DNA from: an uncultured Bacteroidota bacterium | GTDB lineage: Bacteria > Bacteroidota > Bacteroidia > 2-12-FULL-35-15 | Direction: 5' to 3' | DNA: 47,636 nucleotides | Assembly (NCBI GenBank): GCA_903911435.1 | Contig: CAIWDF010000275.1 | Span: forward strand, 1-47,636 | In this document: positions 1-47,636 of the stretch, in pieces | Position numbering within the stretch: the first letter of the stretch is position 1 | How the letters are laid out: each line of letters starts with the position of its first letter | Translations under genes and position numbers: made by a program | Notes under the pieces: generated by a model | Told to the model about the DNA's origin: nothing | Seen by the model: only the letters and a program-made list of their open reading frames with translations | Database searches by the model: none

Positions 1-224
1 TCTTTATGAACTCCTTTTTTTGCTAAATGAACTCCTTTGCCTTCTTTATGAACTCCTTTTTTTGCTAAATGAACTCCTTTGCCCTCTTTATGAACTCCTT
101 TTTTTGCTAAATGAACTCCTTTGCCTTCTTTATGAACTCCTTTTTTTGCTAAATGAACTCCTTTGCCCTCTTTATGAACTCCTTTTTGTGCTTTATGAAC
201 TCCTTTAGGAACTTTATGAACTCA
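1..224. repeat. 21-bp tandem array A1 (runs off window edge)
   Basis: Ten full 21-bp units plus a partial one, all containing ATGAACTCCTTT. Two unit types alternate, one with a run of seven T, the other ending in GCC, so there is a 42-bp superperiod from position 1 to about 189; the last units are diverged. The array starts at the window edge and probably continues leftwards. A frame without stops exists (Leu/Glu-rich heptapeptides), but this follows easily from a period divisible by three. I do not treat it as coding. It lies downstream of the 120-residue gene on the minus strand. Confidence 0.95.
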
Positions 225-260
225 AAAAGTAATATTTTAATTAGAGGAGGGTTCAATTTG

Positions 261-623
261 TTAAAAATGGAAGCAGTTAGTATTCGTTTTTACCTTTCGC
301 CAAGCTTTTTTACCTTTTTTATTAGTTAAAGTTCTTGTCTTTTTCAATTTGGGTATCCAATTTTGTCTTGCTAAACTCAATCTTTGTTCACCAGATTTCG
401 AAGGAAGCAATGCTTTTTTATTTTCTACCATTTGCTTTTTGAATTCATCATCAGCCAACTTTTGATATTTATGACAAGGGCAATTCGGGTTTCGAGGGTC
501 GTTCAAGGCATATTTTTGTTGAATGCTATCTTTCGTTACGTTGGCCTTGGTAACTAACGGCACGATAAAAAACCACAGACCAATAAGGAGGCTCGGAATA
601 ACAACCATCATGTTCGTTTTCAT
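261..623 (-). CDS. small membrane-anchored protein of unknown function
   Basis: A protein of 120 residues that I do not recognise. It has one hydrophobic segment near the N-terminus (VVIPSLLIGLWFFIVPLV), followed by a soluble, strongly basic tail holding a Cys-rich motif NPNCPCHKYQKLAD and a final NCFHF. The ATG at 623 is chosen over the one at 641 because a strong AAGGAGG lies five bases upstream, which is rare in this phylum and decisive. It follows the alpha-2-macroglobulin gene by 32 bases on the same strand, so the two are probably co-transcribed, and it may act with it at the cell envelope. That link is inference from position only. Confidence 0.7.
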   Translation of the reverse strand: MKTNMMVVIPSLLIGLWFFIVPLVTKANVTKDSIQQKYALNDPRNPNCPCHKYQKLADDEFKKQMVENKKALLPSKSGEQRLSLARQNWIPKLKKTRTLTNKKGKKAWRKVKTNTNCFHF

Positions 624-628
624 CTTTG

Positions 629-635
629 CCTCCTT
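629..635 (-). promoter_or_regulatory. strong Shine-Dalgarno that fixes the start at 623
   Basis: The minus strand reads AAGGAGG, then CAAAG, then ATG. Most genes in this window lack any comparable sequence, as is usual in Bacteroidota. It suggests the small downstream gene is translated efficiently and independently of the large gene before it. Confidence 0.7.
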
Positions 636-655
636 ATCCATCTATGATTAATTCA

Positions 656-3600
656 TTACAATTTCGATTTCACAATCGATATTCTGTTGCTACCACTCCA
701 TGTTTTGTATTCGTTGGTGTAGTACAAATAGGCAGATGAAGCTGGAGCATCATAGTCGCCTGGCATTTCTGCTTTCAAATCGAGGTTAATTTCTTTCACC
801 GCATTGGGTGCCAAGCAACGGTAATAAATGGCAATATTATTTCCAGAAATTTCGTAATAATCAAACACTTTTTTCTCTTGCATTTCTTTCAATTGCCATG
901 GTTGCACGGTGAAACCTGCTGGTATTCCAAGTATCGCCATGGTGCTTGGCACACCTTTATTTTCTTTGTTTGTGATGGTGGCGTTCATCCTCACGGTTTC
1001 GCCCACCTTCGCTGTTTTGGCTGATAAGCGAGTGGTGAACCCAATGGCACATTCTTTATTACTTGTTGGCAACGAAGTGTTCCAACTCACCGAAACAGAA
1101 TATGGCAAAGGTGTTTTGGCTCCAAAGTACTTTACTTTCAAACGGTGGTCGCCCTCACCTTTAATATACTGTTCGATTTTATCAATCACCAATTCATTTT
1201 TTTCACCTGCTTTATATTCTTTATCGGCCACTCGTTTACCATCCACAAATATCGCAATCGTTCCACCCTCATTTGTTCTTTTGCTAGCTTTTGCATATTC
1301 TGTCAATGCTTTCAAGGCAAGTATAGTGCCTTGTGTATTTCCAAATTCGCCATATCCATTGCGCGATGCTACAATGTACTTCACCCCATTGGCCAATGCA
1401 CTCGCATCTTTTGTTCCCGATTTGATGATTGCCAACACTGCGAGCGAAGAGGTTTCAATGCTTAAAGATTGGCCAGTGGAATAAGTGATGCTATGTTCGG
1501 CACCTGTCCAACTACCATTTTTATCTTGTTTCGAAATCAAGAGCGTTAACGCTTCATCGGCTTTCGCATTTTCTTTTAAATTAAAAGCCGAACAAGCTAC
1601 CAATGCCAATACATAAGGGTCTTTGCTCTTCATCGCATAATTATAAGTTGAGTTAAATTCTTTTTTAATATCAACGAATCCAGCTTCCGACAAGGCGTAC
1701 ACAATGTATGCATCTGTAATTTCTTTTCTTGCTCTTCCAAAATTATCTAATGCTTCAGCACTTCTTTTAAATCCTCCATCACCATCTCTTCTTTCCATTA
1801 ACCAATTAGCTGTGCGTTCTACCATTCTATTATCTACTTTCTCCCCTGCTTTTTTCATATCATTAAACTGCATCAAACCATAAGCAGTTAATGCTTCATG
1901 CCCTGGGTTGGAGCCAAACCACTCATATCCCTTGTCCTTTGTTTCGAAAGTAATCAATCGTTTATAACCTCTATCCAACAAATCAGAAGCGCGAGAAATG
2001 GTTTTATCATCCTTACTATCCGTTGTTTTTAGGTAATCAAGTACCATTGCATTTGGATACGAACTCATAGATGTTTGTTCGAAACAACCATAAGGTTCGC
2101 GCAATATACCTTCTACCCCTTTCATTAAATCAGACACTACGTTAGGATAAGCCGAAAACGATGCTTTTAACGAACCATTCACAACATCCCGTGTAGTGAA
2201 CGTAAATTCTTTTTCTGCTTCTTGCCCAGAAAAAGAGGCATGTACAGGAAAACCCTTAGGCGCTATTTTTATTGTTTGTGTAAACCCATCACCCAGTCCA
2301 CACGATTTAAAATTGATGGTAAAATCGCCATACCCTATTTTATCCAATACCTTATAATCAAGATAAATTATTTTTGCTTTGCCTGGCATGATGGTTTGAA
2401 CACTTGGAATTTCTGAGATTGATTTTAATCCATCAGGAGATGAAACCGTGATGAATCCGCCTAATGGTTGATTAGTATTGTTTTTCAAAGTTAATGGTAT
2501 CGACACATTATCTTCGGTAGCCACTTCTACAGGCACTTTCACACTCATAGCAAATGGCAATTGAGTGAAAATAGTTTTCTCTGCTCTTCCAATAGTACCA
2601 TCCGAAGCAATACCTTCCACTGTGGTGCGAAACGAAGTAATATCATCGCTTGCATAAAACTCAATGGTTTTTGTACCACTTTTATCTACCTCAACGTTCG
2701 GGTTCCAGTAAATTGTATTTCTGAAATCGGTTCTATTTTCAACTACTTCTTCTTTTTCATATACAGGCGCTGCAAACTGACGGGCTCTGTGATAAGCAGG
2801 ACCTGCTACCACTTGCTGCACTTGCTCCTTTTCGTCCATTTCATTCACATTTCCTGCTATCGCATCCTGCATTTTGAATCGTGCATCTCTATTGTCTTTC
2901 AACAGCAAAGCATTCTTCGCTTTTCCTTCTGCATTTTTATTATTCGCCTCTTTAGTTGCAATCGCGTCTATATTTTGCTTTTTACCTTCGTGCTTTGCAT
3001 TTCCTAACATCATTCGTTTCGCTCTTTTGTTGTCTCCCACTTTCTCTACATCCACTATATTCAAAGCTGCTAAATTTTCTTCTCGTGCCACCATAGCCGG
3101 AATATTTTTTTGCATTGCAGCCATCTGTGGGATCTCTTCAGCTCTGCCCGGTCCTGCATTGTAATATCCATAGTATCTATAATTAGAAGGGTATAAGTAA
3201 TACACATTATTATCGCCATATGCAGCTAAATTTTGAACTTGCGAAGTGTACGAAGCCTTTGATAAAGTCAAGCTTACAGGAGTACTTAAATCTAATTTAT
3301 TAAAAATAAATTTACCACTTTCATCTGTTTGGTATTCGGCACCACCAGCTATTTTTATTTTGGTTTCTGAAATCGGTTTGCTTGTAGTTGCATCCAATAC
3401 AATTCCTGAAACTATTGCTCTTTCGCTTTGATATGCCACTGCGGGATAAGTTTCATTCATAATTTTTTCCCAAGTAAATCGTCTCCATCCCGAAGTCATT
3501 AATAGATAATCAAGCGCCATATCTGCCTTTGGTTCTTTTGAATCAAAGTAAAAAGAAGGCTCTTCTATTTTATCCTTAATATCCTGTTGCAACAACAACT

Positions 3601-5110
3601 GAGACAAAACATTCCCCGATTTATCATCAGCAAAAGCAAGTAATTGATCATTCACTACCGACATCGAAAGATTTGCAGGCATTGGCATTCCGCGTTCGTC
3701 TTTCACAGTCAATTTCATTTTTACTTTTTCACGTGGCAAGTATTTTTCTTTATCTGTTTCCACAGTAATGGCAAGTTGTTTCTCTTTATTTACAAACGCC
3801 ATGCGTTCAGCTCGTGCAATCCCTTTCGAATCAAATAAAGTAATTTGCGAAACACCAATTGGGAAATTCGAAGTTGGGAACACAATCTTGTTCATTCCTT
3901 TCTTTGCATTAATAGAGGTTGAATAATATATCTTTCCTCTAACTTGTGCTACCAAAGCCAATTCTTCTGTTTCCGTTGTATTAATGTTTACAACCACTTC
4001 CGAAGATTGAGAATTATCAACGTTGATTATATAACCTCTTGGGAGAGCATCTTGCAAAGAAAATGTTTCGGTTATGCCTACAGGTTTTAATATCTTAACA
4101 ATGTACTTTTCATTTAATTTTGGAGTAATCTTAAATGAACCCATCCCCTGATGAAAACTACTAAACGAAGCTATTTTCATTCCATTCTGATTCTCTACCA
4201 CACCTTCAACATCTGCAGGTTTATTAAATTCATTCAATGCGCGAAAAGCAACGTTTGTTTCCCAGTTGTTCACCAAATCACCTCCTTCAGGAAACAAATC
4301 AAGTTTAATTTTATTCAATACAATTGGGATTGATCTTGATACACTCTCTGTACTCCCATTATAATCAATCATTACATTCAACAATCCATCACTTGTTTTC
4401 AATTCCTTTGGAAGGTTAAAGTGGATGTATTTAATCCCTAAATCATCTGTTTCTTCCTCTATTGTAAGCAAATGCGCACCATTAAGATTAGCGACAAATT
4501 TCACTTTGTAATTCGATAAGGGTTTGTTTTCATTGGTATTCAATTCCAACTTTGCTATTACCTCATCACCTGCTCCAAAAGCCTTTCGTTCAAAATCAAG
4601 TTTCATTTTCAAATTGGGCAACACCACATCTTGCACTTGCAGTTCTTTTTCGAACACCGTTGATTCTCCATCATTTTTCATCCAATTGGTATAAGCTCTC
4701 ACCTTGTACAATCCACCTAAGGCTTCTTTATCGAGCATAAAATCGCCTGCCACAACTCCATTCTTCGCAATGATGTTGATTGTTTTTTCAATCGTACCTT
4801 TTGGATTTAATAATTCCACATGCAGAATATCACTCTTCATACTTGGCTTCATCGTTTGTGCATCTCTAACAAATGCACCTAACCATATATTGTCCCCGGG
4901 TTCGTAAAACGGTTTGTCAAACTGAACATAGATGCGATCCTCTGGCAATTTTTCGTTGAAATAACTTAATTTCTTTTTCAACATTCGAATAAAATCATTG
5001 TCCTGCGCTAAATCATAATAACTCGTAGGAGTAATAAATGCTAGTAATGCTACCATTGCCACACTCAAAAGTGAAATTGGCAAAACCTTGTTGTTTTTTA
5101 AATTTTTCAT
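656..5110 (-). CDS. alpha-2-macroglobulin family protein with intact thioester motif
   Basis: Large envelope protein of 1484 residues. An N-terminal hydrophobic segment (about 7-27) acts as signal or anchor; no lipobox cysteine is seen. A macroglobulin-type domain follows (RIYVQFDKPFYEPGDNIW, about 60-160), then a carboxypeptidase-regulatory-like beta domain (SGIVLDATTSKPISE, about 565-640), a linker rich in Lys, Asn and Ala, the alpha-2-macroglobulin core (about 795-960), and the thioester domain with YGCFEQTS near residue 1005. Cys-x-Glu-Gln is the motif that forms the reactive thioester in this family, so protease trapping by covalent capture is plausible. Bacterial relatives often sit beside penicillin-binding protein 1C; none is present here, and the only partner is the small gene downstream. 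Confidence 0.92.
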   Translation of the reverse strand: MKNLKNNKVLPISLLSVAMVALLAFITPTSYYDLAQDNDFIRMLKKKLSYFNEKLPEDRIYVQFDKPFYEPGDNIWLGAFVRDAQTMKPSMKSDILHVELLNPKGTIEKTINIIAKNGVVAGDFMLDKEALGGLYKVRAYTNWMKNDGESTVFEKELQVQDVVLPNLKMKLDFERKAFGAGDEVIAKLELNTNENKPLSNYKVKFVANLNGAHLLTIEEETDDLGIKYIHFNLPKELKTSDGLLNVMIDYNGSTESVSRSIPIVLNKIKLDLFPEGGDLVNNWETNVAFRALNEFNKPADVEGVVENQNGMKIASFSSFHQGMGSFKITPKLNEKYIVKILKPVGITETFSLQDALPRGYIINVDNSQSSEVVVNINTTETEELALVAQVRGKIYYSTSINAKKGMNKIVFPTSNFPIGVSQITLFDSKGIARAERMAFVNKEKQLAITVETDKEKYLPREKVKMKLTVKDERGMPMPANLSMSVVNDQLLAFADDKSGNVLSQLLLQQDIKDKIEEPSFYFDSKEPKADMALDYLLMTSGWRRFTWEKIMNETYPAVAYQSERAIVSGIVLDATTSKPISETKIKIAGGAEYQTDESGKFIFNKLDLSTPVSLTLSKASYTSQVQNLAAYGDNNVYYLYPSNYRYYGYYNAGPGRAEEIPQMAAMQKNIPAMVAREENLAALNIVDVEKVGDNKRAKRMMLGNAKHEGKKQNIDAIATKEANNKNAEGKAKNALLLKDNRDARFKMQDAIAGNVNEMDEKEQVQQVVAGPAYHRARQFAAPVYEKEEVVENRTDFRNTIYWNPNVEVDKSGTKTIEFYASDDITSFRTTVEGIASDGTIGRAEKTIFTQLPFAMSVKVPVEVATEDNVSIPLTLKNNTNQPLGGFITVSSPDGLKSISEIPSVQTIMPGKAKIIYLDYKVLDKIGYGDFTINFKSCGLGDGFTQTIKIAPKGFPVHASFSGQEAEKEFTFTTRDVVNGSLKASFSAYPNVVSDLMKGVEGILREPYGCFEQTSMSSYPNAMVLDYLKTTDSKDDKTISRASDLLDRGYKRLITFETKDKGYEWFGSNPGHEALTAYGLMQFNDMKKAGEKVDNRMVERTANWLMERRDGDGGFKRSAEALDNFGRARKEITDAYIVYALSEAGFVDIKKEFNSTYNYAMKSKDPYVLALVACSAFNLKENAKADEALTLLISKQDKNGSWTGAEHSITYSTGQSLSIETSSLAVLAIIKSGTKDASALANGVKYIVASRNGYGEFGNTQGTILALKALTEYAKASKRTNEGGTIAIFVDGKRVADKEYKAGEKNELVIDKIEQYIKGEGDHRLKVKYFGAKTPLPYSVSVSWNTSLPTSNKECAIGFTTRLSAKTAKVGETVRMNATITNKENKGVPSTMAILGIPAGFTVQPWQLKEMQEKKVFDYYEISGNNIAIYYRCLAPNAVKEINLDLKAEMPGDYDAPASSAYLYYTNEYKTWSGSNRISIVKSKL

Positions 5111-5303
5111 TTTTTATCAATTTTTAAAAGTGAATACTTAAACTATTTTGATAAAGAGATGCAACAACATTTTAAATTCCATAAACCAAATAAAAATTAT
5201 TTTTTTAGTCACGCTTTGAGGTCACTAAATAAGAAGCACAACAAAGTTCATTGCTACTATTTTCACAGAAGAAGAAAGTTTAATTAATTGGAGTTGAGGA
5301 AAT

Positions 5304-8285
5304 TTACTTAATAAGGGAAATATTACCGATTCGTTTTCTTGTGTTGCCGTCTATCCATTCGCATTCGATACGATAAACATAAACATCCATCTGAACAAAT
5401 TGATCTTCGTATTTCCCATTCCAACCTTTTGTTTTATCGTCCGATTCGTAAATGAGTTCTCCCCATTTGTTGAAGATTTGCATTTTAATGGTTTTGATAT
5501 TTGTACCATAGGCTAGAAAAACATCGTTGATGCCATCACCATTCGGACTAAAAGCATTTGGAATATATAATTCGTTTCCACCATTTAAAACAACAATGGT
5601 AACGTGATCGGAACTCACACACTGATTGGTATCGGTACCAGTAACCGTAAAAGTTGTGGTTACGTTAGGAGAAGCAATCGGGTACGGACAATAATAACAA
5701 CTTAAACTTGCGTAACTCCACTCATAAGTAGCTCCACCTGTAGCGAAGAGTGGCACTACTATTCCTGATTGAATAATAGTATCGTTGTTGATGATATTGA
5801 TAGTGGGATTCGGATAAACAACTACTAAAACCGTGTCGTAAAAGGTACCACAACTATTCGTTCCTACTTCATAATAATAAGTAGAAACTGTTGGCGCCAC
5901 AGTTATGGATTGGCTTGTACTTGTTGCTCCTCCCGACCATTGATAAGCGGTTGCCGGAAATGCCGTTAGTGTAATTGATTTCCCTGAACAAATATATTGT
6001 GTATCCCGTGTAACGGTTGGAATATTGCTCACATTAACAGTCATGGAATAGGTGTCAGCGCAAGTTCCACTTATGGCTTGAACCGAATAGGTTGTTGTTA
6101 TAGTCGGACTTACAGTGATGGTTGCAGTGTTAGCGCTACTTCCACCACTCCATTGATAAATGGTTCCTCCTGATGCAGTGAGCGTAACACTTTGACCACT
6201 ACAAATATTGGTAGAACCTGTTGGAGTAATCAACGCTATTGGTTGCGGTGTAACTGTTGCTGTAACTGTAGCCGCTGTTCCTTGGCAATTAGTGGCAGTT
6301 GGTGTAACAGTATAAGTAATGATTACAGGACTGCTTCCTGTATTGGTTACATTATCAGTAATAGTCGAAGTAGCTCCGTTGGTTCCATTACTACCTGACC
6401 AATTAAAAGTAGCACTACCAACACACGAATTGAGTTGAATACTAATGGGAGTGCCCGTACAAACAGTAATATTATTGGCCGTAGCATCAGGCACTGGGTT
6501 CACTGTAATATTCTTTGCCGATAATCCAGCAACTGAGTTTCCACACACATCCACAACACTTGGCGCAGGAACACTAAGTGTTGTTACATTTCCACAATAA
6601 GTTGGGCATCCAGGAATTGTCAAATCAATGGTGTCTTTACCTGTACTTGTACATACCCCAGCTCCCCATGTTCCATAAGTGTCTGAACCCACAAACCAAG
6701 GGTGAGTGATGGTATAAGGAGGTACACCATAATTTGTGGTGAGTCTCAGTTTCACATGGCAACTATCCGAACAAATTGGTGAAGGATAAACATACCATTG
6801 ATTTTGCGATGTTTCTATTGTATGGCCTACCATAAAGGCATTGAATGGCCATGGACTCATAGGAGTGTAGTAAATATAGTTAAAAGGAGGTGACAGCATG
6901 TAAGTACATCCGGGTGCGCCCCAATTTGTTCGAGCTAAGTAATGTGCCAAATAAAATGTTTGAACATTACACGATGGAGCAAAACAACAAGCTAAGATTG
7001 ATTTTAAATCTGCCGAATCTAAATATCCATAACCTGCAGTATCAGCCACTGTTCCTCCAACTGAATATACAGGTGTTGAAGCACAAGGTGTAGTTAAATA
7101 GATATGACCGTCCCCCATGGAAACAGGAGGTTGTGTTTCATCTGCAAAATAACTATCAGTGACAATAAACGCTGTGATGGTGATATTCGCAGGAATGGTA
7201 ATTTGTATACTATCATGATTAAAATTTGGCAATTCGCAAGAACCCATATAAATTGGAGGGTACATTGTATCAGGGCCAGTGACAAGGGGATCTATGGTGA
7301 TTGGATAAACTCGTTCTGGGGCATTAAGCCATGCAGCAGGTATTGTAATTTGTAAAATAGTCTTATTGTTCTCCAACTTCACCGAATAAGTCGCGGAGCC
7401 AAATTTCTTTTTCGAATCGAAATATACAGGTGTATGAAATCTAGCCACTATTTTATTATCTGGTGAGTAGATTACATATTCATCTGTGTCGATAGTTGGT
7501 AATTTCGAATCATTATTTTTTTTAAATGTATAATTTTCTGGAATCACTATCTCTTCTGAAATTACCAAATCCTGATTGTTGATTGCTAAAGGATGATTAA
7601 TGATGTAGTCTGTTTCTATTCTGTTTTCTTCAAAAACAATCTTCTTATCAATGGACGAAACAACATCTTTAGCAAGCAAACCATTCACGCCTACTGTGTA
7701 ATCATTCAGGTTGATTTCATTGTTATTGATTTTACAATGGCTATTGAATTTAAGTCGTTCATAACCTAAGCTTATTTCTGTACTTCCATCTTGATTTAAA
7801 TAAGTCGGAAACTCTTGTCTTACAGCAGCCCAGCCATTGGCACTTGTACTCAATTTTGCAGAAATCACTTGCCATTGATTACTCTTATCTATATAATTAA
7901 TTGCATTCAAACTATTCTGAACGACAATTTCACCCGTATTCGAAACAAAGGAACGAGAATTATAAGTTCGTTTCTCCACCTCTTCTTTACATTTTTGTTT
8001 ATCTAAAGGAAATCTATCGGGAAACAAATCTTCCGCATCTCCCTTTTTTGCAATGCTTGGAGATTTTGACGAATAGATGCCTGCAAGACGAGGATTGAAA
8101 TTACCCGCCTTCAGTTTTATCTCATTAGTTTGTGCAATTACACTCTGAAGTAACAGGAAGAAAATAAAAAACAACCATCCTTGACTCCTGCTTCTTCGAC
8201 AAAAGGCAGAGTCAACGATGGCTTGAATGTTAAAGATACTGCAATTACGATAAAAGAATTCGTTAAAGTATTTTATTGAATACAT
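5304..8285 (-). CDS. giant secreted protein with type B T9SS sorting domain
   Basis: A 993-residue exported protein. The C-terminal 90 residues (IPNAFSPNGDGINDVF to the end) are a gliding-motility-associated, type B sorting domain (TIGR04131/CHU_C), which directs export by the type IX system. The middle (about 630-890) holds Ig/PKD-like repeats with the pattern SGQSVTLTASGG...YQWSGG...TTTYSV. The N-terminal 350 residues have their own domain. The signal peptide core (WLFFIFFLLLQSVIAQT) is preceded by about 35 residues from the only ATG, which is long; a non-ATG start nearer the core is possible. It lies 39 bases after the next gene on the same strand. Adhesin or matrix role is inference. Confidence 0.88.
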   Translation of the reverse strand: MYSIKYFNEFFYRNCSIFNIQAIVDSAFCRRSRSQGWLFFIFFLLLQSVIAQTNEIKLKAGNFNPRLAGIYSSKSPSIAKKGDAEDLFPDRFPLDKQKCKEEVEKRTYNSRSFVSNTGEIVVQNSLNAINYIDKSNQWQVISAKLSTSANGWAAVRQEFPTYLNQDGSTEISLGYERLKFNSHCKINNNEINLNDYTVGVNGLLAKDVVSSIDKKIVFEENRIETDYIINHPLAINNQDLVISEEIVIPENYTFKKNNDSKLPTIDTDEYVIYSPDNKIVARFHTPVYFDSKKKFGSATYSVKLENNKTILQITIPAAWLNAPERVYPITIDPLVTGPDTMYPPIYMGSCELPNFNHDSIQITIPANITITAFIVTDSYFADETQPPVSMGDGHIYLTTPCASTPVYSVGGTVADTAGYGYLDSADLKSILACCFAPSCNVQTFYLAHYLARTNWGAPGCTYMLSPPFNYIYYTPMSPWPFNAFMVGHTIETSQNQWYVYPSPICSDSCHVKLRLTTNYGVPPYTITHPWFVGSDTYGTWGAGVCTSTGKDTIDLTIPGCPTYCGNVTTLSVPAPSVVDVCGNSVAGLSAKNITVNPVPDATANNITVCTGTPISIQLNSCVGSATFNWSGSNGTNGATSTITDNVTNTGSSPVIITYTVTPTATNCQGTAATVTATVTPQPIALITPTGSTNICSGQSVTLTASGGTIYQWSGGSSANTATITVSPTITTTYSVQAISGTCADTYSMTVNVSNIPTVTRDTQYICSGKSITLTAFPATAYQWSGGATSTSQSITVAPTVSTYYYEVGTNSCGTFYDTVLVVVYPNPTINIINNDTIIQSGIVVPLFATGGATYEWSYASLSCYYCPYPIASPNVTTTFTVTGTDTNQCVSSDHVTIVVLNGGNELYIPNAFSPNGDGINDVFLAYGTNIKTIKMQIFNKWGELIYESDDKTKGWNGKYEDQFVQMDVYVYRIECEWIDGNTRKRIGNISLIK

Positions 8286-8324
8286 TTTATATGCACGTAT
8301 CTTTAGAAATTGTTCTCTACAATA

Positions 8325-11300
8325 TTATTTTCTTAATAAAGTTACAAATCCTTTTTGAGAATTCACTTCTTTATTATGTTGGTTGTATTCTACCACATAA
8401 TAGTAGACTCCATCAGGACAAGGTTTTCCAGTATTACTGTTTCCTCCCCAACCGAAGAATGGGTCTGAAGATTCGTACATCAATAAACCCCAACGATCAT
8501 AAATCTTTACATGGAATTTTTCAAAATCACCCGTAATGACCGGTGTAAACGAATCATTTTCTCCATTGTTATCAGGAGTAAATACATTAGGAAAAGTGAG
8601 CACCAAATCAACAGGACAAGGATCAGCACCAACATGGTAAGTCACCACTCGTTCGCAAGCCTTTCCTGGAATGGTAATTGCTACACTATATGTTCCAGTA
8701 TCATTCACCGATATCTGTTGTGTAGTAGCTCCGTTACTCCATAGATAGCTTGAACCAGTAGTATCAGCCGAAAGCAAAACCGGGGTATCGCCAAGTGGAC
8801 ATACCTTGGCAAAAGCCGAATTGTTAATAGGGGATTCAACTTTCACATGCACGGTATCACTTGTTTTGCACTGACCAGCAAGCGTGGTCACTGTTATCAC
8901 ATAAGTAGTGGTGTTCGTTGGACTCACAGTTGTTGTTTGAGTCGAACCTATTGAAGTACTACCCACTGTCCAATTATACGAACATCCCGTTGTTGGACTC
9001 GTTGTTAAAGTTACAGGTTGGTTCGCACAAACAGTAGTGTCGTTACTTTCGTCCACCACCGGATATGCTTTTACGAAAATGGTTCTAGAATTTTGTTGAG
9101 TAGGTGGACAACGATTCGTTGCATGTACCGTTAACACAAAAGAACCCGGAACACCCGCCAACACATCAGTTTCAGTATTAGTTGCGTTGTAAAGCGGATC
9201 TGATGGATTACTACTTGTCCACCAACCATTAGTAACCAACGTTTGTGGAGGTATGGAATAATGTATGGTATCGCCTTGGCAAATCACTCCAGGTCCGGTG
9301 ATGGCGACACTTGGAGGTCCAAGCACATAAATGGTATCAATTGGTCCATACTGACCCACACAACCATTATTAGTTTCTATTACCTTTAAATAGTAAACCC
9401 CTGGATTAAACGTAAACACAAATCCTGTGTTGTCGGAATTTGCAACTTGTGCATTCTGGAAAGCATTGCCCCCATTGTAACCACTAATTGACCACGCATA
9501 GGTTGAGTTATCAAAATAATTATAGGGTGAAAGCGTTGGATAAATTTGATCTCCCGAACAGAATGTATCCCTCTGAGTAAAGGTCGTATAATCGAGACAT
9601 GAAACAGAAGATCCTTGAGCTTTCACTGCTCCTATGGTTACCCTTATCAAACTACCCAATGCATTATCGGGTTGTGTGGTGTTTGTTGCTATCGCACGCA
9701 TATAATTCATCCCGAGCGGAATTCCATATATCCCCAAACTATCCTTACAAGGTGCATGCACTTGAAGTGTGGTATCATGTGTAGATGCAACTGAACCTAG
9801 TATTCCATTCGAACCAATTTGAGCAAAACTCATGCTGCTCATCAGCTGTGTCTTAAATATATTTCCAGGATTGTACACCGCTCCAGTAGCTGTAGAATCA
9901 AATGTTTGAACCCCAACCGGAATAATCGCATTTTGACCAAGTGGAGCCACGCTACAATCGGTTACACAGAAATGCAAATCGGTATTATTATTTGTTTCTA
10001 TATCGCATTGTCGTATACAGAAAGGCCCCCAAGGAGTGCCGATAGCTGCTGGATTATCGGAGATGACTCGAATATAATAGTTACATCCGGGAGCAACATT
10101 CGGCACCAAGCCAGACACTGTTCCAGGCTGATAAGGAGGAAGCGATGGTGAATACGTTGTAAAATTAAACATACTATTTATCACCGTTGGAGTGGTTGGG
10201 AATATTCCATTGGTATCGGATAACTGAGCAATGTAATGGTTACCTATGGTATACACTCCGATGGACCAAAATGGAATATCAATAGCGCTACCAATGCAGA
10301 CCGCATTTGTATCCATCGTGACGACTGGCTGATTGGTGGTAATGGTATTGGGGCAATTAAGAATTGTAAAACACGCACTCGCCACGCCCGTTATAGCAGG
10401 CAATGGGGTCGTTCGATTAATTCGAATCTTATAACAAGTACCCGGTAAAACTGTATTTGGCAATTGAATAGGAATTACACCACTTGTTTGTGGATAATAC
10501 ACATTAAAAATCCAAGCATTGGCTCCTGGGAATACACCTGTTGAGGTAGACAATTGAATGGTGTATGCACCATCGCATAAGGTATCGCTTAAATGCCAAT
10601 AGATATAAATGTAATTTCCTTGACAAACCGGATTAGGAACCACACTGTCAACCGCACATGTCACTGGGGTACCTGATGAACTTCCAGGAGTGGCCACCAC
10701 ATCTATATCATCGATTGAGAACGATTCATTCGAAGGAGGTGTTCCACTTCCATTTACCCATCTAAATCCGAAACGAACATTAAACTGATTAGCAAAAACA
10801 GGGTCGGTGATATTCTCATATTTCCATTTGTACTTGTTATTGTATTGCGCTTGTCCCGTTTGTATCCAAGGACCTCCATTGATGCTGTAATAAACCTCTC
10901 CATATGCACTTGACGAACCTTCACATAAATAGAAGAATATCAACTGAACGCTGTCCATGCCCAAGGTACATAAACCATTGGTAAGATATGTAAAGTTGTC
11001 TGAAACATTGGTAGCATCATAGTTTGCATTGGTTATTCCTGATGCATTATCGTGGATATGTAAATATCGACTATGTGGAGCACCTGTAATATTTCCACTA
11101 TACGTACTATCCTCACTCATCGTGTTAGGATACGTTGGAGCACCAATATAATTGTTGCTTACCACCCAATTGTTATTACCAGTGGGAGCACTTGGGCCTC
11201 CACTATTCATCGTAAAACCGTTGGTAAGTTCAAAATCCTCTGTAAATATTTGAAAAGGTTGAGCCTTTAGCATCAAGCTATAAAAGGTACAGATAACTGT

Positions 11301-11330
11301 TAGTAGTAGTATTTTTTTCAAGCTATTCAT
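8325..11330 (-). CDS. giant secreted protein with type B T9SS sorting domain
   Basis: A 1001-residue exported protein, probably first gene of a two-gene unit with the 993-residue protein. It has a clean signal peptide (ILLLTVICTFYSLMLKAQ). An N-terminal jelly-roll-like module of about 200 residues follows (EDFELTNGFTMNSGGPSAP; SFSIDDIDVVATPG), as often seen in MAM/concanavalin-type extracellular modules. Several Ig-like modules come next, and the last 90 residues (FPNVFTPDNNGENDSF, then KIYDRWG) are a type B sorting domain. The two giants share architecture but not close sequence. No enzyme motif was recognised; a surface adhesin role is inferred. Confidence 0.88.
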   Translation of the reverse strand: MNSLKKILLLTVICTFYSLMLKAQPFQIFTEDFELTNGFTMNSGGPSAPTGNNNWVVSNNYIGAPTYPNTMSEDSTYSGNITGAPHSRYLHIHDNASGITNANYDATNVSDNFTYLTNGLCTLGMDSVQLIFFYLCEGSSSAYGEVYYSINGGPWIQTGQAQYNNKYKWKYENITDPVFANQFNVRFGFRWVNGSGTPPSNESFSIDDIDVVATPGSSSGTPVTCAVDSVVPNPVCQGNYIYIYWHLSDTLCDGAYTIQLSTSTGVFPGANAWIFNVYYPQTSGVIPIQLPNTVLPGTCYKIRINRTTPLPAITGVASACFTILNCPNTITTNQPVVTMDTNAVCIGSAIDIPFWSIGVYTIGNHYIAQLSDTNGIFPTTPTVINSMFNFTTYSPSLPPYQPGTVSGLVPNVAPGCNYYIRVISDNPAAIGTPWGPFCIRQCDIETNNNTDLHFCVTDCSVAPLGQNAIIPVGVQTFDSTATGAVYNPGNIFKTQLMSSMSFAQIGSNGILGSVASTHDTTLQVHAPCKDSLGIYGIPLGMNYMRAIATNTTQPDNALGSLIRVTIGAVKAQGSSVSCLDYTTFTQRDTFCSGDQIYPTLSPYNYFDNSTYAWSISGYNGGNAFQNAQVANSDNTGFVFTFNPGVYYLKVIETNNGCVGQYGPIDTIYVLGPPSVAITGPGVICQGDTIHYSIPPQTLVTNGWWTSSNPSDPLYNATNTETDVLAGVPGSFVLTVHATNRCPPTQQNSRTIFVKAYPVVDESNDTTVCANQPVTLTTSPTTGCSYNWTVGSTSIGSTQTTTVSPTNTTTYVITVTTLAGQCKTSDTVHVKVESPINNSAFAKVCPLGDTPVLLSADTTGSSYLWSNGATTQQISVNDTGTYSVAITIPGKACERVVTYHVGADPCPVDLVLTFPNVFTPDNNGENDSFTPVITGDFEKFHVKIYDRWGLLMYESSDPFFGWGGNSNTGKPCPDGVYYYVVEYNQHNKEVNSQKGFVTLLRK

Positions 11331-11471
11331 TTTTTATAGGTTAGGGTTACACTAAAAATTGTCCCTAAATTTATACATTAATTCTGTATAAAAGTCATTT
11401 TTATTTCATTTATTTTTTCAGGTGCGAATAGTTGATTTTTTATAACATCACAAAAACTAATTCAAAAAGAC

Positions 11472-11479
11472 TAAATTTG
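11472..11479 (+). promoter_or_regulatory. -7 promoter element TAAATTTG
   Basis: Matches the Bacteroidota -7 consensus TAnnTTTG, 21 bases before the ATG of the RCC1 gene. No convincing -33 TTG was seen. Confidence 0.55.
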
Positions 11480-11500
11480 ACGAATAATTAGCATCGAAAA

Positions 11501-12901
11501 ATGAAACATAAATCATTTCTTTTCCTTCAATTCCTATTCATCTTTTGTTCGCTCTTTCTTTTCGAACAATTGCATTCACAAAACATTTGTAGTGGTGCCG
11601 ACCATGGCATGAACATTTGTCCTGACAGCACCGTTAGTATTTGGGGATACAATCATTATGGTGAATTAGGTGATGGCACCACCACTCCATCTTACCATGC
11701 AACGCCTGTGAATGGAATGAATCATGCCCTTGCCATCACTGCCAAAGGAAACCACTCCTTGGTTTTAAAAGCTGATGGAAGCGTTTGGGCTTGGGGCGAC
11801 AACAGTTACGGACAAATCGGTAATGGAACCACCATACAACAGAACATACCAATACAAGTCAACGGACTTAGCAACATTATTTCCATTGCTAGCGGATACC
11901 TCCATTCAATGGCACTTCGGAGTGACAGCACGGTGTGGACATGGGGTGACAATGGAATGGGAGCCTTGGGTGATGGTACGTTTTTGCAACGAACAACACC
12001 AGTACAAGTGATTGGTTTGACAGGCATCATCTCTATTTCGGGCGGTGGTGATTTTTCGTTGGCACTTAAAAGCGATGGAACAGTATGGGCGTGGGGATAC
12101 AATACCCTCGGGCAATTGGGTGATGGAACAACAATAAGCAAAAATATTCCAGTACAGGTGAATGGATTAACCCATATTAAAGCCATCATAGGTGGGGGAT
12201 ATCATGCCATGGCTTTAAAAAACGACAGCACACTTTGGGCTTGGGGATACAACAACAATGGTCAATTGGGCGACAGCACCAACACCACACGTTTGTTTCC
12301 TGTAAAAGTAAAAGCGCTTTCGGGAACATTGTCAGTATCTAGTGGATACTTACATACCCTTGCTTTGGGCAAAGACAGCACCGTGTGGGCATGGGGGAAT
12401 AATGCACTTGGCCAATTGGGAATAAACAATACAAATTTCTTTAACTATCCTATGCATGTTTTAAATCTGAATCACGTAATACAAATTTCGGCAGGGCGCT
12501 ACCACTCACTTACCTTGAAAGATGATTTTAATGCTTGGGGATTCGGATATAATCAATTTGGCGAATTAGCCGACAGCATTGGCTATCAATCCAACGTTGC
12601 TATACCTTCCCGTCCTCTTTGTCCCATTCCTCAATCAATAATGGAATTCAATAAAAATGAATTTTCATTTTCTCTATTTCCGAATCCTTTCGACAACATG
12701 ACAACCATTGAATTCAAGGAAGTTCAAAAATTCATCACATTGAAAATTGTTGATGTTTTAGGAAACGAGGTCAGGAGCCTACGTTTAGCAAATACTAATA
12801 GGGCAACAATCTTCAAAGAAAACTTATCGGCAGGAATTTATTTTTTACTAGTAACTAATGAACAGAATCATGTGTTCACTAAAAAACTCATTCTTCAATA
12901 G
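11501..12901 (+). CDS. RCC1-repeat propeller with type A T9SS sorting domain
   Basis: An exported protein of 466 residues. The signal peptide ends near LHSQN. Seven RCC1-type blades follow, each with the signature D-[GS]-[ST]-V-W-[AT]-W-G-x-N-x-x-G-x-[LI]-G, the last one degenerate (DFNAWGFGYNQFGELA). Seven is the number expected for a closed propeller. The C-terminal 75 residues (FSLFPNPFDNMTTIEF to KKLILQ) are a type A sorting domain (TIGR04183), so it should be exported and attached or released by type IX secretion. In bacteria such propellers are surface proteins of unknown ligand; the eukaryotic Ran role does not apply. It converges with the histidine kinase, with three bases between the stop codons. 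Confidence 0.93.
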   Translation: MKHKSFLFLQFLFIFCSLFLFEQLHSQNICSGADHGMNICPDSTVSIWGYNHYGELGDGTTTPSYHATPVNGMNHALAITAKGNHSLVLKADGSVWAWGDNSYGQIGNGTTIQQNIPIQVNGLSNIISIASGYLHSMALRSDSTVWTWGDNGMGALGDGTFLQRTTPVQVIGLTGIISISGGGDFSLALKSDGTVWAWGYNTLGQLGDGTTISKNIPVQVNGLTHIKAIIGGGYHAMALKNDSTLWAWGYNNNGQLGDSTNTTRLFPVKVKALSGTLSVSSGYLHTLALGKDSTVWAWGNNALGQLGINNTNFFNYPMHVLNLNHVIQISAGRYHSLTLKDDFNAWGFGYNQFGELADSIGYQSNVAIPSRPLCPIPQSIMEFNKNEFSFSLFPNPFDNMTTIEFKEVQKFITLKIVDVLGNEVRSLRLANTNRATIFKENLSAGIYFLLVTNEQNHVFTKKLILQ

Positions 12902-12904
12902 AAT

Positions 12905-14797
12905 TTAGTTTTCGCGTTTTGCTCTCGATGACACATCATTAAAAGTAATGGTATATGCTGCACCATTCTTGTTGTCGAGTTCTATCTTCCCGTCTATTTG
13001 TTGCGTAAGCGTCATCACCAATTGCATACCTAATGACTGAGTATCTCTATAATTTATTTTTGCCGGCATACCTTTACCATTATCTGCAATTCGCAATTTC
13101 ACTTTTCCTTCTTCTTTGTTCAAATTAATGGTCAACTTCCCTTTTTTGGTATCGTTGAATGCATATTTAAATGAATTTGTCACCAGTTCGTTTATGATTA
13201 ATCCACATGGTATAGATAAATCCAAATCAAGATAAATGGTTTCCACATCATATACCATCTCTATGTTTTTCGATTTGCTTGACGAGCTTAATAAATTAGA
13301 AAGAATCTCGCGGATGTATACCGAGAAATTAATTTTCGAAAAATCATTTGTTCTATACAACAACTCATGAATGATTGACATCGATTTGATGCGAAGTTGC
13401 GAATCGTGTATTATTTCTAATGTTTTTGAATCCGAGGTTTTTGATGTTTGCAAATTAAGAATACTCGAGATGATTTGAAGATTATTCTTTACCCTATGAT
13501 GCACCTCTTTTAGCAATATCTCTTTTTCTTTTAGCGATTGAATAATCTTTTCTTCTGCATGTTTTCGGCTGGTGATGTTTAACGAAAACAAGGTAAGTCC
13601 TACCACCTTATTATTCATTATCATTGGACAAATCTGTGTTTGAAACCACAACTTGTCTCCATTTATATCCACCGTTTCGGTTTCGTAAGAATCTATCGCT
13701 TTATTCTCGAACACATTTCTATGACTTCTTCTTACTATATTATGGTATTCGGGTTTTACAAAATCATACAAACTTTTGCCTATAATATCTTTCAATGCAC
13801 GTGCTCCACCCGAATTATTCATATACGTGATTCGTTCACTCAAATCGGCATTATAAATGACAATTGGCGAATTCTCAACCACCGAACGATATTTCTCTTC
13901 GCTTGTCAATAACGCTTCTTCGTGCGCTTTCAGCTTGCTGATGTCGGTATGCGTACCTACCATTCGCACTGGTTTGTTATCCGCATTCCATTCCAGCACC
14001 TTGCCTTTCGCCTCTATCCATTTATATTTACCATTCTTGCACTTCATCCGGTGCTCGATGGCATAACTATAATTTTTTGTAGTGAACGCTTTATTTATTT
14101 CTTCATAAGCTTTCGCTAAGTCTTCAGGATGAACACGAGTCGACCACTCATCAAAATTACCTGCTATCTCCTGTTCCTTAAATCCAATCATTGATTTCCA
14201 ACGTGGCGAAAAATACACCTCGTTAGTCATCACATTCCAATCCCAGACCCCTTCGTTGCTTCCTTCTAGCGCAAACTTCAATCGTTCTACATCAAAATCT
14301 TTTTGTTTTCTCTCCTCGGCATTGGCAGTGCTTATGTCTATCATCACACAGCTAGCTCGCCCATCATCTATCTTATAAACCACTTCTAGCCTTACTTGCA
14401 GTTTCGTTCGGTTCACTTCTATTTCGAACTCCATAGGCGATGCAGCAGCGGTGGATGTAAAAACAGTTTTTGTAAATCGTTTCACCTCCACAGACGAGGT
14501 TTTAGTAGTAAAGTCGAAAAGGCTTAAACATTGCCCTTGAGCCGATTTCAATTTCAGCAATTTGCCCAAGTATGGATTATAATCGAGGACCTCTCCTTTT
14601 TTAGTAAGTGTGAAACAGCCCACCGGAACATTCTTATACAGGGCATCAAACTTGGCAAACTTGGCTTTCAAACCTACATTTTCGGTTCTTAGCTTTTTTA
14701 GTTCAGCCTCCATTTGTGCCAACTCTTGTTTGGTTGCTGTTCCTTGCTTGCCTTTTGCAGCATTGGTAATAGAGGTTGTGGGTTTCTTTTTTTTCAT
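12905..14797 (-). CDS. PAS-domain sensor histidine kinase (HisKA_2 type)
   Basis: A kinase of 630 residues with no signal peptide or membrane span, so probably cytosolic. A short Lys-rich start and coiled coil (about 20-50) lead into three PAS domains (about 50-155, 170-290 and 300-415). The phosphoacceptor region has KEVHHRVKNNLQ (His 433-434), typical of the HisKA_2 group, and the ATPase has an N box (INELVTNSFKYAF), a G1 box (DNGKGMP) and a G2 box (SLGMQLV). The ATG at 14797 is preferred because the longer frame starts at a TTG inside the -7 promoter element. No response regulator lies nearby, so the partner must be encoded elsewhere. Confidence 0.93.
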   Translation of the reverse strand: MKKKKPTTSITNAAKGKQGTATKQELAQMEAELKKLRTENVGLKAKFAKFDALYKNVPVGCFTLTKKGEVLDYNPYLGKLLKLKSAQGQCLSLFDFTTKTSSVEVKRFTKTVFTSTAAASPMEFEIEVNRTKLQVRLEVVYKIDDGRASCVMIDISTANAEERKQKDFDVERLKFALEGSNEGVWDWNVMTNEVYFSPRWKSMIGFKEQEIAGNFDEWSTRVHPEDLAKAYEEINKAFTTKNYSYAIEHRMKCKNGKYKWIEAKGKVLEWNADNKPVRMVGTHTDISKLKAHEEALLTSEEKYRSVVENSPIVIYNADLSERITYMNNSGGARALKDIIGKSLYDFVKPEYHNIVRRSHRNVFENKAIDSYETETVDINGDKLWFQTQICPMIMNNKVVGLTLFSLNITSRKHAEEKIIQSLKEKEILLKEVHHRVKNNLQIISSILNLQTSKTSDSKTLEIIHDSQLRIKSMSIIHELLYRTNDFSKINFSVYIREILSNLLSSSSKSKNIEMVYDVETIYLDLDLSIPCGLIINELVTNSFKYAFNDTKKGKLTINLNKEEGKVKLRIADNGKGMPAKINYRDTQSLGMQLVMTLTQQIDGKIELDNKNGAAYTITFNDVSSRAKREN

Positions 14798-14821
14798 GCT
14801 TTGTTTTTGTACCGAAATCAC

Positions 14822-14829
14822 CAAAATTA
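14822..14829 (-). promoter_or_regulatory. -7 promoter element TAATTTTG
   Basis: Read on the minus strand, it ends 24 bases before the ATG at 14797. It overlaps the TTG at 14824 that would start the longer frame, which argues against that start. Confidence 0.6.
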
Positions 14830-14893
14830 ATTAGTTCTTAAAATTATAAAAATTATTTGAATTTAAAGTGTTTTTCGATTCTAAAATTAATGT

Positions 14894-15661
14894 TTAGAAA
14901 TTATAGACCACCTGAAAGTTTGTTGTCGATAGTTCGTTGAAACTGAAATTAGGAACGGTGCTTTCCTTTGTTATGATAGGTGCAAAGTCGAATGACGAGT
15001 AAATTACAAAGCCCAATCGATCTTGTTTCGCCCACACCAACATGCCAAGGCTGGCAAACGGAACCAAACTTTTAAACTTAAAATGGTTGTCCGTCAAATC
15101 ATATGGCTCGGTTTGTACTATTACCGAAGAATTAGCAGGATTATACATCCTCGAGGTGATGTTATAACCTGATAAACTTTCGTAAAACAAAAAATTGCTT
15201 TTTACTCCGATGTTTATGTAAGGACTAATATTATTGTTGGTTACTAGCGACAAAGAAAGTGGCACCTGAAAAAATTTACTTGTGTAAGTATACATAAAGG
15301 TATTACGACTTGCTCCTTTCGGAACGGGCATTTGGTCAGACAACTCCTTGATATGTTGCTGAGTGAAGATCCCTCCAGTTTGAAAATAAAGTGTCTTATA
15401 GATGCGATAACCCAGCGAGCAACCAAGAGGGCGAAACATCGAAACGCTATACGACATTGGTTTAGCATCTGATGAGGATGAACTTGGAATGATTAACATT
15501 CCGCTTTTGCTTGTCCAAAAATCAAATACTACCAAACCCACCGAGAGGCCTGCCCTAAAACGTGGAGTATGGTCGGCATAGGATGATGATGATGAATCGA
15601 AAGCTTTAATACTTAAGTTGCAAAAAGCTACCAACACTAAAGTGACGAAGCGTATTTTCAT
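14894..15661 (-). CDS. outer-membrane beta-barrel protein, function unknown
   Basis: About 255 residues with a signal peptide (RFVTLVLVAFCNLSIKAF), followed by a Ser-rich stretch (SSSSSY) and alternating amphipathic strands with a final aromatic residue (FQVVYNF), as in small PorT-like barrels of this phylum. A frame extends 14 codons upstream, but those codons encode a Gln-rich leader (TQQQQ) without signal character, so the ATG at 15661 is chosen. It lies about 70 bases downstream of the histidine kinase promoter on the same strand and a little over 100 bases after the thioredoxin-fold gene. No substrate can be read from the sequence. Confidence 0.75.
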   Translation of the reverse strand: MKIRFVTLVLVAFCNLSIKAFDSSSSSYADHTPRFRAGLSVGLVVFDFWTSKSGMLIIPSSSSSDAKPMSYSVSMFRPLGCSLGYRIYKTLYFQTGGIFTQQHIKELSDQMPVPKGASRNTFMYTYTSKFFQVPLSLSLVTNNNISPYINIGVKSNFLFYESLSGYNITSRMYNPANSSVIVQTEPYDLTDNHFKFKSLVPFASLGMLVWAKQDRLGFVIYSSFDFAPIITKESTVPNFSFNELSTTNFQVVYNF

Positions 15662-15774
15662 CGCTTGTTGTTGTTGTGTTCTTGTGTTTGGGGTTTTCAT
15701 CAACTGCCTATTAACGGTTAAATTTTTGTTTTTATTACGCGATGTTGTGGAGCGAACACCATCAATATTCGGAA

Positions 15775-16932
15775 CTAGCGAAAAACACTAGCTCCAGCGG
15801 ACTTCTTCAACTCATTTTTTTTGTTCAGTTTTTTTAACACGGTGGCGTAATTTTCGTTTATGTCAGTCATAAATCTCTTGTTCTTTTCGTCTTTGGAGTC
15901 GGGTACGTATTTACTTATTTTATTTTTGTAATGATTGGCTGCCAACTTCAGACAAACTGTATCCTCGCAATAGTTAGTAACAACATCAGCTATTTCCTCA
16001 TTCGGTATTTTTTCGAAATATTTATCTCCTCTTTCTTTTATCAACTCAAACATTTCCTTTCGTTGATTTGATTTATGTAAATAAAATACATCTGTCATAA
16101 ACAATGCCTGTTCCTGAACATCTTTATCCAAGGTATGCAGCAAACCTTTAAAAAACTCCAAATCCGAATCGTTGAAATGTTTGTTGTTTTGAACCAATTT
16201 GCAGATTATAATTTGGTCTATCAGCTTTACCATGGCCGTGTTTACCGAGTCGGAGGTGTAGAGCTTTTTGTACTTGTCCTGATTATTTACTACATAAATA
16301 AATTCTCTGCTTTTAAAATCGGTACAATAACTTTTTATGGCTTCCCAATTACCTCGGGTAGTAAGCTGTTCGTCAGTTTGTGCTTTAAAATAATCGGTAA
16401 TTAATTGCTCGTGAGGCATGTTGATTTTCTTGAGAATAGGAAGGTACCCAAACAGAAACGATGCATCTTTTATCTTTTTATCATATTGATAATAGTAGTA
16501 TCCAAATGTTTTTTCGGGGATAAAAATATCATTGAGTAGTTTTATCATTTCTTCTGCATTTTGAGGAGCACCACATGCACGATGAATTATTTTACCTTCG
16601 GCATCCATAAACATGAGATTAGGGAAACAGGATATTTCGCCAGTTTTTTCAAATTCTTTATCCACTCCTTTGGTGGCATCGAGTTCGTAATTGATAAATT
16701 TAGAATTACAATAATCGGCCACAGCGTTGTCTTTATAAAGTGTTTTTTTCATCTTTTTACAGGCCGCACACCATTGCGTACACACGATAATAAATATGGG
16801 TTTGTTTTCTTTTTTGGCTAGTGCTTTTACATCGGCAAAGGAGGTGGTTTGGAAATGAATGGACTTATTATGGGAAAAAATAATTCCCATAATTAGGAGG
16901 AGCGCAACAATGAGGAGCAGATATTTTTTCAT
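15775..16932 (-). CDS. membrane-anchored thioredoxin-fold protein
   Basis: A protein of 385 residues with an N-terminal hydrophobic anchor (LLLIVALLLIMGIIF, about 4-19). The thioredoxin-like domain runs to about residue 150 and carries the redox pair WCAAC (Cys55, Cys58) and the cis-Pro region SCFPNLMFMD, where an extra Cys precedes the proline. This is the DUF255/Thioredoxin_7 style of fold (KENKPIFIIVCTQWC). The last 230 residues are helical and Lys-rich with no domain I recognise. A periplasmic thiol reductase or isomerase role is likely. The CAAC centre differs from the usual CGPC of thioredoxin and should shift its redox potential. Confidence 0.85.
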   Translation of the reverse strand: MKKYLLLIVALLLIMGIIFSHNKSIHFQTTSFADVKALAKKENKPIFIIVCTQWCAACKKMKKTLYKDNAVADYCNSKFINYELDATKGVDKEFEKTGEISCFPNLMFMDAEGKIIHRACGAPQNAEEMIKLLNDIFIPEKTFGYYYYQYDKKIKDASFLFGYLPILKKINMPHEQLITDYFKAQTDEQLTTRGNWEAIKSYCTDFKSREFIYVVNNQDKYKKLYTSDSVNTAMVKLIDQIIICKLVQNNKHFNDSDLEFFKGLLHTLDKDVQEQALFMTDVFYLHKSNQRKEMFELIKERGDKYFEKIPNEEIADVVTNYCEDTVCLKLAANHYKNKISKYVPDSKDEKNKRFMTDINENYATVLKKLNKKNELKKSAGASVFR

Positions 16933-17156
16933 GCCTTCTATTTCATTCTACATTCTTTTACTGCTTTCACAAGACCGTCAGCTTGTGTTTCTTTTTCTGT
17001 GGCTGCACACCACAACTATCAAATGATTTACAAATCTACAAATTAATTTAAAACTTGAGCAAAGAAGTTAAATACCTGCTAACAATCATATCTAAGGAAA
17101 AAAGAAGAACAGATAAAGTTTAATTTTGGGGCAGGGGTTTTTAAGTACTAGTTGTG

Positions 17157-17174
17157 GTGGTGAGGACACCACCG
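17157..17174. repeat. GGTGGTG-loop-CACCACC hairpin
   Basis: Perfect 7-bp stem with an AGGA loop, about 75 bases left of array A2's flanking unit. Similar GGTG/CACC hairpins lie at 28921-28940 and 28979-29002, next to arrays A3 and A4. Confidence 0.6.
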
Positions 17175-17231
17175 AATAAAGGGCACAGGCGAAACACGCC
17201 TGCGCCTGCGGAAAATAAAGAGTGAAGTAGC

Positions 17232-17441
17232 TGATTTACTGCCGAGCCTAGCCAATTTATGTATAAAGGCGGGCTCGGCAGTAATTTGCCTAGCCTCGGC
17301 AGTAATTTGCCTAGCCACGGCAGTAATTTGCTTAGCCTCGGCAGTAATTTGCTTAGCCATGGCAGTAATTTGCCTAGCCTCGGCAGTAATTTGCCAAGCC
17401 TCGGCAGTAATTTGGCTAGCCTCGGCAGTAAATCACCCAGA
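17232..17441. repeat. 21-bp tandem array A2 with inverted flanking unit
   Basis: Eight direct units begin at 17274 and repeat every 21 bases without a gap to about 17441, each centred on CTCGGCAGTAATTTG. Just to the left lies one unit in the opposite orientation: TGATTTACTGCCGAG at 17232-17246 is the exact complement of the last unit's CTCGGCAGTAAATCA at 17421-17435. The same inverted unit can also pair with the first direct unit through a perfect 13-bp stem (17236-17248 with 17272-17284; loop 23 bases). Unit differences fall mostly at the CTAGC spacer. Frames on both strands are open but I see no start or signal making them genes. Confidence 0.95.
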
Positions 17442-17670
17442 CATCGAACCAAAACACAGGCCTTCGCCTTTAAAATCAAGCAATTTGGCGTTTTTTTTCT
17501 TTGTCGTTTCGCCTCATTTTCCTCTTATTTTCGCCCTTCATTCGGTTTTGTGCCAATTTTATTTAAGTAAATATTTCATTTTGATTCCTATTTACCCCTG
17601 TTTTTTTTGTGTGTATACTTAAAGATTACGAAGCGTGATGCGCTTGATAAATGCACCTGAATGAAGTGGA

Positions 17671-17710
17671 AATCCTTTTTCTTTGACCTTTTCGGGCAAA
17701 GAAAAAGATT
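17671..17710. repeat. imperfect hairpin, possible dispersed repeat
   Basis: AATCCTTTTTCTTTG pairs with CAAAGAAAAAGATT with one bulged base and an 11-base loop. The T-rich and A-rich arms could end transcription, but no gene ends here, so it looks more like a dispersed intergenic element. Confidence 0.45.
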
Positions 17711-17765
17711 GAAACGGAAAGCAGGACGAAAGAAACCGAAGTGTGACGAACTGCCTGCCCTAATT

Positions 17766-17796
17766 TAGTTGTTAGTTGTTAGTTGTTGGTTGTTAG
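17766..17796. repeat. heptamer tandem repeat (TAGTTGT)
   Basis: A little over four copies of a 7-bp unit, one with a single change. The period is one third of the 21-bp arrays in this window. Confidence 0.8.
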
Positions 17797-17820
17797 GGGT
17801 GTTTCTCAAATCCTTTTAGT

Positions 17821-17851
17821 CTTACTTCGTGCCTTTGTGTCTTTGTGGCAA
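17821..17851. repeat. relic of a dispersed CAAAGRCACRAAGG-type element
   Basis: The minus strand reads CCACAAAGACACAAAGGCAC then GAAG, a kind of sequence I associate with scattered intergenic repeats in many environmental bacterial genomes. A more diverged copy lies at 28055-28082. The family assignment is from memory and not searched. Confidence 0.4.
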
Positions 17852-17923
17852 CTTTTAACTTTGAACTTTAAATTTTGCAACTAAAAACTAATAAACAATA
17901 TGTTTTGGTATTTAAATACTTCT

Positions 17924-17931
17924 TATTTTTG
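17924..17931 (+). promoter_or_regulatory. -7 promoter element TATTTTTG
   Basis: Matches TAnnTTTG and ends six bases before the ATG at 17938; a TTTG lies 16 bases upstream (17904-17907). If used, the transcript has almost no leader, and the longer frame from 17875 cannot be the start. Confidence 0.55.
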
Positions 17932-17937
17932 CACCAT

Positions 17938-18924
17938 ATGTCAATAGAAGTAAATTATTCGTCAGTAGCACCAAGTGCATTACTCACAGAAATCAGTCAG
18001 CATTTTGATTTCAAAAAAAATGCCACCATTCGTTTCTTGAAACGCGGTTTCAACGATACCTATTTGATAACCGAACCTAAAGGACGAAAATTCATCCTCC
18101 GGGTGTACAATGTAAACTGGCGAAAGCGCAAAAGCATTGTAGATGAGCTCGCTCTGCTTGCCGAACTAAACGAAGCACGCGTTGCTGTGTCGGATCCTTA
18201 TCGATTAAAAGGAGGAGCCTTTCATGCCAATCTTGCCGCTCCCGAAGGAAGAAGATACATGGCTTTGTTTAAATATGCCGAAGGTGCACCCGTGCAAAAA
18301 CTTACGGTTAATCAAGCATTTCTACTTGGCATTGAAACCGGAAGAATGCATAAGTATACTGAAGGCAAAAGTTATAAATATGCAGCACAAAACTACGAGG
18401 TGGATTATCAAATCCGCAAATCGTATGCTCGCCTAAAACCTATCCTCAAAGATTTTCCAGAAGAATGGGCCATGATGGTGAAGATAAGAGATGATTTTTA
18501 CGAACAATTCACCGTAAAAACCATTCCAAAATTAACAAGAGGCGTTTGTCATGGCGATTTGCAAGCCGAAAATGTGCATTTCACGGCCAATAACAACTTA
18601 ACCTTATTCGATTTCGATTTCTTCGGAAATGGATTTTTGATTTACGATATTGGCGTATTCATTTGGTACGACCACCAAAACAAAACCAAAGAAATAGTGG
18701 ATAGTTTCTTAAAAGGGTATCAAACACAACGACTATTGAACGATACCGAATTGAGGTTATTGCCTTATTTCAGTACGCTTAGGGCGCTGTTTCAAATGAC
18801 GGTGTATTGCAAACTAAACAACGGAACGTATTTGCCACAATGGAAACCCGAGCAGGTAGCCAAGTTTGTACACAAAATGAAACGTTGGCACGAAACCGAA
18901 GTACGCAAATACTACAACTACTAA
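17938..18924 (+). CDS. APH-family phosphotransferase (aminoglycoside/choline/homoserine kinase fold)
   Basis: A protein of 328 residues counted from the ATG at 17938. The N-lobe has FLKRGFNDTYLITEP and the ATP-binding strand FILRVYNVNWR. The catalytic loop is CHGDLQAENV (His205, Asp207, Asn212), and the metal-binding motif is LFDFDFFG (Asp225). These fit the APH/RdoA-like family. The substrate is unknown: relatives phosphorylate small alcohols, amino sugars or proteins, and nothing here singles out antibiotic resistance. The longer frame upstream adds 21 residues encoded across the promoter element and is rejected. It stands alone, divergent from the thioredoxin-fold gene about 1 kb away. Confidence 0.88.
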   Translation: MSIEVNYSSVAPSALLTEISQHFDFKKNATIRFLKRGFNDTYLITEPKGRKFILRVYNVNWRKRKSIVDELALLAELNEARVAVSDPYRLKGGAFHANLAAPEGRRYMALFKYAEGAPVQKLTVNQAFLLGIETGRMHKYTEGKSYKYAAQNYEVDYQIRKSYARLKPILKDFPEEWAMMVKIRDDFYEQFTVKTIPKLTRGVCHGDLQAENVHFTANNNLTLFDFDFFGNGFLIYDIGVFIWYDHQNKTKEIVDSFLKGYQTQRLLNDTELRLLPYFSTLRALFQMTVYCKLNNGTYLPQWKPEQVAKFVHKMKRWHETEVRKYYNY

Positions 18925-18951
18925 GTTTTTTTGAAGAAATACTATAGAATA

Positions 18952-19071
18952 CTATAGTATGATGATGGCAGCAACAATCATAATGATGATGATGATGAGG
19001 TATTGCCAAATGTCGGGGAAATAAATTTTGACATATTCCCAAGCCGTTTTAGGTTTTTTATCTGAGTCCAT
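18952..19071 (-). CDS. 39-residue single-span membrane protein abutting IMPase
   Basis: A tiny gene: 39 residues and a TAG stop. The N-terminal half is polar with aromatic residues (MDSDKKPKTAWEYVKIYF), the C-terminal half a single hydrophobic span (LIIIIIMIVAAIIIL) ending at the last residue, so it would be tail-anchored. Its ATG directly follows the TAA of the inositol monophosphatase gene with no base between, which implies coupled translation. A ladder of ATC codons encodes the isoleucines, so slippage is possible. I do not recognise the family. The abutting position and the charge-to-membrane pattern make it more likely real than chance. Confidence 0.6.
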   Translation of the reverse strand: MDSDKKPKTAWEYVKIYFPDIWQYLIIIIIMIVAAIIIL

Positions 19072-19869
19072 TTATTCGAAATGGTTTTTGATTACTTGCA
19101 GAAACTCTTCGAAACAAGCCGAATTACCAGCCACCAATTCTTTGCCGAACACATAATTATTGCCACCCGAAAAATCGGTCACTCGCCCACCAGCTTGCTC
19201 CACAATAAAAGCTCCTGCAGCTACATCCCATGGTTGAAGGCCGTATTCGTAAAAACCTTCGAATCGGCCACAAGCCACATAAGCCAAGTCGGTAGCCGCT
19301 GAACCAAGCCTGCGCAGTCCGTGCGAATGTTGCATGAAATATTTGAAGAGTTCAAGGTATTCGGTCATTTTGCTATAGTCGTAATATGGAAATCCTGTAG
19401 CCAACAAAGCATCGGCCACAGTAGCTGCTTCCGACACTTTTATTTCAACTCCATTGAGGTAAGCTTTGCTATGCTCCCAAGCATAAAAACATTCGTCTTG
19501 ATTGATTTCATATACTACTCCCAACACCATTTTATTGTTGCGTATCAATGCAATGCTCACCGCAAAACAAGGAATACCATGTATAAAGTTGGTGGTGCCA
19601 TCCAATGGGTCGATAATCCAATTGTACACCTCTCCTTTTTTGGTTGAAGTACCTTCTTCGGCAATAAAACCTGATGAAGGAATAAGTTCAGAAAGTTTTT
19701 CAATTATTTTCTTTTCCGAAGCTTTGTCAACGTAAGAGACAAAGTCGTTTTTGCCTTTTACTTCCACACGGTTCACCGCAAAGTTTTTCCCCTCATGTTT
19801 GATAAAACGACCAACCGATTTTGCCAATTGGCAAACCTCGGAACAAAGAAATTCTAAATCTATATTCAT
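19072..19869 (-). CDS. suhB: inositol monophosphatase family protein
   Basis: An enzyme of 265 residues, the usual length. It hydrolyses inositol-1-phosphate or a similar sugar phosphate using metal ions. The metal-binding motifs are complete: FIAEEGT (Glu71-72), WIIDPLDGTTNF (Asp87, Asp90) and WDVAAGAFIVEQAGG (Asp215). The ATG at 19869 is chosen over an upstream frame because a -7 promoter element at 19882-19889 lies just before it. The gene name follows the E. coli relative; substrate specificity is not proved by sequence. The 39-residue membrane protein begins at the base after its stop. Confidence 0.93.
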   Translation of the reverse strand: MNIDLEFLCSEVCQLAKSVGRFIKHEGKNFAVNRVEVKGKNDFVSYVDKASEKKIIEKLSELIPSSGFIAEEGTSTKKGEVYNWIIDPLDGTTNFIHGIPCFAVSIALIRNNKMVLGVVYEINQDECFYAWEHSKAYLNGVEIKVSEAATVADALLATGFPYYDYSKMTEYLELFKYFMQHSHGLRRLGSAATDLAYVACGRFEGFYEYGLQPWDVAAGAFIVEQAGGRVTDFSGGNNYVFGKELVAGNSACFEEFLQVIKNHFE

Positions 19870-19881
19870 AATTAATGATGG

Positions 19882-19889
19882 CAAAGGTA
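19882..19889 (-). promoter_or_regulatory. -7 promoter element TACCTTTG
   Basis: On the minus strand it lies 12 bases before the ATG of the inositol monophosphatase gene and rules out the 16-residue longer start. Confidence 0.6.
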
Positions 19890-19937
19890 GTATTAAAACT
19901 TTCAATGATATATTCATTCACCAAAGAAAAATTTACT

Positions 19938-19945
19938 TAATTTTG
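19938..19945 (+). promoter_or_regulatory. -7 promoter element TAATTTTG
   Basis: Matches TAnnTTTG, 11 bases before the ATG at 19957. It is divergent from the monophosphatase promoter about 50 bases away. Confidence 0.55.
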
Positions 19946-19956
19946 AAACCTAAATT

Positions 19957-20835
19957 ATGAAAAACAACATCACTCGATATCGTTCATTTTCGATTTCAAT
20001 TCGAGCTTTCGCCTTCTCTTATCTCATGTTCATCCTGTCGGGAGGGGCATTGGCTCAAGCGGACGCTAAGTTCACGGTGAGGTTCAAACTGATGATACAT
20101 GGTGGAGATATGTCGAATGCTCAAATCACCATTACCAAGAACGGAGCGCCCTATAAAGTTATCACCCCCGAAAGCGGATTCAGAAATATTGACCTTGAAC
20201 TAGGAGCCAATTATATTTTTTCGTGTACCAAAATGGGGTACATCACCAAAGACATTGCTTTCGATACTCATGTACCATCGGGCCGTGAAACCGAAGACTT
20301 CGCTAAGTTCGATTCGAAGGTTGAATTATGGCCACAACCAGATGATGCAGTGATTACATTTTCGCAACCTGTAGGAAGAATTCAGTACAAAGACGGAGAT
20401 TTTGATTTTGATAAGGATTATACCAACAGTGCTTTGGAAATGCAAAAAAAAGCAACTGAGCACCCTGTGGCAAAACCAAAGCCACCACCACCTCCTCCAC
20501 CACCACCACTACCACCACCTCCTCCTCCGCCTCCACCAAAGGTTGTGAGTAAGCCAATACCGGTAGAGGTGAAACAACCCGAAGTGAAACCCGAACCTCC
20601 ACCAAAGCCAAAACCTGTGGTGAAGGAGCCTGTAGCACCTGAAAAGAAGATTGAAAAAAACAGTGTGGTTCGTATTATTCAACAGGATAGAAAGAAGGTA
20701 ACCATCGTAGATGTTACCATTGTAGGTGGCGATACTTACGAGTATAAGAAAGAAGAATACGGATGGGGAGGAGTTTACTACTATCGCGATGGAGTAAATA
20801 TTTCGGAGCGAACCTTCGAAAAGGAAACGGAGTAA
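19957..20835 (+). CDS. exported polyproline-linker protein, unknown function
   Basis: A protein of 292 residues with a signal peptide ending near GGALAQA. Residues about 38-160 form a beta-rich module (FKLMIHGGDMSNAQITITKN; GANYIFSCTKMGYITKD) resembling the small CNA/carboxypeptidase-regulatory-type modules common in this phylum. A proline tract of about 18 residues with one Leu follows, then a second region rich in Pro, Lys, Val and Glu, and a C-terminal domain with Tyr-rich sequence (YEYKKEEYGWGGVYYYRDG). The proline stretch is long enough to span peptidoglycan, as in TonB, but no TonB C-terminal domain is seen. A strong terminator follows. Confidence 0.75.
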   Translation: MKNNITRYRSFSISIRAFAFSYLMFILSGGALAQADAKFTVRFKLMIHGGDMSNAQITITKNGAPYKVITPESGFRNIDLELGANYIFSCTKMGYITKDIAFDTHVPSGRETEDFAKFDSKVELWPQPDDAVITFSQPVGRIQYKDGDFDFDKDYTNSALEMQKKATEHPVAKPKPPPPPPPPPLPPPPPPPPPKVVSKPIPVEVKQPEVKPEPPPKPKPVVKEPVAPEKKIEKNSVVRIIQQDRKKVTIVDVTIVGGDTYEYKKEEYGWGGVYYYRDGVNISERTFEKETE

Positions 20836-20881
20836 TTAAAATGTTACCAAGATTCTGAATAGGTTTAATAAGTAAAGTCCG

Positions 20882-20923
20882 AAATGGCATGATGCAGTTA
20901 GATAAAGCATCATGCCATTTTTT
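20882..20923 (+). terminator. rho-independent terminator after the polyproline gene
   Basis: A perfect 14-bp stem (AAATGGCATGATGC with its complement), an 11-base loop and a run of T. It separates the polyproline gene from the MFS gene beginning 21 bases later. Confidence 0.92.
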
Positions 20924-20943
20924 ATGAGTAAAAGAAAAACAAA

Positions 20944-22164
20944 ATGGAAGCAACAACTGAAAAGAGTAAATCAAAGAATCCGATTATATTTATTTTTATT
21001 ACCGTTCTTATCGATTGTATTGGCATTGGTATCATTGTACCAGTTATTGCCAGCCTAGTCACCGAGGTGAGTCACGTAAGCCTTAATCAAGCCACTACCT
21101 ATAGTGGTTACATGATGGCTACCTATGCAATCATGCAATTTATATTTGCTCCTGTTCTGGGAGGTCTTTCGGATAAATATGGACGAAGACCAGTGCTCCT
21201 ACTTTCTCTTTTTGGGCTTGGTTGCGATTATATCTTCCTTTCCTTTGCTAATACCTTACCCTTATTATTTGTAGGAAGAGTGATTGCAGGAATTTGCGGA
21301 GCTAGTTTCACAACAAGCTTTGCATACATAGCCGATGTAAGTGCTCCCGAGAAAAGAGCACAAAATTTCGGAATGATGGGTGCCGCATTTGGATTAGGAT
21401 TTATCATTGGCCCGATGTTAGGAGGTTTGTTTAGTGGATTGGGTGTTCGTGCTCCTTTCGTTGCTGCCGCTTGCTTTTCGATAATCAATTGGTTGTACGG
21501 ATATTTTATTTTACCAGAATCGTTGAAACCTGAGAACAGAAGAAACTTCGATATCAAACGAGCAAATCCTTTTGGTGCATTTGCACAATTGCGCAAAAGC
21601 AAAAATATTCGAACCCTTGTAGTGGGTGTATTTCTTCTTTATTTGGCAGGACAAGTGATGCCTTCCATTTGGCCTTTCTACACCAAGTTTATGTTTCATT
21701 GGTCAGATAGAGAAATAGGCTATTCGTTAGCTTTTGTTGGTATAATGGTTTCTATTGTTCAAGGTGGATTGATAAAATTTTCGCAGAAAAAATTTGGAAC
21801 TAATAAAGCCATCTTTATAGGATTGACGCTTTATTTCATTGGTTTGGGTTTACTTTCGATGGCATCACAATCGTGGATGATTTATGCATTTGTGTTTATT
21901 TATTCGCTGGGAGCCATTGCCCCACCGGCTCTTCAGGCTGTTATCTCTGGTCGTGTGTCGGCAACGGAGCAAGGTGAATTGCAAGGAATGATGACTGGAT
22001 TGAATAGTATTTCTACCATACTATCACCATTAATCATGACTAATTTATTTTATTTTTTCTCGAAAGACACCGCTCCTTTTTACTTCCCAGGAGCTTCGTT
22101 TGCAGCTGCAGCCATCTTAATCTTTTTTGGTGGAGTGCTTTGTGTAAAAGGGTTGAAGGAGTAA
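20944..22164 (+). CDS. MFS transporter, TetA-like (DHA1) drug:H+ antiporter family
   Basis: 406 residues, twelve predicted membrane spans. The loop 2-3 motif A is intact (GGLSDKYGRRPVLL), and the central loop (about residues 195-215, Asn/Arg/Lys-rich) splits the two halves. The N-terminus (FIFITVLIDCIGIGIIVPVI) matches the TetA/MdtG-like subgroup more than sugar transporters. Proton-coupled efflux of a small molecule is the usual role; the actual substrate cannot be told. No TetR-type regulator is adjacent, which argues against a mobile tetracycline determinant. It converges with the cytochrome/monooxygenase-like gene, 12 bases between the stops. Confidence 0.9.
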   Translation: MEATTEKSKSKNPIIFIFITVLIDCIGIGIIVPVIASLVTEVSHVSLNQATTYSGYMMATYAIMQFIFAPVLGGLSDKYGRRPVLLLSLFGLGCDYIFLSFANTLPLLFVGRVIAGICGASFTTSFAYIADVSAPEKRAQNFGMMGAAFGLGFIIGPMLGGLFSGLGVRAPFVAAACFSIINWLYGYFILPESLKPENRRNFDIKRANPFGAFAQLRKSKNIRTLVVGVFLLYLAGQVMPSIWPFYTKFMFHWSDREIGYSLAFVGIMVSIVQGGLIKFSQKKFGTNKAIFIGLTLYFIGLGLLSMASQSWMIYAFVFIYSLGAIAPPALQAVISGRVSATEQGELQGMMTGLNSISTILSPLIMTNLFYFFSKDTAPFYFPGASFAAAAILIFFGGVLCVKGLKE

Positions 22165-22176
22165 ACGTTTTTCAAA

Positions 22177-23535
22177 TCATCTTATCAAAGAACGATTTTC
22201 GTCCCCTGCTTGATAAGGCAAATAGGTAACAATAAACTGAAACATCTCGTCAGAAGTTCTCATACTTCCCTCGCGTTCGGCAACTAATCGAGGTGGACTA
22301 AAAGGGTTATCAGGGTTGTGACGTGTGTTATCGAAAACTCCCTCGGAATGAACGATTGAACCCTTTGGTATTTTTATCATCTTTTCGAACGTATAGAAAT
22401 ACTGCCAACGGAAATCCCATTTGTTTATTTTAATCAGCTTAATGGTATCTCCTTTGGAAGTGATAGCATAGGCCAAGAATTTCTTTCCCAAAAGATGCAT
22501 GTGTGGATTTACTGTAAGCACTGAAATGTCGTATGGCAAGGTATAGTCTGAATGAAAAGTCATAACCGTATCGGGAGGAATAACTAATACAGGCACAGTA
22601 GGCGAAATACCGAAGGTGCCCAATTGGAATTCTCGCAAAGGTCTTGTTGGAGGCTTTTTGGTATAGAATACATTAAAAGTAGTGAGGTCAGTGGTGTCTT
22701 CTTTGGAAGGTCCATAATGAATGTCTTTTAGGAATAGGGCTCCTTTCCGATTGAAGACAAACCCTCCTATTCCTTCAGGATAAATGGGAGGAGTTACACC
22801 TGGCAAATAATTAGTAAGCGAAAAAGTTAGCATCGGAAAACTTCCATCATCATTTGGCAAGTCCAAGTGTTTGTATGCTTCCAACGTAGTTGGATAATCT
22901 TTAATATCGGCCACCACATTACCTTTGAAAATGTCTTTGCGTTTGTCGAATTCGTAACTCAAAAGTTGAGCATTAACATGATGTACCAATTTTCTATTAC
23001 CCGGAACCACTTCTACTGTGCTCACAAATGTATCTCTCGGAATTTGATAGGGAACACGCATCAGCAAGAATCGGTCTTCGTGATCACCTTTTATTTTGTA
23101 AACATCACGATACTTAATTACTAAATCGGGTTTACCTAATTGCGAACCTTTTGGAAATTCAGGAGGTGCAGGAATGTTTTCAGCTAATCCTTTCGGGCAA
23201 CCTTGATCGACCCACGAAGCAATCATATCAATTTCATCTTGTGTCAACACTTTTTCTCCAATAAAATGTGTGTAGGAAGCATCGGCAGGCCATGGTGGCA
23301 TAAAGCGAGATTGGGTTGAAAATTTAATTACCTTCCCTCTCGATGCGGCATCTTCATAAGTAATTAGCCGAAAGGGGGCTGCTTCACCCGTACGATGACA
23401 AGGAGAGCAATTCTTATAAAAGATTGGAGCAATGTGTTCGGCAAAGGTGACCTTCTCAACCGTTTTCGAATTGCTACAAGAATAAAGCAACACCACCAAG
23501 CAATATATTATCGAAGTGTATCTTTTCAAACGCAT
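22177..23535 (-). CDS. lipoprotein with cytochrome c and PHM-like copper monooxygenase domains
   Basis: 452 residues. A signal peptide ends at a lipobox-like LLYSC (Cys20). Residues about 30-115 form a small cytochrome c domain with one haem site, CSPCH (Cys43, Cys46, His47). The remainder resembles the two copper domains of peptidylglycine/dopamine-type monooxygenases: VHHV (His185-186), DIHYG (His273), NPHMHLLG (His345, His347) and DEMFQF (Met431), which parallels the known His-His-His and His-His-Met copper ligands. An exported oxidoreductase fed electrons through haem is plausible; the substrate is unknown. The ATG at 23535 is used because the longer frame starts at a TTG in the promoter element. 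Confidence 0.8.
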   Translation of the reverse strand: MRLKRYTSIIYCLVVLLYSCSNSKTVEKVTFAEHIAPIFYKNCSPCHRTGEAAPFRLITYEDAASRGKVIKFSTQSRFMPPWPADASYTHFIGEKVLTQDEIDMIASWVDQGCPKGLAENIPAPPEFPKGSQLGKPDLVIKYRDVYKIKGDHEDRFLLMRVPYQIPRDTFVSTVEVVPGNRKLVHHVNAQLLSYEFDKRKDIFKGNVVADIKDYPTTLEAYKHLDLPNDDGSFPMLTFSLTNYLPGVTPPIYPEGIGGFVFNRKGALFLKDIHYGPSKEDTTDLTTFNVFYTKKPPTRPLREFQLGTFGISPTVPVLVIPPDTVMTFHSDYTLPYDISVLTVNPHMHLLGKKFLAYAITSKGDTIKLIKINKWDFRWQYFYTFEKMIKIPKGSIVHSEGVFDNTRHNPDNPFSPPRLVAEREGSMRTSDEMFQFIVTYLPYQAGDENRSLIR

Positions 23536-23562
23536 ATCGTTATTAAAGTAATAAATAGGGAA

Positions 23563-23570
23563 CAAAACTA
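23563..23570 (-). promoter_or_regulatory. -7 promoter element TAGTTTTG
   Basis: On the minus strand, 27 bases before the ATG at 23535, overlapping the TTG of the rejected longer start. Confidence 0.55.
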
Positions 23571-23599
23571 AACTAATGTTTGATTGAATATATTATTTT

Positions 23600-23887
23600 A
23601 TGAAGTTTAAATTACAAATAATTTTATTCCTCTTATTTATTGTTGCCCTTACTTCATGTCACAAACGTGTAGCTTACAATCCTTATTTGAAAATGAATGT
23701 GAAACCCAGCGTGGCCTCGCAACGAGAGTATACAAAAGCACAAGCAGAGTATAAAAAGGAATTTGTAAAACAAACTGAACGCAACAAAAAGGAAGTGCAA
23801 GGAAGGGTGAATGATTTTTTTAAAAAGAAAAAACAATATGGAATTCTGAAAAGGGGAAGAAAGAAAAAACAAAAGGGAAGATTTTAA
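23600..23887 (+). CDS. small basic lipoprotein (first of a related pair)
   Basis: 95 residues. A signal peptide with lipobox LTSC puts the lipidated Cys at about residue 20, followed by HKRVAYNPYLKMNVKPS. The rest is charged, helical and extremely Lys/Arg-rich (KKKKQYGILKRGRKKKQKG). I do not recognise the family, but the next gene has the same start pattern, SCHK...YNP[YF]L...VKPS, so the two are paralogues. A basic tail on a lipid-anchored protein suggests binding to an acidic polymer such as lipopolysaccharide or nucleic acid; that is inference. Confidence 0.75.
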   Translation: MKFKLQIILFLLFIVALTSCHKRVAYNPYLKMNVKPSVASQREYTKAQAEYKKEFVKQTERNKKEVQGRVNDFFKKKKQYGILKRGRKKKQKGRF

Positions 23888-23946
23888 TTCAATGAAACAT
23901 CAAAGAAAAATACAAGTGAGCATTTCCATTTCGAAAGATTATCCCT

Positions 23947-23954
23947 TACCTTTG
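23947..23954 (+). promoter_or_regulatory. -7 promoter element TACCTTTG
   Basis: Matches TAnnTTTG and ends four bases before the ATG at 23959. The second lipoprotein gene therefore probably has its own promoter and an almost leaderless message. Confidence 0.55.
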
Positions 23955-23958
23955 CTTC

Positions 23959-24204
23959 ATGATAATATCTAAACGAATCATACTTCTTATTTCCGTTTCT
24001 CTAGTGATACTTAGTACAAGTTGTCACAAAAAGTCGGGTGGTTACAATCCTTTTCTACACGATAAAGTAAAACCAAGTCAGGTGGAGGCCAAGAGATCAA
24101 AAAATGCTGACAAGAAAGCAGCGAGGGCTTACAAAAAACAATTGAGAAGGACCAGTATGAAATTGTACAATCGTAAGCCAGGACCAAGTCCTGAGAAAAA
24201 ATAA
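23959..24204 (+). CDS. small basic lipoprotein (second of a related pair)
   Basis: 81 residues, paralogous to the preceding gene. The lipobox is STSC, followed by HKKSGGYNPFLHDKVKPS, then a Lys/Arg/Ala-rich helix (KNADKKAARAYKKQLRR) and a Pro-rich end. It shares the SCHK and YNP-L and VKPS positions with its neighbour, while the tails have diverged, as expected for an old tandem duplication. Function unknown; I see no catalytic residue. Confidence 0.75.
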   Translation: MIISKRIILLISVSLVILSTSCHKKSGGYNPFLHDKVKPSQVEAKRSKNADKKAARAYKKQLRRTSMKLYNRKPGPSPEKK

Positions 24205-24229
24205 AATTCGTGATGCACATAACACTTAG

Positions 24230-24463
24230 ATGAAAGCTGCTGATAAAGGCGAACTCGACTGGATGGATGTTGCATTCTTTGTGGATAAGGTGATGGTTGC
24301 AAAAAAAGAAAAACAAGTGTATGGAACTCAATCTAAAATTACAAAGAATCATGAAATCATTTACTATCCTATACTTGATAAACAACAGGTAAACGAAAGA
24401 AGACATAAGGCAGGTTTGGACGAATTAGATATAAACACCCTCAACGATTCGCTTCCTTATTAA
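24230..24463 (+). pseudogene. C-terminal stub of a DUF6624-like protein
   Basis: 77 residues that read like the last part of the DUF6624 family: a helix (AADKGELDWMDVAFFVDKVM), the KEKQVYGTQ signature, and the closing NERRHKAGLDELD. Full-length members have roughly another hundred or more residues before this region. Here a TAG codon lies immediately before the ATG in the same frame, and the space upstream is taken by the 81-residue lipoprotein gene, so the N-terminal part is missing. It may be a decayed gene, or a stand-alone C-terminal domain still expressed. The family assignment comes from memory of the motif. Confidence 0.55.
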
Positions 24464-24535
24464 ACAAAAATAAATCTTCTTAAACTTTTTTTAATTACTT
24501 TTAGCTTCTAATCTTCAAACTCTAATTGAAAGCAA

Positions 24536-27223
24536 ATGAAAAAAGCTACATTCATCTTAATGCTGTCATTCATGGTTGTATCAGCAACGAATGCTCAGGT
24601 ATTTCTAAAAAGTAAATCGGGACGAAAATTAAGTTTTAAAGAAATGCAAGTGCAGTTCGAAAACTGGAAATTGCAAACTGATTTGAAACACACCAAACAT
24701 TGGAAATATTTCAAACGATGGGAAAACGAAATGTCGTTGCATACCGATGGCAAAGGACAACCCGTAAATCCTGAGGTGTACATCAACGAAGCTATAAAGG
24801 TTGCAAATGAAAAGAATAGTGCAAGGTCAGAAAAGTTTATTCAATCGGCATGGTCGCCTGTAGGGCCTTATGTATTGCCTGTAAACGAAACAGGATATAT
24901 GCAAAATGGAATAGGAAGAATTAATTGCATTGCATTTCATCCTACCGACCCAAACACTTATTTTGTGGGTGTGGCACAAGGTGGTGCGTGGAAGACTACT
25001 AACAATGGTGTAAGCTGGACTCCATTGACTGACAACTTGCCAATAGAACGCATCAGCGATATTTGCATCGACCCTAATAATCCGAATACAATGTACATCT
25101 CTGTTTGCGATTTCGAATACATCGATGTGGCTTTAAATTTAGATGGAAGAAAACGCAATACTCATTACGGACTAGGAGTGTACAAAACTACGGATGGCGG
25201 ACTTACATGGAATCCTACGGCTTTATCGTTTCAATTAACAAATGGTGATGCTTCTTTGATTCGTAAAATATTGGTGAATCCTGCAAATAGTAATCAAGTA
25301 ATAGCTTGTGGCGTTTCGGGGATGTACACTTCTTCCAATGGTGGTTCTACTTGGAATCACACACTCGATTCTTTGTTTTGGGATTTGGTTCAAGACCCTA
25401 CAAGCCCGAGTACTTTGTATGCCACTTCTGGTTGGTTGCAATATCAAAACATTGGTTCGTGTGGTATCTACAAATCAACTGATTTTGGAAACACATGGGT
25501 GATGTTAACCACTGGAATAGCTCCTACTGGCGATATTCAGCGCATAAAATTAGCCATTGCCCCAACAGATCATAATTATATTTATGCTATGGCGGTGGGT
25601 ATGGACGAAGGTTCGAGAGGAATTTATAAATCAACCAATGCGGGTACCACATGGACTTATATAGACCCAGGTGTAAATATGCTGGAAGGTGGAGATGGTA
25701 CCATGCCTGGAGGACAAGGTACTTACGACCTTGGCTTTATGGTGAATGGAACTGATAAAAACACGGTGTATGTTGGTGGGGTAAATATTTGGGGAAGCAC
25801 CGATGGTGCTCAAACTTTCAATCCGGTTAGTCATTGGACATTACAATACGGCCCAACCTTGCATGGCGATATTCATTTTATGGAACGTCAACCTACTTCA
25901 GGAAATATATTTGTTTGTAGCGATGGTGGTTTGTATCGCACCACTGCAGTAACTCCCGAAACATGGAATGATGCAAATAGCGGAACGCCTTGGCCTACAC
26001 AGTGGACTACCATTAGCGATGGAATGAACATCACTTCGTTTTACCGTGTGTCGAGTTCGAGAAACACCACCGGAAGATTGATGGCTGGAGCTCAAGACAA
26101 TGCTTCGTTTTATTATGATGGTAGTACTTGGAATACCATTTTTGGTGGTGATGGTATGGACAATTACCTCGACCCAATTGATGATAATGTTGTCATTGGC
26201 TCATCGCAATATGGCAATTTTTATGTGTCTAACAATGCTGGTTTGTCTACCGTGTGGACAACGGTGAATGTAAACAATGAAGCTGGCGAATGGGTTTCGC
26301 CAATAGCTGCTGATTACAACAATTATGGAACCATCTATGCAGGTCTTACCAATGTGGTGAAATCAACTGATGGAGGCTTTAATTGGTCGGCCTTGGCTCC
26401 TATGCCTGCCAATGCTATTCACGATAATGAGATGAGCGCCTTGGCTGTGAGTAATACCAATAGCAATGTAATTTATGGTTCGCGAAGAATACGTTTCGAA
26501 TACAGTTCGCCTTCTACTATTTACATTACTCAAGATGGTGGAAACTCATGGACCGACATTACAGCTGGATTGCCCGATTCGTTGTATTTCACAAGCATTG
26601 ATGTTAGCCAAACGGATGCTAACACGGCTTATGTTACATTAGCTGGTTTTACTGCCGGACAAAAGGTTTATAAAACTTCGAACGCTGGTGCTACTTGGCA
26701 AAATATTTCTTTTAACCTACCGAACATACCTGTGAACTGTGTGAAAACAGTGCCTGTGTTCAACGATTTATTGATCGCAACCGATTTGGGTATTTATAAA
26801 TTCAATGCGCAGACGAACACTTGGGTGAACAACAGCACCGGCTTGCCGAATGTAATACTTACCGACATTGAGTTTAATCCTGCTTTGGATAAAATTTATG
26901 TTTCGTCCTTTGGTAGAGGTATCTGGGAAAACACCTTGTCGACAGTGGTTACCAATGTGCAAACGAGCGAAACCATGGAGATTGGGGTGGAATTATTTCC
27001 TTCGCCCAACGATGGTTCTTTTACCATTCAGTTGGATGATGCAAAAGCAAAGGATGAAGTGTTGAACCTCGAAATAGTGGATATACGTGGACAATTGGTG
27101 CATACTGCTCGCCTTAGCGGACAAACTTCGTATGACGAAAAACTAAACTTAGCTTCGGGGATGTATTTTGCTAAACTAAAAAGCAAAACCATGAACGGGG
27201 TAAAAAGTTTTATAGTGAAATAA
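24536..27223 (+). CDS. BNR/sortilin-type propeller with type A T9SS sorting domain
   Basis: 895 residues. The signal peptide ends near SATNAQV. A helical region of about 70 residues follows, then a long beta-propeller (about 100-805) built from BNR/VPS10-like repeats: GGAWKTTNNGVSWTPL, GVYKTTDGGLTWNP, GIYKSTDFGNTWVM, GIYKSTNAGTTWTY, and several more. The C-terminal 75 residues (VELFPSPNDGSFTIQL; NLASGMYFAKLKS; GVKSFIVK) are a type A sorting domain. Relatives are secreted glycosidases or surface binding proteins; no catalytic Asp-box active site could be assigned, so a binding role is as likely as an enzyme. Confidence 0.9.
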   Translation: MKKATFILMLSFMVVSATNAQVFLKSKSGRKLSFKEMQVQFENWKLQTDLKHTKHWKYFKRWENEMSLHTDGKGQPVNPEVYINEAIKVANEKNSARSEKFIQSAWSPVGPYVLPVNETGYMQNGIGRINCIAFHPTDPNTYFVGVAQGGAWKTTNNGVSWTPLTDNLPIERISDICIDPNNPNTMYISVCDFEYIDVALNLDGRKRNTHYGLGVYKTTDGGLTWNPTALSFQLTNGDASLIRKILVNPANSNQVIACGVSGMYTSSNGGSTWNHTLDSLFWDLVQDPTSPSTLYATSGWLQYQNIGSCGIYKSTDFGNTWVMLTTGIAPTGDIQRIKLAIAPTDHNYIYAMAVGMDEGSRGIYKSTNAGTTWTYIDPGVNMLEGGDGTMPGGQGTYDLGFMVNGTDKNTVYVGGVNIWGSTDGAQTFNPVSHWTLQYGPTLHGDIHFMERQPTSGNIFVCSDGGLYRTTAVTPETWNDANSGTPWPTQWTTISDGMNITSFYRVSSSRNTTGRLMAGAQDNASFYYDGSTWNTIFGGDGMDNYLDPIDDNVVIGSSQYGNFYVSNNAGLSTVWTTVNVNNEAGEWVSPIAADYNNYGTIYAGLTNVVKSTDGGFNWSALAPMPANAIHDNEMSALAVSNTNSNVIYGSRRIRFEYSSPSTIYITQDGGNSWTDITAGLPDSLYFTSIDVSQTDANTAYVTLAGFTAGQKVYKTSNAGATWQNISFNLPNIPVNCVKTVPVFNDLLIATDLGIYKFNAQTNTWVNNSTGLPNVILTDIEFNPALDKIYVSSFGRGIWENTLSTVVTNVQTSETMEIGVELFPSPNDGSFTIQLDDAKAKDEVLNLEIVDIRGQLVHTARLSGQTSYDEKLNLASGMYFAKLKSKTMNGVKSFIVK

Positions 27224-27229
27224 AATAAG

Positions 27230-27250
27230 GTGCGGCTGCAATGGCCGCAC
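27230..27250. terminator. GC-rich hairpin between convergent genes
   Basis: GTGCGGC pairs with GCCGCAC around a 7-base loop, in the 27 bases between the two stop codons. No long T-run follows on either strand, so termination is only probable. Confidence 0.5.
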
Positions 27251-27967
27251 TTATGCTTCGTCTTCTAGCAATTCTACCTTTTCGGCACTGGTAACCAGAA
27301 ATATTTTTATTCCCATTTTCAATACCTGTTGATAATGCGAAATGAGTTGATGACTTGTATCATCGTTCGATATTAAGATGGATGGAATGATTTCGCTGCT
27401 GGCGGTCATTCGTTCCATTAATACTAATAAACAAAGCGCAAAGTCGGTTTTGAAGATGGTTGCAGCATCTTTGGTGTTAGCGCTTTTGGTGCGCACTGGG
27501 GAGCCAATGGCAAGGGCAAAAAAATGAACATCGTCTTTATCGGCTATTACATCGGCCTCGCAAGGTTGAAAGATGGAGGTAGTGATGTGATGAAATTCGT
27601 TTTTTTTCAGAAACTCAGCAAAGCACCAAGTTACTTGCTCTTTGCTCAATGCTTTTTTCTTGGCATGGAGGCTATTGTTGAGCACGGGCAGGTTGTTGTA
27701 TTTTTTGATGATGGCATGCACCTTGCTGAGGGCATCGCCACTTCGCCTGAACTGAAGATTGGTGTCTAAGGCATTCGATTCGAGGGTTTTTATCAATTGT
27801 TCCCAATGGGTGGAGGTAATTACCGAGGGGTTTTCGAAAGCTTCGGGAAGGCAGTTATTAATGTTTTCGCGGAGGTAATTGTATTCCAATAAAGCTCTAT
27901 CTCGAGCTATGGGCTTTAGGGCTTGGGTTTCTTGCACATAAATTTCCTGTATCTGTTTCCAGTTCAT
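27251..27967 (-). CDS. protein of unknown function, possible degenerate nuclease fold
   Basis: 238 residues; not recognised. The N-terminal half is helical (IQEIYVQETQALKPIARDRA). The C-terminal half alternates strand and helix: a helix (CFAEFLKKNEFHHITTS), then CEADVIADKDDVHFFALAIGS, and near the end ILISNDD and IKIFLVTS. The order resembles PD-(D/E)xK nucleases, where E-x-D-x-I-A...E-V-K is expected; here the second acidic-Lys motif is replaced by LAIG, so catalysis is unlikely. This is a weak structural guess. The ATG at 27967 is used because the longer frame starts at a TTG inside the -7 element. Confidence 0.65.
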   Translation of the reverse strand: MNWKQIQEIYVQETQALKPIARDRALLEYNYLRENINNCLPEAFENPSVITSTHWEQLIKTLESNALDTNLQFRRSGDALSKVHAIIKKYNNLPVLNNSLHAKKKALSKEQVTWCFAEFLKKNEFHHITTSIFQPCEADVIADKDDVHFFALAIGSPVRTKSANTKDAATIFKTDFALCLLVLMERMTASSEIIPSILISNDDTSHQLISHYQQVLKMGIKIFLVTSAEKVELLEDEA

Positions 27968-27988
27968 TTTGCACTTTGTTTTGTAAAG

Positions 27989-27996
27989 CAAAATTA
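27989..27996 (-). promoter_or_regulatory. -7 promoter element TAATTTTG
   Basis: On the minus strand, 21 bases before the ATG at 27967; it overlaps the TTG at 27991 of the longer frame. Confidence 0.55.
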
Positions 27997-28054
27997 CAAA
28001 AAACTAAGGAAATGAATGGATGCTTGGCAAATTATTTTGTTTTTGAGGTTATTT

Positions 28055-28082
28055 ACCGCTAAGGCAGAAAGGCGCAAAGAAG
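28055..28082. repeat. relic of a dispersed intergenic element
   Basis: ACCGCTAAGGCAGAAAGGCG followed by CAAAGA. It resembles the complement of 17821-17851, although diverged. Both copies lie in gene-free regions that also hold 21-bp arrays. Confidence 0.4.
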
Positions 28083-28227
28083 AAATTCTATCCCAAGCTT
28101 AGGGACTAAAATTCTCCAATTCAAAAACTCTAAAATTCAAAAAAAAAAGGAACTATTTCGTTTAACGGAAAGCAAATTCGCCTTCGTTTTTACATTTAAC
28201 TGATTGAATAATAAGCCATTTTTGGGA

Positions 28228-28479
28228 GATGATGCCGAAATCGTTTTGGATGATGCCGAAGTCATTTCGGATGATGCCGAAATCATTTTGGATGATGCCG
28301 AAATCGTTTTGGATGATGCCGAAATCGTTTTGGATAATGCCGAAATCGTTTTGGATGATGCCGAAATCATTTTGGATGATGCCGAAATCATTTTGGATGA
28401 TGCCGAAGTCGTTTTGGATGATGCCGAAATCATTTTGGATGATGCCGAAGTCATTTTGGATGATGCCAAAGCCATTTTT
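28228..28479. repeat. 21-bp tandem array A3
   Basis: Twelve uninterrupted 21-bp units starting at 28228, each with GATGATGCCGAAATC and a T-rich end. Differences between units are almost confined to two A/G sites three bases apart. In the frame starting at 28229 (repeat MMPKSFW) both sites are synonymous, and in the frame starting at 28204 (repeat DDAEIVL) they only exchange Ile and Val. A 12-bp direct repeat AAGCCATTTTTG lies at each edge (28213-28224 and 28469-28480). No start signal, signal peptide or conserved terminal domain supports translation. Confidence 0.95.
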
Positions 28480-28549
28480 GCTTCAACTTGCTTTAATTAA
28501 AGGTGACAATTGTTCTATTCTTCCTTTGAAAGGACCCAAAAAGTCAGCG

Positions 28550-28675
28550 CTTCAAACCGAAATTACATCACTTCAAACATAAATTACATGGCTTCAAATC
28601 GAAATGACACGGCTTCAAACCGAAATTACACGGCTTCAAATCGAAATGACATGGCTTCAAACCGAAACGACAGCA
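28550..28675. repeat. 21-bp tandem array A4
   Basis: Six 21-bp units starting at 28550 with CTTCAAACCGAAAT, partly alternating with a TCGAAATGAC variant, giving hints of a 42-bp superperiod. The heptamer CCGAAAT occupies the middle of the unit at the same offset as in A3, 70 bases away, while the outer parts differ. Confidence 0.92.
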
Positions 28676-28920
28676 TCGCAAACCATTTCAATAAAATCCC
28701 AATTCGATTCAATTCTTCATCCATCATTCCCAATTTCTTATATTTCACTCAGACCACCAACCCTAATACAGGTATTTTATTCACAAAAACATCCATTTTG
28801 GCAAAAAACCAAAGCAAAACTATACCAGTCAAGAGTTAACTAGCAATTCCTAAAATCATACATATATATAAGGTGTGTTTTTCGACATTGTTGGTGTTCC
28901 AATAAAATAAGCAGAAAACG

Positions 28921-28940
28921 GCAGGTGTTGTTTCACCTGC
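28921..28940. repeat. GCAGGTG-loop-CACCTGC hairpin
   Basis: Perfect 7-bp stem with a TTGTTT loop, in the gene-free region between A4 and clpX. Similar in design to the hairpins at 28979-29002 and 17157-17174. Confidence 0.6.
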
Positions 28941-28978
28941 AATTAACAAAAAGAAAAAAACAAATTAATCATCAAATG

Positions 28979-29002
28979 CTTGTTGGTGAAAACACCAACA
29001 AG
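28979..29002. repeat. CTTGTTGGTG-loop-CACCAACAAG hairpin
   Basis: Perfect 10-bp stem with an AAAA loop. A half copy (TTGTTGGTGTTCC) lies near 28890. It is downstream of the clpX terminator, so may be a dispersed palindrome or part of a small RNA. Confidence 0.65.
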
Positions 29003-29020
29003 GGCGATAATTTTTATAAA

Positions 29021-29053
29021 AAAAGCCCCTTGCTGTTTGGCGAGGGGCTTTTG
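29021..29053 (-). terminator. terminator of the tig-clpP-clpX cluster
   Basis: AAAAGCCCCTTGC pairs with GCGAGGGGCTTTT with one mismatch, immediately after the clpX stop. On the minus strand it is followed by a run of T. Confidence 0.85.
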
Positions 29054-29057
29054 TGAG

Positions 29058-30308
29058 TTAGGCTACTTTGAGTTTGTTGACCAATGATTTTTTTAGTTTT
29101 TCTTTGGCATAACGCAAGGTGATGGAGATTTCTTTGGTGTTGGCATCAGAAGGGGTATCGAACATGATGTCGATCATGATGGCTTCGCAGATGGAACGTA
29201 AACCACGTGCTCCGAGTTTGAACTCCATTGCTTTCTCGACAATATAGTCGAGCACTCCTTTTTCGAACTTAAGTTTTACACCATCCATTTCGAATAAATG
29301 GGTGTATTGTTTTACCAAAGCATTTTTGGGTTCGCTAAGTATGCGCAGCAAAGTGGGCGCATCTAAAGGGCTAAGGTAGGTGAGGACAGGCAAGCGGCCG
29401 ATGAGTTCGGGAATTAATCCAAAACTTTTAAGGTCTTGCGGAGATACGTATTGCAAAAGGTTTTCGGTATCTATTTTTTCGCGGTCGCGGTCAACGGAAT
29501 AACCGATGGCTTGTGTGTTGAGGCGGTTACCGATGTTTCGGGTGATGCCATCGAAAGCGCCACCACAAATAAATAGAATGTTTTTGGTGTTTACTTGAAT
29601 GAGTTTTTGCTCGGGATGTTTTCGTCCGCCTTGAGGAGGCACAGCCACAATGGAGCCTTCGAGGAGTTTCAACAAACCTTGCTGAACGCCTTCGCCCGAT
29701 ACATCGCGGGTGATGGAAGGGTTGTCGCTTTTGCGGGCAATTTTGTCAAGTTCGTCAATAAATACAATTCCACGTTCGGCAGCTGTGACATCGAAATCGG
29801 CAGCTTGCAACAAACGAGAAAGGATGCTTTCTACGTCCTCGCCTACATAGCCTGCTTCGGTGAGCACGGTGGCATCGGCAATACAAAATGGAACATTGAG
29901 TACCTTGGCAATGGTGCGTGCTAGGAGAGTTTTGCCCGTTCCTGTTTCGCCTACCATGATGACGTTAGATTTCTCGATTTCAATTTCGTCTTTTCGAGCT
30001 GATTTTATTTGTGTTTGTATTAAGCGCTTGTAATGGTTGTAAACAGCAACGGAGAGCACTTTCTTGGCCTCGTCTTGTCCGATTACATATTCGTCAAGGT
30101 GCTTTTTGATGTCGTGAGGTTTGAGCAAATGCAAGGCGCTGAACACGGATGAATTGGCACGTTGGCTTACTTCATCGCGCACGATGGTTTGAGCTTGAGT
30201 GACGCAATGATTGCAGATATGACCTGTCATGCCCGCGATGAGCACATCGGTGTCTTGCTTGCTACGTCCACAAAACGAACATTTAATTTCTTTTTCTTCC
30301 TTTGCCAT
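29058..30308 (-). CDS. clpX: ATP-dependent Clp protease ATP-binding subunit ClpX
   Basis: 416 residues, normal length. The zinc-binding domain has four cysteines (Cys10, Cys13, Cys32, Cys35). The AAA+ module has Walker A GETGTGKT (120-127), pore loop GYVGEDV (153-159), Walker B IVFIDE (181-186) and the RKH loop (229-231). The ClpP-docking loop reads IGY (268-270) instead of the IGF of E. coli. It unfolds tagged substrates and feeds them to ClpP in the cytosol. It is last in the order tig, clpP, clpX, about 90 bases after clpP, and is followed by a strong terminator. Confidence 0.98.
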
Positions 30309-30395
30309 GGTGTTATGTTGGGTTGTCTAGTACTTTATAAAAAACAAATGGTTAACAACGCTGTTGCTAACCATTCGTTCGTTGATGCATTTTTA

Positions 30396-31070
30396 TTATT
30401 TAGTTTTAAGTAAAAGCTCATCTACCATTCCGTAAGCTTTCGCTTCTTCGGAAGTCATCCAATAATCGCGGTCGCTATCGGCCCATACTTTTTCATAAGT
30501 TTGACCACTGTGCTTGGCAATGATTTCGTACAATTCTTTTTTCAACTTTTGAATTTCTTTAGCAGTAATTTCGATGTCGGAAGCTTGTCCTTCGGCTCCA
30601 CCCATTGGTTGGTGAATCATCACACGAGCATGTTTTAATGCTGCGCGTTTTCCTTTGGTACCAGCACACATCAACACAGCACCCATAGAAGCAGCCATAC
30701 CTGTGCAGATAGTAGCAACATCGGGAGCAATGTATTGCATGGTATCGTAAATACCAAGACCTGCATACACCGAGCCACCTGGGCTGTTTAGGTAAATTTG
30801 AATATCTCTTTTGGCATCTACGGATTGTAAAAACAAAAGTTGAGCCTGAATAATATTTGCAACTTGATCGTCAATGCCTGTTCCCAAGAAAATGATGCGA
30901 TCCATCATCAAACGCGAGAACACGTCCATTTGAGCCACGTTCAACTGACGTTCCTCAATAATGTAAGGTGTCATACTTGTTACATTGTGGCGGGAATACG
31001 AGTCGAATGTATTACCACTGATACCTCTGTGCTTTACAGCATACTTGCGAAATTCGTTATTGTCGAACAT
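30396..31070 (-). CDS. clpP: ATP-dependent Clp protease proteolytic subunit ClpP
   Basis: 224 residues with a complete Ser-His-Asp triad: GMAASMGAVL (Ser128), ARVMIHQPMGG (His153) and DSDRDYWM (Asp202). The first 30 or so residues are longer than the mature form and may be a propeptide. It forms the barrel-shaped protease that works with ClpX. A -7 element at 31103-31110 lies in the gap after tig, so clpP can be transcribed independently of tig. Confidence 0.98.
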   Translation of the reverse strand: MFDNNEFRKYAVKHRGISGNTFDSYSRHNVTSMTPYIIEERQLNVAQMDVFSRLMMDRIIFLGTGIDDQVANIIQAQLLFLQSVDAKRDIQIYLNSPGGSVYAGLGIYDTMQYIAPDVATICTGMAASMGAVLMCAGTKGKRAALKHARVMIHQPMGGAEGQASDIEITAKEIQKLKKELYEIIAKHSGQTYEKVWADSDRDYWMTSEEAKAYGMVDELLLKTK

Positions 31071-31102
31071 ATAAATTAAGTTTATTAGTTTTAAAGTTGA
31101 AA

Positions 31103-31110
31103 CAAAAATA
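31103..31110 (-). promoter_or_regulatory. -7 promoter element TATTTTTG before clpP
   Basis: On the minus strand, 32 bases before the clpP ATG and in the 44-base gap after tig. Confidence 0.5.
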
Positions 31111-31114
31111 GGAA

Positions 31115-32461
31115 TTATTTATTAGACTTAAAGAAATCGTCATACGACATTTCTTTATTTTCCAATGTAAAAGTAGATTTAAACAATTGCATTACTTTTT
31201 GTCCGAAAAGTTTTTCAGCAATCTTTTTTGTTTCTTCTTCGTTTTTCAAAACACGTTTTGCTGTGTCGTTTAGTTCTTCTTCAGAAGGATTAAAGCCTGC
31301 TTGACCGTATTGTTGAAGAATAAGTGTTTTCACATCTTCAATCAACTCATCGTTCGAAACTTGGATGTTGTGGTCTTTCACGATTTTGCTTTCTATCAAT
31401 TGCCATTTCATTGCTTTTTGATAATCGCCAAATTCAGCGTCTAGTTGCTCAGCATTCACGGTTTTTTCGTTCATGGTCAATAGCCAACGTTTCATGAATT
31501 CGGTTGGTAAATTAAAATTTATTTTGTTCATCAAATGTTCCACTACATCGTTGTAGAGTTTACGGTCGCTATCGTTTACAAACATTACCGACAATTCGTC
31601 CTTAACCTTTGCACGTAATTCGTCAACACTATTAATGACTCCTGCACCGTACAACTTATCGAAAAACTCTTGGTTTACTTCAGCAGGATTCAGTCTGGTG
31701 ATTGATTTAATGGTGTATTGAATTTTGCAAGCAATGCTTTCAGCTCTTTCTTTGGTAATGTTAAGTATGCTCACTAAATCTGTTCGGGTATCAGTAATAA
31801 GTTGAGCGTCAAGAATGGCTTTGTCGCCTTTTTTAAGACCTAACAATGCTTTCTTTGTTCCTGCATCTTTCACTTTATCCAAGAACAATGAACTTGAATT
31901 GAAAATACCACCAGGTAGTATTTCGCCTGCAGCATCTAGTTCCACAAAGTCGCCATTGGTTAAATCGCCTTCTTGAGTTGTTTCCGCTTCTTCTACTTTT
32001 CCATAACGCTTAGCGATATCGGTAACGTACTTACTAATCAAATCTTCGTCAACTCTTACGGTAGCGTAAGTAAATTTATCTTTTGAAGATAGCTCAACAG
32101 AGAATTCAGGAGCAAGACCCATTTCGTAAGTAAACTCAAATTCTTTTTGATTGTCCCAATCGATGATTAAGTTTTCATCTCTCTTAGGCAATGGATTGCC
32201 AAGAACATTTATTTTGTTTTCGGATAAATAGCTGTTCAATGAATCGGTTAATAAACGATTGATTTCATCTACCATCACCGATTTGAAAAATCTTTTCTTT
32301 ATAACACCTGCAGGCACTTTACCTGGTCTGAACCCTGGTATACTTGCTTTCTTTTGATAATCTTTTAATGTAATTTCTACTTTCGGCAAGTAATCTTCTT
32401 CTGCCACTTTTACTTTTAATATCGCATTTACGTCATCAATATTCTCCTGAATAATATTCAT
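31115..32461 (-). CDS. tig: trigger factor (ribosome-associated chaperone)
   Basis: 448 residues. The N-terminal ribosome-binding domain ends with the signature IPGFRPGKVPAGVIKKRF. The central peptidyl-prolyl isomerase domain (about 155-245) is poorly conserved, as often in this phylum, and the C-terminal helical chaperone domain completes the protein. It binds nascent chains at the ribosome exit. It is first in the tig-clpP-clpX order seen in many bacteria. A -7 element lies 52 bases upstream. Confidence 0.97.
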   Translation of the reverse strand: MNIIQENIDDVNAILKVKVAEEDYLPKVEITLKDYQKKASIPGFRPGKVPAGVIKKRFFKSVMVDEINRLLTDSLNSYLSENKINVLGNPLPKRDENLIIDWDNQKEFEFTYEMGLAPEFSVELSSKDKFTYATVRVDEDLISKYVTDIAKRYGKVEEAETTQEGDLTNGDFVELDAAGEILPGGIFNSSSLFLDKVKDAGTKKALLGLKKGDKAILDAQLITDTRTDLVSILNITKERAESIACKIQYTIKSITRLNPAEVNQEFFDKLYGAGVINSVDELRAKVKDELSVMFVNDSDRKLYNDVVEHLMNKINFNLPTEFMKRWLLTMNEKTVNAEQLDAEFGDYQKAMKWQLIESKIVKDHNIQVSNDELIEDVKTLILQQYGQAGFNPSEEELNDTAKRVLKNEEETKKIAEKLFGQKVMQLFKSTFTLENKEMSYDDFFKSNK

Positions 32462-32513
32462 TGTTTTGTTATTTATTAATTAGATTTATTTCTTCTATTT
32501 TTTTAAAGGAACG

Positions 32514-32521
32514 CAAAAGTA
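32514..32521 (-). promoter_or_regulatory. -7 promoter element TACTTTTG before tig
   Basis: Matches TAnnTTTG on the minus strand, 52 bases before the tig ATG; a TTTG lies about 15 bases further upstream. Confidence 0.5.
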
Positions 32522-32682
32522 CAAAAAGTTTTGAGACAAAGGCGTTGATTTGGTGCTGTGAGAGGTGAGAAAAGCAGAGAGAGGAAATGTTATTGAAAGG
32601 CTCAATCTCAATGAGTTTGATAAAATCCGAATTCCTTTCAATTGTTAATTTTTGCCAAAACAGGGTCAGTCTGAAGCTTTTA

Positions 32683-32690
32683 TAATTTTG
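32683..32690 (+). promoter_or_regulatory. -7 promoter element TAATTTTG
   Basis: Matches TAnnTTTG, about 72 bases before the ATG at 32763, giving a leader of roughly 65 bases that ends in an A-rich tract. Confidence 0.5.
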
Positions 32691-32762
32691 TGGTACGCTT
32701 ATTGGCTAAAGGTGAAGTATAAAAATTAAACAATTAATTAACCTTTAAAAAAAAACAAAAAA

Positions 32763-32969
32763 ATGAAGAAAGTAAGTTTATTTGTAGCTGTAGCATTATT
32801 AATGTCAACAGTTACGTTTGCATCGCAAACACAAGAGAAAAAACAAGAGCCTGTGAAAACAGAAAAAAAAGCTGAGAAGAAAGAAGAGAAAAAAGAAGAG
32901 AAGAAAGCTGAGAAAAAAGACGAAAAGAAAGCTGAGAAAAAAGCTGACGACAAAAAAGCAACGAAATAA
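32763..32969 (+). CDS. exported Lys/Glu-rich low-complexity peptide
   Basis: 68 residues. A typical signal peptide (SLFVAVALLMSTVTFAS) is followed by about 45 residues made almost only of Lys, Glu, Ala and Asp, in short units such as EKKAEKKEEKK. It would be a highly charged helix in the periplasm or outside, with no cysteine and no enzyme motif. The strong promoter element, A-rich leader and a matched two-way terminator indicate a real, possibly highly expressed gene. The function is unknown; similar low-complexity exported peptides occur in this phylum. Confidence 0.75.
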   Translation: MKKVSLFVAVALLMSTVTFASQTQEKKQEPVKTEKKAEKKEEKKEEKKAEKKDEKKAEKKADDKKATK

Positions 32970-32986
32970 TTGCTGTCTTAGTTCAC

Positions 32987-33023
32987 AAAAAAAAGTCCTG
33001 CAAACATTTGCAGGACTTTTTTT
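32987..33023. terminator. bidirectional rho-independent terminator
   Basis: A-run, then GTCCTGCAAA paired with TTTGCAGGAC across two bases, then a T-run. It can end both the Lys/Glu-rich gene on the plus strand and bshA on the minus strand. Confidence 0.93.
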
Positions 33024-33040
33024 ATGACTGGAAGTATGGA

Positions 33041-34165
33041 TTAAATACCCAACACTTTATTATACAAGTCCTCGTACATAGGTAGTATTTTGGTAATGTC
33101 GAATTTCTGGGCTTGCTCGTAAGCATTTGCTTTGAAGGTGGCAAGTGTGGCATCATCTTTCAAAATATGAATGGCATTTTTCGCCATATCGTCCACATCG
33201 CCAACATTGCTCATGTAACCAGAGTATCCATGAATATTTACTTCAGGTATACCTCCCGAATTGGTTGAAATAACAGGCACTTTACTTGCCATGGCTTCCA
33301 AAGCAGCCAAACCAAAACTTTCAGTTTCACTGGTAAGCAAAAACAAATCGGCTACCGATAATATTTGTTCGGGATTGACAATTTTACCTAGTGACTTAAT
33401 ATCGCTACATGTATCCAACTCTCTACATAATTTTTCTATGTTCGCTCTTTCAGGACCATCACCAACCAAAATAAGTTTTGATGGAATCACTTTCTTGATT
33501 TGATTAAACACATGAAGCACATCCTCCACACGTTTTACTTTTCTGAAATTACTTACATGAATCAAAATACGTTCGCCATAAGGGGCATACATTTTTTTCT
33601 CGCAATGTGTGTTTTCGATTTTATAATCTTCCAATCGAATAAAGTTTGGAATCACCGAAATCTCCTTGTTTACGCTTGGAAAGTTGGCATAGGTGTCTTT
33701 TTTTAGACTTTCAGAAACAGCGGTCACTGCATCACTCTGATTGATTGCAAAAGTAATAACAGGTTCGAACGAAGGGTCTTTACCAACAAGCGTAATATCG
33801 GTGCCATGCAAGGTGGTTATAAATGGGATGTTGATGCCTTGCGATGCGAGAATTTGCTTTGCCATATATGCAGCGGATGCATGTGGAATGGCATAGTGAA
33901 CGTGCAACAAATCGAGTTTTTCGTATTTCACAACATCTACCAACTTGCTCGAAAGCACCAATTCGTAGGGTTGGTAATCGAACAACGGATAATCGGAAAC
34001 AGAAACTTCGTGATAAAACAAATTGCCAGAAAAATCCAGTCGAACTGGTTGACTATACGATATAAAATGTACTTGATGCCCTTTGGCAGCCAAGGCTGTA
34101 CCTAACTCTGTTGCTACTACTCCACTACCACCAAAAGTAGGATAACAAACAATTCCAATTTTCAT
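33041..34165 (-). CDS. bshA: N-acetyl-alpha-D-glucosaminyl L-malate synthase BshA
   Basis: 374 residues, a GT4-type glycosyltransferase with the family-specific N-terminus MKIGIVCYPTFGGSGVVATELG, LLHVHYAIPHASAAYMAKQI and TTLHGTDITLVG. The donor site ends with SETESFGLAALEAMA, with the Glu residues expected for UDP-sugar binding. It joins N-acetylglucosamine to L-malate, first step of bacillithiol synthesis, the main low-molecular-weight thiol in many Bacteroidota. The other pathway genes (bshB, bshC) are not in the window. Confidence 0.96.
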   Translation of the reverse strand: MKIGIVCYPTFGGSGVVATELGTALAAKGHQVHFISYSQPVRLDFSGNLFYHEVSVSDYPLFDYQPYELVLSSKLVDVVKYEKLDLLHVHYAIPHASAAYMAKQILASQGINIPFITTLHGTDITLVGKDPSFEPVITFAINQSDAVTAVSESLKKDTYANFPSVNKEISVIPNFIRLEDYKIENTHCEKKMYAPYGERILIHVSNFRKVKRVEDVLHVFNQIKKVIPSKLILVGDGPERANIEKLCRELDTCSDIKSLGKIVNPEQILSVADLFLLTSETESFGLAALEAMASKVPVISTNSGGIPEVNIHGYSGYMSNVGDVDDMAKNAIHILKDDATLATFKANAYEQAQKFDITKILPMYEDLYNKVLGI

Positions 34166-34269
34166 AATAGTTTAATGAGATGAATGATAATGATTAGATG
34201 AAATAATAGAAAAAATGAGAGCCTATTATATGGATTATATTAAGTCCCTAGTTGTTTTTGCAAACAACT

Positions 34270-34569
34270 TTATTCTATTTCGGCATTCAAGCCTCTTTCT
34301 AATAAAGCAGTACACATAGGTTCCAATACATCGTACGAACCATTTTTTACCGAGCATTTACCGTGATAGTGTACAATGAAAGCGCATTGCTCTGCTTGGA
34401 TAGCATCATGTCGGCATATTTTTATCAAGGAATCAATCACATGATCGAATGTATTGAAATCATCATTATATAATATTATTTGCTTGCCAGCAATGGCAAC
34501 TTCTTCGAGAAGTAATACCTCTTCATGTTCGGTATCGTGTTGGTGATTAGAGTTTAAATTGTTTTCCAT
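34270..34569 (-). CDS. clpS: ATP-dependent Clp protease adaptor ClpS
   Basis: 99 residues. The core KQIILYNDDFNTFDHVIDSL is the N-degron-binding signature of ClpS, with NDD as the conserved acidic part, and the end (ALLERGLNAEIE) matches the family. It delivers N-end-rule substrates to a ClpA/ClpC-type unfoldase, which is not encoded here. It follows pcm by 30 bases on the same strand. A small 8-bp hairpin (34250-34269) directly follows the stop and may help end transcription. Confidence 0.95.
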   Translation of the reverse strand: MENNLNSNHQHDTEHEEVLLLEEVAIAGKQIILYNDDFNTFDHVIDSLIKICRHDAIQAEQCAFIVHYHGKCSVKNGSYDVLEPMCTALLERGLNAEIE

Positions 34570-34599
34570 TTTTTGATAGCTTAAAATAATGGAGGATGA

Positions 34600-35250
34600 C
34601 TAATCTCCCCATTCTTTTCTTTCCAACAAAGGTACAAATTTAAATTCACCGAACTCTGTTTTTTCGAAATGTTTTTCTGATTTTTTTTCCATCAACGTCA
34701 TGATTTGTACTTTGTCGCCAATTGGAATAACCATTCGGCCCCCAACCTTTAGCTGAACAAGCAAATCATTAGGAATCATTGGAGCTCCAGCAGTAATAAT
34801 TATTTTATCGAAAGGTGCATATGCAGGTAACCCTTTGTACCCATCGCCATAAACAAACCTAGCTGAATAGCCTATGGAAGGCAAGAACTTAATTGTTTTG
34901 TCGTATAACTCTTTTTGTCGCTCGATGGTATACACTTTAGCGCCCATTTCGAGTAGAATGGTTGTTTGATAACCACAGCCTGTGCCAATCTCCATTACTT
35001 TTTCGCCTCTTTTTAATTGCAACAATTCAGTCTGAAATGCAACTGTGTGAGGGCGAGAGATGGTTTGTCCTGCTCCTATCGGGAAAGCAATATCTTCGTA
35101 TGCCCTCTCAATAAAGGTATTGTCTAAAAATAAATGCCGAGGGACTTTCTCAATTGCCTTTAATACCTCAGCATCTTTTATGCCTTTTGTCTTCAGAAGT
35201 ATGGCTAATTGTCTCCGTAATCCTTTGTGTCTGTATGTATCTATAACCAT
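34600..35250 (-). CDS. pcm: protein-L-isoaspartate O-methyltransferase
   Basis: 216 residues, usual length. It methylates abnormal isoaspartyl residues with S-adenosylmethionine, starting their repair. The cofactor motif is VMEIGTGCGYQTTILLEMGA, and the family motif AFPIGAGQTISRPHTVAF precedes it; post-motif I (KVYTIER) and FDKIIITAGAP are also present. It is followed by clpS, giving a small damaged-protein repair and removal unit. Confidence 0.96.
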   Translation of the reverse strand: MVIDTYRHKGLRRQLAILLKTKGIKDAEVLKAIEKVPRHLFLDNTFIERAYEDIAFPIGAGQTISRPHTVAFQTELLQLKRGEKVMEIGTGCGYQTTILLEMGAKVYTIERQKELYDKTIKFLPSIGYSARFVYGDGYKGLPAYAPFDKIIITAGAPMIPNDLLVQLKVGGRMVIPIGDKVQIMTLMEKKSEKHFEKTEFGEFKFVPLLERKEWGD

Positions 35251-35331
35251 ATTGAAATTTTCGGCAACGAAATTAACATAACTATCTTTAATATTTAAAT
35301 GTATTTATGAAGAATAGATTGTGGAAAAAAC

Positions 35332-35339
35332 TATTTTTG
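35332..35339 (+). promoter_or_regulatory. -7 promoter element TATTTTTG
   Basis: Matches TAnnTTTG, 19 bases before the ATG at 35359. The longer frame begins at a TTG at 35347, only seven bases after it. Confidence 0.55.
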
Positions 35340-35358
35340 TACAAAATTGAAAAGATAT

Positions 35359-36360
35359 ATGATTAAAATAGGAGTATTTGGTGCAGGGCATTTAGGAAAG
35401 ATACATATAAAACTATTAAAAGAAATTGAAACACTTGAATTGGTGGGCTTTTATGATGCTAACCCAGAAGCAGCAGCTATTGTAGAAAAGGAATTCGGGG
35501 TGAAATATTTCGATTCGATGCAATCGCTGATTGATAAAGTTGATGCAATTGATGTTGTTACTCCTACGTTAGCTCATTACGAATGTGCTTCGAAGGCGAT
35601 TAAAAACTCGAAACATGTTTTTATAGAAAAGCCAGTAACTACAACCATTGAGGAAGCCAAAAGCTTAATCGGTCTCGCAAAAGAAGCGAATGTGAAAGTA
35701 CAAGTAGGACATTCGGAACGGTTCAACCCTGCTTTTATTGCTGCTCGCAGCTATTGCTCAAATCCTATGTTTATTGAAACACATCGCTTGGCGCAGTTTA
35801 ACCCAAGAGGAACGGATGTTTCAGTGGTTCTCGACCTAATGATTCATGATATTGATATTATTCTAAGTGTTGTTCAATCACCCATCAAACGCATTAGCGC
35901 AAGTGGGGTATCGGTAGTTAGCGACACGCCAGACATAGCCAATGCAAGAATTGAGTTTGATAACGGCTGTGTTGCTAATCTTACATCAAGCCGACTATCG
36001 CTTAAGAATATGCGCAAGTCAAGATTTTTTCAACGAGATGGTTATATCTCTGTCGACTTTCTTGACAAGAAAGTGGATGTAATCCGTTTGAAAAATGTGG
36101 AAGGAGAAGCGGATCCACTTGCTGTTATCGTTGATTTAGGAAATGGTAAAGGTTCAAAACAAATCTACTTTGAGAATCCGAAAACACTCCCAACCAATGC
36201 TATTAAGATGGAATTAGAGGCCTTTGCTGACAGTATCAATAACAATACAACTCCTCCTGTTAGTATTGACGATGGTTATAAAGCACTTGATGTGGCTTAT
36301 CGAATCATCGAAAAAATGAAAGTTACCGCTTCTTTCTCTGAAGAATCGATTAAAGCATAA
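35359..36360 (+). CDS. Gfo/Idh/MocA family oxidoreductase
   Basis: 333 residues. The NAD(P)-binding motif GVFGAGHLGKIH lies at the very N-terminus, and the family motif HVFIEKPVTTTIEEAKSLI carries the conserved Glu-Lys-Pro. The C-terminal domain with LDLMIHDIDIILSVV fits the sugar or UDP-sugar dehydrogenase subgroup. The ATG at 35359 is used as the start. The stop is three bases before the next gene, and the sugar-phosphate transferase follows, so oxidation of a nucleotide sugar for a surface glycan is the likely role; substrate not determinable. Confidence 0.92.
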   Translation: MIKIGVFGAGHLGKIHIKLLKEIETLELVGFYDANPEAAAIVEKEFGVKYFDSMQSLIDKVDAIDVVTPTLAHYECASKAIKNSKHVFIEKPVTTTIEEAKSLIGLAKEANVKVQVGHSERFNPAFIAARSYCSNPMFIETHRLAQFNPRGTDVSVVLDLMIHDIDIILSVVQSPIKRISASGVSVVSDTPDIANARIEFDNGCVANLTSSRLSLKNMRKSRFFQRDGYISVDFLDKKVDVIRLKNVEGEADPLAVIVDLGNGKGSKQIYFENPKTLPTNAIKMELEAFADSINNNTTPPVSIDDGYKALDVAYRIIEKMKVTASFSEESIKA

Positions 36361-36363
36361 CGA

Positions 36364-37266
36364 ATGAATAGGAAATATTTCATTTTTCTTTCGGTTGTAT
36401 TATTGGCTTTTTTAGGGTCGTGTTCAATCTATAATCCTTCGGAACCAATACCTTCCTATATTCACATTGAGAATCTTGGCGTTTCGGTGGCCGACCAATC
36501 GGTTCAAGGCACTACTTCTAGCAAAATTTGCGATGCTTGGATTTATATAGATGAGCAACTAATCGGATGTTTCGAAATGCCATGTACTGTGCCTGTTTTG
36601 TGGGATGGAACGCATACATTGAAAATCAGACCAGGGATTAAAGTAAACGGAATAGCAGCCACCAGAGCTCCTTATCCCTTTTACGACAATTACACTCAAG
36701 TAATCACACTTCAAAGAGGAACTACAACCAACATTACTGGTGCAACCGTGAAGTATTTAAATAACATGACTTTCAAGTGGCTTGAAAATTTTGATGGGAA
36801 TACGGTGACTCTGGATACAAATTCTCACCTTTCAGAATCAGGATTAATTTTTCTTCACAATCCTCCTGCAAGTACAAATATATATGAAGGCACAGGTTCA
36901 GCAGTTGCCTACCTAAAATCTTCGCAACAAATATTTGAGTGTTTTTCACACAATCGGATGCCGATGACCAATCGAGATGCTTTTCTTGAATTAAATTACA
37001 AATGCAATCATGAGTTTACAGTAAGACTTGCAGGCTACACCGTGAGCGGAACAATTGAGACGAACTATATCCCTCCAATTGAAGTTCTAACCCTTAATGC
37101 GAGTGCAAATTGGAATAAAGCATATCTATACCTTTCGCCAACTATAAAACAATTAATTGCTTCGGGAGCACAACCAACCGAGTTTCGTGTTTTTTTTGAT
37201 ATGTACAATTTTTCAGGAACGGATAGCGTTGGAATGGCAATTGACAACATAAAAGTGATTCAGTAA
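36364..37266 (+). CDS. lipoprotein of unknown function in polysaccharide operon
   Basis: 300 residues. A signal peptide with lipobox FLGSC gives a lipidated Cys at about residue 20. The first 110 residues form a beta-rich module resembling PEGA-type folds (DAWIYIDEQLIGCFEMPCTVP; DGTHTLKIRPGIKVNG), and the second part looks like a jelly roll ending in GMAIDNIKVIQ. It lies in a tight plus-strand cluster (gaps of three and five bases), so it is co-transcribed with the oxidoreductase and the glycosyl-phosphate transferase. An envelope role in glycan export or assembly is possible but not shown. Confidence 0.75.
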   Translation: MNRKYFIFLSVVLLAFLGSCSIYNPSEPIPSYIHIENLGVSVADQSVQGTTSSKICDAWIYIDEQLIGCFEMPCTVPVLWDGTHTLKIRPGIKVNGIAATRAPYPFYDNYTQVITLQRGTTTNITGATVKYLNNMTFKWLENFDGNTVTLDTNSHLSESGLIFLHNPPASTNIYEGTGSAVAYLKSSQQIFECFSHNRMPMTNRDAFLELNYKCNHEFTVRLAGYTVSGTIETNYIPPIEVLTLNASANWNKAYLYLSPTIKQLIASGAQPTEFRVFFDMYNFSGTDSVGMAIDNIKVIQ

Positions 37267-37271
37267 AAGGA

Positions 37272-38693
37272 ATGAACAAACGACTTCAAGTTTTAAAATA
37301 TCTTTTTGCTGACTTATTGGCAGCTGCAGCTGCATGGACTCTCTTCTATCTTTACCGAAAGATATATATAGAGCCTGAGAAGTTTCATAAAGATGTTCCT
37401 CTAAAATTTGACGAGAAGTTTTTTTATGCATTATTTTTTATTCCCATCATTTGGCTTTTGCTCTATTACCTAACAGGAGTTTACAAAAATATTTATCGCA
37501 AATCGAGATTAAAAGAAGTTGGACAAACTTTTATGATGTCCTTCATAGGCGTTCTTGTTATATTCTTCACATTATTGCTCGATGATGAGATAGTTTCTTA
37601 CAGAAATTATTACCAGAGCATTCTTGTATTATTGAGCCTTCACTTTGGAATCACAGCCACGCTTCGATTTATTTTATCAAGTATTACCAATAACAAAATC
37701 CACTACCGAAAGATTGGCTTTAACACACTGCTTGTTGGAAGCAACGAGAATGCATTGAAGTTATTTAATGAGATTGAAAACCAAGAAAAGTCTTCAGGAA
37801 ATAGATTTATTGGATTTGTTCATGTGGACAATAAAAATGGGTTCTCCTCAGAATTAATTAAGAAGATTCCTCACCTGGGTGAGTTGACCGATTTAAAAAA
37901 TTTGATAAAAGAAAAAGAAATCGAAGAAGTAATTATTGCCATAGAGTCATCCGAACATGAAAACATTGGAAAAATAGTCAATGAATTAGATTACCAAGGT
38001 ATACTAATCAAAGTAATACCTGACATGTATGATATACTTTCAGGCTCAGTAAAAATGACCTCAATTTTTGGAGAGCCTCTAATTGTAATTTCACGAGAAA
38101 TAATGCCAGCTTGGGAACAGTCGTTGAAACGCATATTTGATGTATTGATCTCCTTGTTTGTACTGATTGTATTTGGTTGGTTGTATCTCATCATAGCCAT
38201 TGCTGTAAAACTTACCTCGAAAGGTCCGGTGTTTTATAGTCATGAAAGAATTGGATGGCATGGCAAACCATTTTATATTCACAAATTTCGTTCGATGTAT
38301 ATTGACGCAGAGAAAAGTGGGCCAGCGTTATCAAGTAAAAATGACCCACGAATAACTCCTTTAGGTTTGTTTATGCGCAAAGTACGTCTTGATGAATTTC
38401 CACAATTTTATAATGTTCTTATTGGAGATATGAGTGTTGTGGGGCCTCGTCCGGAAAGACAGTTCTTTATCGACCAAATTGTAATCAAGGCTCCGCATTA
38501 CAAGCATTTGCACAAAGTGAGGCCAGGTATTACTTCGTGGGGACAAGTGAAATATGGATACGCAGAAAACGTTGAACAAATGATTGAACGATTGAAATAC
38601 GATGTTATCTACATCGAAAATATGTCTATTGGAGTGGATTTAAAAATATTAATTTACACTTGTCTCATCGTAATTCAAGGTAGAGGGAAGTAA
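37272..38693 (+). CDS. polyprenyl glycosylphosphotransferase (WbaP/WcaJ-like)
   Basis: 473 residues. Several membrane spans lie near the N-terminus, a CoA-binding-like domain in the middle (about 145-270), then a membrane re-entrant segment (KRIFDVLISLFVLIVFGWLY) and the catalytic domain with KLTSKGPVFYSHERIGW, FRSMYIDAE, KVRLDEFPQFYNVL, GDMSVVGPRPER and KVRPGITSWGQVKYG. It attaches the first sugar-1-phosphate to undecaprenyl phosphate to begin surface polysaccharide synthesis at the inner membrane. It closes the three-gene cluster; no glycosyltransferase follows, so the rest of the pathway is elsewhere. Confidence 0.94.
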   Translation: MNKRLQVLKYLFADLLAAAAAWTLFYLYRKIYIEPEKFHKDVPLKFDEKFFYALFFIPIIWLLLYYLTGVYKNIYRKSRLKEVGQTFMMSFIGVLVIFFTLLLDDEIVSYRNYYQSILVLLSLHFGITATLRFILSSITNNKIHYRKIGFNTLLVGSNENALKLFNEIENQEKSSGNRFIGFVHVDNKNGFSSELIKKIPHLGELTDLKNLIKEKEIEEVIIAIESSEHENIGKIVNELDYQGILIKVIPDMYDILSGSVKMTSIFGEPLIVISREIMPAWEQSLKRIFDVLISLFVLIVFGWLYLIIAIAVKLTSKGPVFYSHERIGWHGKPFYIHKFRSMYIDAEKSGPALSSKNDPRITPLGLFMRKVRLDEFPQFYNVLIGDMSVVGPRPERQFFIDQIVIKAPHYKHLHKVRPGITSWGQVKYGYAENVEQMIERLKYDVIYIENMSIGVDLKILIYTCLIVIQGRGK

Positions 38694-38821
38694 AGCGTGT
38701 TGATTAAGCACCTTGAAATCCAAGGAAAATGTTTAGAGAACATTATCTATTACATTGAACTAGATTGAAACAAAAATCTATTGGATTTAGTTTGATTTTA
38801 AATTTGAATTCAAAAATTAGA

Positions 38822-38829
38822 TAGATTTG
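38822..38829 (+). promoter_or_regulatory. -7 promoter element TAGATTTG
   Basis: Matches TAnnTTTG, 42 bases before the ATG of the hydroxyacyl-CoA dehydrogenase; a TTTG lies 15 bases upstream (38803-38806). Confidence 0.5.
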
Positions 38830-38871
38830 CAAAATACAAGAATTGTAATAAAACAAAAAAAGAAATAAATA

Positions 38872-39762
38872 ATGAAAAACATAGCAGTAATAGGATCAGG
38901 AACAATGGGCAATGGTATTGCTCACACATTTGCTCAACAAGGATACCAAGTAGCAATGATTGACATTTCCGCACCCGCCTTAGAAAAGGCAGTGGCCACC
39001 ATTAGCAAAAATCTTGATAGAATAGTTGCAAAAGGAACAATCACAGAGGCTGATAAACAAGCCACGCTAAAGAATATCACAACTTACACAGTGGTTGCAG
39101 ATGGAGTAAAAAACGCTGACCTTGTGGTAGAAGCTGCCACAGAAAATGTGGAAATAAAACTAAACATCTTTCGCGAATTAGAAAAATTATGTTCGCCACA
39201 TACTATTCTCGCAAGCAATACATCATCTATCTCGATTACTAAAATAGCTGCTGTAACCAAACGTCCGGATAAAGTAATAGGTATGCATTTCATGAATCCT
39301 GTACCTGTGATGAAACTTGTGGAGGTAATAAGAGGATATTCAACATCTGACGAAGTAACCACCCTAATTATGGAGACTTCAAAAAAGTTGAATAAAATTC
39401 CAGTTGAAGTAAATGACTATCCTGGATTTGTTGCAAACAAAATATTAATGCCAATGATAAATGAAGCCATCATTACCCTTCATGAAGGCACAGCAGGTGT
39501 TGCCGAAATAGATACTGTAATGAAACTAGGAATGGCTCATCCAATGGGTCCGCTTCAACTTGCCGACTTTATTGGCTTAGATGTATGTTTATCGATCATG
39601 AAGGTGTTACAAGATGGATATGGAAATCCAAAATACGCTCCATGCACTTTGTTGGTAAACATGGTTACCGCAGGGCATTTAGGCGCTAAATCTGGTCAAG
39701 GATTTTACAAACACACTCCAGGAAATAAGGAATTGGTGGTAGCAGATATGTTTACTAAATAA
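38872..39762 (+). CDS. 3-hydroxybutyryl-CoA dehydrogenase
   Basis: 296 residues, usual for the short monofunctional enzyme. The NAD motif is VIGSGTMGNGIAHTFAQQG; catalytic features are ASNTSSISIT, HFMNPVPVMKLVEVI (His-Glu pair) and NDYPGFVANKILMPMINEA. It converts acetoacetyl-CoA and 3-hydroxybutyryl-CoA into each other in the cytosol, in fatty-acid or butanoate metabolism. It has its own promoter element and terminator, so it is a single-gene unit. Confidence 0.95.
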   Translation: MKNIAVIGSGTMGNGIAHTFAQQGYQVAMIDISAPALEKAVATISKNLDRIVAKGTITEADKQATLKNITTYTVVADGVKNADLVVEAATENVEIKLNIFRELEKLCSPHTILASNTSSISITKIAAVTKRPDKVIGMHFMNPVPVMKLVEVIRGYSTSDEVTTLIMETSKKLNKIPVEVNDYPGFVANKILMPMINEAIITLHEGTAGVAEIDTVMKLGMAHPMGPLQLADFIGLDVCLSIMKVLQDGYGNPKYAPCTLLVNMVTAGHLGAKSGQGFYKHTPGNKELVVADMFTK

Positions 39763-39770
39763 TGTTCAAA

Positions 39771-39802
39771 AAAAAGAATCACTTAAAAAAGTGATTCTTT
39801 TT
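39771..39802. terminator. bidirectional rho-independent terminator
   Basis: AAAGAATCACTT pairs perfectly with AAGTGATTCTTT around AAAA, with an A-run before and a T-run after. It separates the convergent hydroxyacyl-CoA dehydrogenase and DUF58 genes and touches the DUF58 stop. Confidence 0.92.
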
Positions 39803-40731
39803 CACATCATTCTTGTTCGTTTTAAGAGATAGGGCATGAGCACTTGTTCAAAACCGAGATTAATGTCCGCTTCCACAAAATCAATTTTAAACTGCCCACA
39901 CTTCAACATCAGTTCTGTTTTATATTCTGACATTTGTTTTAGGTAATTCTCCTTTATCTGATTGGGATGTAGTTTGACCTCTTCGCCTGTTTCCATATCT
40001 ACAAAACGGTAAGGACGATTATCAAATTCGAAATCAAGCTCTTTTTGTTTATCAACAACATGAAACAATATCACTTCGTGTTTATTGTGTTTCAAATGTT
40101 GAAGTGCGGAAAATACTTCTTCTGAATTGGATTGTGAATCCATCATATCACTAAAGATGATAACAAGCGAACGCTTATGAATCGCCTCCGCTATTTCGTG
40201 CAAAGCTATTACTGCAGATGTTTTCTTATGAACTTTTACATCAAAAGGCTGTATCAATTCGTCCAATTGATGATAAAGCAACTTATGATGAAGCGTGCTT
40301 GATTTGGCAGGAGTGTGTGATTCAACCTTTTCAGAAAAGACACTTAAGCCTACAGCATCCCTTTGTGTTTTCATCAAGGCAATAATAGCAGCTGCACAAT
40401 AAGCCGAAAAAGTGATTTTGTTTTGTTTTGAGTTTTTCCCATCTGGTAAAGGAAAATACATTGAAGAAGAATTGTCAATAATGATTTGGCAACGAAGATT
40501 GGTTTCTTCCTCAAACCTTTTAACAAAATACTTATCCGTTCTTCCAAAAAGCTTCCAATCAATGTGTCGGGTTGATTCACCTGTATTGTACAATCGATGC
40601 TCGGCAAACTCCACGCTAAAGCCATGAAAAGGACTCTTATGAAGTCCAGTTATGAAGCCTTCTACTACTTGTTTCGCTAATAATTCAAGATGAGTAAAAT
40701 GCTGTAATGTTTGATGATTGATTGTGTTCAT
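39802..40731 (-). CDS. DUF58 domain protein (von Willebrand A-like)
   Basis: 309 residues. The DUF58 signature FAEHRLYNTGESTRHIDWKLFGRTDKYFVKRFEEE precedes a vWA-like domain with a MIDAS-type motif, IIDNSSSM, and IIFSDMMD later. DUF58 proteins usually occur with a MoxR AAA+ ATPase and other vWA proteins; none is seen here, so the partner lies beyond the window or was separated. Role probably in assembly or activation of another protein; details unknown. The gene lies 92 bases downstream of trxA on the same strand. Confidence 0.9.
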   Translation of the reverse strand: MNTINHQTLQHFTHLELLAKQVVEGFITGLHKSPFHGFSVEFAEHRLYNTGESTRHIDWKLFGRTDKYFVKRFEEETNLRCQIIIDNSSSMYFPLPDGKNSKQNKITFSAYCAAAIIALMKTQRDAVGLSVFSEKVESHTPAKSSTLHHKLLYHQLDELIQPFDVKVHKKTSAVIALHEIAEAIHKRSLVIIFSDMMDSQSNSEEVFSALQHLKHNKHEVILFHVVDKQKELDFEFDNRPYRFVDMETGEEVKLHPNQIKENYLKQMSEYKTELMLKCGQFKIDFVEADINLGFEQVLMPYLLKRTRMM

Positions 40732-40823
40732 AAAAGGAAAGTGTTGAACCGTATTGAATAATGAGTTGGCAGCTTAGTTGATTAACTGAACTTACTACTC
40801 AATACTTTTTCCAACACGAAGAA

Positions 40824-41141
40824 CTACAATAGGGCTTTAAGTTTAGCATCGAGTACCGATTTTGGTACTGCTCCAACTTGTTTATCCACAACTTGTCCTC
40901 CCTTGAAGAACAATATAGTAGGAATATTACGAACTCCAAACATAGCAGAGACATTGGCGTTGCTGTCAACGTCTATTTTCCCTACTATCGCTTTTCCTTC
41001 ATAGTCTTTTGATAATTCTTCTACAATAGGTCCTACCATTCTACATGGTCCACACCATTCAGCCCAAAAGTCGAGTAATACTGGTTTGTCTGATTTCGAC
41101 ACTAACTCTTCAAAGTTAGCATCTGTAATTTCTAATGCCAT
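40824..41141 (-). CDS. trxA: thioredoxin
   Basis: 105 residues, standard length. The active site is FWAEWCGPCRMVGP (Cys30, Cys33), followed by the conserved cis-Pro segment RNIPTILFFKGG. It is the cytosolic general disulphide reductase acting with thioredoxin reductase. There is no signal peptide, in contrast to the CAAC protein at 15.8-16.9 kb. Confidence 0.98.
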   Translation of the reverse strand: MALEITDANFEELVSKSDKPVLLDFWAEWCGPCRMVGPIVEELSKDYEGKAIVGKIDVDSNANVSAMFGVRNIPTILFFKGGQVVDKQVGAVPKSVLDAKLKALL

Positions 41142-41240
41142 AATTTTTGTTTTTTAGTTATTGATATTAATTAATGTAATTTAGATTCTCATTTAGTCAA
41201 AACCTTTGCCAAAACTAATTTTATGCCAAAGTGGCATTAT

Positions 41241-42275
41241 TTAGTTCATGAAACGTGTTGATTTAAGTTTAGCTTCTTTCTGCCCAAATAAGCCACGATA
41301 AGATAACATAATCTCGAAACTGCCTACTGAATGCGAAGCTGGAGTAAGTCCAGAAATATTGATATCATATGCCAACGCTGCTGAGATATCATTGTAGTCG
41401 AAACGGAAGGCAACAAACATTGCATCGCGTAAACGATAATACAAACCAAGATGTAAGGCTTTGTCACTTTGGTTGGAGGTATAATGAGAATGCTCAGTAA
41501 GAACATATTTTACGCTTGCTCCTGCATTTAACAACATGGTTGTTCCTTGTTGTGCTACCATGATGCTTGGCTCCACAGTAGTGTTGCTTGTTTCACTCAA
41601 TTTGAAATTCGAATTCCATTGCACCCCCATTTTGGGATATAATTTTTCGAAGCCACCAACAAGTGAATTGTTTGGCATGGTAAAGTGATGAAACGAAAAT
41701 CCTAATGCACTTCTGAATAAATGGTCAGTGGTGAAGGTCCATACCAAACCTGTTGACATATCTAAATAACCTGCACCTCCACCTATAGATTCACCGCTTG
41801 GTATAGCAGGATTATATTGTTCTCCATCCCATTGATTGTCCCATTTAATAGTTCCTAAAGCAGCCGTTTTCAAAGCATACCCGATTGAATAACCAAGTGT
41901 GATGTTGTGTTTTTGTCTTCCGCCAATAAATTTGGTGAATGACACGGTAGCATTGTAAGTATTCGTTTTCAATTTTACCGTTCCTTGATTATCATTGCTA
42001 AAATTGATTCCTGCCGAGAAGAAATCTTTATTTCTCATCCTTTTCTTGAAAATAGGAGCGTCCAACGAAACGGTAAATGTTTTATAAGGTGTGCTAACTG
42101 TAAACCACTGCATACGGTACAAAGTATAGGCTCTTAAATCACCATTAAAAACACCTGTATTGCCTGGATTTGAGGCAACGGGTGAATTATAAAACTGAGA
42201 GAAATGTTGATCCTGTGCTAAAGTAATCTTTGCTGCAAGAACAAGTGCGAATAATATTGGTATAATTCTTTTCAT
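41241..42275 (-). CDS. PorP/SprF family type IX secretion outer-membrane protein
   Basis: 344 residues. The signal peptide ends near KITLAQ, and the mature start DQHFSQFYNSPVASNPGNTG is the hallmark of the PorP/SprF family. The rest is an outer-membrane beta-barrel with alternating strands and a C-terminal region YDINISGLTPASHSVGSFEIMLSY. Members of this family work with the type IX system and are commonly encoded next to one large type B cargo which they help place on the cell surface. That cargo is the 1592-residue gene 42 bases upstream on the same strand. Confidence 0.95.
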   Translation of the reverse strand: MKRIIPILFALVLAAKITLAQDQHFSQFYNSPVASNPGNTGVFNGDLRAYTLYRMQWFTVSTPYKTFTVSLDAPIFKKRMRNKDFFSAGINFSNDNQGTVKLKTNTYNATVSFTKFIGGRQKHNITLGYSIGYALKTAALGTIKWDNQWDGEQYNPAIPSGESIGGGAGYLDMSTGLVWTFTTDHLFRSALGFSFHHFTMPNNSLVGGFEKLYPKMGVQWNSNFKLSETSNTTVEPSIMVAQQGTTMLLNAGASVKYVLTEHSHYTSNQSDKALHLGLYYRLRDAMFVAFRFDYNDISAALAYDINISGLTPASHSVGSFEIMLSYRGLFGQKEAKLKSTRFMN

Positions 42276-42317
42276 AAATCTATTTTCAAAAAATTAGTTC
42301 TTTCGATTTCTAATATA

Positions 42318-45300
42318 TTATCTTACTACTGTCAATGTCCCATTTTCCTTGACCGTTTGACCGGTGCAATAGGTTACAGAAAGGGCATATGTAAACGAAT
42401 TGTCATTCATTCCTAATCCATGCCAGGTTCCATCCCAGCCACTATCGAACGAGGTTGTTTCAAACACCTTCTCTCCTACTCTATCAAATATTTTTAGATC
42501 GAAATAATCAATTCCTCTTCCATGAACATACAAGACATCATTATTTCCATCGCCATTGGGAGACAATCCCGTTGGCATATAATAGGTATAAACATCTGTT
42601 ACTACCACTATCGTAGTATCAGAATCGGTACAACCATTGATATCCGTATAGGTTACATAATAAGGCTGAGTAACGGTTGGTGACATGGTGGCGGTTTGAC
42701 AGGTATTACAATTCACTGCATCATTAGGCCCCCATAGATAAGCTGTACCAGCTGGCATCGCTGTCAACTCTGTACTTTCGCAAGAATTAATAGTGGTAAT
42801 ACCGGTGATGGTGACTGGTATTGGCTCAACCACATCGATATAAAAATTCCGTGTTAAAGTGTCTGTACTTGTAGAATTAGAAACAATGAGGGTTACAAAA
42901 TGACTTCCTAACGTGGAGTAGCAAACATTGATTGGACCACTTGATGTGGAAGTAGATGGTGTTCCATCTTGAAATACCCATTGCCAATTGGTTGGATTTC
43001 CTGTAGACAAATCGGTGAAGGTAACACAACCACTTTGGCACAATACTGTATCGTCAGCAACAAAATTTGGAACGATGTTACAATTATTTACCGTTACTGT
43101 AGAAAGTGCAGAGCCTGTGCATCCACCTGCACCTATACCAGTAATGGTATAAGTAGTGGTAACTGCAGGAGATGCTGTAGCGGTTGATGTACCTGTTGAT
43201 GTTGCTCCCGCTGACCAAGTATAGCTTATGGCACCTGCCGCTGTTAATGTGGCAGCTTGTCCTTGACAAATAGCAGGCGAGTTTATGGTAACAATTGGAT
43301 TCGAATGGATGATAATCGTTGAAGTATCAGTTACTGCAGCACAACTGGCTGTGGCAGCAATAGTATTAGTTACCAAATAAGTTCCTTGCGAACTTGACAA
43401 CAACGATACAACACCAGTACTACCATTGATACTTAATCCAACAGTTGATGTAAATGATCCTGCCGTGCCACCTCCACTAAAAACAGGTGAAGGATTGGTT
43501 GCGTTCTGACAATAGGACATTGGTGTATAACTGAACGTAGCTACTGGCGATGCTACTATTTGAATGGTTGCAGTATTCACTACTACCGGACAAGCACCTG
43601 AAGCACCAATGGTATTGGTAACCGTATACGTATTGGCAGTGCTTAAACCAAGGTTCACAGCACCTGTTGTAGCTATGATACTTAATCCTAAAGGGGTTGA
43701 TGTAAATGTACCAGCTACACTACCAAGAGTAAATGCAGGCACAGGGTTGGTTCCGTTCTGACAATATGGACTGCCTGTATACGAGAAAGCTCCAGTTGAG
43801 GCAGCATCAATGACAATGGTGGTGGTATCTGTAGCCGGAGGACAAACACCTGTAGATGTAACATTGTTTGTTATCACATAGGTTCCTGGAATACTAGTAA
43901 GCAAATTAACAACACCTGTGGTAGTGCTCACAAATGTAAGACCTGCTGGTGAAGCAGAATAGTTACCTGCTGTGCCTCCTCCACTATAAGTTGGTGATGG
44001 ATTAGTACCATTCTGACAATAAGCATAAGAAGGATAACTAAATGTTGCAACGGGAGCTGCACTGATGGTAACAGCTACTGTCATAGTACTAATACAATTT
44101 GGGCCTGGTGTGGTATACGTGATATTATACGGACCACCTGCAGTACTTGCTGCCAAATTAATTTCTCCTGTACTTGCGCTCACAAACACCAAACCTGGGG
44201 TTGATGAAAACGTCCCACCAGGAGTTCCCGTGATGGTTGGAATTGGATTTGTACCTGATTGACAATAGTCGTTTGCTGAATAACTAAAGGAAGAATCTTC
44301 TGCAACATTGATATCAATAATAGATGTTGCGGTTACAGACGGACATCCACCAAGTGCTGCTATAAAATTGGTAACGGTATAACTTCCGGGGGTACTTGCT
44401 GATAAGTCGACTTGACCAGCTGCACCTCCACCAACAAATACTAAACCTGTTGTTGAACTAAATGTCCCTGCTACTCCACCTACACTGTAAGTTGGCGAAG
44501 GGTCGCTACCATCAGTACAATATGGATTTCCTGTATAACTAAACGAAGCAATAGGTGAATTGACTACATCTAAAGAAGCCGATGAAGTGGCTGCACAAGG
44601 CCCTGCTGTGGTGTACGTAATGACATAACTATTAATGGTACTTGCAGCTATGTTAATCAACCCTGTGGTGGCATTGGAGAAAACTAGTCCTGCAGGGGTG
44701 GCTGTAAAAGTTCCTCCAGCTGTTCCTGTAATGTTTGGGCTTGGATTGGTTCCTGCTTGGCAATAACTAGGCGAAGCAAAACTAAATGATGCATCTTGTG
44801 CAGCATTTATAACAATAGTAGATGTGGATGTGGAAGCCGAACATGCTCCCGATGCAGCAATGGTATTGGTAACGGTATAAGTTCCTGCTGTACTTGCCAA
44901 TAGGTTCACTTCGCCAGTAGCAGTGTTCACGAACACTAAACCTGGAGTGGAACTAAATGTACCAGCTATACCTCCTCCTGTAAACGTTGGTAATGGATTG
45001 GTTGCCGAAGAACAATAAGGCGTTCCTGCATAATTAAATGTTCCAACAGGTGCAGTAGTGATGCCAACCGTAACTGAAGAAGACGATGAACAAGCACCTG
45101 AAGTGGTGTAGGTGACGGTATAGGTATTAAGGGTGCTACCTACTAAATTAATTAATCCCGAGGAGGAGTTGATACTTAAGCCTGCAGGGGTAGATGTGAA
45201 CGTACCTCCTGCAACACCAGTAACGGTAGGCAGTGGATTAGTACCCGACTGGCAATAAGCTGCTGCAGAATAGTTGAACCCAGCATTAGCCAATGCACTT

Positions 45301-47096
45301 ATAACAAAGGTAGCAGTGGATGAAGAACCCAAACAACCTCCCGAAGCTGCTACCGTATTGGTAACAGTATATGTTCCGGGTGTGCTAGCCCCTATGTTCA
45401 CCACACCGGTGGCAGCATTTACAAACACTAAGCCTACTGGAGTAGCAGTAAAATTACCTGCAATACCTCCTCCTGTGAAGGTTGGTGAAGGATTGGCTGC
45501 TGTGGAACAATAGGGCGAACCAGAATAATTAAAGGTAGAAACTGCCGAGCCTGTGATGGTTACGTTTACAGATGTTGAACTAGGACAAGTGCCTGTGAAC
45601 AATGAATAAGTAATGCTAAACGTTCCTGCCGAACTTGCAGCTAAATTGATTACTCCGGTGGCCGCATTTATGGATAAGCCTGCGGGGGTTGCCGAAAACG
45701 AACCTCCTGCAACACCCGTAATGGTAGGTGTTTGATTTCCTGCTCCTGTACAATAAGCAGATGATGAATATGAAAAATTGGAATTCTGAGCAACTGTTAT
45801 TGAAATGTTTGATGTAGCAGTAACCTGAGGACAACCTCCTGTTGCTGCTACTGTATTGGTAACTGTAAAATTAGTACCTGTGGCACTTGCTGCTAAGTTA
45901 ACTTCTCCTGTTGATGAATTAGCAAATACCAGCCCAGCAGGACTAGATGTGAACACTCCTGCGGTTCCTGCACCGATAAAAATAGGGAAAGGATTAAAAT
46001 CGTTTTGGCAATAAGGGGGAATAAAAGTAAATGCTGCCGAAGAATTGGTGATGGTGATTGGGGGGCTTATGTTGCTTATTAATGCGGGGTTGGTACTAAC
46101 AATTTGAATTAAAAACCCCGAACTTGTTGCAGAAAAGCATGGCAATGTCAACGAAATGGTTCCTGATGAGGTTCCTCCAATCATTGAGGTAGATGTTGGA
46201 ACAGCAAAACTTCCTGTCCCATCCGAAACTTGCGCAGTGAATGTGTTACCGGCATTAAATACACCTGATATCGTAAACGGAACATTTATGGTAGAACAAG
46301 CACAAAATGGGCCTCCAACGATTGCACCTAAGGTGATGCTATTGGCCGAAGGAGTGGCAAGGGTAATATCGTCAATGGCTACCGAAGGGTCGGTGCCTAC
46401 TCCATCATCATTGTTTTTCCAACGGAAACCAATTTTTACACTTGCCACATTATTACAAGCTACTGGCAATGCCACCGAATACGCTGTCCACAGACCTTGT
46501 GGCGAACAAGTGCCAAATGAAGTGATGGCAGGTGTGGATAACAAAGTCCAAGAGGTACCATTATTGATAGAATATTCCACTGTCATAAAATCGCTTGCAG
46601 CTGTACCGTGCAGCATGTAGTTAAATGAAAGGGTAATATTGGTATGACCTGTACAGTTAATGGTTGGCGATTGTGCGCGTGTATCGGTGAGTACACAGAT
46701 TCCCAAACCACACATTCCGCCTGCATCATAAGATGCTCCTTCATCGAGAACAAATCCATCATTAGCACCTATGTGTAAGGTTTGATTATTCAGTCCCGAA
46801 TTGCCAACGTCTAAACATCCGTCTCCACAATTACCCACACCCATGCCTGCTTCGGTAGAACTAACAAACCAAGCGTTGGCTTGTGCATTATTGGTTCCGG
46901 GCGAACCGATGGTCCATGCTCCATTGGAGCCCATGTAAGCAGCAGCACTTTGCCCTTGAAGACAAGCACCTGTACCAAACGATTCTTGCCAAAAAACTTG
47001 CGATTGTGCACCAACAGACACCATCATGAATAGCACGATGGCTATGGCTTTGCCTTTAGTGTAAGTAATATAATTAGTAAAAGTAATTTTTCTCAT
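42318..47096 (-). CDS. giant repeat adhesin with type B T9SS sorting domain
   Basis: 1592 residues. A signal segment (AIAIVLFMMVSVGAQSQ) and an N-terminal module of about 230 residues precede eleven Ig-like repeats of about 80 residues (FxYxxxxYC...TGGxAGTF...GxVNLxAST...TVTNTxAAxGxC), each with two cysteines. For repeats 1 to 8 two types alternate, one with TNTVAASGGC, the other with ITYTT, as a 160-residue superunit; repeats 9 to 11 are all of the first type. A PKD-like domain follows (CVTFTDLSTGNPTNWQW), another Ig-like part, and a type B sorting domain (MPTGLSPNGDGNNDVLYV). It is paired with the PorP/SprF gene, as in SprB/SprF, suggesting a surface adhesin. Confidence 0.93.
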   Translation of the reverse strand: MRKITFTNYITYTKGKAIAIVLFMMVSVGAQSQVFWQESFGTGACLQGQSAAAYMGSNGAWTIGSPGTNNAQANAWFVSSTEAGMGVGNCGDGCLDVGNSGLNNQTLHIGANDGFVLDEGASYDAGGMCGLGICVLTDTRAQSPTINCTGHTNITLSFNYMLHGTAASDFMTVEYSINNGTSWTLLSTPAITSFGTCSPQGLWTAYSVALPVACNNVASVKIGFRWKNNDDGVGTDPSVAIDDITLATPSANSITLGAIVGGPFCACSTINVPFTISGVFNAGNTFTAQVSDGTGSFAVPTSTSMIGGTSSGTISLTLPCFSATSSGFLIQIVSTNPALISNISPPITITNSSAAFTFIPPYCQNDFNPFPIFIGAGTAGVFTSSPAGLVFANSSTGEVNLAASATGTNFTVTNTVAATGGCPQVTATSNISITVAQNSNFSYSSSAYCTGAGNQTPTITGVAGGSFSATPAGLSINAATGVINLAASSAGTFSITYSLFTGTCPSSTSVNVTITGSAVSTFNYSGSPYCSTAANPSPTFTGGGIAGNFTATPVGLVFVNAATGVVNIGASTPGTYTVTNTVAASGGCLGSSSTATFVISALANAGFNYSAAAYCQSGTNPLPTVTGVAGGTFTSTPAGLSINSSSGLINLVGSTLNTYTVTYTTSGACSSSSSVTVGITTAPVGTFNYAGTPYCSSATNPLPTFTGGGIAGTFSSTPGLVFVNTATGEVNLLASTAGTYTVTNTIAASGACSASTSTSTIVINAAQDASFSFASPSYCQAGTNPSPNITGTAGGTFTATPAGLVFSNATTGLINIAASTINSYVITYTTAGPCAATSSASLDVVNSPIASFSYTGNPYCTDGSDPSPTYSVGGVAGTFSSTTGLVFVGGGAAGQVDLSASTPGSYTVTNFIAALGGCPSVTATSIIDINVAEDSSFSYSANDYCQSGTNPIPTITGTPGGTFSSTPGLVFVSASTGEINLAASTAGGPYNITYTTPGPNCISTMTVAVTISAAPVATFSYPSYAYCQNGTNPSPTYSGGGTAGNYSASPAGLTFVSTTTGVVNLLTSIPGTYVITNNVTSTGVCPPATDTTTIVIDAASTGAFSYTGSPYCQNGTNPVPAFTLGSVAGTFTSTPLGLSIIATTGAVNLGLSTANTYTVTNTIGASGACPVVVNTATIQIVASPVATFSYTPMSYCQNATNPSPVFSGGGTAGSFTSTVGLSINGSTGVVSLLSSSQGTYLVTNTIAATASCAAVTDTSTIIIHSNPIVTINSPAICQGQAATLTAAGAISYTWSAGATSTGTSTATASPAVTTTYTITGIGAGGCTGSALSTVTVNNCNIVPNFVADDTVLCQSGCVTFTDLSTGNPTNWQWVFQDGTPSTSTSSGPINVCYSTLGSHFVTLIVSNSTSTDTLTRNFYIDVVEPIPVTITGITTINSCESTELTAMPAGTAYLWGPNDAVNCNTCQTATMSPTVTQPYYVTYTDINGCTDSDTTIVVVTDVYTYYMPTGLSPNGDGNNDVLYVHGRGIDYFDLKIFDRVGEKVFETTSFDSGWDGTWHGLGMNDNSFTYALSVTYCTGQTVKENGTLTVVR

Positions 47097-47150
47097 GTGT
47101 ACTGGTATTTAATAAAACTACATCCCTATTCGTTGCGAAATAAAGGAGAC

Positions 47151-47158
47151 CAAAAATA
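47151..47158 (-). promoter_or_regulatory. -7 promoter element TATTTTTG
   Basis: On the minus strand, 54 bases before the ATG of the 1592-residue adhesin gene. It would drive the adhesin and PorP/SprF pair. Confidence 0.5.
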
Positions 47159-47200
47159 AGAACAATTTTTTACATTTGGTGAAGTAATGTTAAAATAAAT

Positions 47201-47225
47201 AAAGCCCCGCTTTTGGCAGGGCTTT
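47201..47225 (-). terminator. hairpin terminator after the sorting-domain remnant
   Basis: AAAGCCCCGC pairs with GCAGGGCTTT with one mismatch, followed on the minus strand by a T-rich run. Its presence shows the truncated gene was once the end of a transcript. Confidence 0.75.
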
Positions 47226-47249
47226 ATACTCGGTATAAAAAATCATAGA

Positions 47250-47465
47250 TTATTGTTTCACCATCTTTTTTGTATCAATTATTTTAACAACCGCTACCAA
47301 GTTATAAGAATACATACCATTGCTTAAATCTTGGGTAAAAACATTTAATTGCCCTTGACCTTTTTGAGTAAGTTCAAGCGATTGAATTAATTTACCTTCT
47401 ACGTCATAAAACAGTATTTGAGCTTTGCCAATAGGTAGAAAGTTTTGACCAACTAGTAAAGCGAC
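47250..47465 (-). pseudogene. remnant of a type A T9SS sorting-domain gene
   Basis: An open stretch of 71 codons ending in TAA at 47250. It is not listed as a gene by length, but reads as a type A sorting domain: FLPIGKAQILFYDVEGKLIQ, then DLSNGMYSYNLVAVV and KKMVKQ at the end. Immediately upstream, a TGA at 47466-47468 lies in the same frame, and further TGA codons recur through array A5. No suitable start is found in between, so the C-terminal domain is cut from its protein. Array A5 begins within it. The rest of the gene, if any, lies beyond the window. Confidence 0.75.
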
Positions 47466-47636
47466 TCAACCAACTTGCAGAATGACTTTACCAACTGGTA
47501 GAGCGACTCAACCAACAGGTAGAACGACTCAATCAACTAGTAGAATGACTTTACCAACTGGTAGAGTGACTCAACCAACAAGTAGAATGACTTTACCAAC
47601 TGGTAGAGTGACTCAACCAACAGGTAGAATGACTCA
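47428..47636. repeat. 21-bp tandem array A5 (runs off window edge)
   Basis: Nine units in steps of 21 from 47449, core CCAACTGGTAGAGTGACTC, the last one cut by the edge. Two end types, one with ACTCAA and one with ACTTTA, mostly alternate, giving an imperfect 42-bp superperiod. A diverged tenth unit in exact phase lies at 47428-47448 (14 of 20 bases equal the last unit), and this one is part of the sorting-domain reading frame. On the minus strand the ACTCAA units put TGA stops in that frame. Confidence 0.95.

Follow-up and report, generated by a model that had tools for sequence, protein, structure and literature searches.

A 21-bp minisatellite array abutting a secreted-protein gene stump in an uncultured Bacteroidota genome probably derives from another locus

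Tandem arrays of 21-bp units lie in many spacers of an uncultured Bacteroidota lineage. Here we report on one of them (A5), which was probably copied from another locus of the same genome, joined to the stump of a gene and homogenised since. The window, contig C275 at its full length of 47,636 nt, belongs to a draft genome of 4.19 Mb in 312 contigs (G000), whose closest named matches are uncultured Bacteroidetes MAGs, of freshwater origin to judge by their isolate names. Viewed alone, A5 is one more pseudogene stump beside a minisatellite. At its far edge, two arrays with different units have one flank and two old units in common, a rare visible step in how arrays that are unrelated in sequence and conserved in period could multiply in a genome.

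The relevant features are listed below; positions refer to the window unless another contig or locus is named.
42318..47096, minus strand: gene for a 1592-aa secreted protein with a CHU_C (type B T9SS) signal, adjoining the DUF4290 gene in G012 and G014
47097..47249, no strand: resident intergenic spacer, homologous by alignment to the spacer between the DUF4290 gene and this giant gene in G014
47201..47225, minus strand: terminator-like hairpin AAAGCCCTGCCAAAAGCGGGGCTTT, present in the G014 spacer too
47250..47429, minus strand: 3' stump of a gene for a secreted protein, made up of the final 59 codons of a T9SS type A C-terminal domain and the stop codon TAA, with no start codon
47422..47431, minus strand: overlap zone of array and gene, TTGGCAAAGC, compatible with the array unit (TTGGTAAAGT in AAA-type units) as well as with the gene, where it encodes GKA
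47427..47447, no strand: diverged, array-like, in-phase edge unit GCCAATAGGTAGAAAGTTTTG, reading QNFLPIG on the minus strand
47448..47636, no strand: minisatellite array A5 of nine 21-bp units ACCAACTGGTAGAATGACTCA, cut by the contig end and resumed at C33:1-210
C33:571-1242, minus strand: DUF4290 gene, beyond A5
1-206, 17274-17431, 28228-28478 and 28549-28672: other arrays of the window, period 21 (also 42/63), with mutually unrelated units
L004:17702-17847, and L039, L040, L045, L055 and others: further period-21 arrays with mutually unrelated units

Within G000, arrays of the A5 type occur at only two places, the right end of C275 and the left end of C33. On C33, ten units (1-210) are followed by decay over two more unit lengths and then by about 340 bp of noncoding DNA, including a dispersed hairpin repeat, up to the DUF4290 gene (76% and 75% identical to those of the two nearest congeners, G012 and G014). 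In both congeners this gene lies right next to the orthologue of the 1592-aa gene and has the same orientation, with spacers of 164 and 172 bp. Their adjacency fixes the order of C275 and C33, and a join of C275, array and C33 is nearly certain from synteny. The two are separate contigs in the assembly without a physical join, which we count against our explanation. The spacer between the two genes contains neither array nor gene tail in G012 and G014, which shows that the block of array and tail is specific to G000 or else was lost in both. No outgroup with the same gene order polarises the difference as insertion or deletion, and this, too, counts against our explanation. Between the stop codon of the tail and the 1592-aa gene, most of the sequence can be aligned with the G014 spacer (score 80; maximum 41 in 300 shuffles). 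By alignment, flank, array and tail have the DUF4290 gene on one side and an otherwise resident spacer on the other, and the putative insertion site is bounded by the DUF4290 gene and the 1592-aa T9SS gene.

A different 21-bp array in G015 (L084:7916-8144) starts at most about 10 bases from the DUF4290 stop codon, at a site that a terminator-like hairpin occupies in the relatives G014, G043 and G004. A dispersed intergenic hairpin repeat with the core GTTGGTTTTTTCACCAACA was found at L004:382-452 and at many sites in G000, G004, G005, G012, G014, G015 and G043, with many copies in every congener searched.

A5 consists of head-to-tail, noncoding 21-bp units without spacers in an intergenic position, as is characteristic of bacterial minisatellites (unit range 10-100 bp), and includes partial 42/63-bp higher-order units. 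A reading of its units as coding heptads was ruled out by in-frame TAG and TGA stops; the sampled arrays are also mostly intergenic. A preliminary description of the window had correctly recognised the array, its in-phase diverged first unit (given as 47428-47448, off by one) and TGA codons in the frame of the tail, which are present in six of the nine units in the window. The edge unit agrees with array units at 13-14 of 21 positions (at least 14 are reached by 0.05% of random 21-mers), and CTTTCTACCTATTGGCAAAGC scores 5.7 bits against the array profile, compared with 1.1 bits for the best of 117 random 195-bp stretches.

The same description took QNFLPIG for the beginning of a type A sorting domain. 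The TIGR04183 match, however, starts only at residue 7 (profile position 19 of 72), which is the last codon of the edge unit, and aligned intact close relatives read FLPxxVGKAQ, with two residues more between LP and KAQ than the FLPIGKAQ of the window. Because the domain match starts at that codon and the relatives have two extra residues, QNFLPI appears to be better explained as a decayed array unit than as a domain start. If the edge unit is simply an array unit, its perfect phase needs no explanation. Decayed in-phase edge units with at least 12 matches in 21 occur at 46% of 62 array edges in the clade (1.3% of random 21-mers), and the edge unit is best seen as an ordinary decayed array edge, the sequence being array rather than gene up to its last codon. 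We count against our explanation that the next 21 bp within the gene (KAQILFY) match array units at 12 of 21 positions (P about 0.013), and also that the edge unit gives FLP in the frame of the gene while the FLP of intact genes is two codons further out; if the array was copied in, the FLP of the edge unit is a coincidence. The overlap TTGGCAAAGC, in which about 9-10 bp (TTGGYAAAG) are shared, is likely the junction, over which the gene-side end of A5 would have been joined to the 3' stump of an S74-chaperone/T9SS type A gene.

The stump lies in a 65-codon open stretch (47253-47447, minus strand) that is closed by TAA and encodes the tail of a type A sorting domain (TIGR04183/PF18962). It is 65-75% identical to the C-terminal domains of intact congener proteins, which are mostly 500-1100 aa long; the one that was scanned against Pfam, from G004, combines an S74 chaperone domain with a T9SS type A sorting domain. 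Compared with such intact proteins, the stump is missing profile positions 1-18, all other parts of the protein and a start codon. There is no open frame upstream, and TGA codons of the array close the frame, the nearest of them 7 codons upstream of Q1. The tail scores below threshold with TIGR04183 (22.1 bits; curated cut-off 23) and with PF18962 (24.1; threshold 27), covers only profile positions 19-72 instead of forming a complete domain at the C-terminus of a longer ORF, and deviates from near-invariant columns at A33T, D48V and G49V. G000 retains no intact gene of this tail subtype, and a search of the genome for the missing N-terminal part with the 890-aa protein of an intact relative returned only head-repeat and other proteins. 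We read the tail as a decaying pseudogene remnant of an S74/T9SS type A surface-protein gene, presumably without function. That the array cuts off a secretion-tail gene, as had been proposed, agrees with the direct abutment and with the missing start codon and upstream frame. It does not follow that the array was the cause: G007 and G016 have orphan or decayed tails of this family with no 21-bp array beside them, so truncations of this kind do not depend on an array.

The opposite edge of A5 leads to a second locus. Over 134 bp, C33:205-338 aligns at 80% identity with C277:20466-20601, where a 21-bp array of 17 units has its edge; the unit there, GTGTACTTGGAGTCGTTCCAA, is unlike that of A5. 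The alignment spans two decayed edge units (beginning GGTGGTCGAAAAATCATT and AGTACTCGYAAAATCATT), beyond which the array bodies (TGAGTCATTCTACCAGTTGGT in A5) diverge. The oldest visible units of A5 are at this C33 edge, opposite the gene, and are common to the C277 locus; the gene side, held to make A5 the only array with a possible origin in view, does not have that distinction. When 94 flanks were compared with one another, dispersed repeats were found, and only one flank was shared up to the array edge. The closest homologue of the C277 gene in G014 (49% identity) has a 21-bp array on the same side at a similar distance from the start codon, and the unit of that array agrees with the shared edge unit in 24 of 29 bp, a score that none of 500 shuffles reached. 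Position and unit of this G014 array are moderate evidence that, of the two arrays in G000, the one on C277 is older, A5 being a copy with a body homogenised afterwards. Against this, the G014 array was outscored in its match to the C277 edge by one of 50 other array regions.

Further similarities were noted around these loci. C216:1-72 of G000 starts with a 24-codon stretch that is 96% identical to the end of the array-adjoining C277 gene and is perhaps another 3' gene fragment, and the G000 array L048:4923-5174 shares the stretch AAAATCATTTTTGGTGYAC with the C277 array edge. At an unrelated place in G015, a 21-bp array has a unit resembling that of A5 (consensus 15/21, single units up to 18/21), which may be due to chance or to the same process.

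The course of events that we consider probable combines these observations. Array and stump are not in this spacer in the two nearest congeners, and the C33-side flank of A5 and its first two decayed units are common to the C277 array with its different body. The 5' part of the gene would have been lost when a deletion or rejoining linked a point within an array unit to a point within the gene. Slippage or unequal exchange would then have homogenised the A5 body to a unit of its own, while decayed older units persisted at either edge.

The array could instead have been born in the gene, a 21-bp coding piece (FLP..IGKAQ) being duplicated by slippage and amplified until the gene was destroyed from within. 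We consider this unlikely. It would account for an edge unit that is in phase and array-like to 4-5 bp past the gene junction and for the resemblance of the gene's next 21 bp to the units, and in the last 600 bp of the intact G014 and G015 genes the unit profile finds its best match at this very site. In six of the eight intact relatives, however, the best match lies elsewhere, and the intact genes of relatives have no 21-bp periodicity, contrary to the expectation that orthologues would retain a seed here. Growth from within would call for one more event, a deletion of 6 bp that sets the window apart from every intact relative. The domain match reaches no further than the last codon of the edge unit, arrays in noncoding DNA often have edge units of this sort, and the opposite edge of A5 recurs at an array locus without such a gene. 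The N-terminal gene fragment that had been predicted beyond the array is absent on C33, where no open frame or secreted-protein homologue ends at that side. The preliminary description had left the choice between growth out of a coding segment and insertion; with no fragment on C33, no periodicity in the relatives and the oldest units at the C33 edge, arrival from elsewhere followed by joining fits better, growth being the weaker alternative and an origin within the gene unsupported. The result corrects the idea of coding segments as seeds for 21-bp arrays.

Array and truncation may also have had separate histories, an ordinary deletion having left the 3' stump before the array arrived or spread up to it. 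The array-free tails of G007 and G016 are compatible with this, as is the presence of arrays in many spacers whatever their neighbours; but array and stump abut without a spacer and share the 9-10 bp described above, which is easier to understand if the joining itself made the junction, and we regard separate events as rather improbable. An error of assembly or binning, with the junction misassembled across repeats, comes to mind in a draft of 312 contigs in which both contigs end within the array. It is very improbable, since stump, terminator and resident spacer are continuous and in correct synteny, the array type is confined to these two contig ends in the genome, and the junction lies 189 bp inside the contig. 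Copying from another locus thus remains our preferred explanation.

The closest described element is BrickBuilt of Porphyromonas gingivalis, an intergenic 23-nt MITE/minisatellite with variable copy number and conserved 'leader' and 'tail' flanks at several loci (PMC4596501). A5 resembles it in phylum, intergenic position and a unit of about two helical turns, and the same flank recurs at more than one array locus (134 bp, 80%, C33 and C277), though in two copies only. BrickBuilt copies have one unit and terminal inverted repeats, whereas the arrays on C33 and C277 share a flank and differ in their bodies (TGAGTCATTCTACCAGTTGGT and GTGTACTTGGAGTCGTTCCAA), and most G000 arrays are unrelated in sequence. 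Inspection by eye revealed no terminal inverted repeat where the shared flank ends, and with the gene stump at the opposite end of A5, no pair can form. Intergenic tandem repeats in lake Planctomycetota and bacterial minisatellites (VNTR) are noncoding arrays thought to expand and contract by slippage (PMC9426551). As with these, contigs end within arrays in G000 (several contig ends fall within 21-bp arrays); in contrast to them, units of unrelated sequence keep largely to one period (21, also 42 and 63) in one clade of a Bacteroidota genus. A literature search returned BrickBuilt and general tandem-repeat papers and nothing on 21-bp arrays in this group; a plasmid collection gave no match, and Rfam only sub-threshold chance matches.

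In sampled stretches of genomes, 24 period-21 arrays, some of them short, were counted in 315 kb of G000, where periods of 42 and 63 occur too, and 13 in 400 kb of G015. Arrays of this kind are also present in G004, G014 and G043, which brings the close congeners that carry them to at least four; about 114 kb of sequence from five more distant congeners contained none. A unit common to all arrays was considered and rejected: pairwise comparison of 34 unit consensi gave at most a slight excess of similarity over shuffles. It is conceivable, if doubtful, that the arrays of the clade spread by the copying of a flank and a few old units to a new spacer, each copy then being rapidly homogenised to a new unit of its own. 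Such spread would keep the period (two helical turns) and not the sequence, would yield hundreds of seemingly unrelated arrays per genome, and would occasionally swallow neighbouring genes. Another array of the window (A2, 17232-17441) is flanked by an inverted repeat, TGATTTACTGCCGAGCC ... GGCTCGGCAGTAAATCA, which might represent the ends of a mobile unit.
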